From: an uncultured Agathobaculum sp.
GTDB taxonomy: Bacteria; Bacillota; Clostridia; Oscillospirales; Butyricicoccaceae
Length of the DNA: 64,000 nt
Reading direction: 5' to 3'
NCBI GenBank assembly: GCA_944384725.1
Contig: CALWUJ010000001.1
Coordinates: 104,138-168,137, forward strand
The first letter of the stretch is position 1; every line of letters starts with the position of its first letter. Below, one piece after another: positions 1 through 64,000 of the stretch. The notes under the pieces were generated by a model. It made no database searches and was not told where the DNA came from. It saw nothing but the letters and a program-made list of their open reading frames with translations. The translations under genes and the position numbers were made by a program.

Positions 1-1
1 G

Positions 2-1696
2 GTCATTTTTCGTGTTTTTGCGCCAAATTCTGCGAGAATAACCGTTACTGGTGCATTTAACGACTGGAAAGAGGACGAGCTGATACAGGACGGCCGAACC
101 GGTTTCTGGTCGGTTTCCGTACCGGATGCGCAGCCGGGGCAGTTCTACAAATACCGCATTTACACCCACAACGGCACAGTTGTTGAGCACTGCGATCCTT
201 ATGGCTTCGCCATGGAACTGCGTCCAGGCTGCTGCTCGGTCATTACTGACCCGGACGAATATACGTTCACCGACGCAGAGTGGATGTCCGCGCGCGCAGC
301 TGCGCCTGACGCGCCGCTCAATATCTATGAACTGCACCTCGGCTCGTGGAAACGAAATTCCTCAGACGAAAACGGCTGGTATCGTTATGACGAAATTGCC
401 GATTTGCTGATCCCCTATCTGCTGGACAACGGTTTTACTCATGTCGAGTTTTTGCCGCTGTCTGAGCATCCGTTTGACGGCTCATGGGGCTATCAGAATA
501 CTGGCTTTTTTGCGCCGACCTCGCGCTACGGCACATCCGCGCAACTCAAAATGCTGATCGACCGATTGCATCACGCGGGCATTGGGGCAATCATGGACTT
601 TGTGCCTGTCCATTTTGCAATAGACAGCTACGGCCTTGCCCTGTTCGACAGCACGCCACTTTACGAATATCCTCACCCCGATGTAGGTGAAAGCGAATGG
701 GGCAGCTGCAATTTCATCCACTCTCGCCGCGAAGTACGCTGCTTTTTGCAGTCCGCCGCGGACTATTGGCTGGATCAATTTCATTTTGACGGCCTGCGTA
801 TGGACGCGGTCAGCCGTCTGATTTACTGGCAGGGAGATCCTGCGCGCGGCGTCAACGGCGACACGCTGGATTTCCTGAGAAATATGAATGCAGGTCTAAA
901 AGCGCGCCACCCCTCCGCCCTATTGATTGCAGAGGACTCGACCGCGTTTCCGGGTGTGACTCGCCCAGTATCCGAAGGTGGGCTGGGCTTTGACTATAAG
1001 TGGGACTTAGGCTGGATGCACGACACGCTCACCTATATGCAGACCCCGCCAAACGAACGCGCTGAGCGGCGCGGTCAACTTCTGTTTTCTATGGAATACT
1101 TTCCGAATGAACAGTATCTTTTGCCCCTCTCACACGACGAAGTCGTGCACGGTAAAGCTGCCATCGTCCAGAAGATGTGGGGCGCGGACCTGACCGATAA
1201 ATATGCGCAGGCACGGGCGTTCTATCTCTACATGTTTGCACATCCCGGCAAAAAGCTGAACTTTATGGGCAACGAACTCGGCTTGCGCGTCGAATGGAGC
1301 GAGGCCGCTGAATTAGACTGGTCGTATGCCGACGGTCCATTCCACACGTTCTTCCGTGCGCTTTGCAAAACATACTGCGAACACCCTGCCCTGCATGCAG
1401 ACTATGCACCGGACAGCTTTCGCTGGCTGCCAGTTGATCCAGACGCCCCCTCCGTGTTTGCATGGGAGCGGCGCAGTGCAAACGAACGACTGATCGCCGT
1501 CTGCAATTTCTCAGACGAGCCTTACGACTTTCCCCTGCCCTCACCAAATTTCACTGTTCTGCTGCATACTGACTGGGATCATTTCGGCGGCAGTTCAAAA
1601 AAGAACACTCGGTCATTTAATGGCAATTCAGACCATTTCTTTTTGAAACTCGCAAAATTCAGTGCTGTTTTGCTGCAAATAGTTGATACGGAATAA
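2..1696 (+). CDS. glgB: 1,4-alpha-glucan branching enzyme (5' end outside window)
   Basis: Transfers alpha-1,4 glucan segments to alpha-1,6 branch points during glycogen synthesis in the cytoplasm. The reading frame is open from base 2, so the start lies upstream. The first ~70 codons are the carbohydrate-binding module 48 (FRVFAPNSARITVTGAFNDW), followed by the GH13 barrel with the four conserved blocks: DFVPVHF (about base 598), GLRMDAVS with the nucleophile Asp (about 793), IAEDSTAFPGVT (about 925; most relatives have AEEST) and LSHDEVVHG (about 1125). The C-terminal all-beta domain ends at the TAA at 1694. Other glg genes would lie upstream, out of view. Family assignment is secure. Confidence 0.93.
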   Translation, partial: VIFRVFAPNSARITVTGAFNDWKEDELIQDGRTGFWSVSVPDAQPGQFYKYRIYTHNGTVVEHCDPYGFAMELRPGCCSVITDPDEYTFTDAEWMSARAAAPDAPLNIYELHLGSWKRNSSDENGWYRYDEIADLLIPYLLDNGFTHVEFLPLSEHPFDGSWGYQNTGFFAPTSRYGTSAQLKMLIDRLHHAGIGAIMDFVPVHFAIDSYGLALFDSTPLYEYPHPDVGESEWGSCNFIHSRREVRCFLQSAADYWLDQFHFDGLRMDAVSRLIYWQGDPARGVNGDTLDFLRNMNAGLKARHPSALLIAEDSTAFPGVTRPVSEGGLGFDYKWDLGWMHDTLTYMQTPPNERAERRGQLLFSMEYFPNEQYLLPLSHDEVVHGKAAIVQKMWGADLTDKYAQARAFYLYMFAHPGKKLNFMGNELGLRVEWSEAAELDWSYADGPFHTFFRALCKTYCEHPALHADYAPDSFRWLPVDPDAPSVFAWERRSANERLIAVCNFSDEPYDFPLPSPNFTVLLHTDWDHFGGSSKKNTRSFNGNSDHFFLKLAKFSAVLLQIVDTE

Positions 1697-1726
1697 TGCA
1701 TCCAACAGCCTACCAGAAGTGTACAA

Positions 1727-1767
1727 AAAAGAAAAGAACCGTCCAAAATGGACGGTTCTTTTCTTTT
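1727..1767. terminator. Bidirectional intrinsic terminator between glgB and the purine operon
   Basis: A perfect 19-bp stem (arms 1727-1745 and 1749-1767, loop AAA) with A-rich left and T-rich right flanks. It can stop transcription from both convergent sides. Confidence 0.9.
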
Positions 1768-1821
1768 TATTAACCAAATTCAAATAGCCTTTATTGGGCC
1801 TATACGGCTCAATGAAAGGTC

Positions 1822-2346
1822 TTATCCGATTTTCGGGAAAAGTTCCTGATCGATGACCGCATCCAGCGTCATGCTCGCGTAAGCAATTTGTGCCAAGCCG
1901 TCGATAAAACGGCTGACTGCTGCCAGCAGCACCGAGATATTGTCCGCCACAAAGGGGATGAGCTTTTCGAGTTCCAGAGAGCCATCAAGCAGCGTATTAT
2001 GCTTGATGTAAATCTGCCCCGCCTGCTCGTAGTACCCAAATGCACCCAGCGCACAGAAGTCGTTGCAATAGGTGCACGCACGACGCAGCTGATTTGCATT
2101 GGTATCCGGTGCACCCTGAAACAGGGTGACAAAAAATTGCAGCAAGCCGCTGTCCTCGCTCGGCAGCTGAAGCGGAATAAAGCACACCTCGATCACCACA
2201 TCCTTGGCAACCTTGCCCTGCCGCATTGCCTCGCAGCGCAGCAGTGTAGGCGCGCCTTCTTTACGCATCACTTCTGCACGAAAGCCATTCTGGTTCAGCA
2301 CCTCTGCCATGCAGCCGAGGATCTGCTCTTGTTGTTCGATCTTCAT
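1822..2346 (-). CDS. Hypothetical protein, possibly YbjN-like
   Basis: Last gene of the purine operon; its ATG overlaps the purD stop (ATGA, 2343-2346), which implies translational coupling. The 174-residue product has no signal peptide or membrane segment. The pattern of N-terminal helices, central strands and a C-terminal helical part with FGYYEQAGQIYIKHNTLLDG looks like the YbjN/type III secretion chaperone-like fold, but no catalytic motif is visible. A direct role in purine synthesis cannot be claimed; co-transcription is the only link. Resemblance is by eye only. Confidence 0.6.
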   Translation of the reverse strand: MKIEQQEQILGCMAEVLNQNGFRAEVMRKEGAPTLLRCEAMRQGKVAKDVVIEVCFIPLQLPSEDSGLLQFFVTLFQGAPDTNANQLRRACTYCNDFCALGAFGYYEQAGQIYIKHNTLLDGSLELEKLIPFVADNISVLLAAVSRFIDGLAQIAYASMTLDAVIDQELFPKIG

Positions 2347-3599
2347 CCCTTTTTCACTCCAATATCTGTACGGTAATGTGCTTTGTCAAAATGAATCTTC
2401 TTGACGTCCGCATAAGCTTTGAGGATTGCCTCATCAAGCGTGGCGGCAGTCGCGGTCACGCCAAGCACACGGCCGCCACTGGTAACAAACGCGCCATCCT
2501 TGACCGCTGTGCCCGCATGGAACACAAACGAATCGGCCACATCATCCAAACCGGTGATGACCTTGCCCTTTTCGTATGCCTTTGGATAGCCACCCGACGC
2601 CATGCATACGCAGCAAGCCGCATTATCCGCCCACTGGATGTCGATTTCGTCCAACTTCTCGTCAATAACCGCATTGAAAATATCAAACAGGTCACTTTCC
2701 AAACGGGACAGTACCGCCTGTGTCTCCGGATCACCAAAGCGCGCATTGTACTCAATCACCTTGGGTCCCTTGGGTGTCAGCATCAAACCAAAGTACAGTA
2801 CGCCCTTGAACGGACGGCCTTCTTTCGCCATTGCCGCGACTGTGGGCTGAAAAATTGTCTCCATGCAGGTCTGTGCAATCTCGTCAGTATAGAACCGCGA
2901 CGGTGAGAATGCACCCATACCGCCTGTATTCGGTCCTTCATCGTGGTCGTAGGCGCGCTTATGATCCTGCGCCGACGGCATGGTCTTGAGGTGCTTGCTG
3001 TCGACAAACGCCAGCACGGACACTTCAGGTCCGGTCAGGTATTCCTCAATGACAACGCGCGCGCCAGCGCCGCCGAACGCACCGCCATCGATCGCATCCT
3101 TGACCGCGGCGATTGCCTCTTCCTCGGTCATAGCGACCGTCACGCCCTTGCCAAGTGCCAAACCATCCGCTTTGACAACAATCGGCGCACCCTGCTCTTT
3201 GATATAAGCGATTGCCGCCGCAGAATCCTCAAAAACAGCATAGCCCGCGGTCGGGATACCGTACTTTTTCATCAATTCCTTAGCAAAAGACTTAGATCCC
3301 TCGATCACCGCCGCGTTTTTGCGCGGGCCAAATGCACGAATGCCCGCTTCTTCCAGCGCATCCACCATACCAAGCGCCAACGGATCATCCGGTGCGACCA
3401 TCACAAGGTCGGGCTTATGCTCTTTCGCAAAGGCTACCACACCATCGATATCGGTCGCTTTGATATCAACGCATTCCGCTTCCTGTGCGATACCGCCGTT
3501 GCCCGGCGCGCACCAGATATGGTCGACCTTGGGGCTTTTCTTCAATGTATGCACGATGGCGTGCTCTCGCCCGCCGCCGCCGATCACCATTACTTTCAT
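2343..3599 (-). CDS. purD: Phosphoribosylamine-glycine ligase (GAR synthetase)
   Basis: Joins glycine to 5-phosphoribosylamine using ATP, the second step of purine synthesis. The 418-residue product has the full ATP-grasp layout: N-terminal MKVMVIGGGGREHAI, ATP-binding centre (VVKADGLALGKGV near residue 142), the DHKRAYDHDEGPNTGGMGAFSP block and the metal-binding VIEYNARFGDPETQ near residue 285. Length is normal for PurD. Its start overlaps the stop of the upstream membrane-protein gene (ATGA at 3596-3599). Placement of purD at the distal end, after two membrane-protein genes, is unusual. Confidence 0.97.
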   Translation of the reverse strand: MKVMVIGGGGREHAIVHTLKKSPKVDHIWCAPGNGGIAQEAECVDIKATDIDGVVAFAKEHKPDLVMVAPDDPLALGMVDALEEAGIRAFGPRKNAAVIEGSKSFAKELMKKYGIPTAGYAVFEDSAAAIAYIKEQGAPIVVKADGLALGKGVTVAMTEEEAIAAVKDAIDGGAFGGAGARVVIEEYLTGPEVSVLAFVDSKHLKTMPSAQDHKRAYDHDEGPNTGGMGAFSPSRFYTDEIAQTCMETIFQPTVAAMAKEGRPFKGVLYFGLMLTPKGPKVIEYNARFGDPETQAVLSRLESDLFDIFNAVIDEKLDEIDIQWADNAACCVCMASGGYPKAYEKGKVITGLDDVADSFVFHAGTAVKDGAFVTSGGRVLGVTATAATLDEAILKAYADVKKIHFDKAHYRTDIGVKKG

Positions 3600-4135
3600 G
3601 GTTTTTCTCCCTCCGTACGGATGTATTCTTTCTGCGCGCGGAACGTATCTACCAGCAGCGCAATGTACCCAATCACCGTCAACGTATTGACCGCCGTAAC
3701 AGTCAGCGACAGCGCCATATCATTCAGCCAGCCGGGCGCCATGAGCAGCGTCAGGATAAATCCTGCGCTCCACACGGCGAAAATCATCCATTCGATGATA
3801 ATGCTGCGTTCTGCTTCGCGCATTTGTGCCTGATACGCCATCAGCAGCATGCAGCCGGTCAATAGCAGCGGCACGAGTGACGCATATTCCAGCACCATGC
3901 GAATAAGTCCCGGCGGCAGCACCGCCGGCCCGCAGACAACCTCAAAACCGATGCACACATCTGCCGCAATGCTCGCGCGCAAAAACCAGCGCGATACCTG
4001 CTGCAAGGACAGCGCGCCCGCCGAAATGAGCGCATAGCCCACGATTTGCAGCATCCAATTGTCCTGCAACGCCAGCCGAAGCAATAGCCCGCCCGCAATC
4101 GCAAGATAGGCATAATAGCCGCGGATCAGTTTCAT
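3596..4135 (-). CDS. Small multi-pass membrane protein in the purine operon
   Basis: I chose the ATG at 4135 because it overlaps the preceding stop (ATGA, 4132-4135) and follows GGTGGAGGA; an in-frame codon at 4174 would lie deep inside the upstream gene. The 179-residue product has about five hydrophobic stretches (starting YYAYLAIAGGLLLRLAL) and short charged loops, ending in a basic/acidic tail FRAQKEYIRTEGEKP. No family is recognised. It is sandwiched between another membrane protein and purD with no spacing, so it is co-translated with purine enzymes. Transport of a purine-related compound is only a guess. Confidence 0.75.
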   Translation of the reverse strand: MKLIRGYYAYLAIAGGLLLRLALQDNWMLQIVGYALISAGALSLQQVSRWFLRASIAADVCIGFEVVCGPAVLPPGLIRMVLEYASLVPLLLTGCMLLMAYQAQMREAERSIIIEWMIFAVWSAGFILTLLMAPGWLNDMALSLTVTAVNTLTVIGYIALLVDTFRAQKEYIRTEGEKP

Positions 4136-4716
4136 TCCTCCACCTGCTCTTTCAGCAGCGTTCTGGCACGCCACAGATACCGTACCATCCAGACATAAGA
4201 CACAATCGCCGCGAGCAGTGCAATGATCTCAAACACCATCTGTACCCGGAACAGCAGCGTATATTGGCCTTGTACGGCCGACAGTTTAGCCTGTCCCTCG
4301 AACAGCGGCAGAAAGCCCATCATCGACGCGCCGCGCTGAATGAGTGTCACAAGCGCCCACGTCCGCCCGATGCGCAGCGTCTGCTCAGACGCATCCAACG
4401 CACGGAACTTTTGGTCAAAACCGCGCTGCATGGGCAAGTAAATCAGCAGAAACAGCAGATTCACCAGCATATTACCGACCCATGTCGGGCCTGTGCCGTT
4501 CGGCACCAGCAACGTCAGCGCACAGCCGATGAGCGCCGCGCCCAGCGCGACAGGACAGCGCAGCCGCCATGCAGCCCAACCGTTCATCAGATAGCTAACC
4601 GCCAACAAAACCAGTTCAGCTGTCTCACCGAGCAGCATTGGGCTGAACGCCGCGGCAACTTGCACCACGAACGCGAGCAGCACCCAATTCGCCGCTGATG
4701 CAGCATTTTGCCGCAT
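4132..4716 (-). CDS. Small multi-pass membrane protein in the purine operon
   Basis: Starts at the ATG at 4716, overlapping the TGA of the AICAR transformylase gene by one base (TGATG). A TTG three bases upstream is possible but unnecessary. The 194-residue product has about five hydrophobic segments (for example WVLLAFVVQVAAAF, ELVLLAVSYLMNGWAAW, MVFEIIALLAAIVSYVWMV) and an acidic C-terminus. It has the same size and layout as its downstream neighbour, so the two may be distant paralogues or two subunits of one complex. No known family is recognised and no substrate can be given. Confidence 0.75.
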   Translation of the reverse strand: MRQNAASAANWVLLAFVVQVAAAFSPMLLGETAELVLLAVSYLMNGWAAWRLRCPVALGAALIGCALTLLVPNGTGPTWVGNMLVNLLFLLIYLPMQRGFDQKFRALDASEQTLRIGRTWALVTLIQRGASMMGFLPLFEGQAKLSAVQGQYTLLFRVQMVFEIIALLAAIVSYVWMVRYLWRARTLLKEQVEE

Positions 4717-5891
4717 CAATGGTGGAACAGGCGCATGCCGGTGAACGCCATCACGATGCCATATTTATTGGCGGTTTCGATTACATTATCGTCCCGGATC
4801 GAGCCGCCCGGCTGCACAATATACTGCACGCCCGACTTACGCGCGCGCTCGACGTTGTCGCCAAACGGGAAGAACGCGTCCGAGCCAACCGTTACGCCCG
4901 TGTTCTTTGCAATCCATGCCTTCTTTTCCTCGGCGGTGAGCACTTCCGGCTTGACCTTGAAGGTGTTCTGCCATACGCCGTCCGCCAGCACATCCTCGTA
5001 CTCGTCCGAGATATACACGTCGATCGCATTGTCGCGATCGGGTCGGCGGATGCCGTCTACAAACTGCAAACCCAGCACCTTGGGATGCTGCCGCAGGAAC
5101 CAGTTATCCGCCTTATTGCCCGCCAAACGCGTGCAGTGGATACGGCTCTGCTGACCCGCGCCCACACCGATGGTCATGCCATTCTTGACGTAGCAGACCG
5201 AGTTGGACTGCGTATACTTAAGCGTAATGAGCGACAGGATCATGTCGTGCTTTGCGCTCTCAGGCAATTCCTTGTTGTCAGTCACGATGTTGTTCAGCAG
5301 GCTCTCATTGATCTCATAGTCGTTGTAGCCCTGCTCAAAACGGATGCCGAAAATATCACGCTGTTCGATCGGCTTCGGCTCATAATCCGGGTCGATCTTA
5401 ACGACATTATAGCTGCCCTTACGCTTGGTTTTAAGAATTTCGAGCGCCTCGTCCGTGTAACCCGGCGCAATGATGCCGTCAGACACCTCATGCGCGAGAT
5501 AGGCCGCGGTGTCTGCATCGCACACGTCGGAGAGCGCCGCCCAGTCGCCATAGGAGCACAGGCGGTCTGCGCCGCGCGCGCGGATATAGGCGCACGCGAT
5601 GGGCGACAGCTCGTGATCGGTCTCGACGAAGTACATCTGCTTTTCAACCTCGGTCAGCGGCTTGCCAAGCGCTGCGCCCGCTGGGGACACATGCTTAAAA
5701 GACGCTGCCGCCGGCATACCGGTCGCCTTTTTCAAGGCTTTTACCAACTGCCATGAGTTGAATGCGTCGCAGAAGTTGATATAACCCGGCTTGCCGTTCA
5801 AAACCTCGATCGGCAGTTCGCCCTCGGTCATAAAAATGCGCGCGGGTTTCTGGTTGGGGTTGCAGCCATATTTGAGCGCGAGTTCGTTCAT
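4716..5891 (-). CDS. AICAR transformylase, stand-alone
   Basis: Formylates AICAR with 10-formyl-tetrahydrofolate, the penultimate step to IMP. The 391-residue protein corresponds only to the transformylase half of bifunctional PurH: it begins MNELALKYGCNPNQKPA, carries the catalytic Lys-His pair in SFKHVSPAGAALGKPL, and ends with SDAFFPFGDNVERARKSGV and IVQPGGSIRDDNVIE. The N-terminal IMP cyclohydrolase (MGS-like) domain of PurH is absent and is replaced by the separate gene immediately upstream, with which it overlaps by four bases (5888-5891). Function is firm; the gene is often still named purH. Confidence 0.93.
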   Translation of the reverse strand: MNELALKYGCNPNQKPARIFMTEGELPIEVLNGKPGYINFCDAFNSWQLVKALKKATGMPAAASFKHVSPAGAALGKPLTEVEKQMYFVETDHELSPIACAYIRARGADRLCSYGDWAALSDVCDADTAAYLAHEVSDGIIAPGYTDEALEILKTKRKGSYNVVKIDPDYEPKPIEQRDIFGIRFEQGYNDYEINESLLNNIVTDNKELPESAKHDMILSLITLKYTQSNSVCYVKNGMTIGVGAGQQSRIHCTRLAGNKADNWFLRQHPKVLGLQFVDGIRRPDRDNAIDVYISDEYEDVLADGVWQNTFKVKPEVLTAEEKKAWIAKNTGVTVGSDAFFPFGDNVERARKSGVQYIVQPGGSIRDDNVIETANKYGIVMAFTGMRLFHH

Positions 5892-6613
5892 GCGTCCTTG
5901 CCCTCCTCATGCTTGTTGCGGATCTCCTGCCAGTATGCGCCGGTTTCAAGGTCGATATAGCGCACAAACAGAGCGACCTTGTTCTGCTCGTTCATGCTCG
6001 ACCAGAGCATTTCGGTGAACTGCTTGATCGGTTTTTCAATGCGAATGCACTTGGGTTCTCCACGGAACGGAGGCAGCGGGTCGCCGTCGCACTGATAGGT
6101 GTGAATAAAATGTCCCAGACCCGGCACCGGCTTATCATATTCATAGAAAAAGCGCTTGTTAGAGGTGCGGTCGGACGTAAAGTTCTTGAGGATCGACAGG
6201 CTGTAAGAGCCGTCCTCATTGATGACGCCCGAAATGCGCGAAGTGTAGTTCGGCGGGTCAGGCTCAAACTGACGGGTACGCAGCGCGTCGATATAGCTCT
6301 TGCCCTCGCGCAGATACTCGCAGATCGTGTCGGTCTGGTCGCCGTTGGTCACGACCAGCTTACCGCCGCACTGACGAACCGGATGGTAGATGATGAGCGA
6401 CGGGTCGGTCATCTTGGACGGGTCGTACGCCTGCGTGCAGATACCGTCCTCGGTCTCCACAAACACGCGGTTACGGCTGTTCTCAGAACGGCCCATGATA
6501 AAATAAGCCACCACGTTCTGCTTGTTATCCAGCGTGCGGCCAAAGATGATGCCGCGGCCCGGATACGCATTGCTCATCAGCTCGTTGCTGATATTGAACA
6601 CATTCTTGCTCAT
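5888..6613 (-). CDS. purO: IMP cyclohydrolase, PurO-type
   Basis: Closes the ring of FAICAR to give IMP. The ATG at 6613 is preferred because AAGGAAGG lies just upstream. The 241-residue product begins with a few polar residues and then SNAYPGRGIIFGRTLDN, the N-terminal pattern of the archaeal PurO-type family, and contains GHFIHTYQCDGDPLPPFRGEP later on. It is unrelated to the PurH cyclohydrolase domain. Together with the downstream transformylase it replaces bifunctional PurH. Adjacent purN and AICAR transformylase genes support the assignment. Confidence 0.88.
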   Translation of the reverse strand: MSKNVFNISNELMSNAYPGRGIIFGRTLDNKQNVVAYFIMGRSENSRNRVFVETEDGICTQAYDPSKMTDPSLIIYHPVRQCGGKLVVTNGDQTDTICEYLREGKSYIDALRTRQFEPDPPNYTSRISGVINEDGSYSLSILKNFTSDRTSNKRFFYEYDKPVPGLGHFIHTYQCDGDPLPPFRGEPKCIRIEKPIKQFTEMLWSSMNEQNKVALFVRYIDLETGAYWQEIRNKHEEGKDA

Positions 6614-6630
6614 AACGCTTTCCTTCCTTC

Positions 6631-7254
6631 TTACTTTTTGGCAACCCATGCGCCGTGAACGCTGAGCCGTCCTGCGCAGAAGTCACTGACCGCCTGCGGC
6701 AGCAAAAGCCACTCCGCCTCACGCATGACACGCTTCTGAAGCGTCTCCGGTGTATCGCCTTCTACCACTTCGACCGCCTTTTGCGCAATGATTGCGCCGC
6801 CATCCACCACTTCGGATACAAAATGCACGGTAGCACCGGTCACCTTCACCCCTTTGGCAAGGGCTGCCTCATGCACGCGCAGTCCATAGAAGCCTTCCCC
6901 GCAAAAAGACGGGATGAGCGACGGATGCACATTGATGATGCGGTTTTCGTACTGGCGGCAGAAGCTGTCCGGCAGCACGGTCATAAAGCCCGCCAGCACA
7001 ATCAGCCCGATCTCATATTCCTCAAGCAGCGCGGTCAGTGCCGCGCCGTAATCGTCCGCACTGTCAAAATCGCGGCGGCGCAGCACAGCAGACGGAATGG
7101 ACGCCTTTGCCGCGCGCTCGAGCGCGAACGCCTCTGGATTAGAGGAAACCACCAGCCGGATGCGGCCGTTTTCGATCTTGTCTGCGGCTTGCGCGTCAAT
7201 CAGCGCTTGCAGATTCGTGCCGCCGCCCGAAACCAAAACTGCGATGTTTGTCAT
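6631..7254 (-). CDS. purN: Phosphoribosylglycinamide formyltransferase
   Basis: Transfers a formyl group from 10-formyl-tetrahydrofolate to GAR. The 207-residue product starts IAVLVSGGGTNLQALID (substrate loop) and has the catalytic signature FMTVLPDSFCRQYENRIINVHPSLIPSFCG, with the Asn-His-Asp triad formed by NVHPSL and the later DGGAIIAQ segment. Length is typical. It lies 15 bp downstream of purM and 17 bp upstream of the cyclohydrolase start. Confidence 0.96.
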   Translation of the reverse strand: MTNIAVLVSGGGTNLQALIDAQAADKIENGRIRLVVSSNPEAFALERAAKASIPSAVLRRRDFDSADDYGAALTALLEEYEIGLIVLAGFMTVLPDSFCRQYENRIINVHPSLIPSFCGEGFYGLRVHEAALAKGVKVTGATVHFVSEVVDGGAIIAQKAVEVVEGDTPETLQKRVMREAEWLLLPQAVSDFCAGRLSVHGAWVAKK

Positions 7255-7269
7255 ATCGCTTCTCCCTTT

Positions 7270-8307
7270 TTATTCGAGCACAACGCCCTTTTCGCCGCTG
7301 ACGCACTCACCGATGATATAAGCCTTTTCACCCGCGGCCGAAATCGCAGCCACCGCACGGGATGCATCCTCCGCCGCAACTGCGAGCACCAGACCTGCGC
7401 CCATGTTGAAGGTGTTGTACATATCGCGCTCCGGAATTTTGCCGGTCTTGGCGATCAGGTCAAATACCGGCGGCACCGGCATCGCGCTTTTTTCAATTTT
7501 CGCACAAATGCCGTCCGGCAGCATGCGCGGTACATTCTCATAGAAGCCGCCGCCTGTGATATGGCTGATGCCCTTGACTTCCACCGTACCCATCAGGCCC
7601 TGAATCGCCTTGACATAGATCTTGGTCGGGGTCAGCAGCTCTTCACCGAGCGTCTTGCCAAATTCATCAATGTAACGGCGCACAGACTTTTCGTTGATAC
7701 CCAGCGTCTTGCGTACCAGAGAATAGCCGTTGGAATGCACACCCGAGGATGCCACACCAATTAACACATCGCCCGGACGAATGCTCGTGCCGTCGATCAT
7801 CTTCTCCTTGTCGACCATGCCAACCGAAAAGCCCGCCATATCATACTCGTCCTCCGGATAGAAGCCGGGCATTTCAGCGGTCTCGCCGCCGATCAGCGCG
7901 CAGCCTGCCTGACGGCAGCCCTCTGCAATGCCGGAAACCATCTGCGCGATCTTCGCCGGGTGGTTCTTGCCGACCGCAATGTAATCCAGGAAGAACAGCG
8001 GCTGTGCACCGCAGCAGGCAATGTCGTTGACGCACATCGCCACGCAGTCAATGCCGACGGTATCGTGCTTATCCATCAAAAAGGCCAGCTTGAGCTTAGT
8101 GCCCACGCCGTCCGTACCGGAAACCAGAATGGGATCAGCCATGCCCTTGAAGTCCGGACGGAACAGGCCGCCGAAGCCGCCGAGCGTACCCATGACGCCC
8201 TTGGTGAAGGTCGATTCGACCATCGGCTTCATCAGCTTGACCGCCTCATAACCAGCGGTTACATCTACGCCGGCTGCCTTATAGCTTTCAGAACGGCTCT
8301 CACTCAT
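7270..8307 (-). CDS. purM: Phosphoribosylformylglycinamidine cyclo-ligase (AIR synthetase)
   Basis: Uses ATP to cyclise FGAM to AIR. The 345-residue product has the ATP/Mg site [15 protein letters not shown], the [23 protein letters not shown] block, the [14 protein letters not shown] segment and [17 protein letters not shown] near the C-terminus, all hallmarks of PurM. The preceding enzyme PurL is not encoded anywhere in this window, so FGAM must be supplied from another locus. A 36-bp gap separates it from the PurF paralogue. Confidence 0.97.
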
Positions 8308-8343
8308 AATAATACTCCTTCGTCGTTATTTCGGCGGAACAGC

Positions 8344-9765
8344 TTATTCCTTGCCGTTCCAGCAGTAGGTGCAGACCTTGTCGCGATCCAGTCCGATAGC
8401 CTCCAGCAGACCGTCGAGCGACTGATAGCCCAGAGAACTGAAACCGAACTTCTCGCAAATGGTTTTCAGCATGCACTGGCCGCGTTCGGTATTGGCATCC
8501 GCGTATTCTTCCAGATGCTTTTGTCCCTCGTCGCCCTCCAGCTCCTGCACAATGCGGCGGGCAAGCAGTTCCATCTCGGAATTGCTTGAAGAGAAATTCA
8601 GGTACTTGCAGCCGTACATGATCGGCGGACAGGCAGAGCGCATGTGCACTTCCTTTGCGCCCGATTCATATAGGAATTCCACCGTTTCGCGCAGCTGCGT
8701 GCCGCGCACGATCGAATCGTCCACAAACAGCAGCTTTTTGCCCTCAATCAGTTCAGGTACCGGGATCTGCTTCATCTTGGCAACCTGATTGCGCACCTTT
8801 TGGTTGGCCGGCATAAACGAGCGCGGCCATGTCGGCGTGTACTTGACAAACGGACGAGCAAACGGCTTGCCGCATTCGTTGGCATAACCGATCGCGTGCG
8901 GCACGCCGGAATCCGGCACACCTGCGATATAATCCACATCTTCCGCCAGACCGCGCTTTTTATCGTCTCGCGCCATGACCGCACCGTTGCGATAGCGCAT
9001 AACCTCGACGTTGACGCCCTCATAGTTGGAATTGGGATAGCCGTAATAGGTCCACAGGAAGGAGCAGATCTTCATCTCCTTGCCCGCAGGCGAGAGCGTT
9101 TCAAATCCGTTTTCCGTCACCTTGACAATCTCACGCGGCCCTAATTCGTAAGCGTCCTCATAGCCCAGCTTGTGATAAGCGAACGACTCAAACGAAATGC
9201 AGCAGCCGTCCTCATTCTGTCCGATCAGCACAGGCAGACGGCCGACCTTGTCGCGCGCAGCGATGATGCCGTCCGGCGTCAGGATCAGCACGGTCAACGA
9301 ACCGTCGATCAGCTCCTGCGCATGCAGAATACCGGAAACCAGATCGTCCTTCTGGTTAATGAGCGCCGCCGCTAGTTCGGTAGAGTTGACCTTGCCCGAG
9401 CTCATGGCCATAAACTGATGTCCATGATCGGAAAAATAGCGGGATACCAGTTCCTCTGCGTTGTTGATAATACCGACCGTTGTCAGCGCATACAGGCCGA
9501 GGTGCGAGCGCACGAGCAGCGGCTGCGGATCGGTGTCGCTGATGCAGCCGATGCCGCTGCAGCCGGAAAAGTCCGGCAGATCTTTTTCAAATTTCGTGCG
9601 GAACGGGGTGTTTTCAATGCTGTGGATCTGACGCTGAAATCCGCGCTCCTTATCATACAGGATCATACCGCCGCGGCGCGTGCCCAGATGCGAATGATAG
9701 TCCACACCGAAGAAAATATCCAGCACGCAGTCCTGCTTGGAGACTACGCCGAAAAATCCTCCCAT
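8344..9765 (-). CDS. Amidophosphoribosyltransferase paralogue lacking the glutaminase cysteine
   Basis: A 473-residue PurF homologue directly downstream (3 bp) of a canonical purF. Its mature N-terminus would be GGFFGVVSKQD; the catalytic Cys that should follow the start or propeptide is Gly, and the glutamine-site HRGQE is replaced by TRRGGM. The C-terminal phosphoribosyltransferase half is intact: VDYIAGVPDSGVPHAIGYA and the PRPP loop LLFVDDSIVRGTQL. Cysteines in SACPPIMYGC and CTYC resemble the iron-sulphur ligands of Bacillus-type PurF. It should bind PRPP but not hydrolyse glutamine; it could use free ammonia, pair with the upstream PurF, or be regulatory. Those roles are inference. Confidence 0.9.
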   Translation of the reverse strand: MGGFFGVVSKQDCVLDIFFGVDYHSHLGTRRGGMILYDKERGFQRQIHSIENTPFRTKFEKDLPDFSGCSGIGCISDTDPQPLLVRSHLGLYALTTVGIINNAEELVSRYFSDHGHQFMAMSSGKVNSTELAAALINQKDDLVSGILHAQELIDGSLTVLILTPDGIIAARDKVGRLPVLIGQNEDGCCISFESFAYHKLGYEDAYELGPREIVKVTENGFETLSPAGKEMKICSFLWTYYGYPNSNYEGVNVEVMRYRNGAVMARDDKKRGLAEDVDYIAGVPDSGVPHAIGYANECGKPFARPFVKYTPTWPRSFMPANQKVRNQVAKMKQIPVPELIEGKKLLFVDDSIVRGTQLRETVEFLYESGAKEVHMRSACPPIMYGCKYLNFSSSNSEMELLARRIVQELEGDEGQKHLEEYADANTERGQCMLKTICEKFGFSSLGYQSLDGLLEAIGLDRDKVCTYCWNGKE

Positions 9766-9768
9766 TTG

Positions 9769-11244
9769 TTACTCCTTGTCTTTCTTCCCGTCGAGCGGGA
9801 TCTCATTTTCAAACATATTCTTTTCCGCCTGCTCGGGCACCGGGATCGGATACTCGCCCGAGAAACAGGCGTCACAAAAGCCCAGCTTGCAGCCCACGGC
9901 GATCTTACGCGCCGCTTCCAGAGACAGGAACCCTAAGCTATCTACGCCGATGATCTGGCGCATTTCCTCCACCGTGCGGCCGTGCGCCAAAAGCTGGCTG
10001 CGCTCCGGGATATCCGTGCCGAAAAAGCAGGGATGACGGAACGGCGGCGCGGAGATGCGCATGTGCACCTCCGCTGCGCCTGCGTCGCGCAGCAGTTTGA
10101 CCAAACGCGCGCAGGTCGTGCCGCGCACGATCGAATCGTCAACCATAATCACGCGTTTGCCCTCGACCGCTGTGCGCAATGCGTTCAACTTTAAGCGTAC
10201 CGAGCGCTCGCGCTTATCCTGTCCCGGCTGAATAAACGTGCGGGCGATATAGCGGTTTTTGATGAGTCCCACGCCGTAGGGAATGCCGGAAAACTTGGCA
10301 TAACCGATTGCGGCGGGAATGCCGGAATCCGGCACACCGATGACAACATCCGCGCCGACCGGATGCTCGATGGACAGGTACTTGCCGGCCTCCTGCCGGG
10401 CAAGTTCCACACTTGCGCCGTCGATGATCGAGTCGGGACGGGCAAAATAAATATACTCGAACACGCAGGCCGTGCTTTTGCACTGCACACCGCAATGCAT
10501 CGAACGCAGCTCGCCGTCCTCCACCACGCAGACCTCGCCCGGCTCTACGTCGCGGACGAACGCCGCGCCCAGCGCATCCAGCGCGCAGGTCTCGGAGGCG
10601 AAGATATACGCCCCATCCAGCAGGCCGATGCACAGCGGGCGGAACCCGTGCGGGTCACGCGCGGCAATCAGCTTGCGCGGGCTCATCACGACGAGTGAAT
10701 ACGCACCCTCGATGATGCCCATGGTGTTTTTCACGGCCTCTTCAATACTGCCGCATTTGAGACGTTCGTTGACGATGGTATACACCAGCACCTCGGTATC
10801 ATTCGAGGAGCGGAAAATGCCGCCACTGAGCTCAATCCGGCGGCGCAGCTCGCCCGCGTTGACCAGATTGCCGTTATGCGCGACGGCAAGATTACCCTTG
10901 ACGTGCGTAATCGCGATCGGCTGCGCGTTTTCGCGCGACTGCTTGCCGGTGGTCGAATAACGGACGTGGCCGACAGCCATCGAACCAGGCATATTGTCAA
11001 GAATCTGCTGGTTAAATACCTGACTGACCAACCCGACATCCTTATGGCAATGGATCACACCGCGGTTATTGACTGCGATGCCCGCCGCCTCCTGTCCACG
11101 GTGCTGCAAGGCAAAAAGCGCAACATACGCTTCGTGTGCCGCTGCGATCTCTTTGCCCGGAGGTGCGGCGATACCGAACACGCCGCACTCCTCATGCACC
11201 TTATCAAACGGGGTTTTGCTTTGCTTGAGAATACGATATTTCAT
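9769..11244 (-). CDS. purF: Amidophosphoribosyltransferase
   Basis: Commits PRPP to purine synthesis by making 5-phosphoribosylamine from glutamine. The ATG at 11244 has AAGG about 8 bases upstream and gives a 491-residue product; a TTG 18 bases further up is less likely. About 19 propeptide residues precede the nucleophile in EECGVFGIAAPP, as in Bacillus-type enzymes that self-process. The glutamine site HRGQEAAGIAV, the PRPP loop RVIMVDDSIVRGTTCARL and the cysteines of RHPCFFG and GFCDAC (likely 4Fe-4S ligands) are all present. Contrast with the cysteine-less copy immediately downstream. Confidence 0.97.
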   Translation of the reverse strand: MKYRILKQSKTPFDKVHEECGVFGIAAPPGKEIAAAHEAYVALFALQHRGQEAAGIAVNNRGVIHCHKDVGLVSQVFNQQILDNMPGSMAVGHVRYSTTGKQSRENAQPIAITHVKGNLAVAHNGNLVNAGELRRRIELSGGIFRSSNDTEVLVYTIVNERLKCGSIEEAVKNTMGIIEGAYSLVVMSPRKLIAARDPHGFRPLCIGLLDGAYIFASETCALDALGAAFVRDVEPGEVCVVEDGELRSMHCGVQCKSTACVFEYIYFARPDSIIDGASVELARQEAGKYLSIEHPVGADVVIGVPDSGIPAAIGYAKFSGIPYGVGLIKNRYIARTFIQPGQDKRERSVRLKLNALRTAVEGKRVIMVDDSIVRGTTCARLVKLLRDAGAAEVHMRISAPPFRHPCFFGTDIPERSQLLAHGRTVEEMRQIIGVDSLGFLSLEAARKIAVGCKLGFCDACFSGEYPIPVPEQAEKNMFENEIPLDGKKDKE

Positions 11245-11271
11245 GGATTTGCCTTTTTTCAACCTGGAGAT

Positions 11272-11982
11272 TTACTTGCCCATTACACGCTTCATGATTT
11301 CCTGATAAGCTTCCTCAACACCACCGAGATCACGGCGGAAGCGGTCCTTATCAAGCTTTTCACCTGTGGTCTTGTCCCACAGACGGCAGGTGTCCGGGCT
11401 GATCTCGTCCGCCAGCACAATGGTACCGTCTGCGGTCTTGCCGAACTCCAGCTTAAAGTCGACCAGAGTGACATTAAGCGTATCGAAATACTGCTTCATA
11501 ACCTCGTTGACCTTGAAAGCCATGCCCTTGATCTGCTCAATTTCCTCGCGGGTGGCGAGTTTGAGCGCAATTGCATGATAAGCATTCATGAGCGGGTCGC
11601 CCAGATCGTCGTTTTTGTAGGAGAATTCAATGGTCGGCTCGTCAAATACGATGCCTTCGTTTACGCCATAACGCTTGGCAAACGAACCGGCCGAAATATT
11701 GCGGATGATAACTTCCAGCGGTACGATGGACACTTTCTTAACCACGGTTTCGCGGTCAGAAAGCTGCTCGACGAAGTGCGTCGGCACGCCCTGCTGCTCG
11801 AGCAGCTGGAACATATGGTTGCTCATCACATTGTTGATGACGCCCTTGCCTGCGATCGTGCCTTTTTTCTCGCCGTTGAAGGCAGTCGCATCATCCTTGT
11901 AATCTACGATGACCAGATTTGCGTCATCCGTTGCAAAAACCTTCTTGGCCTTGCCTTCGTAGAGCTGTTCTTTCTTTTCCAT
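11272..11982 (-). CDS. purC: SAICAR synthetase
   Basis: Condenses CAIR with aspartate using ATP. The ATG at 11982 is spaced 9 bases from GGAGG, better than the ATG at 11988 (3 bases). The 236-residue product has the family pattern [14 protein letters not shown] at the N-terminus, [17 protein letters not shown] in the centre, and [10 protein letters not shown] with [11 protein letters not shown] for nucleotide and metal binding. Length matches bacterial PurC. It is 27 bp upstream of purF and about 100 bp downstream of purE. Confidence 0.96.
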
Positions 11983-12083
11983 GTCCATATTCCTCCATTT
12001 ATGTGTGTAATTTAAAACAAACTGTTTTGTTTTGGGTTTTACCCAGCCGGCGCAATGGTCACGCCCGCCGCGCCTTTACCCTT

Positions 12084-12575
12084 TTATGCAAACTGTGCCT
12101 TGATCTTTTCGTCCTTGGCCATGACCTCGTTTGCCATGTCTGCCTTGAACTGCGCAAGCTTGTCCGCGAGCGTGTCATCCGACAGTGCGATCATCTGCGC
12201 GGCAAGGATAGCCGCGTTGTCCGCGCCGTCGATTGCCACCGTTGCCACCGGGATGCCCTTGGGCATCTGCACGATGGACAGCAGACTGTCCATGCCGCCC
12301 ATCACGCTCGTGCCCATCGGCACACCGATGACCGGCAAGGTCGTATTCGCCGCCAGCACGCCGCCCAGATGGGCCGCCTTGCCCGCTGCGGCGATGATGA
12401 CGCCGAAGCCGTCATCCTTGGCGTTTTTAGCCAGCTGCTCGGCAACCGCAGGCGTGCGGTGCGCAGAACAAATGCGCACTTCGGTCGGGATGTCAAACGA
12501 TTTCAGGCGATCGATGCACTTTTCCATCACCTTCAGGTCGCTGTCCGATCCCATGATGACCAAAACTTTTTTCAT
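12084..12575 (-). CDS. purE: N5-carboxyaminoimidazole ribonucleotide mutase
   Basis: First gene of the purine operon. The ATG at 12575 follows a strong GAGGAGG; the open frame upstream of it is leader RNA. The 163-residue product shows VLVIMGSDSDLKVMEKC, the SAHRTPAVAEQLAK block and GVIIAAAGKAAHLGGVLAANTTLPVIGVP, the class I PurE core. purK is absent from the window, so either the substrate N5-CAIR is made from another locus or this is a class II-like use of CO2; sequence alone does not decide it. Confidence 0.96.
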   Translation of the reverse strand: MKKVLVIMGSDSDLKVMEKCIDRLKSFDIPTEVRICSAHRTPAVAEQLAKNAKDDGFGVIIAAAGKAAHLGGVLAANTTLPVIGVPMGTSVMGGMDSLLSIVQMPKGIPVATVAIDGADNAAILAAQMIALSDDTLADKLAQFKADMANEVMAKDEKIKAQFA

Positions 12576-12589
12576 CAGCAATTCCTCCT

Positions 12590-12625
12590 CAAAAACAAAT
12601 GAGGACACGGATAGACCCGTGTCCT
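12590..12625 (-). terminator. Hairpin in the purE leader, possible attenuator
   Basis: On the minus strand a perfect 9-bp stem (12602-12610 with 12617-12625, AGGACACGG and its complement, 6-base loop) is followed by CATTTGTTTTT and then directly by the purE ribosome binding site. Placed about 25 bases before the start codon, it could end transcription early or occlude translation. Function as an attenuator is inference. Confidence 0.55.
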
Positions 12626-12642
12626 GTATGTGCTCAATTTGC

Positions 12643-12676
12643 TGCACCAATGCCCGAAAGCATGCACGAATGCCCG
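12643..12676 (-). repeat. 20-bp-spaced direct repeat in the purine leader
   Basis: Two 14-bp copies (12643-12656 and 12663-12676) read CGGGCATTsGTGCA on the minus strand with one mismatch and a 20-bp period. Each can fold as a short GCA/TGC hairpin in RNA, or could be a protein-binding direct repeat two helical turns apart. Confidence 0.5.
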
Positions 12677-12761
12677 AGCTTTTCCGATGTTTGCATCAAG
12701 AAAACACTGCCGGTCATATGTGCACCTCTTTCTCACAGGCGGTCGGTGAAGATACACTATT

Positions 12762-12790
12762 ATTTTATCCAATGCGGCTGTGCATTGCAA
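12762..12790 (-). promoter_or_regulatory. Sigma-A promoter of the purine operon
   Basis: On the minus strand, TTGCAA (12785-12790), 17 bp, TAAAAT (12762-12767). Transcription would start near 12755, giving a leader of about 180 nt before purE. I did not find the conserved bases of a purine, PRPP, ZTP or THF riboswitch in it by eye. Confidence 0.75.
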
Positions 12791-12849
12791 GCATTTTACA
12801 TGGTTTTTTCGTCTTTCGTGCAAATGCCCAAAGATATCCGCGCCACGCG

Positions 12850-14028
12850 TCAGCTTTCGTGCAGAACGCCCCCCGCATACAGCACGGCCTCCATCTGATG
12901 CACACGCTCGGTCCACGAACACTGCGCACCGTACTCCAGCCGCTTTTGCACCTTTTCCGGGTCTTTTTCCGCCGCAGCTGCATCGCACAGCTTGAGGAAT
13001 TCGTCCGCATCATGCGCGATATAAACCACGTCCTTGAAATCCTCCACTTGCAACGGCTCCCGCGTCGAAACGACCGGCTTTCCGGTGGCGAGATACTCAT
13101 AAAACTTGAGCGGTGATACATCCTTGCTCAATGCCCCCGCGCGGAACACGTTCAGGCACACGTCCATCTGCGCGAGATACGCGGGCAGTTCAGGCTGCGG
13201 CACCAGACCGTGAAATACGATATTCGGGTGCTTCTGCAAGTGCGTCAGATCGACACCCGGCAGCGTGCGCCCGATGAGGAAAATGGTCGCGTCCGGACGC
13301 TCCTTTGCCAGTTTTTCAATCAGCGCATAGTCGATGCATTCCTGCAGCATGCCGACAAAGCCGAACACCGGATGTTTGAGATCTTTCATATCCGCCGGAC
13401 ACGGCAGGCTGTCTTTTTCCTGCTGCACACGCGAGAAAATCTCATAAGCCGCGCCATTCGGGATCATCTTGGTGGTTGGGTTGATTTTCTCCAACGTTTC
13501 CGCAAGGCCAACCGCTGTCGCAAACACCTGATCGGCAGGCTTTGCCAGATCGCGCTCCATCTGATCGACCACCGCCGGGTTGATATGTCCCTTATAAGCC
13601 GAGTGGCGATCCACACAGTCATACACCAGCGCGCGGTGCGGCACATGCTCAACAATGTCGCACGAGGACGGCGAATAGCACCACAGCACGGTTTCGTCTC
13701 CAAAGCCATGCTCACGCATCTTTTTGCGCACGAATGCCGCCTGCCGCTTCTGGTTGATTTTGTTCACCCAGCGGAACTTGTTGAAGAACGGCAGCACGGG
13801 CGGCAGCGCGTACACCGTGATATTCTCATGCCCCTCGACCTTTTCGCCGGGCTGCTTATACTTATTGATATATGCCGAGGCTTTTTTGTCTTTGAGCGGC
13901 GCAATCAGCGATACCGGCGGGTCAAAGTATAGCACCTCGCTGTTCCGCAAACGGCTCATTACGTTCTGCTTGCGCGTAGGCAGCGGGTGATAATTGGTGG
14001 TTGAAAGGCAAACGACATGGTTTTTCAT
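12850..14028 (-). CDS. Glycosyltransferase, GT4-like
   Basis: A 392-residue cytoplasmic sugar transferase. The C-terminal half shows the GT-B nucleotide-sugar fold: VFGFVGMLQECIDYALIEKLAKERPDATIFLIG, then VFHGLVPQPELPAYLAQMDVCLNVF and the donor-binding DVSPLKFYEYLATGKPVVST. The N-terminal half (VVCLSTTNYHPLPTRKQNVMSRL) resembles TuaH-type wall polymer transferases. Its start overlaps the stop of the GT-CsaB fusion (ATGA, 14025-14028), so the two act in one pathway, probably secondary wall polysaccharide synthesis. Donor and acceptor sugars are unknown. Confidence 0.85.
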   Translation of the reverse strand: MKNHVVCLSTTNYHPLPTRKQNVMSRLRNSEVLYFDPPVSLIAPLKDKKASAYINKYKQPGEKVEGHENITVYALPPVLPFFNKFRWVNKINQKRQAAFVRKKMREHGFGDETVLWCYSPSSCDIVEHVPHRALVYDCVDRHSAYKGHINPAVVDQMERDLAKPADQVFATAVGLAETLEKINPTTKMIPNGAAYEIFSRVQQEKDSLPCPADMKDLKHPVFGFVGMLQECIDYALIEKLAKERPDATIFLIGRTLPGVDLTHLQKHPNIVFHGLVPQPELPAYLAQMDVCLNVFRAGALSKDVSPLKFYEYLATGKPVVSTREPLQVEDFKDVVYIAHDADEFLKLCDAAAAEKDPEKVQKRLEYGAQCSWTERVHQMEAVLYAGGVLHES

Positions 14029-16274
14029 TCTGCTGCCTCCTCCTTTTCGTTTTCAATACCGAGCAAAACCGCCGCGCCGCGCACATTTTCGTGTTCACGC
14101 TGGCGCAGCAACTTGGCGTTGCGCCGCACTTCCTCATCGAGTGCACCGGACAGGCACTTGTCAATCAGGCTGCACAGCTCGTCCGCTTTTACCTCGCGCA
14201 GCTGCAAGCAGGTGCTGCTGCCGATATACTTGAGGAAGCTGTCCACCTTGATATCATAGCTCATGCCGACGACCGGCACCCCCTGCCCTGCTGAGAACAT
14301 CAACGAGTGCAGCCGAATACCGACTACGGTTTTCATGCGCGCCAGAATACCGATGGTCACTTCGATCGGCTGGCGGGTGCGAACCGCATGCCACGGACAG
14401 TGCAGCAGCGCGCCCACCCGCTCGGCAGGCGTTAAGTCGCTCGGGAACTCGATCGGCACAAAGACCGGTGTCAGGCCATGCTTTTCATACGCATAATCCG
14501 CTGCTGCCGCAATCGCAGGCAGCGCAGCGTCCAGCCCCTTCCAGTTGCGAAGTCCGAAGCCGATATAGCGCCCGTTCGGGTCGATACCGCTCTGCTCCAT
14601 TGCCAGCGACACCACCTCATACGGCGCAGCATCCAGAATGATAGTCGGGTCGGCGGAGACGCGGATATCCGGCCGTGTCACGCCCATGCGTGCCAACTCC
14701 TGCCGGGAGTTTTCATCGCGCAGCGTGATGCGATCGACTGACCCTTCAATGGTTTTAGCCGCCATTTTGCGGTTGCCCGCCCGGTTGATCGGGCCGATGC
14801 CGCAGCCATACATCATTACCTTGCAGCCGCGCTTTTTCGCCGCGCGCAAGGTATAGCAGTAATACCAGATCGAACGGGTCGAGGTCACATCCTGCATCAA
14901 TGTACCGCCGCCGTTGATATAAAGCGCCGCGTGGCGGAAGCGCCGCAGGATCGAGAAGATATTAAACGTATACACCGCGCCCGTGCGGTAAGTCAAGCGG
15001 GTTTCCTGCGGACGGCGGGACATGACGCAGATCGTGCGCTCTGGATCGAGCGCGCGCATCTCCTGCACGATCGCCTCCAAAATCGCATCGTCGCCCGCGT
15101 TGCCGCGCCCATATGCGCCACAGATCATGATGCTCTCGCGCTCGTTCTTTGGACGGTGAAAGCGCGCGAGCAGATGGCGATAATTGGCCTCCTGCCGCTC
15201 ACACATCTTATCCTTGGAAAAGTCACGCGATGCTTTTTCATACAGCGCCTGTGCAAAGGTTTGACGCAGTTCCGCATCGTTTGCCAGACGCACCATGTAT
15301 TCGCTGAGCTTTTTGAAGTCCCCAATCGGGAAGATATAGCCATTTTCACCCGTATCAATCAGTTCCGGCATGCCGCCAACATCCGAGCAGATCGTCGCAC
15401 AACCTGCACAGATGCCTTCCAGAATGGAATACGGAAAGGTCTCTGATACCGAGGACAGCAAATTGATATCCATCGCGCGGAAAAACGGCTCCACAGGCGA
15501 AACCCAGCCGCAAAACGTCACGCGGTCGGAAACACCCAGCTGCGTGCACAGCTTTTTGAGCATATCCTCGTCCTCGCCCTCGCCCGCGATGAACAAGCGC
15601 AGCTGCGGCGCGTCGTGCAGCGCGGCAGCAAAAGCGCGCACGGTAGTCGCAATGTCCTTGACCGCCGTCAAACGCGCGGCGATGCCGCACAATACATCTC
15701 CCTCTTCGATTTCCGCGCCGTAGTTCTCTTTCAGGTACTGCGCGCGGTCGAAATCGCCCTCCGGGCGATGGAATTCCATGCCGTTATAGATTTTGACGAT
15801 GCGCTCGGGGTCGAAGCCGCGCCCGATCAGCGTGCGCGCCATGCGGTCGGCCACCGGCTGGTAAAAGTCGAGGAAGCGCAGCGCGACCGCGTTGGCCGCG
15901 CCGAACGTGTGCTGCTTGAGCGGGTTGCCGAGGTAGTCGAGCTTATAATCCGAGTGAACGGTCGTCACGACCGGCACGCGGCGCGTACGGCGCACCAGCG
16001 CGCCCATCAGGTTGGCGCGGCCGCCGTGGCAGTGGATGATATCCGGTCGGAACCGGTCAACCAGATCGCGCATCGCGCGCGCCGCGCGCAGCGGGTTGTG
16101 CCGCTCGATGACGCGCACGTCGATGCCGCGCTCGCGCGCCTCATCCGCAAACGGACCGGCGCGGAAGGAAATCAGCATCACTTCATTGCGCTTGGCAAGT
16201 CCAGTGACGGTATTCATAATTTGGGTTTTGGCGCCGCCGACGTCGCCGCCGCCCATCACATGCATCACACGCAA
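14025..16274 (-). CDS. Glycosyltransferase GT4 fused to CsaB-type polysaccharide pyruvyl transferase
   Basis: A 749-residue fusion. Residues ~1-375 are a GT4 enzyme (MHVMGGGDVGGAKTQIMNT; later VRAFAAALHDAPQLRLFIAGEGEDEDML and SETFPYSILEGICAG). Residues ~380-735 are a CsaB-like pyruvyl transferase: MICGAYGRGNAGDDAILEAI, YINGGGTLMQDVTSTRSIWYY, GCGIGPI and IRLHSLMFSAGQGVPVVGMSYD. CsaB adds ketal pyruvate to secondary wall polymers, which SLH domains then bind; an SLH protein is encoded at 26.5-28.4 kb. The TTG start at 16274 is supported by GGAGGG 8 bases upstream. In most Firmicutes the two activities are separate proteins. Confidence 0.9.
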   Translation of the reverse strand: MRVMHVMGGGDVGGAKTQIMNTVTGLAKRNEVMLISFRAGPFADEARERGIDVRVIERHNPLRAARAMRDLVDRFRPDIIHCHGGRANLMGALVRRTRRVPVVTTVHSDYKLDYLGNPLKQHTFGAANAVALRFLDFYQPVADRMARTLIGRGFDPERIVKIYNGMEFHRPEGDFDRAQYLKENYGAEIEEGDVLCGIAARLTAVKDIATTVRAFAAALHDAPQLRLFIAGEGEDEDMLKKLCTQLGVSDRVTFCGWVSPVEPFFRAMDINLLSSVSETFPYSILEGICAGCATICSDVGGMPELIDTGENGYIFPIGDFKKLSEYMVRLANDAELRQTFAQALYEKASRDFSKDKMCERQEANYRHLLARFHRPKNERESIMICGAYGRGNAGDDAILEAIVQEMRALDPERTICVMSRRPQETRLTYRTGAVYTFNIFSILRRFRHAALYINGGGTLMQDVTSTRSIWYYCYTLRAAKKRGCKVMMYGCGIGPINRAGNRKMAAKTIEGSVDRITLRDENSRQELARMGVTRPDIRVSADPTIILDAAPYEVVSLAMEQSGIDPNGRYIGFGLRNWKGLDAALPAIAAAADYAYEKHGLTPVFVPIEFPSDLTPAERVGALLHCPWHAVRTRQPIEVTIGILARMKTVVGIRLHSLMFSAGQGVPVVGMSYDIKVDSFLKYIGSSTCLQLREVKADELCSLIDKCLSGALDEEVRRNAKLLRQREHENVRGAAVLLGIENEKEEAAE

Positions 16275-16315
16275 GGTATTGTCCCTCCAACAGGCGTTTT
16301 CTCACAGATACAGAC

Positions 16316-16344
16316 AGTATAGCACGGAAAGCGCGCAAATGCAA
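16316..16344 (-). promoter_or_regulatory. Sigma-A promoter for the GT-CsaB operon
   Basis: Minus strand: TTGCAT (16339-16344), 17 bp, TATACT (16316-16321). It is back to back with the flippase promoter. Confidence 0.7.
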
Positions 16345-16375
16345 AACAGATATGCAGGCGTTTGCAAACCGTTAT

Positions 16376-16404
16376 TTGTGTTTGTCCACAAATCATGCTA
16401 TACT
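16376..16404 (+). promoter_or_regulatory. Sigma-A promoter for the flippase gene
   Basis: TTGTGT (16376-16381), 17 bp, TATACT (16399-16404), about 30 bases before the start codon. Confidence 0.7.
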
Positions 16405-16437
16405 ATGACTATCTGACCGAAAGCGAGGGTTTTTCCT

Positions 16438-17892
16438 TTGTCCTCAAAAAACACCATGACGCGCGACGCAATGCTGTTCCTGCCGGCGAAGGTCATTGAA
16501 GGCCTGCTGGTCATTGCGTGCACATCGCTATATACCCACCTGTTTTACGAATCCACCGTCGGCACGTTCAACTTCATCAACTTCAACGTGCAGATCGCCT
16601 ATCTGATTCTGGCAGGCTGGATGGCAAACGCCGCCACCCGTTATGTCGGAGAAGAATTCGGCAAGGATCAGGGACGCGGCCTGTTCTCCACAGTTTCGAC
16701 CGTGTATCTTATCATTTGTGCGGCGGTTGCTATTTTCTGCTGCGGCGCTGCCATCTTTCTGCATGACCCGCTGTATCTGGGATTCATGACCATGTTTTTC
16801 AGTTACACGGTCTTTCAGATTCTCAACTCTGCGCTCATCCAGCTTGGCCGTATGCGCGCCTCTATCTCTCTCAGCCTGACCTCTGCTGTACTCAAGCTGC
16901 TGGTGGCTTACGGACTGGTGTTCAGCATGCGCAACCCCGCCTCCCCTTTTCCGGCCATCTGCGCCAATACGGTGGCGGACGGCATTGCCGGCATCGGTGC
17001 GGTGATCGCACTCGGTCTGCCGTCCATTGCGCGGCTGCGCTGGTTCTCGCGTGAGCTGTTCGGCAAATTCCTGCGTTTCGGCGTGCCGCTGATGGGCGTT
17101 TCCATTTCGGTCACGCTGCTCAACCAGATTGACAAATATCTGGTCGTTGGCTTTTTCGATATGGATGCATACGGCATCTATTCCTCCAACAATTCGATCG
17201 CTTCCGGCCTATTTACCATGATTTCGGTCGGCATCATGCGCGGTGTCTATCCCGCCGTGCTGCGCGCATGGCGCGAGGGCGGACGGGATGCGGCCAAGCC
17301 CCTGCTCAACCAGGGTGTACGGCTGTATCTGCTGATCGCCGTGCCCGCCGTAGCCGGACTGACGGCAGTCGCGCTGCCGATGTCCCGCGTGCTGTTCGCC
17401 AAGGGATACGAAGCAGGCGCGCCGGTCATCGCGTACACCGCGCTCGCCATGCTGTTCATGGGACTGACGGAATACGCCAACAAGGCATATGAACTCGAAC
17501 AGTCCACGGTTTCGGTGTTGCAGAACAGCGCAGCCGCAGCGATTATCAAGGTGATTTCCAGCGTCATCCTGCTGCGTGCTTTCGGCTTCACCGGCGGCGC
17601 CATGGGTTCGATCGTTGCCTTTGCGTCTTACTTTGTCATCACCTGCGTGCGTGTGCGTCGCCGCTTCCTGTTCCATGTTCCCGCCAAAAATCTTGCGCGC
17701 ATCATCATCAGCGCTGTCTTGTGCGGCGCGGCAGCCTATGGCTGCACGCTGTTTCCGGTCAGCAATCTTGTGCGGCTTATCTGCGCTGTTCCGGCGGGCG
17801 CGATCACCTATGCCGTGTGCATCGTCGCCAGCGGCGAAGGCCGTGCAGAAATGCAGGCAGTATTGCGGCGGATACAAAAAACCAATCAGTAA
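16438..17892 (+). CDS. Polysaccharide flippase, MOP/Wzx superfamily
   Basis: A 484-residue membrane protein with about 12-14 hydrophobic segments, beginning LFLPAKVIEGLLVIACTSLYTHLFY and including FGVPLMGVSISVTLLNQIDKYLVVGFF, typical of the oligosaccharide flippase/PST branch. It would move lipid-linked sugar units across the membrane. The TTG at 16438 is favoured by GAGGG 7 bases upstream; the ATG at 16456 lacks one. It is divergent from the GT-CsaB operon, so the two together probably build and export the same wall polymer. Substrate is inferred from context. Confidence 0.85.
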   Translation: MSSKNTMTRDAMLFLPAKVIEGLLVIACTSLYTHLFYESTVGTFNFINFNVQIAYLILAGWMANAATRYVGEEFGKDQGRGLFSTVSTVYLIICAAVAIFCCGAAIFLHDPLYLGFMTMFFSYTVFQILNSALIQLGRMRASISLSLTSAVLKLLVAYGLVFSMRNPASPFPAICANTVADGIAGIGAVIALGLPSIARLRWFSRELFGKFLRFGVPLMGVSISVTLLNQIDKYLVVGFFDMDAYGIYSSNNSIASGLFTMISVGIMRGVYPAVLRAWREGGRDAAKPLLNQGVRLYLLIAVPAVAGLTAVALPMSRVLFAKGYEAGAPVIAYTALAMLFMGLTEYANKAYELEQSTVSVLQNSAAAAIIKVISSVILLRAFGFTGGAMGSIVAFASYFVITCVRVRRRFLFHVPAKNLARIIISAVLCGAAAYGCTLFPVSNLVRLICAVPAGAITYAVCIVASGEGRAEMQAVLRRIQKTNQ

Positions 17893-17904
17893 GGAGGGCC
17901 AGCT

Positions 17905-17988
17905 GTGAAGACCCGTATCTGGATCGAACTCGGACTGCTCATTGCCATCATCGTCGGCAACATCGTCTATCGCGCCATGGGAAATTGA
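17905..17988 (+). CDS. 27-residue single-pass membrane peptide
   Basis: A very short gene 12 bp after the flippase stop, with an excellent AAGGAGGG five bases before a GTG start. The peptide has a basic N-terminus (KTRIWIELG), one hydrophobic helix (LLIAIIVGNIVY) and the tail RAMGN. Such peptides often attach to larger membrane complexes; here the flippase is the obvious candidate. The strong ribosome binding site and consistent topology are the evidence; no family is recognised. Confidence 0.6.
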   Translation: MKTRIWIELGLLIAIIVGNIVYRAMGN

Positions 17989-18032
17989 TCCCTGCCTTGC
18001 AGGATGAAATATCTCTTTTTTGCTTAAAAAAC

Positions 18033-18061
18033 TTGTCTAAATCGCAAATCAATGGTATAAT
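18033..18061 (+). promoter_or_regulatory. Strong sigma-A promoter of aspS
   Basis: TTGTCT (18033-18038), 17 bp, perfect TATAAT (18056-18061), about 45 bases before the aspS start. Confidence 0.82.
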
Positions 18062-18105
18062 ATGACCCTGTATGAAAATGCTGAAATAGAGAGGCGTTAA
18101 TAATT

Positions 18106-19431
18106 ATGGAAATGATTCACGAAGCGGGCCAGTATGTCGATACCGTAAAGCGCGTGTGCGATGCGGTCGGCGGCGAAGTCACCTTCCGCGGCACAGTGCA
18201 CCGCGTGCGCGATATGTCGGACTTTGCGTTCGTCATCATGCGCGTCGAACGCGGCCTGATCCAGTGCACCTTCCAAGGGGATGAGATCGGTGGTGTCAAG
18301 CGTGCCGACATCAAGGATGCCATGGTGCTTGAAGTCACCGGCAAGGTGCAGGAAGAACCGCGTGCCGAGCATGGCGTTGAGGTTGTGCTGAGCGCAGTCA
18401 GCATTCTTGCCCGTCCGTATGACCAGCTGCCGGTACCGCTCGGCAAGAAATATATGGGCCTGTCGCTCGATGTCGACCTGCCGCTGCGTCCGATCACGCT
18501 GCGTCACCCGATCAAGCAGGCAGTATTCCGTGTGCAGGGTGCCATTGCGGACGGCTTTGCGCAGTATATGCAGTCGCAGGGCTTCACCCACATCCACACC
18601 CCCAAGATCGTTGTTGCAGGCGCAGAGGGCGGCGCCAACCTGTTCAAGCTGGACTATTTTGGTCAGCCGGCTTATCTGGCGCAGTCCCCCCAGTTCCACA
18701 AGCAGTATCTGGCCGGCGCGTTCGGCCGCGTGTATGAAGTCGGCAGCGTTTACCGTGCCGAGCGCCATAACACCTCGCGCCACCTGAATGAATATATCGG
18801 TCTGGACTTTGAGATGGCCTATATCGACTCGATGTACGACGTCATGGCGATGGAGACCGGCATGCTCAAGGCAGTTATGGCTTATGTCAAGGAGCATTGC
18901 GCCGAGGAAATCGCGCTGCTCAAGGCCGATATCCCGGAGATCACTGAGATCCCGACCATCCGTTTCCATGAAGCCAAGCAGATCATGGAAGAAAAGTACG
19001 GTCACAAGTCTAAGAACCGCTACGACCTCAACCCGGACGAAGAAGTGCTGCTCTGCCAGTGGGCAAAGGAGGAGCACAACAGCGAGTTCGTGTTTGTCAC
19101 CCACTTCCCGTCTGCCAAGCGTCCGTTCTATGCGATGGACGATCCCGAAGATCCCAAGCTTGCTCTGTCGTTCGACCTGCTGTTCCGCGGTCTGGAAATC
19201 ACGACCGGCGGTCAGCGTATCCACGACTATCAGGAGCAGATCAACAAGCTGGAAGCACGCAAGATGAACGTCGAGCTGTTCGAATCGTTCACCATGCTGC
19301 ACAAGTATGGCATGCCGCCGCACGGTGGTCTGGGCATCGGCTTGGAACGCCTGACCATGCAGCTGCTTAAGCTGAATAATGTGCGCGATGCCTCCATGTT
19401 CCCGCGTGACATGAACCGCCTCGAGCCGTAA
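18106..19431 (+). CDS. aspS: Aspartyl-tRNA synthetase, archaeal/eukaryal type
   Basis: Charges tRNA with aspartate. At 441 residues it is much shorter than the ~590-residue bacterial AspRS because the bacterial GAD insertion is missing. An N-terminal OB-fold (VTFRGTVHRVRDMSDFAFVIM) is followed by class II motifs: motif 2 with YEVGSVYRAERHNTSRHLNEY and motif 3 with GGLGIGLERLTMQLL. This AspRS2 form is often non-discriminating and also makes Asp-tRNA(Asn) for GatCAB; whether this one does cannot be read here. Monocistronic between its own promoter and terminator. Confidence 0.93.
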   Translation: MEMIHEAGQYVDTVKRVCDAVGGEVTFRGTVHRVRDMSDFAFVIMRVERGLIQCTFQGDEIGGVKRADIKDAMVLEVTGKVQEEPRAEHGVEVVLSAVSILARPYDQLPVPLGKKYMGLSLDVDLPLRPITLRHPIKQAVFRVQGAIADGFAQYMQSQGFTHIHTPKIVVAGAEGGANLFKLDYFGQPAYLAQSPQFHKQYLAGAFGRVYEVGSVYRAERHNTSRHLNEYIGLDFEMAYIDSMYDVMAMETGMLKAVMAYVKEHCAEEIALLKADIPEITEIPTIRFHEAKQIMEEKYGHKSKNRYDLNPDEEVLLCQWAKEEHNSEFVFVTHFPSAKRPFYAMDDPEDPKLALSFDLLFRGLEITTGGQRIHDYQEQINKLEARKMNVELFESFTMLHKYGMPPHGGLGIGLERLTMQLLKLNNVRDASMFPRDMNRLEP

Positions 19432-19445
19432 AATCAAAAAAACGC

Positions 19446-19486
19446 AAGCACTGTCGGAATTCACAATTCTGACAGTGCTTTTTTGT
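19446..19486 (+). terminator. Intrinsic terminator of aspS
   Basis: A 16-bp stem (19446-19461 with 19465-19480, one G-U pair, 3-base loop) followed by TTTTTT. Confidence 0.9.
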
Positions 19487-19632
19487 ATGTTATATCTCAT
19501 CCCATCGCCCATATTCTGGAATTTAACTTGAGTTTGGTAACAAAACAGAAAAAAATCCGGTCACGCTGTCACAAAATGCACCTGACTTCCGTTATAACGG
19601 GTGAACATGTTCCTAAGAAAGGGGGCGCAGTC

Positions 19633-20169
19633 ATGGACACCCGCCCACTGGATGAGCGCTTTGCCGAAGGCGGCGAAACCGCGCTCGCAGATGTCATTGC
19701 ACTATACGGTCAGCCGCTTCTGCGATATTGCCATCACATCCTATGTGATTATCACGAAGCGCAGGACGCCGTGCAAACCACTTTCATCAAAGCCTATGAC
19801 AACCATCATCGGTTCCGTCCGGGTACCAGCCTGAGCGCATGGCTGTATCGCCTTGCCTATACAACCTGCGTTGACCTATTGCGCCATCGTAAACGCCAGC
19901 TGGTCACGCCGCCTCCCACGGCTGCCGATCCGGACTATATTGGAGAGGAATTGCGCAGCGCACTCGAAACGCTGTCCCCTGAGCAGCGCGCATTGGTATA
20001 TAGCCGCGTCATTGAGCAACGCAGCTTTGATGCGCTGGCCGTGATTTACGGTAAGCCAGCCGCGACCCTGCGCAAACGGTATGAACGCGCACGCAAAAAG
20101 CTGGCCCAAGCACTGCAAGGTACGTCGATAGAAAGGAGGAACAAGGAGTATGAAACTCACACCGGATGA
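19633..20169 (+). CDS. ECF-type RNA polymerase sigma factor
   Basis: The ATG at 19633, with AGGGGG 9 bases upstream, gives a 178-residue protein. Region 2 is CHHILCDYHEAQDAVQTTFIKAY, followed by RFRPGTSLSAWLYRLAYTTCVDLLR; region 4 is LSPEQRALVYSRVIEQRSFDALAVIYGKPAATLRKRYERARKKL, a sigma-70-like helix-turn-helix. No region 3, as expected for ECF factors. Its end overlaps the next gene by 20 bp. A GTAAC-type element about 90 bases upstream followed after ~17 bp by CGGTC could be an autoregulated ECF promoter, but this is weak. Confidence 0.88.
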   Translation: MDTRPLDERFAEGGETALADVIALYGQPLLRYCHHILCDYHEAQDAVQTTFIKAYDNHHRFRPGTSLSAWLYRLAYTTCVDLLRHRKRQLVTPPPTAADPDYIGEELRSALETLSPEQRALVYSRVIEQRSFDALAVIYGKPAATLRKRYERARKKLAQALQGTSIERRNKEYETHTG

Positions 20170-21556
20170 TCTGCTAATCCGTCAGGCACTGGAACAGATC
20201 GAAACCCCAATGTATGACATTGCCGGTGCTGTGCGCGAACAACGTGCCCGCCGCAGCCGCCGTATTCCACTGCGCAGCCCGCAGCGTATTCTGGCTGCCG
20301 TCATTGCTGCGGTTTTGCTGACCGCCACTGCAGCAGCTGCTGTGGTGCAGCTTTCCGGTGGCTGGAACGCACTTTTCGGTCGAAATGTGATGATACCGGA
20401 TGGCCTTGCTACCCCTGTACGACAAACGCAGGACATCGATGGCTGCATCATCACACTGGAAGACGCCATCATCAGCGAAAACGATGTTGCCGTACTCTAC
20501 TCCTTTCGCTATGCGGACGGCTCTGTTGTCAATCACGATTCGCGTCTTACCCTTTTGGGCAATTCCAACCTGCTGATGGACGGTTCGGACGAATACTGCA
20601 TGTCCTCCAGCGGGATCGGCTCTATGGACAGTCAAGATCCCTCGGTGGAGTACTATTATGAAGCTTTTTCGCTGAGCGAAGATCCCGGCGACCGGCAGTT
20701 GACGCTGACCATTGATCCGGCATCCTGCATGGAGCAAACCGATGCATTGTCTGCCCCGATGGATCTTGCCGCAATCTACCGTTCACATCCAGTATCCTAT
20801 ACGGAGGACGATGGCGGAACCCAGCGGCTCACTGCCTTGCAGCAGCAGGACTGCACAAGCGCCGTCCTGCCGCAGTCCGACCAATGGCCTGAAATCAAGT
20901 TTGCAGGCGTCGCCTTTCAGGGCGACATTTTGTGCGCTTCGCTCCGTATGCCCGCCTATGACTCCTATGACAGCACAGCAGCACAAATCGAAGCCCTGCG
21001 GGACATCCGCACCGGTCACCTGTACTATGGCTCGCTGCATAGCTACGGCACCGACGATGACACCGAGCTTTGCGAAACCCAGTTTGAAGGTCTGACGGAA
21101 GCGGATCTGCCGTATCTGGAGCCGCAAATCTCCTATCGGCGCTATACGCCGCTGACAAATACAGGCTGGTCGTTTTCTTTCTGCGCACCAAGTGCAAACA
21201 CGCTGACGCGTGAACTGAATCTGACCATGGCAGAGGGCCTGCAGCTCGATCAGCTGACCATCACGCCTTTGGGCGTAGAACTTTCCGGCACCATGCCGAT
21301 TGATCTCACTTCAGACGAGCCGCTGCAGTTTGATGACCGTCAGACACCGGTGGTTACGCTTGTTCTGCAAGATGGAACGACCGTGCGCACGGTTTCGCAC
21401 AGCAAATCACTCGGCACGGATAGTGCAGATCCATCGACCGTAGAGTTTGGCATCGAATACCAATACCAGAACGGTTCGGAAAGCCGCCGTTTCCTGCAAA
21501 CCGAAACGATTTCAGCCATCCGAATCAATGATATTACCATTCCGATAGAAGAGTAG
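20150..21556 (+). CDS. Membrane-anchored anti-sigma-like protein (DUF4179-like)
   Basis: A 468-residue protein. Residues ~1-45 are cytoplasmic and basic near the membrane (REQRARRSRR), one transmembrane helix follows (ILAAVIAAVLLTATAAAAVV), and ~390 residues lie outside, rich in beta-strand patterns and acidic residues. This is the layout of ECF anti-sigma proteins with a DUF4179-type sensor. The 20-bp overlap with the sigma factor gene supports the pairing. The start is preceded by AGGAGG at a spacing of 10. No zinc-binding ZAS motif is visible, so the mode of sigma binding is unknown. Confidence 0.72.
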   Translation: MKLTPDDLLIRQALEQIETPMYDIAGAVREQRARRSRRIPLRSPQRILAAVIAAVLLTATAAAAVVQLSGGWNALFGRNVMIPDGLATPVRQTQDIDGCIITLEDAIISENDVAVLYSFRYADGSVVNHDSRLTLLGNSNLLMDGSDEYCMSSSGIGSMDSQDPSVEYYYEAFSLSEDPGDRQLTLTIDPASCMEQTDALSAPMDLAAIYRSHPVSYTEDDGGTQRLTALQQQDCTSAVLPQSDQWPEIKFAGVAFQGDILCASLRMPAYDSYDSTAAQIEALRDIRTGHLYYGSLHSYGTDDDTELCETQFEGLTEADLPYLEPQISYRRYTPLTNTGWSFSFCAPSANTLTRELNLTMAEGLQLDQLTITPLGVELSGTMPIDLTSDEPLQFDDRQTPVVTLVLQDGTTVRTVSHSKSLGTDSADPSTVEFGIEYQYQNGSESRRFLQTETISAIRINDITIPIEE

Positions 21557-21614
21557 AAAGCCCCGTGGGGGTAAATGAGGCCGGACAGTGTGGGGCTGCT
21601 CCGGCTCGGCATAT

Positions 21615-21647
21615 AACAGCCTGCTGATACGCAGGCTGTTCTTTTTT
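21615..21647 (+). terminator. Intrinsic terminator of the sigma/anti-sigma operon
   Basis: A perfect 10-bp stem AACAGCCTGC (21615-21624 with 21631-21640) followed by CTTTTTT. The rest of the 299-bp gap up to 21855 holds an extended -10 TGCTATAAT (21801-21809) before the next gene, with no clear -35. Confidence 0.85.
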
Positions 21648-21855
21648 GGTTATATTCTTGTGAAATTTGCACATTGCACAGTTTTTCTGTGTATTTTTTG
21701 TGCATGAAATACAAGAAACGGAAAACCCACACCGTTTCCCGCTTCAAAATGATGAAAAATACCGAATAACGCAAAAAACTCTTTCCTTTCTGTATTTTTA
21801 TGCTATAATGATAGCAGAAAAAGTATTCAGTGCTTTTGAAATGGAGGTAATCATT

Positions 21856-22098
21856 ATGACCAGAGGTATCCGCGTTAAAAATACGGATGACATCCAGAAG
21901 ATCAACAAGATTGTCACCAAGTATGGCTTTGATATCTGGATCCACGGCAAGAGCGGTATGGTAGATGCCAAGAGCCTGCTCGGCATGTTCCTGCTGTCGC
22001 TCAACGAGCCGCTGCAGATCGTACTGGAGGACGATGTCGACCCGACCGCCCTGTTCAAGGATCTGGCTGACTATCTGGAGATCGAGGACGAGGACTAA
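21856..22098 (+). CDS. HPr-like small protein without the phosphorylatable histidine
   Basis: The ATG at 21856 follows GGAGG at 8 bases and gives 80 residues. The middle, GKSGMVDAKSLLGMFLLSL, matches the HPr segment around the regulatory Ser (usually NLKSIMGVMSLG), and the size is right. However, the region where HPr carries the active His and Arg (GIHARPA) reads VKNTDDIQKINKIV, with no histidine. It therefore cannot act as a PTS phosphocarrier; a regulatory role through the Ser is possible. The C-terminus is very acidic. Single gene between its promoter and a strong terminator. Confidence 0.72.
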   Translation: MTRGIRVKNTDDIQKINKIVTKYGFDIWIHGKSGMVDAKSLLGMFLLSLNEPLQIVLEDDVDPTALFKDLADYLEIEDED

Positions 22099-22128
22099 TC
22101 TCCTCTCCACTTCGCAATACTTAATAGC

Positions 22129-22162
22129 AAAGCACCGGAAACGCAAGCGTTTCCGGTGCTTT
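22129..22162. terminator. Bidirectional intrinsic terminator
   Basis: A perfect 15-bp stem (22129-22143 with 22148-22162, loop CAAG) with T-tract to the right and A-rich left side, between convergent genes. Confidence 0.88.
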
Positions 22163-22181
22163 TTCTTTTCCGTTTGTGTTT

Positions 22182-23246
22182 TTACAGGATACGCAGCGTC
22201 TTAGGTGCTTCCGTCAGATTGATGCAGCCATCTTCAATCACATACAGCATATCCTCGGTGCGTACACCGAATTTGCCCGGCAGATAAATCCCCGGCTCTG
22301 CGGTCAGAATACTGCCCGCAGGCAGCAATACGTCCGCACGCGAGGATGCGGTCGGCGCTTCGTGAATTTCCAGCCCCACGCCATGACCGAAGCCATGACC
22401 AAAGGCATCACCATAGCCCGCCGCTTCGATCACACGGCGCGCCGCGCCATCCACCTCCCGGCCGGACACGCCCGCCTTACAGCAGGCAATCCCCGCAAGC
22501 TGGGCATCGAGCACGGTATCATACACACGCTGCATATCCTCGGTCACATGACCGACCGCGACCGTACGCGTCATATCCGAGCAGTATCCGTCCACGATGC
22601 AGCCGAAATCCATCGTCACAAAATCGCCCGCTGCAATCGTTTTTTCAGTCGGTACGCCATGCGGCTTTGAGCTGTTGGCTCCCGACACCACAATCGGGTC
22701 AAACGACATATTCTCCGCCCCATAATGCAGCATCAGATAGGTCAGGCGCGCGGCGATTTCTTTCTCAGTCACGCCTACGCGAATATCATTCATGACCTCT
22801 TCGAGTGCTTGCTCCGCAATACGCTGCGCCGCAACAATCTTTTCGACCTCGTCATCCTCTTTGGTCACGCGCAGACGGGCTACGCCGTCCTCCAAGCGCA
22901 CGACGGTGGCATGCAGCGCCGTCGCCCACTTGGAATATTCCGCATATGTCAGCGTCTCATCCTCCAGCGCTATCTTACGCACGCCGTCCTGCTCGATCAA
23001 TTCGTTGATGGCCGCGGTATAGCTGCGGCCTACACCGATCTCACGCACCTCAAAGTCACTCACCGCTGCGCGCGCCGCCTCAACATAACGGAAATCCGTA
23101 TAGAACACCGCCTGCTTGGCGGACAGGTACACCGCACCTGCCGTCGAATGAAAACCGGTTGCATAACGGCGGTTGACCTCGCTGGTCAGCACCAGCGCGT
23201 CATACGGCGCTTCCAGCAGCAGTTCCTGCAATTCCTTTCGCTTCAT
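22182..23246 (-). CDS. Xaa-Pro aminopeptidase-like M24 metallopeptidase
   Basis: Removes N-terminal residues before proline, releasing amino acids in the cytoplasm. The ATG at 23246 (10 bp after aroQ) gives 354 residues: an N-terminal creatinase-like domain (VLTSEVNRRYATGFHSTAG) and the M24 pita-bread domain. All five metal ligands are visible: Asp in VTMDFG, Asp in CSDMTRT, His in GHGVGLEIHEAP, Glu in TAEPGIY and Glu in VRTEDML. In many Clostridia and Bacillus it follows aroQ and precedes efp; efp is not found here because a terminator follows. Confidence 0.92.
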   Translation of the reverse strand: MKRKELQELLLEAPYDALVLTSEVNRRYATGFHSTAGAVYLSAKQAVFYTDFRYVEAARAAVSDFEVREIGVGRSYTAAINELIEQDGVRKIALEDETLTYAEYSKWATALHATVVRLEDGVARLRVTKEDDEVEKIVAAQRIAEQALEEVMNDIRVGVTEKEIAARLTYLMLHYGAENMSFDPIVVSGANSSKPHGVPTEKTIAAGDFVTMDFGCIVDGYCSDMTRTVAVGHVTEDMQRVYDTVLDAQLAGIACCKAGVSGREVDGAARRVIEAAGYGDAFGHGFGHGVGLEIHEAPTASSRADVLLPAGSILTAEPGIYLPGKFGVRTEDMLYVIEDGCINLTEAPKTLRIL

Positions 23247-23256
23247 GCTTACCGCC

Positions 23257-23691
23257 TCACCCGATGATTGCCTTGACCGCATCCACAGCCAGCAGATAGC
23301 TGTGCTTACCAAAGCCCGCGATTACGCCTGCACATACCGGCCCGATGACCGACTTATGCCGGAATTCCTCACGCGCATGCACATTGGACATGTGTACCTC
23401 TACCGCAGGCAGGCGCACCGCAGCAATCGCGTCGCGCAGCGCATAGCTGTAATGGGTATATGCGCCCGCGTTGATGATGATAGCGTCGCAATCCTCACGC
23501 GCCGCATGAATACGGTCAATGAGCGCGCCCTCCGAGTTGGATTGAAAAACCGAGCAATCCATCCCCAGACGCTGGCATTTGTTGACTACCTCCGCGTTGA
23601 TAGCGGCAAGTGTCTCCGAACCGTAAATACCCGGCTCACGCTGGCCAGTCAAGTTGAGATTGGGTCCATGAATCAGCAGCACTTTTTTCAT
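23257..23691 (-). CDS. aroQ: 3-dehydroquinate dehydratase, type II
   Basis: Dehydrates 3-dehydroquinate in the shikimate pathway. The 144-residue product has the type II pattern: [20 protein letters not shown] with the catalytic Tyr, [19 protein letters not shown], and [19 protein letters not shown] with the catalytic His and Arg. Length is typical. It overlaps the upstream TIM-barrel gene (ATGA at 23688-23691) and precedes the aminopeptidase P gene by 10 bp, a conserved pairing in Firmicutes. Confidence 0.97.
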
Positions 23692-24548
23692 TTTTCTATC
23701 TCCTTGTGAAAAATTTGCATCATCGTCACAGCATCCTCGGCCTGCGTTCCGGCCGATTCACAAATGAAGTTCGGCGTATAACCCCGCGCAGCGGCCTCCT
23801 GCGCCACCGGCATAAAGTCCGGCCCGTATTCCGTATCCGCAAAAGTCAAATGCCGCACCTCACCTTTATCGTTGTACTCGATGTGAGAAAAATGCGCGTG
23901 CAGCATGCGTGTTCGCTCGACGCCGATGGTATTTTCCATCAGGTCAAACAGTTGTCTCACATCCTCGCGGGTGGACATGCCGCCGCCTGTGCGGCAGTTG
24001 AGATGCCCAAAGTCGATGCAGGGCAGCAAACGCTCGTCCGCCGCAACCAGCTCACAGACCTCCTCCGCTGAACCGAGTACGCTTTTCTTTCCCATGGTTT
24101 CCAGGCAGACCGTGCATCCTGTCAGATGTTCCTCCTCCAAGGCACGCAGAATGTTTTTCACATTCTCATGCGTGTTTCGCATCGCGCGCTCACGCGTCAG
24201 CTTGCCCTGTCCGCCGCAATGCACCACCATGCGCGTCGCGCCCAGCGGCACCGCCAGCCGCGCCGTTTCCAACACATAGCCGATATTCTTTTCCATCCGT
24301 TCGGTTTCCTCAGATGAAAGGTTGATGAAATATGGTGCGTGAATGCTCATGGCGATGCCATGCAACACCGCCGCTGCGCCGATTTTGCGCGCAGTCTCCT
24401 CCCCGCAGCGTACGCCGCGGCCGCATTGATATTCAAACGCGGTCAGACCTTTCGCAGCCAGCCACGCGGGCGCGTCCTCACTTTTCTTGAAGCCTTCAGC
24501 AGCGAAGGACTCAGAGTTGCCCGCCGGGCCGAATCTTGCCTTACTCAT
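23688..24548 (-). CDS. TIM-barrel protein, endonuclease IV/sugar isomerase superfamily
   Basis: The ATG at 24548 with AGAGG 6 bases upstream gives 286 residues. Strand-end metal-binding residues are in place: [45 protein letters not shown] and ICESAG. These resemble Nfo-type AP endonuclease and xylose isomerase-like proteins. DNA repair (AP site cleavage) or sugar-phosphate isomerisation are both possible. It sits in the chain yqeG-this gene-aroQ-aminopeptidase, overlapping yqeG by 8 bp. Confidence 0.8.
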
Positions 24549-25053
24549 GCCGTCCTCTCGCCTCCATTCTCCGCTTGCCGCGCTCGATAAAACCGCGCTC
24601 AATCTGGTAGCGCACGTTCACCCAGAAATAATGTCGGTCGAGTGTCTGCACATAGCAGGTCAGCGCGCCGACGCAGTTTCCACCGAGCACATCGGTGAAA
24701 ATCTGATCGCCCACAACGGCAATTTGATTCAGCGGCAGCCCCAGCCGCTTTGCCGCACGGCGAAAGCCAAACGACAGCGGCTTGGTTGCCCGGCAGATAT
24801 ATTCCGCGCCCAGCGCTTCACAAAACTTACCCACGCGCCGCTCTCGATTGTTGGAAAACACCAGTACCTGCACGCCAGCCTCACGCAGCGTGCGCACAAA
24901 CGGCGCGAGCGTATCCGGCGGCAGCGCGGCTTTGTGCGAGGCCATCGTGCCGTCCAGATCAATCAGCACACCGCGAATCCCATGCCGCTCCAGCAGCGCG
25001 GGCGTTATATCATAAATGGAATCAAACACATAATCCGGAATCAGTTTGCTCAT
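24541..25053 (-). CDS. YqeG-family HAD phosphatase
   Basis: A 170-residue HAD IIIA-type hydrolase. The nucleophile motif is IDLDGTMASH (residues ~32-41), motif II VLVFSNNRERRV, motif III Lys in RATKPLSFGF, and motif IV VVGDQIFTDVLGGN. The C-terminal part is basic. Members such as YqeG resemble mitochondrial phosphatidylglycerophosphate phosphatase, and a role in phospholipid synthesis has been proposed for the family; the substrate here is not known. First gene of the four-gene operon. Confidence 0.88.
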   Translation of the reverse strand: MSKLIPDYVFDSIYDITPALLERHGIRGVLIDLDGTMASHKAALPPDTLAPFVRTLREAGVQVLVFSNNRERRVGKFCEALGAEYICRATKPLSFGFRRAAKRLGLPLNQIAVVGDQIFTDVLGGNCVGALTCYVQTLDRHYFWVNVRYQIERGFIERGKRRMEARGRHE

Positions 25054-25179
25054 TCGTTCACTCCTGCGTTCTCACTTTGGCGAATGCCACATATAGTGTA
25101 ATAGAATTTGTCCAAAAAGTCCAGTGCAGCGCTGCAACCTCCGCTTTGCACCGCTGCCCCGAACACAAGGGAGTCGATC

Positions 25180-25953
25180 ATGATGGTATATACGAAAAAT
25201 CTGGTGCTGGTATGCACCGGCCGGGATACGGCACGCGCAGCCGGACAGGGTATGCCCGTACTGCACCTCTGCCTGGGTATTACGCCCAAGGGTGCTTTGC
25301 AGCGTTTACAGTTACCGACTGCGCAGGCGAACTGCCTGCTCGGCCTATGCGACCCACCGCTCGATCTGGCAATGTGCAATCCGGACCGACTGGCGGCCGA
25401 TCTGGTTTTCGAGGCCAAGCGCACGGGCGCACCCGGCGTATTTGCGGACTTTGAGCATGACACACCGCGCGGCCGTTCATTGCTGAGCGCTTTTGACACC
25501 GCGCTGCACGAAGCGGATATCCCGTTTTTCGTCCCGCTTGCCTGTGGACGGCAGCTGACGCATGCAATTTTGACCACGCCAACCGCACTCTCTGGCGGCA
25601 GTCTGACCGCCTACATCTCGTCCCTGCAAGGCATTTACGGTGCAGCACGCATCGCTGCGTTTTTGCAGCCTGTCTCACAGGATTTTACTCTGCCCTCCAC
25701 CTCACCGAACGGCAAAACCCTGACCAAAGTCGAGCGCGAAACGCTGTTGGCACACACCGGCGCGCAAGCGTTCTTCTCCCGCGAATTATGCGCAAAATAC
25801 TTCACCTACACCGACACAGACGGCCGCGCGCACTTTGTCCTGTTTGACGATGCCTCCACGCTGGAAGCCAAGCTCGCGCAGCTAGCCGGCTGCGGTGTGC
25901 AGACAGTATTCGCGCTGTTTCCGGACGCCGCAGAACTGCTCAGTCCGTCGTAA
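25180..25953 (+). CDS. GH18-like TIM-barrel protein with degenerate active site
   Basis: The ATG at 25180 with AAGGGA 7 bases upstream gives 257 residues. There is no signal peptide or LysM domain. GAPGVFADFEHD resembles the GH18 catalytic strand (DGIDIDFE, family DxxDxE), but only part of the motif is kept. The C-terminal YFTYTDTDGRAHFVLFDDASTLEAKLAQL is the pattern seen at the end of GH18 domains of spore enzymes such as YaaH. It may be a spore-associated, possibly inactive glycosidase-like protein. Its end overlaps convergent ybaK by 14 bp. Assignment is tentative. Confidence 0.6.
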   Translation: MMVYTKNLVLVCTGRDTARAAGQGMPVLHLCLGITPKGALQRLQLPTAQANCLLGLCDPPLDLAMCNPDRLAADLVFEAKRTGAPGVFADFEHDTPRGRSLLSAFDTALHEADIPFFVPLACGRQLTHAILTTPTALSGGSLTAYISSLQGIYGAARIAAFLQPVSQDFTLPSTSPNGKTLTKVERETLLAHTGAQAFFSRELCAKYFTYTDTDGRAHFVLFDDASTLEAKLAQLAGCGVQTVFALFPDAAELLSPS

Positions 25954-26419
25954 TCGATGCGGTTTTGGCGCGCGTCAGGGCAATCAAATCCGCCGGGGCG
26001 CACTCAATTTGATAACCAATTTTACCCGCTGATACGATAACGGTTGGAATCGTATTTACACTCTCATCAAACACGGTCGCAAACGCCTTTTTCATGCCAA
26101 CCGGCGAACAGCCGCCGCGCACATAGCCGGTCAGCCCCAGCAGTTCCTTAACGTGCACCATTTCCACCGACTTCTCCCCTGCGGCCTTGGCAGCTTTTTT
26201 CAGGTCAAGCTCTTGCGCAACGGGGATGACAAACACATGATAGCTGCCCGAGCGTCCGCGCGCTACCAGCGTTTTGAACACCTGTTCCACGTTCTGACCG
26301 AGCAGTTCTGCCACCGTCACGCCATCCACCGCTTCCTTGCCATGCGGATATTCATGTGCGGTATATGCGATTTTATGCTGTTCGAGCACACGCATCACAT
26401 TGGTTTTATCCGAAGCCAT
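25940..26419 (-). CDS. ybaK: Cys-tRNA(Pro) deacylase
   Basis: Hydrolyses mischarged Cys-tRNA(Pro). The 159-residue product has the YbaK/EbsC fold: N-terminal helix, YTAHEYPHGKEAVDGVTVAELLGQNVEQVFKTLVA, the conserved Lys in VFKTLV, and the GYVRGGCSPVGMKKAF loop with PTVIVSAGKIGYQIE near the end. Its last 14 bp overlap the convergent GH18-like gene, so neither gene has room for its own terminator there. Confidence 0.94.
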   Translation of the reverse strand: MASDKTNVMRVLEQHKIAYTAHEYPHGKEAVDGVTVAELLGQNVEQVFKTLVARGRSGSYHVFVIPVAQELDLKKAAKAAGEKSVEMVHVKELLGLTGYVRGGCSPVGMKKAFATVFDESVNTIPTVIVSAGKIGYQIECAPADLIALTRAKTASITTD

Positions 26420-26488
26420 CTTTCTCGCTCCAATCTGCGTTTTATACAGATATTATAGCTTCCATTTGTGCAAAGCGCAAGAAATATC

Positions 26489-26519
26489 AAAAGGGTTTCT
26501 CCAATAGAGAAACCCTTTT
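26489..26519. terminator. Terminator of the SLH protein operon
   Basis: A perfect 13-bp stem (26489-26501 with 26507-26519, loop CAATA). On the minus strand it begins 6 bp after the SLH gene stop, with T-rich sequence on the distal side of the stem. Confidence 0.85.
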
Positions 26520-26524
26520 TCATG

Positions 26525-28372
26525 TTATACCGGCCGCGCGATGACAATGCGGATGCGCCCGCCATCCTTTATGTCCTTTTCGTAATAACAAGTGATGTTA
26601 TACGCATCAAAGTTATTTCGCAGTTCGGTCAGCGAGAGCAGGCTGTAATTCGAATTCTCATACAGATATACCGCGCAGTCATCCCAGAACAGCCAGTTTT
26701 CCCCGTCTTTTGTCACACCGAGCTGGGTGACGCTGTCCGGATTTTTGATCTGATACAAGGCACGCACCGAATCCAGCTGCCCGTCTTTGATCGTCAGCTG
26801 CGCCGGACCGATCGATGCCCCCAAGGTCTTACCGTTGGTCGAAATTGTCTGTTTTTCACCGTTTACCAGATAGGTATAGCTGCCGGACAGGCTCATATCG
26901 TTTGACTGTTCACTGACGCCGGTGATGATACCATATTCATATAAATCGCCCGTAAAGTCATTGAGAATCAGGTCAGTAATCTCTCCTGCGTCATTGGTAG
27001 CGCAGTACCGCACATCACCGCTTTCCAACACCGCGCCGTTTAACCGCGAATAATAAACGCGTACGGCTGCGGTATCGTTGACATCCAGAATGCGCACATC
27101 ATCCGCCATGGTTTTGCTTCCGATCGTGTGTCCCGATACCGTACCGGATACCGATGAAGAGTTCAGGATAGAAACATCGGTTTCGGACGAGCCGAAACCG
27201 ATCGAAACAAAATCGCCCTCTTCAATCGAGGTCTTGGAACAGGGATAGACATAGCTTACGCCGTCTGTTGCCGTGACCGTGATCGTGCGAGATGTGTATG
27301 CATTGCCGACAGCATTATAGTATGTACCTGTGCCGACCGCTGTCACCACACCGGCAACCGACGCGGCATAGTCCTCCGCAGGAAGTGCGTAAACCACCTT
27401 ACCATCCCGACCGAGCAGCAGCGTCACCACATCACCTACATTCAGCCCACCGAGTGTGGACAGCGCATAGGCAGCCTCGCTCGTCTCGATTTCATAGGTG
27501 TTGCCCGCAACCGTCACTGAGGTCGGCGAAGAAGTCGCAGGCGACGCCGATTGATAGGTGCCGCTGACCGCGTTGGCATAAGCCCAAATGGTCGAGTCGT
27601 TATAGTAAATGACGTCATATTTCTGCACTGCGTTGGCTGTGGATGCATAGCCGTTGCGGTAAACCGTCTTGTTTGCACTCGAAACAAGGTCAGACAGACT
27701 GCCCTCTACGACAAACGGCCCTTCCATCGTATCCGATACCATGCTCAGATAGTCAATCTCGCCATCACTGTTCAAAGTATAGCCCAGCGTTTGCGCATAA
27801 ACCTGTCCGTCCTTGGTGTCCGCGTTGAGCAGATTGTAAAACAGGTACATCATGTTGCGGCGCGTCATGGTCGTGCCTTGCGAGGCAGTTACGCCCGTAT
27901 CCAATCCCAGCGACTGATAGAGCGCAAGCTGCCCGTATGGGTAAGAGCCGGAAAAATCCTCGGTCGTATAGCCGAGCAGCTTGAGACAGCCGGTGGCGGC
28001 TTCTTCGAGCGTCACTGTTTGGTTCGGCTTATAGCTGCCATCCAGATATCCGGTCAGCCAGCCTTGCTGCACTGCGGTTTTGACGTAACCTGCCGCCCAA
28101 TGCGTATACGGTACATCCTTAAACGGGGAGACATTGGACGTGCCCGCCACCTTATCCTTATAGCTGGATGCTGCAACCAGCATCTTGGCATATTCCGCGC
28201 GGGTGACCGTTTTATCCAGATTCATATTACCGTTTGTATCACCCACCATGATGCCGGTCGAGCGGATGACCTGTTCCACCACGCTTTCCGACACCACAGA
28301 CGCTGCAAACGCCATCGGCAGACTGCCTGCCAGCAGCACCGCTGCCAGCAGCAGCGAAAGTACCTTCTTCAT
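26525..28372 (-). CDS. Exported SLH-domain surface protein
   Basis: The ATG at 28372 follows AAAAGGAGG at 6 bases and gives 614 residues with a signal peptide (KKVLSLLLAAVLLAGSLPMAFA, cleavage after AFA, positions 1-23). Three SLH repeats follow at about 30-70, 80-125 and 130-175 (for example FKDVPYTHWAAGYVKTAVQQ). The rest is Ser/Thr/Gly-rich beta sequence of unknown fold. SLH domains bind pyruvylated wall polymer, and the needed CsaB-type enzyme is encoded at 14-16 kb. It lies 13 bp after the export permease gene, so it is the last gene of that operon. Confidence 0.88.
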   Translation of the reverse strand: MKKVLSLLLAAVLLAGSLPMAFAASVVSESVVEQVIRSTGIMVGDTNGNMNLDKTVTRAEYAKMLVAASSYKDKVAGTSNVSPFKDVPYTHWAAGYVKTAVQQGWLTGYLDGSYKPNQTVTLEEAATGCLKLLGYTTEDFSGSYPYGQLALYQSLGLDTGVTASQGTTMTRRNMMYLFYNLLNADTKDGQVYAQTLGYTLNSDGEIDYLSMVSDTMEGPFVVEGSLSDLVSSANKTVYRNGYASTANAVQKYDVIYYNDSTIWAYANAVSGTYQSASPATSSPTSVTVAGNTYEIETSEAAYALSTLGGLNVGDVVTLLLGRDGKVVYALPAEDYAASVAGVVTAVGTGTYYNAVGNAYTSRTITVTATDGVSYVYPCSKTSIEEGDFVSIGFGSSETDVSILNSSSVSGTVSGHTIGSKTMADDVRILDVNDTAAVRVYYSRLNGAVLESGDVRYCATNDAGEITDLILNDFTGDLYEYGIITGVSEQSNDMSLSGSYTYLVNGEKQTISTNGKTLGASIGPAQLTIKDGQLDSVRALYQIKNPDSVTQLGVTKDGENWLFWDDCAVYLYENSNYSLLSLTELRNNFDAYNITCYYEKDIKDGGRIRIVIARPV

Positions 28373-28385
28373 GCTTTTCCTCCTT

Positions 28386-29561
28386 TTAATCGCAGCGCAG
28401 CGCGTCGATCGGGTTGAGCTTTGCCGCCTTATTGGCCGGCATAAAGCCGAAAAACACACCGATAAACACCGAAACACCAAAGCTGATGCCAACCGCGCTC
28501 AGAGAAGGCGCAGCATCAATGCCGATCGCCTGTCCAAGGGCCAACGCCACGCCTGCACCGAACACAATACCGATCACACCGCCGAGTGCCGAGGTCGTCC
28601 CAGCTTCGATAACGAACTGACGCATGATGTCCCGTTTTTTCGCGCCGAGCGATTTGCGAATGCCAATCTCACGCGTGCGCTCGGTCACCGACACGAGCAT
28701 GATATTCATAATGCCGATGCCGCCAACCAGCAAAGAAATGCTCGCAATACCAACCAGCACCATAGTCATCATGCTGGTCATCTCCTCCATGGAATCAATC
28801 ATTTCCTGCATGTCGGAGATGGTGTAGAAGTCGTCATTTTCAAATACGGTATACAGGGCATTGTCCAGAATGGTCGTGCCTTGTGCATTCAGGGAAGAAT
28901 CCCATGTAGCAAACGTATAGGCTGAAATCTGACCGAAACTCATCTTGGAGGCCGTGGTGTACGGCAGATAGATGCAGTCATCCGCTGATCCTTCGGTCGA
29001 ATCGTCCTGCTGCTCAATGACACCGACCACGGTCAGCGCGTTACCGTTTACTTTGACCGTCTGCCCGATTGGATTGCCGCCCAGCATATTGGCCACATAA
29101 GTGCCGACCACGGCCACCTTGCTGCGCGCTTCCAGATCCGCATAGCTGATAAACCGGCCGCTTTGCATCGCAAGGCCGTTGATCTCCGCATACTGTTCGG
29201 AAACGCCGCTGACCGTGGTGGATGAAAAGCTGTCCGAATCGGTTGCCGTTTTGACCGAACCCATGATGATCACCGTCGGGCTCATGCCCATGAATACGTC
29301 GGTGTTTTCCTCATACAGGTCATACATATCATCCACATCCACCGTACGGGACGAGCCACGCCCAGTGACATTCACGGTCAGCATATTGGTGCCCATGTCC
29401 TCGAACATAGAGGTGACCTCACCTGTCATGCCCTGCATCAGTGATACAAGGATAATCACTGAGCCGACGCCGATGATGATACCCAGCATGGTGAGAAATG
29501 CGCGCAGCTTGCTGCCCGCCAGACTTTTGAGCGCCAGCTTGAACGCCTGTGTAAATCCCAT
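28386..29561 (-). CDS. MacB-type ABC transporter permease
   Basis: A 391-residue FtsX/MacB-family permease: N-terminal transmembrane helix (LRAFLTMLGIIIGVGSVIILVSLMQG), a large extracellular MacB core domain (~residues 45-270), then three C-terminal helices including VLVGIASISLLVGGIGIMNIMLVSVTERTREIGIRKSLGA, the family signature. It pairs with the ATPase 3 bp upstream and the HlyD-like adaptor. Such systems export peptides, lipoproteins or antibiotics; the substrate is unknown. Position before the SLH gene suggests a cell-surface role. Confidence 0.92.
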   Translation of the reverse strand: MGFTQAFKLALKSLAGSKLRAFLTMLGIIIGVGSVIILVSLMQGMTGEVTSMFEDMGTNMLTVNVTGRGSSRTVDVDDMYDLYEENTDVFMGMSPTVIIMGSVKTATDSDSFSSTTVSGVSEQYAEINGLAMQSGRFISYADLEARSKVAVVGTYVANMLGGNPIGQTVKVNGNALTVVGVIEQQDDSTEGSADDCIYLPYTTASKMSFGQISAYTFATWDSSLNAQGTTILDNALYTVFENDDFYTISDMQEMIDSMEEMTSMMTMVLVGIASISLLVGGIGIMNIMLVSVTERTREIGIRKSLGAKKRDIMRQFVIEAGTTSALGGVIGIVFGAGVALALGQAIGIDAAPSLSAVGISFGVSVFIGVFFGFMPANKAAKLNPIDALRCD

Positions 29562-29564
29562 CCG

Positions 29565-30296
29565 TCAGTCTCCTCTCGGGAAGGCCTCGCGCGCCGGCCC
29601 ATCAAAGATGATTTTTCCATCCGCCACACGAATGACACGCTTTGCCTCCTGTGCAATGCCGTTGTCATGCGTGATCAGAACGATTGTATTGCCCTCTTCG
29701 TTGAGCTTTTGCAGAAAATCCAACACCTCTCGGCTGGTGCGCGAATCGAGCGCACCGGTCGGTTCGTCGGCCAGAATGACCGACGGATTGCCCGCAAGGG
29801 CGCGCGCAATAGAAACGCGCTGCTGCTGACCACCGGAAAGCTGGTTCGGCAGATTTTTCTCCTTGCCTGCAAGACCGACGCGCGCGATCTGGTACCGCGC
29901 CCGCTCGGCGCGTTCCTCTGCGGGAATCCCTGCATATAACAGAGACAGCTCCACGTTTTCCTGCACGTTCAATTTGGGGATCAGGTTATACTGCTGAAAA
30001 ATAAAGCCCAGCGTTTTGTTGCGAATTTCAGCCTGCTCGTCGTCGGTCAGCTCGGATACATCCTCACCGTTGAGAAAATATTGTCCGCTCGTCGGCACAT
30101 CCAAACAGCCGATGATGTTCATAAGCGTACTTTTTCCCGAGCCGGACTGCCCGACGATCGCCACAAATTCACCCTTGTAAATCTTCATCGAAACGCCGTC
30201 CGAGGCATGTACATCCGTATCGCCCATGTGATAAATCTTATAAATATCGCGCAATTCGATGAGCGGCGTGCCGCCGGACGCTTGTTCTGTTCTCAT
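29565..30296 (-). CDS. MacB/LolD-type ABC transporter ATPase
   Basis: Energises the adjacent permease. Walker A is GQSGSGKST, the signature LSGGQQQRVSIARAL, Walker B VILADEPTGALD and the switch His in LITHD; all complete. At 243 residues it is a stand-alone ATPase as in LolD-type systems. The ATG at 30296 overlaps the TGA of the adaptor gene (GTGATGA); a GTG one codon upstream is also possible. Translational coupling with the adaptor is evident. Confidence 0.93.
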   Translation of the reverse strand: MRTEQASGGTPLIELRDIYKIYHMGDTDVHASDGVSMKIYKGEFVAIVGQSGSGKSTLMNIIGCLDVPTSGQYFLNGEDVSELTDDEQAEIRNKTLGFIFQQYNLIPKLNVQENVELSLLYAGIPAEERAERARYQIARVGLAGKEKNLPNQLSGGQQQRVSIARALAGNPSVILADEPTGALDSRTSREVLDFLQKLNEEGNTIVLITHDNGIAQEAKRVIRVADGKIIFDGPAREAFPRGD

Positions 30297-32125
30297 CACG
30301 GCATACCGCCTCCACCGGAGGGCATGCCTCCACCGCCGCCGGAGGGCATGCCACCGCCGCCGGCAGGCATAGCGCCCATATCGCCGCCGGACATGCCGCC
30401 CATACCGCCGCCAGGCATCATGCCCATCTCGCTTTCCTCATCAGAGGATTCGCGCATCACCTGCGGCACATAGACGACATCGCCTTCCGAAATACCGGAA
30501 ATAATTTCGATATAAGTATCATCCGACAGACCGGTTTCGACCTCAACCGCTCTCCAGCCATCGGGCAGCAGCGTGCCGTTTACCATCGTTCCGTCCGTAT
30601 TCTTTGCACTGTCATCTTTGACATAGACGATATTGCCGCGCTGCACCGCGGAAATCGGTACAGCAACCGCATCCGGCGCTTCATTTACCACGATGGTCGC
30701 GTCCACGTTCATGCCCGGCAGTAAATCCTCCGGTGGGTTATCGATCTGCACGGTCACCGGATAACTGGTCACGCCGTTTTCGGTCGTACCCGCGACCGAG
30801 ACTTTGGTCACAACGCCCTCGATTGTACCGGCATCCTCCAGTGAATCACAGGTGATATTCACCGTTTGCCCGACCGCTACCTGATTGATATCCAGCTCGT
30901 CGAGCGAAATATCAAAGGTCAGGTAGGACAGGTCATAAATGACCGCCAGCGTTGTCTGTCCGTTGGTCGCATCAAGCGTATCACCGACCTTGGTGTTTTT
31001 GGTGATTACCGTGCCGTCGATGGGCGCGGTGATGGTGTAATCATCCAGCTTGTCGACCGTATTTTGATAAGAAAGCTGCTGCTGGGCAAGCGACAGCTTG
31101 CTGTTTTCCACCTGATTTTCCACCGAAGTGGAGGACAGCGTCGCCACAGTCTGCCCCGCCGAGACGGACGAACCTTCCCGGATGGACAGGCTCGCTACCT
31201 TACCGGCGGTATCCGCCGTAATGATAAATTCGGACAGATAGGTAAAGTTTGCACCTTGGTTGCAGGCTACCCCATTCACCGTTGCGCTTGCTGCCGAAGA
31301 AGTGGACAAGCCCCCCGGGTTACTTACCTGAATGGTCACATAGCGTACGATCTGATAGCCGTCCAGCACGGTATCTGCGGCATCAATCGCCGTCACGGTA
31401 CCGGTCAGCGTTTCAAACGAGCCGTCCATGGTCACCGTCGCCGTGCTGCCCACACCGAATGTGGCTGCATCCGAAGCATTAAACGGCACGGTCAGCTCCA
31501 TGGAGGAAGAATCGCGCACATCCGCAATCGTCGCGCCCGCCTGCACCTGATCGCCCACCTCAACATACAGCTTGGTCACTACGCCGGATTTATCCGCCTT
31601 GACATTCAGGTCATTCAGGCTCTCCACCGTCTGATTATAGCTGTTCTGGCTCTGCTGCAAGGAAAGCTGGGCCTGCTCAATCGAATTCTGGGCATCTGTA
31701 CTGTCGATTTTATACATCACATCGCCCTTTTTCACCTCGTCGCCTTCCTCAAATGTGCAGGAAAGCACTTCTCCCTGCACAGCGCTGGTGACATCGTACT
31801 GGTTAGCCGGTTCAATGGTGCCGGTTGCGGACAGGGTCAGCTGGATATCCTGCCGGGAGGCCTCGCTCTCGGTATAGGTTTGCATCATCTCACCCTTGCC
31901 CGACAGAAAAAAGTGCCGAACGCCGAACACTCCGGCCAGCACAACCACCAGTACGACCGGAATGACCACTTTCTTTTTCAGTTTCCTGCGTTTTTTCTTT
32001 TTGCTGTGCGCACCGGGCGGCGTGCTTTCCGCGGAAGCCTCCTCTTTGGCCTTGGTGTCCGCGGAGAACAGTTTCTTTCCTTTGCGGGACTTTTTATCGC
32101 GCAATTTTTCAAACGGCAATTTCAA
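30296..32125 (-). CDS. HlyD/MacA-type adaptor with two barrel-sandwich units and a Gly-Met-Pro tail
   Basis: The TTG at 32125 is preferred because AGGAGGG lies 8 bases before it; a TTG at 32146 would put that site inside the gene. The 609-residue product has a long basic cytoplasmic N-terminus, one membrane anchor (VVIPVVLVVVLAGVFGV), then two lipoyl-like hybrid regions: VTSAVQGEVLSCTFEEGDEVKKGDVM with KADKSGVVTKLYVEVGDQV, and ITADTAGKVASLSIREGSSV with ITAPIDGTVITKNTKVGDTL. It ends in a ~45-residue repeat of GGM and GGMPS units. The duplicated hybrid region and the tail are unusual. Partner of the ATPase and permease downstream. Confidence 0.88.
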   Translation of the reverse strand: MKLPFEKLRDKKSRKGKKLFSADTKAKEEASAESTPPGAHSKKKKRRKLKKKVVIPVVLVVVLAGVFGVRHFFLSGKGEMMQTYTESEASRQDIQLTLSATGTIEPANQYDVTSAVQGEVLSCTFEEGDEVKKGDVMYKIDSTDAQNSIEQAQLSLQQSQNSYNQTVESLNDLNVKADKSGVVTKLYVEVGDQVQAGATIADVRDSSSMELTVPFNASDAATFGVGSTATVTMDGSFETLTGTVTAIDAADTVLDGYQIVRYVTIQVSNPGGLSTSSAASATVNGVACNQGANFTYLSEFIITADTAGKVASLSIREGSSVSAGQTVATLSSTSVENQVENSKLSLAQQQLSYQNTVDKLDDYTITAPIDGTVITKNTKVGDTLDATNGQTTLAVIYDLSYLTFDISLDELDINQVAVGQTVNITCDSLEDAGTIEGVVTKVSVAGTTENGVTSYPVTVQIDNPPEDLLPGMNVDATIVVNEAPDAVAVPISAVQRGNIVYVKDDSAKNTDGTMVNGTLLPDGWRAVEVETGLSDDTYIEIISGISEGDVVYVPQVMRESSDEESEMGMMPGGGMGGMSGGDMGAMPAGGGGMPSGGGGGMPSGGGGMP

Positions 32126-32293
32126 TCTTTGTTCCCTCCTGCTCAACTTTTATGCCGCGTATCATCATAAGCGCACTTGTTTGAAGAAAGATTGAAAAAA
32201 CTGCGACTTAACAATTTTTCCACCACTCCTACACAAAAACTCCACATACACCGCGCAAAATAAGAACACCCCTCGCAAGAAAGGAGATTGTTC

Positions 32294-32968
32294 ATGCGCG
32301 TTCTTCTGATTGGGCCAACCGAGAACGAAAAGATTCCTCAAGCGCTCCGGCGCGACCATATTTTGTTTGACCACATCCCATTGCCCGGCACGGAGCCTCT
32401 TATTTTCCCGGAAGGACTGTATGACGTCGCAGTTCTGTTGACGAGCAGTGCAGGAAAAGTTGCAGCGCAGCAATTGACCGCGCTCCTGCCTTCACTGCGG
32501 GAGGATGGCATGTCCGTGCCGCTGCTGATCGTGGCAGCGCATCTGTCCGCGCGCGACCGCATCGTAGTGCTGGACGCCGGCGCGGACGATGTGCTGACCC
32601 AGCCTTTCCTGATCGGTGAACTGCTGGCACGCATCCGTGCACTCAGCAGGCGCAGCCCGGTATTACAGCCCCGCCTGCTGCAGGCCGGCGATTTGTCACT
32701 CGACCGCGGGCACTGCATGCTGCAAGGACCCAAGGGGGAAATTCGTTTGTCCTGTAAAGAAATGCAGCTGATCGAACTGTTCCTGCTGCACACCGGTCAA
32801 GTGCTGCCGCGCGAGACCCTGCGGCAAAAGGTCTGGGGCATTGACTGCGAATCCGCCTACAATGCCATCGAGGTTTACTTATCGCTTGTACGCCGCAAGC
32901 TGCGCACCATTGGCTCAGATGCGCAGATCCACGCGGAACGCGGCGTCGGCTATTACATCGAAGCATAA
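32294..32968 (+). CDS. OmpR-family response regulator with degenerate receiver
   Basis: The ATG at 32294 with AAGGAG 7 bases upstream gives 224 residues. The receiver (1-~118) lacks key residues: where the phospho-Asp should stand the sequence is YDVAVLLTSSAG, and the conserved Lys of KPF is Gln (TQPF). The acidic pair near the N-terminus is also missing (LLIGPTENEK). The C-terminal winged helix is intact (KEMQLIELFLLHTGQVLPRETL; ending AERGVGYYIEA). No kinase gene is adjacent. It probably works without phosphorylation and, being divergent from the export operon, may control it. Confidence 0.85.
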   Translation: MRVLLIGPTENEKIPQALRRDHILFDHIPLPGTEPLIFPEGLYDVAVLLTSSAGKVAAQQLTALLPSLREDGMSVPLLIVAAHLSARDRIVVLDAGADDVLTQPFLIGELLARIRALSRRSPVLQPRLLQAGDLSLDRGHCMLQGPKGEIRLSCKEMQLIELFLLHTGQVLPRETLRQKVWGIDCESAYNAIEVYLSLVRRKLRTIGSDAQIHAERGVGYYIEA

Positions 32969-32969
32969 C

Positions 32970-33018
32970 AAAACGTCCCCGCAGCCACATGCATCTGCAT
33001 GGGCCGCAGGGACGTTTT
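32970..33018 (+). terminator. Terminator of the response regulator gene
   Basis: Outer stem AAAACGTCCC (32970-32979) with GGGACGTTTT (33009-33018) and an inner CATGCA/TGCATG stem. Confidence 0.78.
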
Positions 33019-33024
33019 TCTGCA

Positions 33025-33129
33025 TTACCAACCACGGTACTTGCCGCGCTCGATCGGGCCGAACAGGACATCCGTCCAGTGCCGGAACCAATCCCACAGT
33101 CCGCTTGTCTTTTGGTTGTCCTGATTCAT
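33025..33129 (-). CDS. 34-residue hypothetical peptide rich in Trp
   Basis: ATG at 33129 with GGAGG 8 bases upstream, TAA at 33025. The peptide has a polar N-terminus, then LWDWFRHWTDVLFGPIERGKYRGW: an amphipathic stretch with four Trp residues and net positive charge near the end. No family is recognised. The strong ribosome binding site and clean fit between the 33.0-kb terminator and a 127-bp upstream gap argue that it is real. Confidence 0.5.
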   Translation of the reverse strand: MNQDNQKTSGLWDWFRHWTDVLFGPIERGKYRGW

Positions 33130-33256
33130 ACCACGATCCTCCTTTGTTTTTCTGATTTTATTCTACCCTATTTTTCGTTGCCTGTCCTTCACAAAACTGT
33201 GAAATTTTTCTTAAGAATTTATGAAGGGGCCGTCCAGCAGGACAACCCCTTTGCCT

Positions 33257-34525
33257 TTATTCCTCATCTTCCAATGCATCCACGCCGCCTGTCAGCCCGA
33301 GTACCGACTGGCTTTCTGCTTCGCTCAGTTCAGTTACCCCTTTGAGCTTGCGGCGGATCGCGCGTGTGCGCGTACCGACCAGCTTATCCAGCTCGCGGCT
33401 TGCCTGATCAAGACGGGTCTGGGTCTGCGTCAGGCATGCCTCAAACTTATCAAACTCGGTCTTAACCGCGCCCAGCACACTCCATACCTCACCCGAACGC
33501 TTCTGAATCGCAATCGTGCGGAAGGACATCTGCAAGCTGTTGAGCAGTGCCGCCATCGTGCTGGGGCCCGCGATATTGACATGGTAATCGCGCTGCAACA
33601 CCTCGACCATACCGCGGCTGACCGCCTCAGCATACAGCCCCTCAAACGGCAGAAACAGGATGCCGAAATCCGTTGTATAGGGCGGCTCGAGATACTTGTC
33701 GTGAATGTCCTTTGCTTCGGATTTGAGCGTGGCAATCAGCGCTTTGGCACAGGCGTCGATCTGCTCGCGCGAACCTTCCTCGTAGGCGTCGCGCAGCGCG
33801 CCGTAGGTATCACCGGGGAATTTAGAGTCGATCGGCAGCCAGACATGCCCGCCATCCTCGACCGGCAGCTTGACCGCATACTCCACCACATTGCGGCTGT
33901 TCGGCCGCGTGGCAACATTGACGGCATACTGCTCTGGTGCAAGGATGTCCTCCAAGATCGCACCGAGCTGGATCTCGCCCACAATGCCGCGCGTTTTGAC
34001 GTTGGTCAGCACCTTTTTCAGGTCGCCCACGCCCTGCGCAAGCGTCTGCATTTCGCCCAATCCCTTATAAACCTGCTCCAATCGTTCATTGACCAGCCGA
34101 AAGGACTCGTTCATCCGCTCGGACAGTGTCTTTTGCAGCTTCTCGTCCACGATCTGCCGCATATCATCCAGCTTTTTGTTGTTATCCGCCTGCATGGCAC
34201 GCAGGTTCTGGTCGACCGTCACACGGATATTCTCCAGATTCTGCGTGGTCTCTGCGGTAAATCCATGCAGCCGCCGCTCAAACTGACCAAGCTGATCGGT
34301 CACCGCGCCCATTTTGCCCGCAAGGCTTTTGTCCATTGCGGAAAGCTGACTCATTTGTGCCTCGCGTCCCTCGCGCAAGTTCTGGTTGACGAGCGTACCC
34401 AGTGCGGTGATGGAGCTGTTCGCATCGCCGCCACCGGACGGCTGCTGCCGTCGGGTGAGCAGCACAATGACAAGCACCAGCAGCACTACGACCAGCGCCA
34501 GCGTGATAACGGGTATGTATTGCAT
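33257..34525 (-). CDS. rmuC: RmuC-family protein
   Basis: A 422-residue protein with an N-terminal membrane anchor (VITLALVVVLLVLVIVLL), a long coiled coil (~45-165) and the RmuC nuclease-like core: KTRGIVGEIQLGAILEDIL, VWLPIDSKFPGDTY, and TDFGILFLPFEGLYAEAV with NIAGPSTMAALLNSLQM. RmuC proteins limit inversions at short inverted repeats and are related to PD-(D/E)XK nucleases. It lies 20 bp downstream of the alarmone synthetase gene, so the two form an operon. Confidence 0.95.
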   Translation of the reverse strand: MQYIPVITLALVVVLLVLVIVLLTRRQQPSGGGDANSSITALGTLVNQNLREGREAQMSQLSAMDKSLAGKMGAVTDQLGQFERRLHGFTAETTQNLENIRVTVDQNLRAMQADNNKKLDDMRQIVDEKLQKTLSERMNESFRLVNERLEQVYKGLGEMQTLAQGVGDLKKVLTNVKTRGIVGEIQLGAILEDILAPEQYAVNVATRPNSRNVVEYAVKLPVEDGGHVWLPIDSKFPGDTYGALRDAYEEGSREQIDACAKALIATLKSEAKDIHDKYLEPPYTTDFGILFLPFEGLYAEAVSRGMVEVLQRDYHVNIAGPSTMAALLNSLQMSFRTIAIQKRSGEVWSVLGAVKTEFDKFEACLTQTQTRLDQASRELDKLVGTRTRAIRRKLKGVTELSEAESQSVLGLTGGVDALEDEE

Positions 34526-34545
34526 AGAGAGTAATTCCTTTCGGT

Positions 34546-35211
34546 TCAGAGTACATGTAATTCCTTGGCGATGCGCTGCATTTCCTCATCCGTTGCGGCA
34601 ATCACATCCGCACACGCCTTCAGATCATCCGAAATATACGCAGGCACCTTGACATCCGACTTATAGCGCAGCTGATGCTCCAGGCTTGCCCAAAAATCCA
34701 TGGCAATCGTGCGCAGCTGCAATTCGATGCGAACCGGCTGCGTGCGGTCGGACAGAAAGATCGGTACCTCCAAAATCAAATGCAGACTGCGGTAGCCGTT
34801 CGGCTTGGGCTTTTCGATATAATCCTTACGCTCGATCAGTGTCAGATCATCCTGCCGCATGAGCATATCAGCCACGGTATAGATATCCGCAATAAACGGA
34901 CAGATCACGCGAATGCCGCCGATATCATTGAGGTTTTCCATCATGGATTGCAGCGAGATAGGAAAACCTCGGCGTTTCAGCTTACTGATAATGCTGCACG
35001 GGGTTTTGATACGGCTCTTGATCGAGTCGATCGGGCTGGGCTTGCCGGAAATGCGCGATTCATCGCTTAAAATATCCAGTTTGGTTTTGATTTCACGAAT
35101 ACCTGCTTCATAAAGCATCATCATCTGCTGCAGCTGCATCGCGGATTCAAGCAGCTGTTCCTCATCATGCTGCGACAGCTTATCCATCGCAAAAAAATCT
35201 GCAAAATCCAT
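34546..35211 (-). CDS. Small alarmone synthetase, RelQ/YjbM-like
   Basis: Makes (p)ppGpp from GTP/GDP and ATP. The ATG at 35211 follows GGAGGAGGGG and gives 221 residues with only the RelA/SpoT synthetase domain: KPSPIDSIKSRIKTPCSIISKLKRRG, NDIGGIRVICPFIADIYTVADML, and KDYIEKPKPNGYRSLHLIL with ELQLRTIAMDFWASLEHQLRYK. The hydrolase, TGS and ACT domains of Rel are absent. The size and layout match stand-alone SAS proteins. It has its own promoter and is followed by rmuC. Confidence 0.93.
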   Translation of the reverse strand: MDFADFFAMDKLSQHDEEQLLESAMQLQQMMMLYEAGIREIKTKLDILSDESRISGKPSPIDSIKSRIKTPCSIISKLKRRGFPISLQSMMENLNDIGGIRVICPFIADIYTVADMLMRQDDLTLIERKDYIEKPKPNGYRSLHLILEVPIFLSDRTQPVRIELQLRTIAMDFWASLEHQLRYKSDVKVPAYISDDLKACADVIAATDEEMQRIAKELHVL

Positions 35212-35248
35212 GCGTTCCCCTCCTCCTACAACTGCATGATTTTTTCTT

Positions 35249-35277
35249 ATTATACCATATTTCCGCCGCGTGCACAA
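35249..35277 (-). promoter_or_regulatory. Sigma-A promoter of the alarmone synthetase-rmuC operon
   Basis: Minus strand: TTGTGC (35272-35277), 17 bp, perfect TATAAT (35249-35254). Divergent from the response regulator gene, which has its own TATAAT at 35364-35369. Confidence 0.78.
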
Positions 35278-35421
35278 TCGGCAGCCCCGTTATCTCATAT
35301 CCGCCGGTTTCTGTAGTGCAGCCTGCCGCAACTTTAACTCTATTTAAAGTGAAGCGGGTATTGTATAATAAAGCAAACGGCGATGCAAGGTTGCAGACTG
35401 CTCTGATAAGGAGAAACATAT

Positions 35422-36096
35422 ATGAGATTATTACTGGTCGAGGACGAAAAGGCACTATCCAAAGCGCTGGTCACCATTCTGGAACGGAACAATTATTCCG
35501 TGGGCGCTGTGGACGATGGACAGGCTGCGCTAGACTATCTGGAAGCTGACAATTATGACGGAGTAATTCTGGATATCATGATGCCCAAGGTGGATGGCAT
35601 CACCGTGCTCAAAACCATCCGCAGCAATGGCAACCGGATTCCGGTATTGATGCTGACTGCCAAAGCCGAAGTAGATGACAAGGTACTCGGGCTGGATTCC
35701 GGGGCAAATGATTATCTGACCAAACCCTTTCACACACAGGAGTTGCTGGCACGCATCCGAGCCATGACCCGCACCCAGACTGCCCAGACCGACTCCCGCC
35801 TGCAAATGGGCAACGTGACACTCGACTGCGCTACCTTTGAGCTTTCCACCCCGGCGGGCAGTTTCCGGCTGGCCAACAAGGAGTTTCAAGTGCTCGAACT
35901 GCTCATGCGCAACCCCCACAGCCTGATTGCGTCCGAGCGTCTGCTGGAAAAAATCTGGGGCTATGACAGTGAAGCGGAAATCAACGTGGTTTGGGTCTAT
36001 ATCTCCTACCTGCGCAAAAAACTGTCCGCCCTGCATGCCAACATTCAAATCAAAGCCACCCGAAATGCTGGCTATTCATTGGAGGAATTGCCATGA
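35422..36096 (+). CDS. OmpR-family response regulator
   Basis: A canonical 224-residue regulator. Receiver: acidic pair in LLVEDEKALS, phospho-Asp in GVILDIMMPKVDG, Thr/Ser switch in PVLMLTAKAEV and Lys in LTKPFHTQE. DNA-binding winged helix: NKEFQVLELLMRNPHSLIASERLLEKIWG, ending IKATRNAGYSLEELP. It overlaps the kinase gene by four bases (ATGA). Candidate binding sites are the GGTTAA repeats at 37420-37448 before the VTC operon. Confidence 0.95.
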   Translation: MRLLLVEDEKALSKALVTILERNNYSVGAVDDGQAALDYLEADNYDGVILDIMMPKVDGITVLKTIRSNGNRIPVLMLTAKAEVDDKVLGLDSGANDYLTKPFHTQELLARIRAMTRTQTAQTDSRLQMGNVTLDCATFELSTPAGSFRLANKEFQVLELLMRNPHSLIASERLLEKIWGYDSEAEINVVWVYISYLRKKLSALHANIQIKATRNAGYSLEELP

Positions 36097-37331
36097 TCCG
36101 AAAACTGCGTATCAAGCTGATTATCGCCTCCATGGTTTCTTTGCTGGCTGTGCTGCTGGTGATTATGAGCGCCGTCAATATCGTCTATTACCGTCAGGTG
36201 ATGCAGGACGCAGACAACACGCTTGCCCTGCTGGCAGAAAACAACGGTTTTTTCCCGAAAACCAATCGCGAACCGCCCCCCGATGAGCCTTTTCCCAAAA
36301 AGGAGCTGCATTTATCGCCCGAACTTCCCTACGAAACCCGATATTTCTTTGTCACGCTCTCGCCGGATGGCAGCGTGCAGTCGGTCAACACCGGAAAGAT
36401 TGCCGCCGTGGACACCTCGGATGCGATTGACTATGCGCAAAGCGTCTGGGAGCAGGGCAAAACACAGGGTTTTGCCGACCAATACCGTTTTCTGGTAGAC
36501 AGCTCCTCTTCCGAAACACTCATCCTGTTTCTCGATTGCAGCCGTGGTCTGGATAATTTCAAAACGCTGCTTTTTGCCTGCATCAGCGTGTCCTTTGTCG
36601 GCTCGCTGCTAGTTTTGCTGCTGCTGATCTTTTTGTCCGGGCGCATCGTGCGGCCGTTTTTGGAAAATTACGAAAAACAAAAGCAGTTTATCACCGATGC
36701 CGGACATGAACTGAAAACACCGCTGACCATCCTCAATGCCGATGCAGAGATCCTCGCCATGGACTACGGAGAAAACGAATGGATCAGCGACATCCAAGCG
36801 CAGACCAAACGGCTGGCCGACCTGACAAACGATCTGATCCTGCTCTCCCGCATGGAGGAGGAGCAGACGCAGCTGCAAATGCTCGAGCTGCCGCTGTCCG
36901 ACATCGCGGAAGAAACCATCGCACCGTTTCAGGCCGTGGCACGCACGCAGGATAAAACACTTGAGCTGCATATCCAGCCGATGCTCTCGATGCGCGGCGA
37001 TGAAAAATCCCTGCGCAAGCTATTCTCCATCCTGCTGGACAACGCGGTCAAGTATTCCAGCCCGCAAAGCACAATCTCCTGCACGCTGGAGCGGCAAAAA
37101 AATCTCATCTGCCTGTCGGTCTGGAACGCGGTCGACCACATCACCAAAGCCCAGACCGAGCACTTATTTGACCGCTTCTACCGCACCGACCAGTCCCGCA
37201 ACTCGCAAACCGGCGGCTATGGTCTCGGCCTTTCCATTGCGCTAGCCATTGTAACCGCGCATAAAGGCAAAATCACCGCCTCCACCGCAGATGAAACCTC
37301 TTTGCGCATTACCGTCATGTTTCCCGCATAA
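36093..37331 (+). CDS. Membrane sensor histidine kinase
   Basis: The ATG at 36093 with GGAGG 7 bases upstream gives 412 residues. Two transmembrane helices (~8-31 and ~165-190) flank a ~130-residue extracellular sensor with a Pro-rich start (REPPPDEPFPKKE). The HisKA domain carries the phospho-His in FITDAGHELKTPLTIL; ATPase boxes are LLDNAVKYS (N), and GGYGLGLSIALAIVTAHKG (G2). No HAMP domain is evident. Cognate of the overlapping response regulator. The signal is unknown; the downstream VTC operon suggests phosphate or envelope state. Confidence 0.94.
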   Translation: MIRKLRIKLIIASMVSLLAVLLVIMSAVNIVYYRQVMQDADNTLALLAENNGFFPKTNREPPPDEPFPKKELHLSPELPYETRYFFVTLSPDGSVQSVNTGKIAAVDTSDAIDYAQSVWEQGKTQGFADQYRFLVDSSSSETLILFLDCSRGLDNFKTLLFACISVSFVGSLLVLLLLIFLSGRIVRPFLENYEKQKQFITDAGHELKTPLTILNADAEILAMDYGENEWISDIQAQTKRLADLTNDLILLSRMEEEQTQLQMLELPLSDIAEETIAPFQAVARTQDKTLELHIQPMLSMRGDEKSLRKLFSILLDNAVKYSSPQSTISCTLERQKNLICLSVWNAVDHITKAQTEHLFDRFYRTDQSRNSQTGGYGLGLSIALAIVTAHKGKITASTADETSLRITVMFPA

Positions 37332-37352
37332 ATCCATCTCAAAGCGCAGGAA

Positions 37353-37394
37353 AACAACAGAACCCGTCCATTCCGACGGGTTCTGCTGTTTTTT
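37353..37394 (+). terminator. Terminator of the two-component operon
   Basis: Stem 37353-37368 with 37375-37390 (one mismatch) followed by TTTT. Confidence 0.82.
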
Positions 37395-37419
37395 CATGCC
37401 GTGATATCATTTTAAGTTT

Positions 37420-37465
37420 GGTTAAGGTTTCGGTTAAAGTCTGGTTAAGGCAGCGGCAGTATACT
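37420..37465 (+). promoter_or_regulatory. Tandem GGTTAA repeats and -10 element before the VTC operon
   Basis: Three direct copies of GGTTAA at 37420, 37432 and 37443 (12- and 11-bp steps), possibly with a weaker fourth (TTTTAA near 37410), end where a -35 would sit. A -10 TATACT lies at 37460-37465. The spacing is that of OmpR/PhoB-family tandem sites, and no proper -35 is present, as in activator-dependent promoters. The adjacent response regulator is the natural candidate. Confidence 0.7.
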
Positions 37466-37532
37466 GAACACAATCAATAAACACGGCTTGCGACACCCTA
37501 CATCGCAAGCCTGCATGAAGGAGGAAGCATCC

Positions 37533-38252
37533 ATGGCATATCAGACCACCTTTGAACGATATGAAATCAAATACTTACTGACTCCGCAGCAAAAAGAGCT
37601 GCTGCTGCGTGCCATGCAGGGACGCATGCAGCTGGATCAATTCGGCCGCAGCACCATCCGGAATATCTATTATGATACCGATACCTTCCGGCTCATCCGC
37701 CGGTCACTGGAAAAGCCCGCCTATAAAGAAAAATTGCGTATCCGCAGCTATCAGCGCGTACAGCCGAATGATCCGGTATTCGTGGAGCTGAAAAAGAAGT
37801 TCCAGTCCGTGGTCTATAAGCGGCGTCTGGTGCTGCCGGAAGAGCAGGCCATGACCAGCTTCCGTACGGGCGCCGAACTGCCCGTGCAGTCCCAAATCGC
37901 CAATGAAATCGAGTATTTCCGCGCGTATTACCGCACGCTTCACCCCACGGTGTTTTTGTCCTATGAGCGCGAAGCCTTCTATGCGCTGGACGGCAGCGAC
38001 TTTCGCATCACTTTTGACGAGAATATCCTGTACCGCTGCCGCAATTTCTCGCTAGGCAGCCCGATTTACGGCACCCCCCTGCTGACGGGCGATCAGACCC
38101 TGATGGAGATCAAAACCTCTGGCGGCATGCCGCTCTGGATGACGCATGCACTGACCAAGTACGGCATTTTCCCCACCTCATTTTCCAAATACGGCGCAGC
38201 ATATCAAAACATGCTGGACACACAATATTCCGGAGGACTGCTCTATGCTTAA
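37533..38252 (+). CDS. VTC-domain protein (polyphosphate polymerase family)
   Basis: The ATG at 37533 with AGGAGG 8 bases upstream gives 239 residues. It is a single VTC/CYTH-like tunnel domain: FERYEIKYLLTPQQ, IRNIYYDTDTFRLIRRS, YKEKLRIRSY, VFVELKKKF, RLVLP, FLSYEREAFY, LRITFDENI-like and TLMEIKTSGGMP, with the alternating basic and acidic residues that bind triphosphate and metal. In yeast Vtc4 the domain makes polyphosphate. It overlaps the DUF4956 gene by 8 bp, a common bacterial pairing. Confidence 0.9.
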   Translation: MAYQTTFERYEIKYLLTPQQKELLLRAMQGRMQLDQFGRSTIRNIYYDTDTFRLIRRSLEKPAYKEKLRIRSYQRVQPNDPVFVELKKKFQSVVYKRRLVLPEEQAMTSFRTGAELPVQSQIANEIEYFRAYYRTLHPTVFLSYEREAFYALDGSDFRITFDENILYRCRNFSLGSPIYGTPLLTGDQTLMEIKTSGGMPLWMTHALTKYGIFPTSFSKYGAAYQNMLDTQYSGGLLYA

Positions 38253-38940
38253 CAACCTGTTTCGCGGCCTGTTTGACACGGAGATGACCACGGTCATCCC
38301 GGTTTCCGACTTTTTGCTCTGCGTGGCAAGCGCGCTGCTTGTCGGTCTGCTGCTGGCGGCCTGCTATATGTACCGCACGCGCTACACCCGCAGCTTCGTT
38401 GCCACGCTCGCACTCCTGCCCGCCATCGTCTGTGTGGTCATTATGATGGTCAACGGCAACGTCGGGGCAGGTGTTGCGGTGGCCGGTGCGTTCAGTCTGG
38501 TTCGTTTCCGCTCCGTTCCCGGCACCGCCAAGGAGATCGGCGCGATCTTTCTGGCGATGGGCACCGGACTGATCATCGGCATGGGCTATATTGCATATGC
38601 TTTTCTGTTTGCCCTCGTGCTGGGCGCTGCCACCATGCTGTATAACGCAATCGACTTTGGCGCAGAAAAAAAATCCGCGCTGTACCGCACCCTGCACATC
38701 ACCATCCCGGAGGATTTGGACTATACCGGCGTATTCGATGAACTGCTGCGGGAATACACGTCATCCTGTGAACTGACGCAAGTCAAAACCACCAACATGG
38801 GCAGTCTGTTCCGGCTGACCTACAACATTACGCTGCGCAGTGCAAGCATGGAAAAGGAACTGATCGACCAGCTGCGCTGTCGCAATGGAAATCTGGAAAT
38901 CACGGTTTCCAAACAGGAAACCCTCACCGCCGAATTATAA
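38245..38940 (+). CDS. DUF4956 membrane protein
   Basis: A 231-residue protein with four hydrophobic helices in the first ~140 residues (DFLLCVASALLVGLLLAACYMY; FVATLALLPAIVCVVIMMV; EIGAIFLAMGTGLIIGMGYI; AYAFLFALVLGAATML), including the conserved AGAFSLVRFRSVPGTAKEIG loop, then a soluble ferredoxin-like C-terminus. The family travels with VTC-domain proteins and may help move or anchor polyphosphate synthesis at the membrane; that role is inference. Confidence 0.88.
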   Translation: MLNNLFRGLFDTEMTTVIPVSDFLLCVASALLVGLLLAACYMYRTRYTRSFVATLALLPAIVCVVIMMVNGNVGAGVAVAGAFSLVRFRSVPGTAKEIGAIFLAMGTGLIIGMGYIAYAFLFALVLGAATMLYNAIDFGAEKKSALYRTLHITIPEDLDYTGVFDELLREYTSSCELTQVKTTNMGSLFRLTYNITLRSASMEKELIDQLRCRNGNLEITVSKQETLTAEL

Positions 38941-38954
38941 AGGAGCCATCTGTT

Positions 38955-40946
38955 ATGAAAAAGCATTGCCTCATGTCACTGCTGCTGGCAGCCGCCGTGC
39001 TGGTATCCGGCTGTCAAGCTGCCGAAGCATCGGACGCAACCGGACAAACCGCACTGGTCACGCCGTCCGATATGTTTACCGACCGTGATCTCGAAGTCGG
39101 TTACGATGAAACCACCGCTGCCGCGATCACCCTTTCGGGCAGCACCGTCTCCTGTGACAGTGACGCGGTCACCATAGACGGCAGTACCGTCACCATCACG
39201 GATGAGGGCACTTATATCCTGTCCGGTACACTGGAGGACGGCATGGTACTTGTCGACGCAGAAGAAACCGATAAGATCCATCTGGTGCTGGATAACGCCA
39301 GCATCCACTGTTCGGACTGCGCCGCCCTCTATATCCGACAGGCTGACAAAGTCGTTGCGACCACAGCAGCGGACTCGCAAAACTCCCTGTCTGGCGGCGA
39401 GACCTTCACCCAATTGGATGACAACAACATTGATGGCGTGATTTTCTCCAAAGCTGACCTCACCCTCAACGGTCTAGGTACGCTCACGGTCGATTCGCCT
39501 GCTGGACATGGTGTGGTCACCAAGGACGATCTAGTTGTCACCAGCGGCACCTATGTAATCACCGCCACCGGTCAGGGATTGTCCGGCAAGGACAGCGTGC
39601 GCATTGCCGACGGTACTTTTACTCTGACAACGGGCAAGGATGCCATCCAGAGTGACAACACTGAGGATACAGACAAGGGCTTTGTCTATCTGGCTGGGGG
39701 CAGCTTCACTATCACCGCAGAGGGCGACGGTTTGAGTGCAAGCAGTTGGATGCAGGTGGATGATGCAACTTGCACCATCACCACTGGCGGTGGCAGCGCA
39801 AACGGCGAGACCCACACCAGCGACGCCGCGCCCGGCGGTATGGGCGGCGGCAAAGGCGGCCGCATGCCTCTGGCCGATGGCAGCGCTCCCACGGATGGCA
39901 GTACACAGCCTCCGGAGCGTCCGTCAGGTGAGATGCCGCAGGACGGTATGCAACCGCCTGCCGATCTGCCGCAAGCTGCTGCACCTACTGACACCGCAGC
40001 AGCTTCTGATACAGCCGCAGACACTGCTGCGACAGCAGATAGCCCCGCTTCTGCCGAAGCAGATACAACCGATACCGTCAGCACCAAGGGGCTGAAAGCC
40101 GGTACCAGCCTGACCATTCTGTGCGGCAGCTTCACAATGGACTGCGCCGATGATGCGTTCCACACGAACGGCAACCTGACCGTCAACGGCGGTACCGCCA
40201 GCATCCAGACAGGCGACGACGCGTTCCATGCGGACAATGCACTGACCATCTCGGACGGCGATATTGATATTTCCACCTCCTACGAAGGTCTGGAAGGCCT
40301 GACCGTCACGGTCAGCGGCGGCGACATCAACGTCGTTGCCAGCGATGACGGCGTCAACGCCGCAGGCGGCGCTGATCAAAGCGGCTTGGGTGGCAACGGA
40401 CAGGATCAGTTTGCTGCGGAAAGCGGCGTGTTTATCACAATTTCCGGTGGTAATCTGACACTCAATGCAGGCGGCGACGGGCTAGACTCCAACGGCGATT
40501 TGACCGTCAGCGGCGGCACGGTCTACGTTTCCACGAAGGACGGCAGTGCAGATTCCGCTCTGGATTATAACGGCAATGCGTCCATCACCGGCGGCACGAT
40601 GATCGGCATCGGCTCGTCCGGCATGGCGCAAAACTTCGGAGACACCTCCACGCAGGGCGCGATCCTGCTGAGCGTCGATGCGCAGGCGGCGGGCAGCACA
40701 ATTTCTATTAGCGACAGCACAGGCAATGTGCTGGCCTCTTGGGAAGCGCCGCAGGCATTCAGCTCGGTGGTCATTAGCTGCCCCGGTCTGGAAGCCGACG
40801 GCACCTATACCGTCACCGCCGGAACTTCGTCCACCGAAGTCACGCTGGACGGCTTTCTCTATGGCAGCGGCGGCATGAACCACGGCATGGGCGGCAATCG
40901 CGGCAGCCGCAGCGAACCGACACAGAATGCTGCAACAGCGGCCTGA
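38955..40946 (+). CDS. Carbohydrate-binding-domain lipoprotein (DUF4353-like)
   Basis: A 663-residue lipoprotein: signal peptide with lipobox LVSGC (Cys ~20). Residues ~50-280 and ~375-640 are parallel beta-helix-like repeats built on units such as ITISGGNLTLNAGGDGLDSNGDL and VSGGDINVVASDDGV. A ~90-residue Gly/Met/Pro then Ala/Thr-rich linker (~285-370) joins them. A Gly/Met/Asn tail follows. Such lipoproteins are regularly third in VTC-DUF4956 operons. It starts 14 bp after DUF4956 with AAAGGAG. Ligand unknown; carbohydrate binding is the family label, not shown here. Confidence 0.85.
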   Translation: MKKHCLMSLLLAAAVLVSGCQAAEASDATGQTALVTPSDMFTDRDLEVGYDETTAAAITLSGSTVSCDSDAVTIDGSTVTITDEGTYILSGTLEDGMVLVDAEETDKIHLVLDNASIHCSDCAALYIRQADKVVATTAADSQNSLSGGETFTQLDDNNIDGVIFSKADLTLNGLGTLTVDSPAGHGVVTKDDLVVTSGTYVITATGQGLSGKDSVRIADGTFTLTTGKDAIQSDNTEDTDKGFVYLAGGSFTITAEGDGLSASSWMQVDDATCTITTGGGSANGETHTSDAAPGGMGGGKGGRMPLADGSAPTDGSTQPPERPSGEMPQDGMQPPADLPQAAAPTDTAAASDTAADTAATADSPASAEADTTDTVSTKGLKAGTSLTILCGSFTMDCADDAFHTNGNLTVNGGTASIQTGDDAFHADNALTISDGDIDISTSYEGLEGLTVTVSGGDINVVASDDGVNAAGGADQSGLGGNGQDQFAAESGVFITISGGNLTLNAGGDGLDSNGDLTVSGGTVYVSTKDGSADSALDYNGNASITGGTMIGIGSSGMAQNFGDTSTQGAILLSVDAQAAGSTISISDSTGNVLASWEAPQAFSSVVISCPGLEADGTYTVTAGTSSTEVTLDGFLYGSGGMNHGMGGNRGSRSEPTQNAATAA

Positions 40947-40973
40947 GCTGATTTACAATCCTCTCTCAATCCA

Positions 40974-41020
40974 AACAAGGGCCGGATGGAACCATTGCCA
41001 TCCGGCCCTTGTTGCTTCTT
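40974..41020 (+). terminator. Terminator of the VTC operon
   Basis: A perfect 16-bp stem (40974-40989 with 40998-41013) followed by a CTTCTTTTTTT tract. Confidence 0.9.
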
Positions 41021-41060
41021 TTTTTGACAAAAAATATATCTGCCGCTTTTTCTGGCTTTT

Positions 41061-41081
41061 TGCAAACGTTTGCGGTATACT
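41061..41081 (+). promoter_or_regulatory. cre-like palindrome abutting a -10 element
   Basis: TGCAAACGTTTGCG (41061-41074) contains the perfect palindrome GCAAACGTTTGC and fits the CcpA/LacI-family cre pattern except at the last base. TATACT (41076-41081) begins two bases later, so a bound repressor would block the promoter of the next gene. Which LacI-family protein binds is unknown. Confidence 0.6.
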
Positions 41082-41158
41082 ATGGATAATGTTTTGTGAA
41101 GGCCATGCTGCGCATATCGCGGCATTGCCGAAATGCTGTTTGCGGAAGGTGAACTGTT

Positions 41159-42061
41159 ATGCCCTCTTTTGCCACCCACCATATTTTTGCCACAACCGTA
41201 CAGCGTGTCACCGGAGATTCCGTGGCGCACATCGCGGATGCCTGTCCCGCGGCTTACCGCTGGGGCGCGCAGGGTCCCGACCCGCTTGCCTTTTATCACG
41301 CGCCGTTTCCCGGGCCGGTGCGCCGTCTGGCGCATCGCATCTGCTCTGAATCGCCTGCACCGTTGTTTGAAGCACTTTGCGCCGCCGCTGTACAAGAGCA
41401 CAACACCGCAGCACTTGCCTATGTGTTCGGTTTTTGCACGCATTACGCGCTCAGCCGGGTCACACACGCTTTCCTCGATGCACAGGCCGATCGTCTGGCG
41501 CTCTATATGCCCGGTTACTCCACTGAAGCCCGACGCAAGCTGGTCGAAAGTGACATCGACGGCATCATGATCGCGGGCTACATTGCCGCCGAACCTGCGG
41601 GCTACGAAGCGTTCCGCCTGCTTGACCCGAATGCCGCCGAATGCACGGTACTCGCCCGCGTGCTGGCGCATGCAGCGCGTGACGCTTACAGCGTGCGCGT
41701 TTCTCCCGCTGCGGTATACCGCTCTCTGCACGACATGCGCCGTGTCCTCCACCTGACTCACAGCGGCAGCCATATCCGCAGCCGTCTGCTGCATCTCGAA
41801 CGTCTGATGGGCAAGACCGGTTTGGCCTCCGCGCTCATCCGTCCGGATGAGCCGCTGCCCGCCGACTGCGCCAATCAGGAGCACCGCGTCTGGACGGCGA
41901 ACGGAGAAGAACGGACGGATTCTTTCTGCGATTTGTTTGACGCCGCCGTGCCGCTGGCCGTCTCGCTGCAGCGCGCTGTACTCGACCGCTATTATCAACA
42001 AAAACCTCTTGATCCGCGCTTTTTCCCCACAGATTTCACGGGCAACGTGCCAAAAAAATAA
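41159..42061 (+). CDS. Zinc-dependent phospholipase C-like protein
   Basis: A 300-residue, largely helical protein. The opening THHIFATTVQRV and GAQGPDPLAFYH, then FGFCTHYALSRVTHAFLDAQAD match the Zn-dependent phospholipase C family (PF00882) with its His and Asp metal ligands. No signal peptide is visible, so it is probably intracellular; the true substrate is unknown. GGAAGGTG precedes the ATG. Single gene behind a cre-like operator. Confidence 0.82.
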   Translation: MPSFATHHIFATTVQRVTGDSVAHIADACPAAYRWGAQGPDPLAFYHAPFPGPVRRLAHRICSESPAPLFEALCAAAVQEHNTAALAYVFGFCTHYALSRVTHAFLDAQADRLALYMPGYSTEARRKLVESDIDGIMIAGYIAAEPAGYEAFRLLDPNAAECTVLARVLAHAARDAYSVRVSPAAVYRSLHDMRRVLHLTHSGSHIRSRLLHLERLMGKTGLASALIRPDEPLPADCANQEHRVWTANGEERTDSFCDLFDAAVPLAVSLQRAVLDRYYQQKPLDPRFFPTDFTGNVPKK

Positions 42062-42196
42062 AATATTTGAATCATCCGACAGGTTTCGTATGACTTCGCC
42101 CTCCTGTTTTCGTAAGCTATCAATTGTTACCAAACTGTAACCTTTGAATTGCGAAAGGAGGGAATATGGGGAGGACATTTTCTCCATACTACCATC

Positions 42197-43495
42197 ATGC
42201 GAAACCTGTTATCTTTTGTTTTTGGTCTGTTTTCCCGACTGCTGTACGGGCTGGTCCATACCGTACTGCTGCTGGATCGGCTGATCTGCCTGCTGTATGA
42301 TCTGCCACTCTGGTCGGCCATCGGACGCGCTGTGCGCACCGCCGGACGACAACGTGCAGTCTGTGCGCTTGCCGTGTTTGTGCCATTATTTTTTGTCCCC
42401 AGCGCACTGCTTACGCAAACCGGCACGATGATCTATGCCAATGATCGTCCGCTTGGACTGGTAGAAAATTCGGACACGCTGTCCGCAGCGGTAGCAGAAA
42501 TTGAACAAAGCGCCTCTTCCCTGTCGGACGAAGCATATACCCTGCCTGTCTCGATCGAAACCCGCACGCTGCGCGCGCCTGCATCTCAATTCCTGACCGA
42601 AGAGGAACTCAAAAATGACTTGATCGGAGCCAGCGGAGAACTGGATACACTGGCGGTCATCTCGGTCGACGGCGAACGCGCCGGTGTATGTCGTTCCGCT
42701 GAGGATGCGCAAGCGCTGCTCGACCGGGTGAAAGCTCAATATACCACTGCGGCAGACGAAAATACCGACTTCCTGCAAGCCGTCCGAGTGGATGAAGTCG
42801 TGGCGGAAACTGCACTGGTTTCCGACCTATCTACGCTGTATGAGGAATTATCCCCGCGCCTCGATGTAACCTCTACCCGTGCAGTGACCTACACCGAGTC
42901 CATCCCCTATGAAACCATCACACGCGAAAACGATGAGTTGGATCAAACCTACTGCGCCACCATTCAGGAAGGCTGCGAAGGCGAAGCTGTAGTCACGGCG
43001 GAGATCCAGACCGTGGACGGTCAGGAGCATGGACGCACCATTCTGGAGCGCACGGTGCTGAGCAACGCCACCGACGAGATCATTGAAGTCGGCACGCGCA
43101 ACATTGGTATCGGCACAGGCGAATTTATGGTGCCTATCAGCAATTACACCTTTACTTCGGGCTTCAAATGGCGCTGGGGCAAGCTGCACAGCGGTGTCGA
43201 TCTGGCGGCTGACGAGGGAACGCCCATCTATGCCGCAGACAATGGCAAGGTGATCGTAGCCGAGGACTCGGGCAACGGCTACGGCAACTATATCATCCTC
43301 GATCATCAGAACGGTTATAAAACCCTGTACGGACACAACTCCCAGCTGTTGGTTTCAGTCGGTGACATTGTTGCCAAGGGCGACAAAATCGCGCTTTCCG
43401 GCAACACCGGCAACTCCACCGGCCCACACCTGCATTTTGAAGTCCATGTGGGTGATGAAAAGGTTGACCCCCAGCAATATATCAGCATTGCCTGA
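42197..43495 (+). CDS. M23 metallopeptidase with G5 domain
   Basis: Cell-wall endopeptidase. The ATG at 42197 starts a plausible protein (432 residues), though the nearest Shine-Dalgarno (GGGGAGG) is ~21 bases off; a TTG at 42149 is an alternative. Residues ~1-70 hold amphipathic segments and one membrane helix (AVCALAVFVPLFFVPSALL); ~75-230 is a domain of unknown fold; a G5 domain follows (ESIPYETITREND to ILERTVLSNATDEIIEVG); the M23 domain ends it with metal ligands in HSGVDLAADEG and HLHFEVHVG. It cleaves peptidoglycan cross-links outside the membrane. Confidence 0.9.
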   Translation: MRNLLSFVFGLFSRLLYGLVHTVLLLDRLICLLYDLPLWSAIGRAVRTAGRQRAVCALAVFVPLFFVPSALLTQTGTMIYANDRPLGLVENSDTLSAAVAEIEQSASSLSDEAYTLPVSIETRTLRAPASQFLTEEELKNDLIGASGELDTLAVISVDGERAGVCRSAEDAQALLDRVKAQYTTAADENTDFLQAVRVDEVVAETALVSDLSTLYEELSPRLDVTSTRAVTYTESIPYETITRENDELDQTYCATIQEGCEGEAVVTAEIQTVDGQEHGRTILERTVLSNATDEIIEVGTRNIGIGTGEFMVPISNYTFTSGFKWRWGKLHSGVDLAADEGTPIYAADNGKVIVAEDSGNGYGNYIILDHQNGYKTLYGHNSQLLVSVGDIVAKGDKIALSGNTGNSTGPHLHFEVHVGDEKVDPQQYISIA

Positions 43496-43501
43496 AACAC
43501 A

Positions 43502-43538
43502 AAAACGAGCCGCTAAAAAACGGCTCGTTTTATTTTTT
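43502..43538 (+). terminator. Terminator of the M23 peptidase gene
   Basis: Perfect 11-bp stem AAAACGAGCCG (43502-43512 with 43521-43531) with ATTTTTT after it. The left-hand A-run makes it usable from the minus side too. Confidence 0.85.
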
Positions 43539-43554
43539 CTTGTTCACAAACCTA

Positions 43555-44109
43555 TCAGGTTCGGATGCGCGCCCCCATTTCCGCGCTGGCATGGCTGAGC
43601 ACCGGAAGCAGCACCGCACATACGATCACACCCGCAAGCCCCTGCACCAGATTGAACGGCACACCGGCCAGCACAGCCGTTGCCGCAGCGCTGGCCGCGC
43701 TGCCCGCAAGCAGTTCCATGCCGACTTCATATGCAAAATAGCCTGCGACCATCACAAGCTCCGCCGGAATCCCGCACAGTGCTACACGCACCGGCGTGGA
43801 CATATGTTCCCGCTTCACCATATGGTGGTACAGCCAGCCGCCAACCAACGCGGTCAGCGCTTTAATGGCAAACGTTCCCGGCACCCACGCCATATAACCG
43901 CCAAACAGATCCGCCAGCATGGAACCAATGCCTGCGGCAACCGCACCCAGACCCGGCCCGAGCAGAATGCCGCAAATCAGCACCATACCGTCGCCCAGAT
44001 GAATGTAGCCCAGTGTCGGCGTAGGAATCCGGATCACCATTGTGGCAACAGTAGTCAGGGCAGCAAGCAGCGCAGCTGTGATGATGGTTTTGGTTTTATG
44101 AGTCGCCAT
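43555..44109 (-). CDS. ECF transporter S component
   Basis: A 184-residue membrane protein with six hydrophobic segments and the pattern TLGYIHLGDGMVLICGILLGPGLGAVAAGIGSMLADLFGG, typical of vitamin-binding S components of energy-coupling factor transporters. The shared ATPase and T subunits are not in the window. The vitamin cannot be told from sequence by eye, and no riboswitch is apparent upstream. Single gene. Confidence 0.85.
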   Translation of the reverse strand: MATHKTKTIITAALLAALTTVATMVIRIPTPTLGYIHLGDGMVLICGILLGPGLGAVAAGIGSMLADLFGGYMAWVPGTFAIKALTALVGGWLYHHMVKREHMSTPVRVALCGIPAELVMVAGYFAYEVGMELLAGSAASAAATAVLAGVPFNLVQGLAGVIVCAVLLPVLSHASAEMGARIRT

Positions 44110-44217
44110 ATTGAAACGCCTTCTTTCAATGGATTGCTTTTGATGTTCCTATTATAGTTTGCTCGTGGCATTTGAAAAAGCGCCAGTTTTTGCATTTTAT
44201 ACAATGCCAGATTGCCG

Positions 44218-44248
44218 TAAAAAAACAGCCGCCCATCGGGCGGCTGTT
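44218..44248 (-). terminator. Terminator of the butyryl-CoA:acetate CoA-transferase gene
   Basis: Perfect 11-bp stem AACAGCCGCCC (44224-44234 with 44238-44248); on the minus strand it is followed by TTTTTTT. Confidence 0.88.
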
Positions 44249-44273
44249 CTTCTAAACATCCTAATTTTTCGGT

Positions 44274-45614
44274 TTAGCGCTTGTTGGAACGCTTCCAGAT
44301 GTGCATTTTCTCCGCATCTGCGATCAGCTGCTCGCGGAAGTCCGGATGCGCTACCGAAATCAGCGCCTCAGCGCGCTGCCACATGGACATGCCCTTGAGG
44401 TTGACCATGCCATACTCGGTCACGATATAATGGGTAGTCGTGCGCGGATCGGTCACGGTCGAGCCATTTGCCAGCGTCGGACGAATGCGGGATGCAACCG
44501 TGCCGTCCTTCTGCTTGAAAGTCGAGGACAGGCAGATGAAGCTCTTGCCGCCCTTAGACAGGTAAGCACCCATAACGAAGTCCAGCTGGCCGCCCGTACC
44601 GGAAATCTGCTTGGTACCGGCAGACTCGGCGTTGACCTGACCGTATAGGTCGACATCAACAGCATTGTTGATCGAAATAAAGTTATCAATGCCTGCGATC
44701 ACATGCACATCGTTGGTGTAATCAACCGGCATGGAAGCGCACTCCGGGTTGTTATCCAGATAATCGTACAGCTTCTTGGTGCCCGCAGCGAACGCATACG
44801 CCTGACGGCCGCGGTCGATATTCTTGTTGCGGCCCGTGATCTTGCCTGCATTGGCAATGTCTACGAATGCATCGACGTACATTTCGGTGTGTACGCCCAG
44901 ATCTTTCAGGTCGGACTCCGCGATCATCGCACCGATGGTGTTCGGCATGCCGCCGATGCCCAACTGCAGGCAAGCACCGTTCGGAATCTCCGGCACGATC
45001 AGCTCCGCAACCTTGCGATCTGCGTCAGTTGCCGCAGCCGCTCCCATCTCAGGCATGGGCGCATTATTTCCCAGGACAATCATATCCACTTCGGAAACAT
45101 GAATGCAGTCCTCCATACCGCCCAGGCAGCGCGGCATGTTTTCGTTTACTTCGACAATAATCTTATCCGCTACGTCGCAAATTGCGCGCAGATGCGATGC
45201 CTGCGGGCCAAAGCTGAAGAAGCCGTGGCTGTCCATCGGCGCCACCTGCAGCATGGCAACATCCAAATGACCGATGCTCTCGCGGTAGTAACGCGGCAGC
45301 TCGGAATAACGAATCGGGCTATAAAAACCCGCACCAGTGGCGATGAACTTACGCTCCACGCCCGACATATGCCACGAATTCCAAGTCATATGGGCTGCGG
45401 GATCTTCGATCTTATAGATTTCGGGGACACGCATCAAAACGCCGCCGCGGAAGTTAACGTCGGTCAATTCCGGCAAACGCTTTGCCATTGCCTGATCGAG
45501 CACGTCCGGCGTGCCGACACACCAGCCATAATCCACCCAGTCACCCGACTTAACGACCTTGACCGCTTCCTCTGCCGTTGTCAATTTACTCTGATAAAGT
45601 GCTGTGTAATCCAT
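44274..45614 (-). CDS. but: Butyryl-CoA:acetate CoA-transferase family
   Basis: Last step of butyrate formation: moves CoA from butyryl-CoA to acetate. The ATG at 45614 with GGAGG 9 bases upstream gives 446 residues. [28 protein letters not shown]-like [14 protein letters not shown], the region [19 protein letters not shown], and [24 protein letters not shown] (the GGQxDF motif used to define but genes) are all present. 4-hydroxybutyrate CoA-transferases are close relatives, and with abfD nearby it may also act on 4-hydroxybutyrate. A strong promoter and a Rex-like site precede it. Confidence 0.88.
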
Positions 45615-45632
45615 TTTGCCACAACCTCCATA

Positions 45633-45650
45633 TTGTCTATTCTTTAACAA
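45633..45650 (-). promoter_or_regulatory. Imperfect Rex-like operator before but
   Basis: TTGTCTATTCTTTAACAA matches the Rex consensus TTGTTAA-N4-TTAACAA at 12 of 14 fixed positions, with the right half perfect. It lies just past the predicted start of transcription (about 45653), where a bound repressor would block elongation or initiation. Confidence 0.55.
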
Positions 45651-45659
45651 TCTTAATTC

Positions 45660-45688
45660 ATTATACTATATCCGCATATACAGGTCAA
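45660..45688 (-). promoter_or_regulatory. Strong sigma-A promoter of but
   Basis: Minus strand: TTGACC (45683-45688), 17 bp, perfect TATAAT (45660-45665). Confidence 0.85.
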
Positions 45689-45742
45689 GCGGAGGTTTGT
45701 ATTACGCCAAAACATTCTCAGAATACTCCCAAAAAGTTTTCC

Positions 45743-45770
45743 TTGATTTTCTGAAATAAAGTGGTACAAT
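45743..45770 (+). promoter_or_regulatory. Sigma-A promoter of the amino-acid ABC transporter operon
   Basis: TTGATT (45743-45748), 16 bp, TACAAT (45765-45770), about 50 bases before the binding-protein gene. Confidence 0.7.
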
Positions 45771-45822
45771 GGTAAATGACTTTCACAGCATAGTGCGATA
45801 AAGTATTTAAGGAGGGTCCCTT

Positions 45823-46668
45823 ATGAAAATCAAAAAGCTTTTGGCGCTGCTGCTTGCCGGCGCGATGAGCGCTTCCCTGCTGGCCGGCTGCGGCGGCGGA
45901 AAAAACGAAGATGCGGCTGCGAATAACGGCGGCGGCGCCGGCACAGAAACCGCCAGCGATCTGGCCTATGTGCAGGATAAAGGCAATATGATCATCGGCT
46001 ACACCGTTTACGAACCGATGAACTACACCGACGAGAACGGTGAATTCACCGGTTTTGATACGGAATTTGCCAAGGCGGTCTGCGAAAAGCTGGGCGTTGA
46101 GCCGGAGTTCGTCGAGATCGACTGGGGCACCAAGGTGATCGAGCTGGACGCAAAGAGCATCGACTGCATCTGGAACGGCATGACCATCACGGATGATTTG
46201 AAGGAAAACATCTCGGTTTCCGATCCGTATGTCAAGAATATGCAGGTTGTTATCATCAAGGACAGCAACAAGGATAAGTTTACCGATACCGCTTCGCTGG
46301 CGGGCGCGAATCTGGTAGCTGAGGCGGGTTCGGCTGGTCAATCTGCGATTGAGGCGGACGAAAACCTGTCGCAGGCCAATCTGACCACCGTGACCAAGCA
46401 GACCGACGCTCTGCTCGAAATCGAGTCCGGCGCATCTGACGCGGCTGTACTTGACTGGACGCTTGCCAAGAGCATGATCGGCGAAGGCACGGATTTTGCC
46501 GACCTGATGATGATCGACGGCGCAGAACTGTCGGTCGAAGAATACGGCATTGGCTTCCGCAAGGACAGCGATCTCTGCACCAAGGTCAACGAGATCATGA
46601 ACGAACTGGTTGAGGATGGCACTCTGCCTGCACTGGCTGAGAAATACGGCCTGAGCTTGGCGGAATAA
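45823..46668 (+). CDS. Amino-acid ABC transporter substrate-binding lipoprotein
   Basis: A 281-residue family 3 solute-binding protein: signal peptide with lipobox LLAGC (Cys ~25), then a Gly/Asn linker, then IIGYTVYEPMNYTDENGEFTGFDTEFAKAVCEKLGVEPEFVEIDW, the typical start of polar amino-acid binding proteins, and the hinge and ligand segments ILDGM-like IDCIWNGMTIT and AEAGSAGQSAIE. Good AAGGAGGG before the ATG. The amino acid is not identified. First gene of a three-gene operon with a permease and ATPase. Confidence 0.93.
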   Translation: MKIKKLLALLLAGAMSASLLAGCGGGKNEDAAANNGGGAGTETASDLAYVQDKGNMIIGYTVYEPMNYTDENGEFTGFDTEFAKAVCEKLGVEPEFVEIDWGTKVIELDAKSIDCIWNGMTITDDLKENISVSDPYVKNMQVVIIKDSNKDKFTDTASLAGANLVAEAGSAGQSAIEADENLSQANLTTVTKQTDALLEIESGASDAAVLDWTLAKSMIGEGTDFADLMMIDGAELSVEEYGIGFRKDSDLCTKVNEIMNELVEDGTLPALAEKYGLSLAE

Positions 46669-46756
46669 GGAATTGTAACATAAGAAAATCAAGGCTGACG
46701 GGACAGCATTTTCATGCTGCCCCGCCTACCTTTGTTTGGGGAAAGGGTATTTTTAC

Positions 46757-47401
46757 ATGTCTGCGTCTGTCATTTTTACCAGCCTGACAAAAACCTTTGG
46801 CATCAACTGCCAGATTTTTTTCGTCACGCTGCTGTTTGCGCTCCCGCTCGGGCTGATTATTTCGTTCGGCTCGATGAGCCGCTTTGCGCCACTACGCGCT
46901 ATCGTCAAAACTTTTGTCTGGATTATCCGCGGCACGCCGCTGATGCTGCAAATCATCGTCATTTTCTATGGTCCCGGTTTGCTCTGGGACGGCGATCTGC
47001 TGCCGCGCTTGACCGCTGTCTGCGTGGCATTTATCATCAACTACGCCTGCTACTTCTCGGAAATTTACCGTGGCGGTATCCAGTCCATCCCGCGCGGTCA
47101 ATATGAAGCCGGACAGGTACTCGGCATGACCAAGAGCCAGATCTTCTTCAAGGTCACGCTTTTGCAGGTCATCAAGCGCGTGATCCCGCCCATGGGCAAC
47201 GAGTTTATGACGCTTATCAAGGATACCGCGCTGGCCAATGTCATTGCCACCAAGGAAATCATCATGATGAGCAAAGAATACGCCACCAAGGGCCTAATCT
47301 GGCCGCTGTTCTCCACTGCCCTGTTCTTCCTGCTGTTCTGCGGCATTCTGACGCTGCTGTTCGGCTGGCTGGAAAAGAAAATGGACTATTTCCGCGTATA
47401 A
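46757..47401 (+). CDS. Amino-acid ABC transporter permease
   Basis: A 214-residue HisMQ-type permease. The ATG at 46757 is 9 bases after AAAGGG. Five hydrophobic segments and the EAA loop EAGQVLGMTKSQIFFKVTLLQVIKRVIPPMGNEF, which contacts the ATPase, are clear; WIIRGTPLMLQIIVIFYG is the conserved RGTP segment. A single permease gene implies a homodimeric channel. Confidence 0.93.
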   Translation: MSASVIFTSLTKTFGINCQIFFVTLLFALPLGLIISFGSMSRFAPLRAIVKTFVWIIRGTPLMLQIIVIFYGPGLLWDGDLLPRLTAVCVAFIINYACYFSEIYRGGIQSIPRGQYEAGQVLGMTKSQIFFKVTLLQVIKRVIPPMGNEFMTLIKDTALANVIATKEIIMMSKEYATKGLIWPLFSTALFFLLFCGILTLLFGWLEKKMDYFRV

Positions 47402-47413
47402 GGAGGTGCCGAA

Positions 47414-48202
47414 ATGCCTATTTTGGAAGTACAAAACATCAACAAGAGCTTCGGCTCCACCAAGGTGCTCAATGATATCAGCTTTTCGCTTGAGCGCGGC
47501 AAAGCGCTGGCCATCATCGGTTCGAGCGGTTCGGGCAAAACCACCCTGCTGCGCTGCCTGAACTTTCTGGAGACTCCGAACGCAGGCCGCATCATCGTCA
47601 ATGGCGAAACGCTGTTCGATGCCGCGGACCACTCCTCCAAAAGCGATGAGGAAATCCGCAAACGCCGTCTGCACTTCGGTATGGTATTCCAGTCTTTTAA
47701 CCTGTTCCCGCAGTATACCGCACTGGAAAACGTCATGCTGGCCAGCCTGCTTCTCGCCAAGGAGCGGCCGGACTACAAGCAGAACAAACGCGCAATCCAT
47801 GAGGAGATCGAGCACCACGCTATCGAGCTGCTCAGCCAGATGAGCCTGGAAGGCCGCATGAGCCACTATCCGCATCAGCTTTCCGGCGGTCAGCAGCAGC
47901 GCGTGGCAATCGCACGGGCGCTTGCGCTGCATCCCGATATCCTGTGCTTTGACGAACCGACCTCAGCGCTTGACCCTGAGCTGACCGGCGAGGTGCTCAA
48001 GGTCATCCGTTCGCTGGCTGACCAGCACACCACCATGATTATCGTCACGCACGAAATGGCGTTTGCCCGCGACGTTGCCGACCATATTCTGTTCATGGAC
48101 GGCGGCGTGATTGTGGAGCAGGGTACCCCGACCGAGCTGTTTGAAAATACCCAAAACGAGCGAACCAAGGCTTTTTTAAGTCGTTTTTCACAAAACAACT
48201 AA
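47414..48202 (+). CDS. Amino-acid ABC transporter ATPase
   Basis: A 262-residue ATPase with Walker A GSSGSGKTTLLRCLN, Q-loop FQSFNLFPQYT, signature LSGGQQQRVAIARAL, Walker B ILCFDEPTSALDPEL and switch His in IVTHEM. AAGGAGG precedes the ATG. An insertion around LLAKERPDYKQNKRAIHEEIEHH makes it slightly longer than usual. It completes the uptake system; located between but and the 4-hydroxybutyrate genes, it may import a fermentable amino acid such as glutamate, which is inference. Confidence 0.95.
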   Translation: MPILEVQNINKSFGSTKVLNDISFSLERGKALAIIGSSGSGKTTLLRCLNFLETPNAGRIIVNGETLFDAADHSSKSDEEIRKRRLHFGMVFQSFNLFPQYTALENVMLASLLLAKERPDYKQNKRAIHEEIEHHAIELLSQMSLEGRMSHYPHQLSGGQQQRVAIARALALHPDILCFDEPTSALDPELTGEVLKVIRSLADQHTTMIIVTHEMAFARDVADHILFMDGGVIVEQGTPTELFENTQNERTKAFLSRFSQNN

Positions 48203-48281
48203 AGACCAACAGTTCTTACAAAAGCTTTTCAGCACTTTCCACCAACTCCCCATTTACAAACCCTTATAAATACGATAAAAT

Positions 48282-48312
48282 AATCCCGTATTACAAAATG
48301 CGGGATTTTTTA
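48282..48312 (+). terminator. Terminator of the amino-acid ABC transporter operon
   Basis: An 11-bp stem (48282-48292 with 48297-48307, one mismatch) followed by TTTTT. The rest of the 282-bp gap holds the next promoter and no convincing gene. Confidence 0.78.
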
Positions 48313-48370
48313 TTGTCTTTTTGTACAGGAATGCTTGGTTATTTTTTGATGATTTTTTTGTTTGTTTGTG

Positions 48371-48399
48371 TTGAAGTTGTGGCATGGATTTGCTACAAT
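48371..48399 (+). promoter_or_regulatory. Sigma-A promoter of the 4-hydroxybutyrate dehydrogenase gene
   Basis: TTGAAG (48371-48376), 17 bp, TACAAT (48394-48399), with a leader of about 80 nt. Confidence 0.7.
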
Positions 48400-48484
48400 A
48401 AGAGCACAGGACAAATCTGTCCTGCCAAAGATGTAAAAGCCCGCACGGCCTTTTATAAATTTTTAGAATGGAGATGTATCAATT

Positions 48485-49666
48485 ATGGCTATGGATGCTT
48501 TCAGCGCCTCCCTGATGCAGGACAAGAGAGAGATCATCATCGCCCCGACCATTTACAAGTTTGCCAACTTCGGTGATTTTGCCGCAGAGTTCAAGCTTGG
48601 CGAGCGCGATGTTGTCCTGACCAACGAATTCATCTACAAGCCCTTCATGGAAGAGCTTGGCCTGAAGAGCAAGTTTGTTTTCCAGGAGAAGTTCGGCGCA
48701 GGCGAGCCTTCCGAAGCAATGATCGAAACCATGTACGAGGCCATTCCGTATGATTCTTATGACCGCGTTATCGCTGTTGGCGGCGGCGCTATCATGGACC
48801 TGTGCAAGCTGCTCGGCTGCAAGCGCCCATCCTCTGTACATGAGCTGTACTTCAAGCGCGAGCCCGTTGTACATGAGAAGGAAGTTATCGCTATCCCGAC
48901 CACCTGCGGCACCGGTTCCGAAGTAACCAACATCTCGGTTGCAATCGTTAAGGACGAGAAGGACGGCAAGCTGACCGGCGGCGAGACCAAGCTCGGTCTG
49001 GTTTCTGACGACATCATCCCGAACAAGGTTTGCCTGGTTCCGGATCTGCTCAAGACCCTGCCCTACAAGCCGTTCGCTGCTTCCGCGATCGACGCACTCA
49101 TCCACGCGACCGAGTCCTTCCTGTCCCCGCACCGCAAGACCGTTACCTCCGAGATGTACTCGGTTAAGGCAATGGAAATGATCCTCGAAGGCTTCCGCCG
49201 CATCGCACTGGAAGGCCCGGACGCTCGCATCGACTACCTCGGCGAGTTCGTTACCGCTTCCCTGTTCGCCGGCATCGCGTTCCTGAAGGCTGGCTGCGCA
49301 ACCGTTCACGGTATGTCCTTCCCGCTCGGCGGCACCTACCATGTCCCGCACGGCGAATCCAACTACGCTCTGTTCGGCAAGATCCTCGAGCTGTACAACG
49401 AGTACGAGCCGAACGGCGAGCTGGGCAAGTTCAAGGAAATCGTTGCGCGCTGCCTGGGCTGCACCAAGGACGACGCGCTGCGCACGCTGAACGTCACCCT
49501 CGAGAAGGTTCTCCCGCTCAAGCCGCTGCATGAGTACGGCTTCAAGGAAGAGGACATCAAGAGCTTCCCCGTATCGGTAGAGGCAAATCAGCAGCGTCTG
49601 ATCACCAACTCCTACCGTCCGTGGAGCATCGAACTGAGCGAGCGCGTATACCGCGAGTGCTTCTGA
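48485..49666 (+). CDS. 4-hydroxybutyrate dehydrogenase, iron-containing alcohol dehydrogenase family
   Basis: Reduces succinate semialdehyde to 4-hydroxybutyrate with NADH. The 393-residue product has the nucleotide-binding VIAVGGGAIMDLCKLLG and the metal site built from IDALIHATESFLSPH and GCATVHGMSFPLGGTYHVPHGESNYA. IPTTCGTGSEVTNISV is the family signature. The substrate is assigned from the neighbouring abfD and the close likeness to clostridial 4-hydroxybutyrate dehydrogenases; other alcohols are possible. Followed by its own strong terminator. Confidence 0.85.
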   Translation: MAMDAFSASLMQDKREIIIAPTIYKFANFGDFAAEFKLGERDVVLTNEFIYKPFMEELGLKSKFVFQEKFGAGEPSEAMIETMYEAIPYDSYDRVIAVGGGAIMDLCKLLGCKRPSSVHELYFKREPVVHEKEVIAIPTTCGTGSEVTNISVAIVKDEKDGKLTGGETKLGLVSDDIIPNKVCLVPDLLKTLPYKPFAASAIDALIHATESFLSPHRKTVTSEMYSVKAMEMILEGFRRIALEGPDARIDYLGEFVTASLFAGIAFLKAGCATVHGMSFPLGGTYHVPHGESNYALFGKILELYNEYEPNGELGKFKEIVARCLGCTKDDALRTLNVTLEKVLPLKPLHEYGFKEEDIKSFPVSVEANQQRLITNSYRPWSIELSERVYRECF

Positions 49667-49687
49667 TTTCTGTAAGCGTTTCGCCTG

Positions 49688-49726
49688 AACAGGGCGGGGA
49701 CCCCCGCGTTCCCCGCCCTGTTTTTT
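49688..49726 (+). terminator. GC-rich terminator between the dehydrogenase and abfD genes
   Basis: A perfect 13-bp stem (49688-49700 with 49710-49722) followed by TTTT and C. It would separate or reduce transcription into abfD, for which no obvious promoter is seen in the remaining 70 bp. Confidence 0.85.
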
Positions 49727-49797
49727 CTTAAAAAGGCTTTTGCCGCCATCGGCAAACCCCTCTGAAAGTTTGAAAAGAGAAAGGATACTTGATCGCT

Positions 49798-51243
49798 ATG
49801 ATGACCAAAGACCAGTACATTGAGTCCCTGCGCAAGCTCAAGCTCAATCTGTATATGTTCGGTGAAAAGGTGGAGAATCCGGTAGATAACCCGATCATCC
49901 GCCCCTCGCTTAACTCCTTTGCAGCCACCTATGAGCTGGCAGAGGACCCCCAGTACGAAGACCTGATGACCGCAACCAGCCACATCTCCGGTAAGAAGAT
50001 CAACCGTTTCACCCACATGCATCAGTCCACCGATGACCTCATCAAGAAGGTCAAGATGCAGCGTCTGCTCGGCCAGAAGACGGCTGCCTGCTTCCAGCGC
50101 TGCGTTGGTATGGACGCAATGAACGCCGTATTCTCCTCCACCTATGAGATCGACGAGGCCTGCGGCACCAAGTATCACGAGAACTTCGTCAAGTTCCTCA
50201 CCCGCGTGCAGGACGAGGACCTCGCAGTTGACGGCGCAATGACCGACGTTAAGGGCGACCGTTCTCTGGCTCCGTCCAAGCAGGCTGACCCCGACCTGTT
50301 CCTGCACGTTGTTGAGCGCACCGCTGACGGCGTATATGTCACCGGCGCAAAGGCACACCAGACCGGTTTCGTTAACTCCCATGAAGTTCTGGTCATGCCG
50401 ACCATCTCCATGCGCGAGGGCGACGAGGATTACGCGATCTCCTTTGCGGTTCCGACCGATTCCGAAGGCATCACGCTGATCTACGGCCGTCAGTCCTGCG
50501 ACACCCGCAAGACCGAGGAATATAACGACATCGACGTTGGCAACAAGGTTTACGGCGGCCACGAAGTGCTGGTCATCTTCGACCGCGTATTCGTTCCGAA
50601 CGACCGCATCTTCCTCAACGGCGAAGTCAAGTTTGCCGGCATGATCGTTGAGCGTTTCGCAGGCTATCACCGTCAGTCCTACGGCGGCTGCAAGGTTGGC
50701 GTAGGCGACGTGCTGATCGGCGCTACCGCACTGGCAGGCGATATGGCCGGCTCTGCCAAGGCGTCCCACGTCAAGGATAAGCTGATCGAAATGACCCACC
50801 TGAACGAGACCCTGTACTGCTGCGGCATCGCTTGCTCTTCTCAGGGCACCAAGACCAAGGCGGGCAACTACCTGATCGACCTGCTGCTGGCAAACGTCTG
50901 CAAGCAGAACGTCACCCGCTTCCCGTACGAAATCGCACGTCTGGCACAGGATCTGGCAGGCGGCCTGATGGTCACCCAGCCTTCTGAGGCGGATTACCGC
51001 AACCCGGTTCTCAAGCCCTACATTGAGAAGTACCTCAAGGGCGTGGCTTCCGTGCCGACCGAGGACCGCATGCGTGTATTGCGTTTGATTGAAAATATGA
51101 CGATGGGCACTGCTGCTGTCGGCTACCTGCCGGAGTCCATGCATGGCGCAGGCTCGCCCCAGGCTCAGCGCATCATGATTGCCCGTCAGTCCAATCTGGA
51201 AATGAAGAAGGAACTGGCGAAGAAGATTGCTCGTATCCAGTAA
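49798..51243 (+). CDS. abfD: 4-hydroxybutyryl-CoA dehydratase / vinylacetyl-CoA isomerase
   Basis: Radical dehydration of 4-hydroxybutyryl-CoA to crotonyl-CoA using FAD and a [4Fe-4S] cluster. I start at the ATG at 49798 (MMTKDQYIESLRKLK), matching known AbfD N-termini; a TTG at 49789 sits closer to AAAGGA. The four cluster ligands are all present: CFQRC (two Cys) and the His and Cys of GYHRQSYGGCKVG. VKMQRLLGQKTAACFQRCVGMDA and SMHGAGSPQAQRIMIAR are hallmark blocks. The product (481 residues) is slightly shorter than the clostridial enzyme because of a deletion near residue 400. Confidence 0.96.
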   Translation: MMTKDQYIESLRKLKLNLYMFGEKVENPVDNPIIRPSLNSFAATYELAEDPQYEDLMTATSHISGKKINRFTHMHQSTDDLIKKVKMQRLLGQKTAACFQRCVGMDAMNAVFSSTYEIDEACGTKYHENFVKFLTRVQDEDLAVDGAMTDVKGDRSLAPSKQADPDLFLHVVERTADGVYVTGAKAHQTGFVNSHEVLVMPTISMREGDEDYAISFAVPTDSEGITLIYGRQSCDTRKTEEYNDIDVGNKVYGGHEVLVIFDRVFVPNDRIFLNGEVKFAGMIVERFAGYHRQSYGGCKVGVGDVLIGATALAGDMAGSAKASHVKDKLIEMTHLNETLYCCGIACSSQGTKTKAGNYLIDLLLANVCKQNVTRFPYEIARLAQDLAGGLMVTQPSEADYRNPVLKPYIEKYLKGVASVPTEDRMRVLRLIENMTMGTAAVGYLPESMHGAGSPQAQRIMIARQSNLEMKKELAKKIARIQ

Positions 51244-51256
51244 TCTCTGAGCATTA

Positions 51257-51291
51257 CATAGGCACTCATGGAGCACCCGTGAGTGCCTATG
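51257..51291 (+). other. Perfect hairpin between abfD and the two-CxxC gene
   Basis: A 12-bp perfect stem CATAGGCACTCA (51257-51268) with its complement (51280-51291) and an 11-base loop, lacking a T-tract. It may be a leaky terminator or an mRNA-stabilising element ending the abfD message. Confidence 0.6.
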
Positions 51292-51329
51292 TTTGCAATT
51301 TCACTCAGCCAAAGGAGGCTCAACGCACC

Positions 51330-51596
51330 ATGCTGCGCTGCACTGTCAAATTCTGCGGCGGCTGTAATCCGCGCTATGACCGCGGAGAAGCCTATCAAAC
51401 CGTGCGCACCTCCCTTGCGGACGTCGCCGGTTTTTCCTATCCGGAGGACGGCGTCCATTATGACGCATTGCTGATTATCCGCGGCTGCACCGGCTGCCCT
51501 TATCTGTATGAGGAGATCGACGCGGACCACCGCATCATCATCGACTCGGCGGACGGCATCGAGGAAGCCATTCGGACGATCCGGCAACTCGCGTAG
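51330..51596 (+). CDS. Small protein with two CxxC motifs, unknown function
   Basis: The ATG at 51330, 11 bases after AAAGGAGG, gives 88 residues. The N-terminus reads LRCTVKFCGGCNPRYDRGEAYQTVRTSL and a second motif CTGCPYLYEEID lies near residue 62; between them are strand-helix patterns of a small alpha/beta (Rossmann or thioredoxin-like) fold. Four Cys in two CxxC pairs could bind an iron-sulphur cluster or zinc, or act as a redox pair. It sits between abfD and a CoA-transferase gene, with a 49-bp gap to the latter. I do not recognise a characterised family. Confidence 0.75.
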   Translation: MLRCTVKFCGGCNPRYDRGEAYQTVRTSLADVAGFSYPEDGVHYDALLIIRGCTGCPYLYEEIDADHRIIIDSADGIEEAIRTIRQLA

Positions 51597-51645
51597 ATTA
51601 AACGGCCGCATCAAGCGTCCGTTATTCTGAGGAGGATGATAGAAC

Positions 51646-53214
51646 ATGAAGAAAGTAAGCATTATCTCGGCGGAAGAGGCCGCGCTCAAGGTTCAGGATG
51701 GCGACACCATCGCCACCGGTGGCTTTGTCAGCTGCGCTTGCCCGGAAACCCTGTCCAAGGCGCTGGAGAAGCGTTTTCTTGAGACCGGCCACCCAAACAA
51801 CCTGACCCTGTTCTTTGCAGCCGGTCAGGGCCACCGCGACGGCACCGGCGGCGACCACTACGGCCATGAGGGCATGGTCAAGCGCGTCATCGGCGGTCAC
51901 TGGGACCGCGCACCGCGTCTGGGCGAGCTGGCACTGAACAATAAGATCGAAGCCTACAACCTGCCGCAGGGCGTTATCTCGCACATGTACCGCGATATCG
52001 CCGCGCACAACATCGGCACGATCACCCACGTCGGTCTGAAGACTTTTGCCGACCCGCGCAACGGCGGCGGCAAGCTCAACGACGTGACCAAAGAAGATCT
52101 GGTCAAGATCGTCAACATCGAGGGTCAGGAGCGCCTGCTGTACAAGGGCTTCCCGATCAATGTGGTATTCCTGCGCGCATCTTACTGCGACGAATACGGC
52201 AACTGCACCGTACATAGAGAAATCGGCCCGCTGGACGTTACCGCAATGGCACAGGCGTGCAAGAACTCGGGCGGTAAGGTCATTGTACAGGTCGAGAAGA
52301 TTGTACAGGGTGGCTCGCTCGATCCGAAGCTGGTTGCCATCCCGGGCATCTACGTTGACTCGGTTGTCGTCGGTTCGGACGAAGAGAACATGCAGTGCCT
52401 CGGCATGCCGTATGACGGCGCGCTGACCGGCGAATTCCGCATCCCGGTGGACGCCATCCCGCCCATCCCGATGGACGCTAAGAAGATCATCGCCCGCCGC
52501 GCCGCTATGGAGCTGCCGCAGGACGCAATCGTCAACCTCGGCACCGGCGCACCGGAGAAGATCGCCAACGTTGCAGCGGAAGAAGGCATCTCGGACAAGA
52601 TGACCCTGACCGTCGAGGCTGGCTCGATCGCAGGCGTTCCCTACGGCGGCACCCAGTTCGGTGCAGCGGCAAACGCCATGTGCATCATCCCGCACAACGT
52701 ACAGTTTGACTTTTATCAGGGTGGCGGCCTTGATGTTGCGTTCCTCGGCCTTGCTGAGACTGCACCCAACGGCGACCTGAACGTTTCCAAGTTCGGCACC
52801 CGTCTGGCCGGTGCGGGCGGCTTCATTGACATCACCCAGAACGCGAAGAAGGTCGTTTACTGCGGCACTTTCACAGCAAAGGGCCTCAAGACCGCCTGCG
52901 AGGACGGCAAGCTTGTCATCACGCAGGAAGGCGCGAAGAAGAAGTTCGTCAACCAGGTCGAGCACATCACCTTCTCCGGCGACTACGCCAACGAAGTACA
53001 TCAGCCTGTCCTGTACATCACCGAGCGCGCCGTGTTCGAGCTGCGTCCGGAAGGCGTCACCCTGATCGAGATCGCACCGGGCATCGACCTGCAGACCCAG
53101 GTGCTTGACCAGATGGAATTCGAGCCCAAGATCGCTTACCAGCCGGACGGCTCGATCAAGTTGATGGACGCTCGTATCTTCCGCGACGAGCTGATGGGCC
53201 TGGCGAACGATTAA
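51646..53214 (+). CDS. Family I acyl-CoA:acetate CoA-transferase (propionate CoA-transferase-like)
   Basis: Moves CoA between acyl-CoA and carboxylates by a glutamyl-CoA intermediate. The 522-residue product carries both halves in one chain: alpha part with VQDGDTIATGGFVSCACPETL and GGHWDRAPRLGELA; beta part with AMELPQDAIVNLGTGAPEKIANVAAEEG and the catalytic Glu in LTVEAGSIAGVPYGG. The position next to abfD suggests activation of 4-hydroxybutyrate to 4-hydroxybutyryl-CoA; propionate, lactate or acetoacetate are alternatives. AGGAGG precedes the ATG. Confidence 0.9.
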   Translation: MKKVSIISAEEAALKVQDGDTIATGGFVSCACPETLSKALEKRFLETGHPNNLTLFFAAGQGHRDGTGGDHYGHEGMVKRVIGGHWDRAPRLGELALNNKIEAYNLPQGVISHMYRDIAAHNIGTITHVGLKTFADPRNGGGKLNDVTKEDLVKIVNIEGQERLLYKGFPINVVFLRASYCDEYGNCTVHREIGPLDVTAMAQACKNSGGKVIVQVEKIVQGGSLDPKLVAIPGIYVDSVVVGSDEENMQCLGMPYDGALTGEFRIPVDAIPPIPMDAKKIIARRAAMELPQDAIVNLGTGAPEKIANVAAEEGISDKMTLTVEAGSIAGVPYGGTQFGAAANAMCIIPHNVQFDFYQGGGLDVAFLGLAETAPNGDLNVSKFGTRLAGAGGFIDITQNAKKVVYCGTFTAKGLKTACEDGKLVITQEGAKKKFVNQVEHITFSGDYANEVHQPVLYITERAVFELRPEGVTLIEIAPGIDLQTQVLDQMEFEPKIAYQPDGSIKLMDARIFRDELMGLAND

Positions 53215-53258
53215 GTTCCGATTTTTTCTGTGTGAGTGTTGTGCAGATGTTGGGTATA

Positions 53259-53276
53259 TTGTTAATCGTTTAACAA
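53259..53276 (+). promoter_or_regulatory. Rex operator upstream of thl
   Basis: TTGTTAATCGTTTAACAA matches the clostridial Rex consensus TTGTTAA-N4-TTAACAA at all 14 fixed positions. It lies 16 bp before the -35. Rex represses when NADH/NAD+ is low and releases when NADH is high, so thl-crt-hbd would be induced by reducing pressure. Confidence 0.88.
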
Positions 53277-53292
53277 ACTTTCGTAAAACCCC

Positions 53293-53320
53293 TTGCAATT
53301 CTCCACACTTTTGATAAAAT
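53293..53320 (+). promoter_or_regulatory. Sigma-A promoter of thl-crt-hbd
   Basis: TTGCAA (53293-53298), 16 bp, TAAAAT (53315-53320). Start of transcription near 53327 gives a ~70-nt leader. Confidence 0.78.
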
Positions 53321-53394
53321 ATTAACGAACTCGAAAGAGACATCAAACTGCACCGGTGCGTCCGGTGCCAGAGAAGAAAAGGAGTAACAGCCAA

Positions 53395-54582
53395 ATGAAC
53401 GTTTACATCTGTTCCGCTGCCCGTACCGCTATCGGCACTTATGGCGGCACCCTCCGCGACGTACCTGCCGCTCAGCTCGGCATCGCTGCTGCCAACGCTG
53501 CTGTTGAACGCGCTGGCGTTGACAAGGCCGCTATCGACGAATGCCTGTTTGGTCAGGTATTGCAGGGCGGCGTTGGTCAGAACGTAGCCCGTCAGGTATC
53601 TCTCGGTATCGGCATGCCGCTTGAGACCCCTGCCATGACCCTCAACAAGGTTTGCGCATCCTCCATGCGTGCCATCTCCCTGGGCTCTCAGATCATCCGC
53701 TCCGGCGAGGATCAGATGATGCTGGTCGGCGGCTGCGAGTCCATGTCTGGCGCACCGTACATCTCCCGCAACATGCGCTGGGGCGCTCGCATGAACGACG
53801 TGAAGTTTGTTGATATGATGGTTTACGACGGCGTGTTCGACGTATTTAACCAGTACCACATGGGCATCACCGCGGAAAACGTTGCCGAGCAGTACGGCAT
53901 CACCCGCGAGATGCAGGATCAGATCGGCTACGAGTCCCAGATGAAGGCTGCCAAGGCAATTGCTGACGGCCGCTTCAAGGACGAGATCGTTCCGATCGAA
54001 GTCAAGAAGAAGAAGGAAACCATTATCTTTGATACCGACGAGCACTGCCGCCCGCAGACCACTCTCGAGGGTCTGGCTAAGCTGCGTCCGGCCTTCAAGA
54101 AGGACGGCACGGTTACCGCAGGCAACGCTTCCGGCATCAACGATGCAGGCGCAGCGATGATTATCGCATCCGAGGACTTCGTCAAGGCACACGGCCTCAA
54201 GCCGCTGGCTAAGATCCGCTCCTTCGGCTCTGTCGGCTGCGATCCGTCCATCATGGGCATCGGCCCGATCGAGTCCACCCGTCAGGCTCTCAAGCGCGCT
54301 GGTCTGACCGTTGCTGACCTCGATCTGATCGAGTCCAACGAGGCATTTGCTGCACAGGCTGCTGCGGTTAACCGTGAGCTCGGCTTTGACATGGATAAGG
54401 TCAACGTCAATGGCGGCGCAATCGCTCTCGGCCACCCGATCGGTGCAGCAGGCTGCCGTATCACCACCACCCTGCTCCACGAGATGATCAAGCGCGACCT
54501 GACCATCGGCCTTGCCACCATGTGCATCGGCGGCGGCATGGGCGAAGCTCTGATCGTAGAGCGCGACGAGCTCTGCAAGTAA
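53395..54582 (+). CDS. thl: Acetyl-CoA acetyltransferase (thiolase)
   Basis: Condenses two acetyl-CoA to acetoacetyl-CoA, the entry to the acetyl-CoA route of butyrate formation. The ATG at 53395 after AAGGAG gives 395 residues. The acylation Cys lies in [12 protein letters not shown], the His in [17 protein letters not shown] and the second Cys in [27 protein letters not shown] opens the protein. Length is normal. First gene of a three-gene Rex-controlled cluster with crt and hbd. Confidence 0.97.
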
Positions 54583-54707
54583 TCACCGGCAGACAGCTTT
54601 TCGCACCCTCTCCGCATTGATTCCTGTAATTTGAACGGGTATCCGTCAGGCTATTCAGCTCTGACGGATATCGGTTCGTCAGAATGATTGAAAGGAAGTC
54701 TTTATCA

Positions 54708-55523
54708 ATGACTGATGTAGTAGTTGAGAAAAAAGGCCATGTAGCGGTCGTCAAGATCGAGCACATGAAGGCGATGAACGCGCTTTCCACCGACATGTAT
54801 GCGCAGCTGGAAGAGGCGTTTGACGAAGTCGGCAAGATGGACGACGTTTACTGTGTCGTTCTGACCGGCTCCTCCACCGTGAACAAAAAGGGCAAGACGG
54901 TCAACTCTTTCGTCGCTGGCGCTGACATCGCTCAGATGTCCACCATGACGGTTGAAGAAGGCAAGTTCTTCGGCAACGACTCCAACCGCGTCTGCTGGAA
55001 GATTGAAAACTTCAAGCGCCCGGTCATTGCAGCGATCAACGGCTTCTGCCTCGGCGGCGGCTGCGAGCTGGCAATGAGCTGTGACATCCGTCTGGCATCC
55101 GACAACGCACTGTTCGGCCAGCCGGAAGTTGGTCTGGGCATCACCCCGGGCTGCGGCGGCACCCAGCGTCTGGCCCGCATCGTTGGTTTGGGCAAGGCCA
55201 AGGAGCTGATCTACACCGCTCGCGGCAACTACACCGCTCAGCAGGCACTCGAAATGGGTCTGGTCAACTACGTATATCCGCTGGAAAACCTGATGGACGA
55301 AGCCATGAAGCTGGCAGAAGAAATCGCGTCCCAGGCTCCGATCGCGGTTGCACTGTGCAAGGAAGCCATCAATGTCGGCATGCAGACCGACCTGAATTCC
55401 GCTCTGAAGTTCGAGGGCAACGTATTCGGTCAGTGCTTCGCTACCGAGGATCAGAAGTACGGCATGGCTTACTTCCTCGACAAGAACAAGGATAAGCCTG
55501 CGAAGGAATTCAAGAACAAGTAA
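54708..55523 (+). CDS. crt: 3-hydroxybutyryl-CoA dehydratase (crotonase)
   Basis: Dehydrates 3-hydroxybutyryl-CoA to crotonyl-CoA. The ATG at 54708 follows AAAGGAAG at 9 bases; an in-frame ATG at 54684 has no such site. The 271-residue crotonase fold shows the oxyanion-hole segment SFVAGADIAQM, the first catalytic Glu in FCLGGGCELAMSCDIRLAS and the second in FGQPEVGLGITPGCGGTQRLAR. A few extra residues (STVNKKGKTVN) lengthen the loop before the oxyanion hole. Second gene of the thl cluster, 125 bp after thl. Confidence 0.95.
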   Translation: MTDVVVEKKGHVAVVKIEHMKAMNALSTDMYAQLEEAFDEVGKMDDVYCVVLTGSSTVNKKGKTVNSFVAGADIAQMSTMTVEEGKFFGNDSNRVCWKIENFKRPVIAAINGFCLGGGCELAMSCDIRLASDNALFGQPEVGLGITPGCGGTQRLARIVGLGKAKELIYTARGNYTAQQALEMGLVNYVYPLENLMDEAMKLAEEIASQAPIAVALCKEAINVGMQTDLNSALKFEGNVFGQCFATEDQKYGMAYFLDKNKDKPAKEFKNK

Positions 55524-55567
55524 GCGTTTTTCTGAATTGATAAGAGTGAGAGAGAGGTTATAATATC

Positions 55568-56434
55568 ATGAAAGTTTGTGTATTCGGCGCCGGCAACATG
55601 GGTGCGCGCATTGCGGAAGTATTTCTGACCAACGGCCATGAGGTCACCATGATCGACATCAAGCAGGAGTTCGTTGATCGCGGTGTCAAGACCATCACCA
55701 ACGACCTGTCCTTCCTCGTAAAGAAGGAAAAGATGACCGAGGATCGCAAGAACGAGCTGCTGGCTGGCCTGAAGACCTCCATTGACCGCAAGGCTGCTGC
55801 AGATGCTGACTTCGTTATGGAAGTTATCCTCGAGCGCATGGACCTGAAGAAGGAACTGCTGGCTGAGCTGGACGAGATCTGCCCGGCACACACCATTTTC
55901 GCAACCAACACCTCTGCTCTGTCCCCGACCGAGCTGGCGGCTTCCGTCAAGCGTTCGGATAAGGTCATCGGCTGCCACTTCTTCAACCCGGCTCAGATCA
56001 TGAAGCTGGTTGAGGTTACCCGTGCAATCCAGACTTCGGACGAAACCTTCAAGACCGCATTCGATCTGATGGCTTCTCTGGGCAAGACCCCGGTTACCGT
56101 ACAGGAAGGCCCGGGCTTTGTCGTAAACCGCATCCTGATTCCGATGATGAACGAGGCTATGGGCATTGTTGCTGACGGCATCGCTTCCCCGGCAGACATC
56201 GATATCGCAATGCAGCTGGGCGCTGGCATGAAGTCCGGCCCGCTCCACACCGCTGACCTGGTTGGCCACGACGTTAACCTGGCAATCATGGAGACCCTGT
56301 ACCGCGAGACCGGCGACCCGAAGTACCGTCCGCATCCGCTGATGCGCAAGATGGTTCGCGCTGGCTGGCTAGGTGTCAAGACCGGCAAGGGCTTCTTCGA
56401 ATACGACGAATTCGGCAAGGAAATCGTAAAGTAA
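55568..56434 (+). CDS. hbd: 3-hydroxybutyryl-CoA dehydrogenase
   Basis: Reduces acetoacetyl-CoA to 3-hydroxybutyryl-CoA. The 288-residue product has the Rossmann start VCVFGAGNMGARIAEVFLTNGHEV, the catalytic His in DKVIGCHFFNPAQIMKLVEV and Glu in the same block, and the C-terminal dimer domain (GFVVNRILIPMMNEAM; FFEYDEFGKEIVK). Length matches clostridial Hbd. It ends the cluster; a strong terminator follows, so bcd and etfBA are not co-transcribed and are not in the window. Confidence 0.96.
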   Translation: MKVCVFGAGNMGARIAEVFLTNGHEVTMIDIKQEFVDRGVKTITNDLSFLVKKEKMTEDRKNELLAGLKTSIDRKAAADADFVMEVILERMDLKKELLAELDEICPAHTIFATNTSALSPTELAASVKRSDKVIGCHFFNPAQIMKLVEVTRAIQTSDETFKTAFDLMASLGKTPVTVQEGPGFVVNRILIPMMNEAMGIVADGIASPADIDIAMQLGAGMKSGPLHTADLVGHDVNLAIMETLYRETGDPKYRPHPLMRKMVRAGWLGVKTGKGFFEYDEFGKEIVK

Positions 56435-56449
56435 TCTGTTTATACAAGC

Positions 56450-56487
56450 AGAGGCTACTGTGCAAAACGCACAGTAGCCTCTTTTTT
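56450..56487 (+). terminator. Terminator of thl-crt-hbd
   Basis: A perfect 14-bp stem (56450-56463 with 56469-56482) followed by TTTTTC. Confidence 0.92.
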
Positions 56488-56603
56488 CTTTCGATTTTTT
56501 TGTTGCTTTATCTACATTTATCGCTTTCTTCTAACATTTGTTTGGCAAAATCAACAAATTTTGCAGCAATCTATGGCATTTCTCGAACAAACAGGATATA
56601 ATA

Positions 56604-57122
56604 TTAAATATCTGGGAAATAACATTTTACCAATGCGGCTGAAGCGGCAAAAGCTGCCAAATCTGCGCATAACGCGGCCGGTATGGCATAGCGCATTTGC
56701 TTTAATCCCAAGTGGCCACCATAAATGCTAATGGTGTATAAACTGGTTTCAGAAGCGCCCAGCATTACGGCTGCGACCCGGCCAATATAACTGTCCGGCC
56801 CATAGCGCCCAATCAGCTCACTGCCGAGCGCAAGGCCACCGCCGCCGCTGATCGGTTTGAGCAGCGCCAGTGCCACGCAGTCTTTGGGAATGCCAAACAC
56901 ACCGAACAACGGCGCCAGCCACCCCGCCGCCAGGTCAATTGCACCGGATGCCCGTAGCATATAGACCACGGTCAGCATCCCAACCAACGTGGGCAAAATA
57001 CTCACAGCTGTGTGCAATCCTTTTTGTGCTCCGCGCAGGAATACCGGGAACACATCCACCTGTTTATACAATGCGTATAAGCCGATTGCTGCCAGAAGCA
57101 GCGGAATCAGTGTTGCCTGCAC
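56604..57122 (-). CDS. spmB: Spore maturation protein B
   Basis: A 172-residue nucleoside-recognition (Gate) family membrane protein needed with SpmA for spore core dehydration. Five hydrophobic stretches and the Gate pattern ALLKPISGGGGLALGSELIGRYGPDSYIGRVAAVMLGASETSLY are present. The predicted start is GTG at 57122 with AAAGGAG about 14 bases upstream, longer than ideal. It lies 143 bp after spmA; in most genomes the two genes nearly touch. The gap is AT-rich and shows no hairpin that I trust. Confidence 0.93.
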   Translation of the reverse strand: MQATLIPLLLAAIGLYALYKQVDVFPVFLRGAQKGLHTAVSILPTLVGMLTVVYMLRASGAIDLAAGWLAPLFGVFGIPKDCVALALLKPISGGGGLALGSELIGRYGPDSYIGRVAAVMLGASETSLYTISIYGGHLGLKQMRYAIPAALCADLAAFAASAALVKCYFPDI

Positions 57123-57265
57123 AACTTTTCTACGCGCTCCTTTCCATCATTTTTGACGTTAATTTCAAATTTTGGAAAATTATTTTGGAAATAACAGGTA
57201 ATTCGACATCTTTTGTGTCCGCTTTATGTAATAATACAAATTGTAATCCAACTAAACATTTCCTT

Positions 57266-57850
57266 CTATTTTTCCGCACGGAACCAAGGCCGCATCAGTC
57301 TTCCGCTGAGCAGCACGACCGCCACCGAAAAAATGGACGCGCCCCAAACCGGCAGCATAATGTCAAACGGCGATGCAGCGCCGCATGCTGCCCGCACGGC
57401 CGCCACCGTAGAAGGAATCAACTGGATGGATGCAGTGTTCAAAGTAATCAATGTCAAGACGGTATCCGGCGAACCGCGCCGTCCTTCCAACGTATAAAGT
57501 CGGTCTGCGGCACGCAGGCCGAGCGGTGTGGCTGCATTGGATAATCCCAACAGGTTTGCCGCGACATTTGCGCTGACCGCCTCCATAGCTTCACGGTCTG
57601 CCGACGCTTTTCCAAACAGCGGACGCAGCAGCGGCATCAACATACGGGACAGTTTTTCCGCTAAGCCGGAAGCCTGCACTAGTTCCATAATGCCGCTCCA
57701 GAAGCACATCAGGCCGGCTATGCTGATGATGAGTGTAACCGCTTCCCCGGCCCCGGTGCCGACCGCTGTCGTTACGGCATCCAGCCTTCCGGTGAACGCG
57801 CCGCAAATCAGCGCCAAAACCAGAAATGCAACCCAAATGGCGGATAGCAT
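57266..57850 (-). CDS. spmA: Spore maturation protein A
   Basis: Partner of SpmB in the forespore or mother-cell membrane. The ATG at 57850 (194 residues) is about 9 bases after GAGAGGGGG; a GTG two codons upstream is possible. Hydrophobic segments alternate with the Gate motif: VTLIISIAGLMCFWSGIMELVQASGL, ANLLGLSNAATPLGLRAADRLY and TLNTASIQLIPSTVAAVRAACG. Divergent from the AbrB-type gene. Presence of both spm genes and spoIIID indicates an endospore former. Confidence 0.94.
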   Translation of the reverse strand: MLSAIWVAFLVLALICGAFTGRLDAVTTAVGTGAGEAVTLIISIAGLMCFWSGIMELVQASGLAEKLSRMLMPLLRPLFGKASADREAMEAVSANVAANLLGLSNAATPLGLRAADRLYTLEGRRGSPDTVLTLITLNTASIQLIPSTVAAVRAACGAASPFDIMLPVWGASIFSVAVVLLSGRLMRPWFRAEK

Positions 57851-57940
57851 CCGCACAATCCCCCTCTCTGTCCAAGCTCCCCCAGCGGGGTTTTGGTGAT
57901 ACAAGATTCGACTGAAAAGAAATGAAGGAGTGTTTCACAC

Positions 57941-58183
57941 ATGAAGTCTACCGGTATTGTCCGAAAAGTGGATGAACTTGGCCGTATCGTGCTGCCCATC
58001 GAATTGCGCCGTACGATGAACATAGACGTCAAGGATGCCCTGGAGATTTACGTAGACGGCGATCAGATTGTTCTGAAGAAATATGAGCCGTCCTGCATCT
58101 TCTGCGGCAATGCAAAGGATATCATCCATTACAAGGGCAAAAATGTATGTGCGTCCTGTGCACAGGAACTCAAACTGCTCTAA
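57941..58183 (+). CDS. AbrB-family transition-state regulator with C-terminal zinc ribbon
   Basis: An 80-residue DNA-binding protein: swapped-hairpin domain STGIVRKVDELGRIVLPIELRRTMNI (1-45), then a short tail with two cysteine pairs, CIFCGN and CASC, that should bind zinc. This layout is common in clostridial AbrB homologues. AAGGAG lies 11 bases before the ATG. It probably controls entry into sporulation or stationary phase, in keeping with spmA and spoIIID next door. Confidence 0.93.
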   Translation: MKSTGIVRKVDELGRIVLPIELRRTMNIDVKDALEIYVDGDQIVLKKYEPSCIFCGNAKDIIHYKGKNVCASCAQELKLL

Positions 58184-58195
58184 TATCAGCGTCTT

Positions 58196-58231
58196 ACAGC
58201 CATCCCACGATTCAGGGATGGCTGTTTTTTG
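58196..58231 (+). terminator. Terminator of the AbrB-type gene
   Basis: Perfect 11-bp stem ACAGCCATCCC (58196-58206 with 58215-58225) and TTTTT. Its right arm overlaps the end of convergent spoIIID. Confidence 0.88.
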
Positions 58232-58508
58232 ATGCCATCCGTCTGGTACGCTCGTCGGCAGCCTGCGCCCGATATTTCTCCCGCGTCGCCATACCCCCGC
58301 GAATGTGCCGCTCCTCTTTATTCGTTTGCAAAACAGTCTGTACTTGCTCGTACAGCACCGCATTGAGCTTTTTCAGGCGTGTGGTAATATCCTTATGTAC
58401 CGTTGATTTGGATACGCCAAATTGCGCCGCAGTCTGCCGTACCGTCGCTCCCTCCTGAATCATATATTGTGCCAGCCGGATTGTACGCTCCTCTGGTAAG
58501 CCTTTCAC
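58212..58508 (-). CDS. spoIIID: Sporulation regulator SpoIIID
   Basis: Mother-cell transcription factor that acts on sigma-E genes. The GTG at 58508 with AGGGGGG 7 bases upstream gives 98 residues. RTIRLAQYMIQEGATVRQTAAQFGVSKSTVHKDITTRL is the helix-turn-helix, followed by the basic tail HIRGGMATREKYR. Upstream on the minus strand, an ATA element at 58568-58574 and CATAGATT at 58548-58555 loosely resemble a sigma-E promoter. Confidence 0.95.
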   Translation of the reverse strand: MKGLPEERTIRLAQYMIQEGATVRQTAAQFGVSKSTVHKDITTRLKKLNAVLYEQVQTVLQTNKEERHIRGGMATREKYRAQAADERTRRMASKNSHP

Positions 58509-58632
58509 CGTCGTCCCCCCTGACCTGTTGACGCTTTCATTACTCTCAATCTATGCGTCATCCAGACCGTATAGAACGCGGTTTCTAGTGTTTGCCGTAT
58601 GGCAACAATCATCTGCCGCTACCGAAAAGAAA

Positions 58633-58662
58633 AATGCGCTGCTCTTACTTGAGCAGCGCATT
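58633..58662 (-). terminator. Terminator of the TetR gene
   Basis: Perfect 12-bp stem (58633-58644 with 58651-58662); on the minus strand it is followed by TTTCTTTTC. The right arm covers the stop codon and last codons of the gene. Confidence 0.82.
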
Positions 58663-59232
58663 GATGCCATTGGTGTGATATTCCACCAACCGATTGAGGT
58701 TCATACGCACCTCACGCGGCCGAACACGGTTTTTGAGAATCTGCACCGTACCGTCGATCAGATTACGGGCCATGATCTGCGCGATTAGCAGGCTGTTGTC
58801 CTCGTCCGCAAGCAGCGGTGCGGTCTTGGCCGCCAGCATGTCAATCATGCTCTTGCGAAGTTCCTCGTACCGCGTGCCGTGAGACTGCTCCATAATGAGC
58901 AGCAGCCCGTACTTTTCCGCCAGCAGCAGCGAAATAACCTCCTCTGTCAGCAGCACCTGATATTCGCGCTGTCCGGTACGCGGATCGAAGCGCTTATCCT
59001 TGAACCGCAGAATCAGCTTTTTTAATCCCGCAGCCGCACCGTCGGTCAATTCATAAAACAATTCCTCTTTGTTCTTGAAGTAATGATACAAGTTGCTCTT
59101 GCTGATATTCACCTTATCCGCAATCATTTGCAGAGAGGTTCGGTCATATCCCCGCTGCAAAAACAAATGCTGCGCTTCCAGCAAAATCTTATGCCGAAGC
59201 TCATCCTTTAACACCTGCACAATAAAGACCAC
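58645..59232 (-). CDS. TetR-family transcriptional regulator
   Basis: A 195-residue repressor. The N-terminal helix-turn-helix reads ILLEAQHLFLQRGYDRTSLQMIADKVNISKSNLYHYFKNKEELFYEL; the C-terminal ligand domain is unassigned. The likely start is GTG at 59232, but no strong ribosome binding site is visible and a GTG at residue 7 is possible. No transporter or enzyme is directly adjacent on the same strand, so its target is unknown; the decarboxylase operon ends 140 bp away. Confidence 0.88.
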   Translation of the reverse strand: MVFIVQVLKDELRHKILLEAQHLFLQRGYDRTSLQMIADKVNISKSNLYHYFKNKEELFYELTDGAAAGLKKLILRFKDKRFDPRTGQREYQVLLTEEVISLLLAEKYGLLLIMEQSHGTRYEELRKSMIDMLAAKTAPLLADEDNSLLIAQIMARNLIDGTVQILKNRVRPREVRMNLNRLVEYHTNGINALLK

Positions 59233-59323
59233 CCGTTCATTTCTTGTTTTTATTATAGCATTTCTGGTTTTTTTGTCAATAATCGGGCAGTTCCTTTCCT
59301 ATTTTGTGTCTGCATACAAAAAG

Positions 59324-59358
59324 AAAGGACGTCGGATTTCCGACGTCCTTTTTCTTTA
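59324..59358. terminator. Terminator of the decarboxylase operon
   Basis: Perfect 12-bp stem (59324-59335 with 59340-59351, loop ATTT) with A-rich left and T-rich right flanks, 20 bp after the oadB stop; on the minus strand the left A-run reads as the T-tract. Confidence 0.85.
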
Positions 59359-59371
59359 TCAAAACGCTATT

Positions 59372-60523
59372 TTATGCACCGAAAACCTTGAGCATAAAGC
59401 CTGCGGCCACGGCAGAACCGATTACGCCGGCCACGTTCGGACCCATGGCGTGCATCAGCAGGAAGTTGGCCGGGTTTGCCTTCTGTCCTTCCACCTGCGA
59501 CACACGCGCCGCCATCGGAACCGCAGATACGCCTGCCGAACCGATCAGCGGGTTTACCTTGCCGCCGGTCAGCTTGCACATGATCTTGCCGAAGATCAGG
59601 CCGCCGATGGTGGAGAACATAAACGCAATCAGGCCAAGAATGATGATCTTGATGGTGTCCCACGTCAGGAACGTGCTCGCAACCGCCTTGCAGCCGACCG
59701 ACAGGCCGAGGAAAATGGTCACGATGTTGCATAGCGCGTTCTGTGCGGTATCAGACAAACGCTCGGTCACGCCGCACTCACGCAGCAGATTGCCCAGCAT
59801 CAGCATACCGATCAGCGGCGCCGTATCCGGAATCAGCAGGATGACGACGGTTGCAACCGCGATCGGGAATACGATCTTCTCGGTCTTGGAGACCGGACGG
59901 AGCTGCTCCATCTTGATCTCGCGCTCTTCCTTGGTGGTCAGCAGGCGCATGAGCGGCGGCTGAATCATCGGGATGAGCGCCATATACGAATACGCGGCAA
60001 TCGCGATGGCGGGCAGATAGTCGCGCGCCAGACGCGAAGCAACCAGAATCGCCGTCGGGCCGTCTGCACCGCCGATGATACCGATAGCCGCAGCCACTGC
60101 ACCCGGGAAGCCGAGCGCCAAAGCCAGCAGGAACGCAGCGAAGATACCCAGCTGCGCCGCCGCACCCAACAGCAGCGAGGAAGGACGCGCGATCAGCGGA
60201 CCAAAGTCGGTCATCGCACCGATACCAAGGAAAATAATCGACGGGTAGATCGCATGCTCAACACCCTGATAGAACACCCACAGCATACCTGGGCTGGAGG
60301 TAGCAGTCGGCGCATTGAGCAGACCCGTGATCGGGAAATTCGCCAACAGCATACCGAATGCAATTGGAATCAGCAGCAGCGGCTCAAATTTCTTGCCAAT
60401 ACCCAAATAAAGCAGCACAAAGGAGATCAGGATCATAATCAGATTGCGCGGATCGTTCGCCAAAGCGGCAAAACCCGAACCTGACAGAATCTCTCCCAGC
60501 GCACCGATAAACGAAAATTGCAT
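59372..60523 (-). CDS. oadB: Na+-translocating decarboxylase beta subunit
   Basis: The membrane pump: decarboxylates carboxybiotin and exports Na+. The 383-residue product has ~10 hydrophobic segments and the family blocks [36 protein letters not shown] (with the Asp essential in Klebsiella OadB), [19 protein letters not shown] and [25 protein letters not shown]. Fourth gene of the operon with the carboxyltransferase, OadG and the biotin carrier. Substrate (oxaloacetate, methylmalonyl-CoA or glutaconyl-CoA) depends on the alpha subunit. Confidence 0.95.
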
Positions 60524-60539
60524 ATTCGTGCGCCTCCCG

Positions 60540-60929
60540 TTACATCGTGCAGAGTGCCGCGCCGGTTTCTACCGTCGCGCCCTTCTGTACGCTGACCGAG
60601 CCTACCGTACCGTCATGCGGCGCACAGATTTCGTTTTCCATTTTCATGGCTTCCAGAATGAACAGCACATCGCCTGCCTTGACGGCCTGTCCTGCCGTGC
60701 AGCGTACATCCAGAATCGTGCCGGGCATCGGAGCGGATACGATCTCGCCGCCTGCCGGTGCGGCAGGTGCCGGGGCTGCTGCCGGAGCCGGTTTCGCCGC
60801 CGGAGCTGCGGCAGGTGCAGCGGGTGCCACCGGTGCTGCGGGTGCATTACCAACAGCTACCGCACTGACCGAGCCTTTTTCCACTTCTACTTCATACTGT
60901 TTTCCATTCAGCGTAACCATATATTTCAT
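60540..60929 (-). CDS. Biotin carboxyl carrier subunit
   Basis: A 129-residue carrier. Residues 1-25 start the N-terminal part, ~28-62 is an Ala/Pro-rich flexible linker ([20 protein letters not shown]), and ~63-129 is the biotinyl domain with the target Lys in [11 protein letters not shown]. It shuttles CO2 from the carboxyltransferase to the beta subunit. It lies 14 bp after oadG. Ala/Pro linkers of this kind are typical of Na+-pumping decarboxylases. Confidence 0.95.
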
Positions 60930-60943
60930 CGTTTGCTTCCCCC

Positions 60944-61270
60944 TTAAACCGCCTTGATGGATTTGAACACAAGCTGATCGAGCGGAATGCCCGTCTCATG
61001 GCTGACGATTGCCATGACACAAGCCGCTTGCGTCTCGTCAATGCCTTCCAGCACAACCTGCTGCGATGCCGCCGGTGCTGCCGCACGCGCTGGTACTGCC
61101 GCAGGGGCAGGAGCAGACATGACAGGCACTTGATGATGCTCCACGCCGGAAACCACACGGGAAATCACCAGAATGACTCCCCACAGCAGCGCAAGCATGA
61201 GGAATACGATGACAAAACCGGACAGCGCCACGACCAGCGCATCCAACTGGCTCAACGGATCTCGAACCAT
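60944..61270 (-). CDS. oadG: Na+-translocating decarboxylase gamma subunit
   Basis: A 108-residue protein that tethers the complex. One N-terminal membrane helix ([26 protein letters not shown]) is followed by an Ala/Pro-rich part ([18 protein letters not shown]) and a soluble tail ([29 protein letters not shown]). AAGGAGG precedes the ATG. Only 2 bp separate it from the carboxyltransferase stop. Confidence 0.9.
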
Positions 61271-61272
61271 AA

Positions 61273-62649
61273 TCAGCCGACCTCCTTAAACGAATAGCTT
61301 GCCGTAAAGGTTTTTTGACGACGGTCAAAAAACTGTTCCGCCTGCTGCGGGAAGGCGATGAAAGAAAGCACGTCTTCATCGCAGCGTGCACGGTCGCCCA
61401 GATACGATTTGGCAACCTCAAACTCGGCCTCCAACGTTTCTGCGTAGCGTCCGGTAATAGGCTGCTCATCGCCCAGCACCTTTTTGGCCAGCTCCGGATT
61501 GATCGTACCAGGGGCTTTTCCGTACTCACCCCTGATATAGCTCTTGATTTCCTTGCCGATGGACTTATACCGTTCACCCAGCAACACGTTTACCGTCGCC
61601 TGTACGCCAACCATCTGGCTCAGCGGCGTGACCAAAGGCGGATAGCCCAAATCCGCACGCACGCGCGGCGTCTCGTCGAGTACTGCATCCAGCTTGTCGA
61701 TTGCGTTCTGTGCTTTGAGCTGCGCCACCAGATTGGACAGCATGCCGCCGGGAATCTGATAAATAAGCGCATCGGTTTTGGTAGACAGCACATAGGGATC
61801 GAACATGCCGTTTTCCGAAAATTTCTCCTTGACCGGCAGGAAGAAACTGTTGATCCGATTGAGTTCCTGCGCATTGATGCCGCAATCGTAGCCCATTTGC
61901 GTCAGAGCGTAAACAATCGACTCGGTCGCGGGTTGGCTCGTGCCGCCCGAGAAGCAGGAAGTCGCGCAGTCAATACCTGCCGCGCCCGCTTCTGCAGCCT
62001 TGAGGTAGGTCATATATCCCAACCCGGTCGTAGCATGCGTATGCACATAAATCGGCAACCGGACGTTCTGCCGCAGCGCTGTTACCAAATCATAGCACTC
62101 CTGCGGAGACATAATGCCCGCCATATCCTTAATACACAGCGAGTTGCAGCCCATCCGCTCGATCTGCTTGCCCAGCGAGACAAACATATCCAGATTGTGG
62201 ATCGGACTAAGCGTATAACAGATGCAGCCCTGCGCATGTCCGCCTGCCTTGAGGCACTCGTCCACTGCAGTCTCAATATTACGCAGATCGTTAAGCGCAT
62301 CGAAAATACGGATGATGTCCATACCATTTTCAATACTCTTGCGCACAAATCGGCGCACCGTATCATCCGAATAATGACGATATCCCAACAAATTCTGTCC
62401 GCGCAGCAGCATTTGCAGATTGGTATTTTTCATGTGCGACTTGATTTTTCGCAAACGCTCCCAAGGATCCTCGTTCAGGTAACGCAGGCAGCTGTCGAAG
62501 GTCGCACCGCCCCAGCATTCGATAGAATGATAGCCGGCTCGATCCATTTCATCCAGCACAGCTTCAAAGTCATCAAACGGCATACGGGTTGCGATCAACG
62601 ACTGCTGTGCATCTCGAAGCACAGTTTCGGTGATATGCATTTGTTTCAC
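61273..62649 (-). CDS. Carboxyltransferase subunit (oxaloacetate decarboxylase alpha / PycB-like)
   Basis: Transfers the carboxyl group from the substrate to biotin. The GTG at 62649, with AAGGAGGG 7 bases upstream, gives 458 residues; an ATG three codons later lacks good spacing. The HMGL-like TIM barrel shows ITETVLRDAQQSLIATRMPFDD, IECWGGATFDSCLRYLNEDPWERLR, NSLCIKDMAGIMSP (biotin-site Lys) and YVHTHATTGLG (metal His). It ends before the biotin domain, which is a separate gene. Oxaloacetate is the likely substrate, as all these motifs match OadA and PycB. Confidence 0.93.
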   Translation of the reverse strand: MKQMHITETVLRDAQQSLIATRMPFDDFEAVLDEMDRAGYHSIECWGGATFDSCLRYLNEDPWERLRKIKSHMKNTNLQMLLRGQNLLGYRHYSDDTVRRFVRKSIENGMDIIRIFDALNDLRNIETAVDECLKAGGHAQGCICYTLSPIHNLDMFVSLGKQIERMGCNSLCIKDMAGIMSPQECYDLVTALRQNVRLPIYVHTHATTGLGYMTYLKAAEAGAAGIDCATSCFSGGTSQPATESIVYALTQMGYDCGINAQELNRINSFFLPVKEKFSENGMFDPYVLSTKTDALIYQIPGGMLSNLVAQLKAQNAIDKLDAVLDETPRVRADLGYPPLVTPLSQMVGVQATVNVLLGERYKSIGKEIKSYIRGEYGKAPGTINPELAKKVLGDEQPITGRYAETLEAEFEVAKSYLGDRARCDEDVLSFIAFPQQAEQFFDRRQKTFTASYSFKEVG

Positions 62650-62724
62650 AAATATACCCTCCTTATAGCCGAAAAACAGAGGATTTAGTCAAACTATACT
62701 TACTCCCCCATTTTACATAATTGT

Positions 62725-62753
62725 ATCATAGCATGTTCTCATTCGACACGCAA
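62725..62753 (-). promoter_or_regulatory. Sigma-A promoter of the decarboxylase operon
   Basis: Minus strand: TTGCGT (62748-62753), 17 bp, TATGAT (62725-62730). Confidence 0.65.
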
Positions 62754-62813
62754 TGTTTTTCTTTTCACAAAGTTTTTTACCCCTTTTTGTTTCAATTTTC
62801 TCCTGCCGCTTGA

Positions 62814-62842
62814 TTGACATTTCATTTCAAATGCAGTAAGAT
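62814..62842 (+). promoter_or_regulatory. Strong promoter of the tRNA array
   Basis: Consensus TTGACA (62814-62819), 17 bp, TAAGAT (62837-62842), 78 bp before the first tRNA-like unit. Confidence 0.75.
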
Positions 62843-62919
62843 AAATAAATAGTCTGCGCTGCGCGCTTTCTTGCTAATGCAGGCAAATAAGTTTATTATC
62901 TTCATATTCTTTTTCATAT

Positions 62920-63000
62920 GCCCCTGTAGCTCAGTTGTATAGAGCGACCGCCTCCTAACATCCGGCAGGCCTCTGTCCGCTGACGCCGCAAAACTGAATA
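62920..63000 (+). pseudogene. Degenerate tRNA-Arg(CCU)-like unit 1
   Basis: The first 39 bases (acceptor 5' strand, D arm and anticodon loop CTCCTAA) align with the intact gene at 63310; the anticodon stem cannot pair (ACCGC with CATCC). The 3' half keeps only a loose match (CAGGCCTCTG). The unit ends with AAAACTGAATA, the same spacer seen after other units. Confidence 0.65.
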
Positions 63001-63012
63001 TTTCCTCAACAC

Positions 63013-63091
63013 GCCCCCGTACCTCACCGGGATAGAGGGTCCGCCTCCTAAGTCTATGCTCACCTATCACCCGGCGAGGAAAAATTGCATA
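63013..63091 (+). pseudogene. Degenerate tRNA-Arg(CCU)-like unit 2
   Basis: Begins GCCCCCGTACCTCAC; CGCCTCCTAA again lies exactly 29 bases from the unit start (63042-63051). The anticodon stem and T arm are lost. Ends AAAATTGCATA. Confidence 0.65.
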
Positions 63092-63092
63092 T

Positions 63093-63168
63093 GCCCCGGT
63101 ACCTCAGTTGGATAGAGGGTCCGCCTCCTAAGGTCATGTTATAACGCTCAACTGGATAAAATTGAATA
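63093..63168 (+). pseudogene. Degenerate tRNA-Arg(CCU)-like unit 3
   Basis: Begins GCCCCGGTACCTCAG, CGCCTCCTAA at 63122-63131. The 3' half bears little likeness to tRNA. Ends AAAATTGAATA, then 48 bases of unrelated sequence precede unit 4. Confidence 0.65.
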
Positions 63169-63216
63169 AGGGATTGCAGTTCGACTTTGGTCGGGCTATA
63201 ATCATATATTAGACAC

Positions 63217-63297
63217 GTCCATATAGCTCAGCTGGATAGAGCACTCGCCTCCTAAAAACCGAATCGTTCGAATCCTGGAGCCCTGTAAAATTGAATA
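63217..63297 (+). pseudogene. Degenerate tRNA-like unit 4
   Basis: Begins GTCCATATAGCTCAGCTGG, CGCCTCCTAA at 63246-63255. It retains a T-loop sequence GTTCGAATCC (63266-63275), 4 bases closer than in the intact gene, but the anticodon stem does not pair. Ends AAAATTGAATA. Confidence 0.65.
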
Positions 63298-63309
63298 TTT
63301 TCTGTATAC

Positions 63310-63386
63310 GCCCCCGTAGCTCAGTTGGATAGAGCGGTCGCCTCCTAAGCGACAGGCCACTGGTTCGAACCCAGCCGGGGGTGCCA
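63310..63386 (+). tRNA. tRNA-Arg (anticodon CCU), CCA encoded
   Basis: A complete 77-base tRNA. Acceptor GCCCCCG pairs with CGGGGGT (a G-U at pair 1-72), discriminator G, then CCA. D arm GCTC/GAGC, anticodon arm GTCGC-CTCCTAA-GCGAC with anticodon CCT, T loop TTCGAAC. It reads AGG codons. It is the last of five tandem units and the only one that folds. A tyrosine recombinase gene lies just beyond its 3' end. Confidence 0.93.
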
Positions 63387-63392
63387 AAAACG

Positions 63393-63432
63393 ACCGTTGT
63401 AAGCCATTTTTGATGGTTTACAGCGGTTTTTT
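63393..63432 (+). terminator. Terminator of the tRNA-Arg transcript
   Basis: 15-bp stem (63393-63407 with 63413-63427, two G-U pairs) followed by TTTTT. Confidence 0.85.
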
Positions 63433-63500
63433 GTTACCGTTTTCTCGGAGCGTTTTTGCTGCTCTACCGGAACGATTTTATACATTTTCCGCTGTATGCC

Positions 63501-63560
63501 TGCTAATTGGATTCGAACTATTTTTTCGGTCTTGCTAATAAAAAACACCGATTTGCTAAT
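63501..63560. repeat. Three TGCTAAT direct repeats near the recombinase gene
   Basis: TGCTAAT occurs at 63501, 63533 and 63554. Short direct repeats between an integrase gene and a tRNA often serve as arm-type sites for the recombinase; this is inference. Confidence 0.4.
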
Positions 63561-63574
63561 ACGATTTTCCCGCC

Positions 63575-64000
63575 CTATTTTTCGGATGGGGCCGACGCCA
63601 GCAATGCAGCCAGTGTGTTGGCCAGTTCCGGCGACTTGCGAAGCTGTTCCACCAGGGCCTCCAAATCCAATGTGGCGGGCGCCGGTTCCTTTGGTTCCTC
63701 CGGGGGACGAACCGAACGCAGGTCGGGATTGGCATAGAAGGCGCTCTCAAACTTCTGGGCGTTGATCTTGCGGTCCTCGTCCAGAATGTGGGCATACACG
63801 CTGGTGATCATGTCGATCTGAGCGTGGCCCGTATCACCCTGGGTGGCCTTCAGGTCGCCGTGGTTCAGCTTCAGCTTATAGGTCGTGCTGGAATGGCGGA
63901 GGGAGTGAAAGACCACTTTAGGCAGCCCTGCTTTCTCCCGCAGCTTCTCAAACGACTTCAGGATGATACGGTCCTCACAGGGGCGGCCATTGGCCAGCGC
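63575..64000 (-). CDS. Tyrosine recombinase (integrase), C-terminal part; 5' end outside window
   Basis: The frame is open to the window edge, so the start lies beyond 64000. The visible 141 residues hold the second half of the catalytic domain: HSLRHSSTTYKLKLN (the HxxR pair), GDTGHAQIDMITSVYAHI with the GHA/S His and the nucleophile Tyr, then a ~70-residue tail rich in Pro, Glu and Leu. The gene points toward tRNA-Arg, 190 bp away, the usual arrangement for an element integrated at a tRNA. The rest of the element is not visible. Confidence 0.88.
   Translation of the reverse strand, partial: ALANGRPCEDRIILKSFEKLREKAGLPKVVFHSLRHSSTTYKLKLNHGDLKATQGDTGHAQIDMITSVYAHILDEDRKINAQKFESAFYANPDLRSVRPPEEPKEPAPATLDLEALVEQLRKSPELANTLAALLASAPSEK

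Follow-up and report, generated by a model that had tools for sequence, protein, structure and literature searches.

An array of tRNA-Arg(CCU) 5' halves in Clostridia, very probably left by nested integrative elements that carry a replacement tRNA

The window analysed here, a stretch of 64,000 nucleotides from an uncultured Agathobaculum sp., ends in a compact region (62,814-64,000) holding a promoter-like site, four 5' halves of tRNA-Arg(CCU), a complete tRNA, a terminator-like stem, and the C-terminus of a tyrosine recombinase. If one counts the half within the complete tRNA, there are five 5' halves, whose starts are 93, 80, 124, and 93 bases apart. All share the anticodon loop CTCCTAA, and the block around it, CGCCTCCTAA, is found 29 bases past the start of every unit (n=5). 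Only the last half belongs to a complete gene. ARAGORN identifies a single tRNA in the whole window (63,310-63,386), and the sole Rfam match up to E=1 between 60,000 and 64,000 is RF00005 (63,310-63,383, 59.7 bits). When 93-base units were given to ARAGORN in isolation, units 1-4 returned 'no gene' and unit 5 a tRNA-Arg(CCT). The original prediction, which described five tandem units with only the 5' half kept and proposed to run a tRNA finder and a covariance model on each, was right on the count, on the offset of the anticodon-loop block, and on the state of the units, with both programs accepting unit 5 only. It also claimed a conserved block of 39 bases, of which the 29-base offset holds, but what all sites share exactly is the 7-base loop, because the flanking stems differ in other hosts (e.g., ..AACCC-CTCCTAA). 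The natural unit runs from loop to loop.

The features follow each other on the plus strand unless otherwise stated. A promoter-like TTGACA-17-TAAGAT (62,814-62,842), judged by consensus only (10/12 matches), is taken as the host promoter; it is the promoter that had been predicted ahead of the array, and the stretch has 3 such sites for a shuffled mean of 1.5. Next comes an orphan 5' half with its loop, h1 (GCCCCTG..ACCGC, then CTCCTAA; 62,920-62,958), which we interpret as the host side of attL of an element A; the same half stands within a complete tRNA in genome G018. Each of the four broken 5' halves is followed by a different stretch, hereafter y, of 41-85 nt. That of element A (54 nt, starting CATCCGGCAGG; 62,959-63,012; type1 in the classification below) would be the left end of this element. 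The orphan half h2 (63,013-63,051) is read as belonging to element A and as broken by element B, whose y has 41 nt (63,052-63,092, type27). In the same way, h3 (63,093-63,131) would be element B's, broken by element C, and h4 (GTCCATA..CTCGC; 63,217-63,255) element C's, broken by element D. The y of element C (85 nt, 63,132-63,216, type21) includes a second consensus match, TTGCAG-17-TATAAT (63,174-63,202), and cassette C is followed by a complete tRNA GTCCATA..TATGGAC in G012, G142, and G070. The y of element D (54 nt, starting AAACCGAATCGTTCGAATCC; 63,256-63,309) resembles a decayed tRNA 3' half. It precedes the complete tRNA-Arg(CCU) called by ARAGORN and Rfam, which we regard as carried by element D and as the working copy and the next target, and a terminator-like stem (63,392-63,428; 1 found, shuffled mean 1.0). 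On the minus strand, the C-terminal 141 aa of the tyrosine recombinase of element D (63,575-64,000; PF00589, 3.6e-7) confirm the predicted recombinase, and the contig ends there. The spacer AAAAyTGmATA, expected about 65-70 bases into the units, occurs at 62,990, 63,081, 63,158, and 63,287, i.e., 70, 68, 65, and 70 bases into units 1-4. Upstream of the array, the region 51,646-62,649 encodes proteins named by eye as CoA transferase-, thiolase-, crotonase-, and dehydrogenase-like, together with a decarboxylase-like set (biotin carrier, membrane subunit, carboxyltransferase). An ORF of 952 aa (51,622-54,480, minus strand) overlaps these metabolic genes and is probably spurious.

Very probably, the array consists of four stacked attL sites left by nested integrative elements that carry a replacement tRNA. 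A tyrosine recombinase would join the attP of an element (z-CTCCTAA-y) with the host tRNA-Arg(CCU) at its anticodon loop, CTCCTAA, with strand exchange presumably taking place within the 7-bp loop. The insertion would split the host tRNA, and the gene would not be rebuilt. Instead, the element would bring a complete tRNA-Arg(CCU), mostly 41-87 bp inside its left end and in line with the host promoter, and this spare tRNA would become both the working gene and the next attB. A further element would then enter the spare tRNA of the previous one. The 5' halves, on the host side of attL, would accumulate upstream, while the 3' halves, at attR, would end up downstream in reverse order. Among the causes listed in the original prediction, the linkage of cassettes and the displaced, matching 3' halves of relatives favour repeated integration, with the crossover in the anticodon loop. 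What it missed is the nesting: every unit would be an element's left end, and each of these elements would come with an entire new tRNA. As far as sequences can tell, relatives display the cassette linkage, the displaced matching 3' halves, their orientation and order, and the z-loop-y junctions, as well as, for several types, an integrase adjoining the replacement tRNA. Integration and excision of the elements are presumed, and the four nested bodies would lie beyond the end of the window's contig.

We searched the locus in 60 relatives and retrieved it from 29 of them, one locus per relative (L006-L034). At least 12 of these 29 loci have two or more consecutive 5' halves. The spacings between units are quantised (80/81, 92-94, 102/103, 113-116, and 123-127), with a few longer ones (e.g., 179 and 279), and units of identical type and length recur in independent genomes, shuffled like cassettes across genera. 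This recurrence puts the array beyond chance. When all loci were compared, we obtained 92 distinct units, which form 28 types; the replacement tRNA is 41-87 bp from attL in 88 of the 92. The 279-base unit of G028 (L045, L123) has a y of 240 nt instead of the usual 41-87 nt, and is perhaps the remnant of a decayed element.

Cassette D gives the clearest view of what travels together. It was found at 35 sites in named genomes, of which we kept the 33 with full flanks and dropped two cut by contig ends. These sites span Agathobaculum, Gemmiger, Faecalibacterium, Flavonifractor, Anaerotruncus, Anaerotignum, and others. The 32 bases that precede D make 27 distinct sequences with a mean identity of 0.68 (at two sites the preceding sequence is not a tRNA half), whereas the 5' halves that follow it make only 4, with an identity of 0.96 (GCCCCCG at 32 sites and GTCCCCG at one). 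Cassette C is followed by GTCCATA in 5/5 units and cassette E (type22) by GTCCCTG, also in 5/5. The following half is more conserved than the preceding one in seven of the eight types with at least three units. The sole exception is type1, the window's cassette A (3 units), which has no such asymmetry. In the complete tRNAs at the end of the arrays, the two halves of each gene fit together in the acceptor and anticodon stems (by reading).

The insertion model requires that 3' halves be found downstream, behind a foreign end, and this prediction was set before the search. We first met such displaced 3' halves in G044, G012, G048, G028, G033, G019, and G014. A pattern for them gave 37 matches in 35 of the 394 genomes of the order, and the reversed control pattern gave none. 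The 5' half ahead of the displaced 3' half is absent in all 31 of the 37 matches whose upstream context was read. We then scored the pairing of each displaced half with the orphan 5' halves of the same genome over 12 positions of the acceptor and anticodon stems, allowing G-U. This set comprised 30 of the 37 matches plus G019 and G014 (32 halves); G090, G284, G079, G358, G353, G238, and G181, whose arrays are outside the loci read, were omitted. In six genomes (G150, G405, G033, G049, G139, G042) the loci examined have no orphan-class half, which left 26 scored halves. Of these, 19 pair at 12/12 positions with an orphan 5' half of their own genome; 2000 shuffles gave 3.6 on average and never more than 11. 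The other seven are in G018, G005, G028 (11/12), G070, G048, G384, and G014; the one in G048 was scored against a mis-classified complete tRNA. We also joined halves and submitted them to ARAGORN, which called a tRNA in 9/9 matched joins but also in 41/72 mismatched ones. These calls do not discriminate, and the stem-pairing test therefore carries the argument. The window's own genome yielded no displaced 3' half; its assembly is 78% complete, and the contig of the window ends inside the integrase.

Where both parts are on one contig, the geometry is uniform. Displaced 3' halves lie downstream and on the same strand in 14/14 cases from 11 genomes (G012, G044, G048, G070, G142, G171, G202, G366, and G384, two in G360, and three in CCNA10), at distances from the array or replacement tRNA that range from about 3.5 kb (G048) to 231 kb (CCNA10). 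The original prediction would have counted relatives with intact 3' halves as a refutation; the outcome was unexpected, as relatives do have these halves, but kilobases to hundreds of kilobases away. The array has a fitting 5' half for ten of the 14, eight by the stem-pairing score and two pairs of CCNA10 by eye; those without are in G048, G070, and G384, plus one half of CCNA10. In G360, the partner of the second 5' half is 33 kb downstream and that of the first 99 kb downstream. In CCNA10, the intact tRNA (162,528) is followed by the partner of h5 (237,132), a GTCCATA-type half (281,464), and the partner of the first half (393,924). Both genomes thus follow a last-in-first-out order, which with so few halves is by itself weak evidence. 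The 5' unit of the GTCCATA-type half of CCNA10 is gone, which suggests that units can drop out of the stack.

Four other explanations were weighed against nested insertion. The best of them, although improbable, is that classical tRNA-targeting islands lie in tandem, each with an attP fragment that rebuilds the gene. It accounts for the class of recombinase and for the loop target, which many islands share (PMC4383910 and PMC8371274, in the parts available). Yet the y of units 1-4 does not rebuild a functional tRNA according to ARAGORN and Rfam, and the complete tRNA is inside the element: it is of the same isotype and travels with y across genera, and the arrays end with what ARAGORN calls a tRNA-Arg(CCT). 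We give even less credit to the idea, present in the original prediction, that the 5' halves form a functional non-coding RNA array, e.g., of tRNA-half decoys. A promoter-like site does stand upstream, so that the halves are probably transcribed together with the last tRNA, and a side role as RNA is possible. As the cause of the array, this role sits badly with units that recur in many genomes with the following half fixed and 3' halves downstream, with the variation between relatives in content, number, and order of the halves, and with G016 and G018, where the first halves have decayed away from the loop.

That a tRNA-Arg array was duplicated in tandem and then decayed, with the 5' halves kept by gene conversion or selection, was also among the predicted causes, and we hold it to be very improbable. 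It would explain five similar consecutive 5' halves and the T-arm-like GTTCGAATCC kept in 31 of 71 distinct y. However, the post-loop stretches fall into 28 types that are tied to the next half and common to several genera, the preceding half varies where the next one is fixed, and matching 3' halves occur downstream, on the same strand and behind foreign ends, in relatives. The T-arm-like stretch is concentrated in the y of 53-54 nt (29 of 42), which have the look of descendants of an attP formerly able to rebuild the tRNA. An artefact of repeat assembly, which the original prediction had allowed for and which might be suspected where contigs of several relatives likewise end within the array, is hardly credible given that the same units turn up in many different assemblies, among them the highly contiguous G012, G044, and G360 and the complete genome CCNA10.

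The right ends (z) of the elements group into families. One of them, Z1, is nearly identical in its last 60 bases across genomes from three families of the order. Searched with 2 mismatches, it gave 24 matches in 23 of the 394 genomes (the control had matches in 14 genomes). A tRNA 3' half follows in 19 of the 24, including a second tRNA-Arg(CCT) type, y follows in one (G317), and other sequence follows in four (G153, G157, G373, and one in G056). The non-tRNA sequences past Z1-CTCCTAA in G157 (L221) and G153 (L218) may be decayed or secondary integration sites. The sequence common to the sites is CTCCTAA, with flanks that vary among D sites and z ends. A second family, Z2, accompanies cassette C in both G012 and G360, where 60/60 bases are identical (by eye), and G118 has a Z2 variant with a related cassette. 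The pairing of right and left ends is nevertheless loose, because Z1 goes with D in G202, G171, and G245 and with other y in G142 and G317; Anaerotignum An390 joins D to Z3. We found two attP-like junctions of the form z-CTCCTAA-y-tRNA, in An390 (Z3 and D) and in G317 (Z1), which by their sequence look as an attP or a tandem insertion should. A circular contig was considered for the G317 junction, but there is no terminal overlap, so the two junctions may be tandem insertions rather than circles.

The integrase fragment in the window scores 30.6 bits with PF00589 (cut-off 27.1), and five relatives score 51-65 bits. Over its 141 aa, the fragment is 100% identical to the integrase that An390 has next to this cassette. 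An integrase is present, on the opposite strand, at every D locus with at least 494 bases of downstream sequence; it begins about 190 bases past the tRNA (239 in one partial match) and is 95.7-100% identical to that of An390 across genera. D loci with at most 313 bases of downstream sequence have none, as expected. Fifteen genomes have an intact tRNA but lack a recognised upstream unit; 14 of them show no integrase homologue in 0.47-3 kb of downstream sequence, and the remaining one, G033, does. The An390 junction, with an integrase and no upstream 5' half, was left out of these 15. Just downstream of cassettes C and E, we found no homologue of two reference integrases.

Some elements carry conjugation genes. 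The cassette-C element of G012 has an integrase and an excisionase-like gene at its right end, a CD1110-family VirB4 (1102 bits, cut-off 325), and a relaxase, and therefore combines the integrase, relaxase, and type IV secretion ATPase by which an integrative and conjugative element (ICE) is recognised. The region in G360 encodes a CD1115-family VirD4 (562 bits, cut-off 250), a relaxase, and an integrase. VirB4 and VirD4 are the features in common with the CD1110/CD1115-family conjugative elements of Clostridia, from which the elements described here differ in integration target and in the replacement tRNA. The CD1110/CD1115-family elements are akin to the CTn/Tn1549 elements. A phage or plasmid origin was considered and dropped: three patterns gave 0 matches in viral_contigs, and no phages or plasmids record covers 80% of the 529-base left end, with coverage of 15-20%, around the tRNA, among the matches listed (15 of 496 phages and 15 of 75 plasmids records). 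The viral null and the conjugation genes of G012 and G360 indicate that the elements, which work like a phage system, are not temperate phages.

The closest known system is the tRNA-dependent lysogeny of actinobacteriophages (Guerrero-Bustamante and Hatfull 2024, PMC10865867), which in the available parts of that article involves tRNA-Lys, tRNA-Ile2, or tRNA-Leu and is experimentally proven for several phages. There as here, a tyrosine integrase acts, the attB tRNA is not rebuilt, and the element brings a complete tRNA of the same isotype. The common core is of 8-17 bp in those phages and of 7 bp here. Unlike in the phage system as presented there, our elements are in Clostridia, use tRNA-Arg(CCU), have no match in the viral collections searched, include some with conjugation genes, have the replacement tRNA close to attL (41-87 bp in 88 of 92 units), and reuse it as the next attB. 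According to the same source, how far the system reaches beyond actinobacteriophages has yet to be studied; a single speculative sentence there suggests that a plasmid-borne tRNA might be entered by a second plasmid. Islander-type islands resemble the present elements in the integrase, the tRNA fragment displaced to the far end, and the common use of anticodon-centred sites; in the accessible sections of PMC4383910, however, the attP fragment restores the split gene, whereas in the present elements a second, entire gene takes over and the split one is left broken. The review PMC8371274, in the part available, likewise gives the classical route in which a fragment rebuilds the tRNA gene. Dehalococcoides also uses one site serially for many islands, at ssrA, but according to the portion of PMC3146451 at hand these islands are aligned at 3'-end repeats downstream of one intact gene, whereas the elements here nest and leave stacked 5' halves. 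Other candidates fit less well, within the extracts available: a replacement tRNA is not described for Tycheposons in PMC10872708, 'tRNA' is absent from the main text of PMC6907783, and PMC13041314 describes one ICE in a tRNA-Arg gene without the architecture of the array. The tRNA fragments left by integration receive a general treatment in PMC9897764, in its available part. We recognised no account of ICE-borne replacement tRNAs, 5'-half arrays, or the nested form in the open-licence PMC literature searched. The principle is known for phages, and its nested, partly conjugative form in Clostridia looks new. It takes tRNA-dependent integration beyond actinobacteriophages, to elements of another phylum that are apparently non-phage and in part conjugative, with a replacement tRNA able to serve as the next target, and accounts for half-tRNA arrays overlooked by tRNA finders. 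Each array reveals the type and order of arrival of its elements, and since the matching 3' half marks the far end, the limits of nested elements can be set with single-base precision.

Expression of the replacement tRNA seems to depend on what lies upstream. Promoter-like sites scoring at least 9/12 are found in 0/57 distinct y of 41-76 nt (1-11% in shuffled sequences, depending on length class) and in 6/10 y of 84-87 nt (9% in shuffled ones). Leaders ahead of the first half score at least 10/12 in 45 of 79 distinct 150-nt sequences, against 1.5% when shuffled, although these leaders are related and not independent. Most replacement tRNAs would then be expressed by read-through from the host promoter. 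The replacement tRNA may be necessary to the host; tRNA-Arg(UCU) might also read AGG. Taken jointly, these patterns allow a broader proposal, to which we give even chances: conjugative elements of gut Clostridia would own a mobile tRNA, and the working tRNA-Arg(CCU) of many lineages would be element-borne; the tRNA behind a short y would lack a recognisable promoter and be switched on only behind a host promoter, as in a promoter trap. Integration, tRNA supply, and dependence would be coupled, and each newcomer would seize both promoter and supply. The stack of half-tRNAs would then be a readable log of the elements' order of arrival. The findings further imply that a translation gene is turned over horizontally, and that losing the element may carry a built-in cost.

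The cargo of the elements is diverse. By eye, the 3.5-kb element of G048 and the 6.3-kb element of G044 have no conjugation genes; the latter has an IS21-like pair and a toxin-antitoxin-like pair (also by eye), and the former an AAA_15 ATPase gene with a small neighbour. This ATPase (L053:2788-4522) matches AriA and other defence ATPases. Its neighbour, a protein of 141 aa, has no match in Pfam, NCBIfam, or PADLOC, and the two may form an unnamed two-gene defence unit. In the element of G070 (L176:1554-7263), a cytosine methyltransferase is encoded beside a SoFic-like protein and a 703-aa protein with sensor-kinase-like and weak BbrUII-type restriction matches, possibly a restriction or defence cluster. 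The available portion of PMC12904643 concerns a different tet(W) element. In An390, a ribosomal-protection tetracycline-resistance-like gene (L244:11097-13016), which by eye resembles tet(W), is encoded near a VirD4-like gene (PF02534), a few kilobases away from the attP-like junction.
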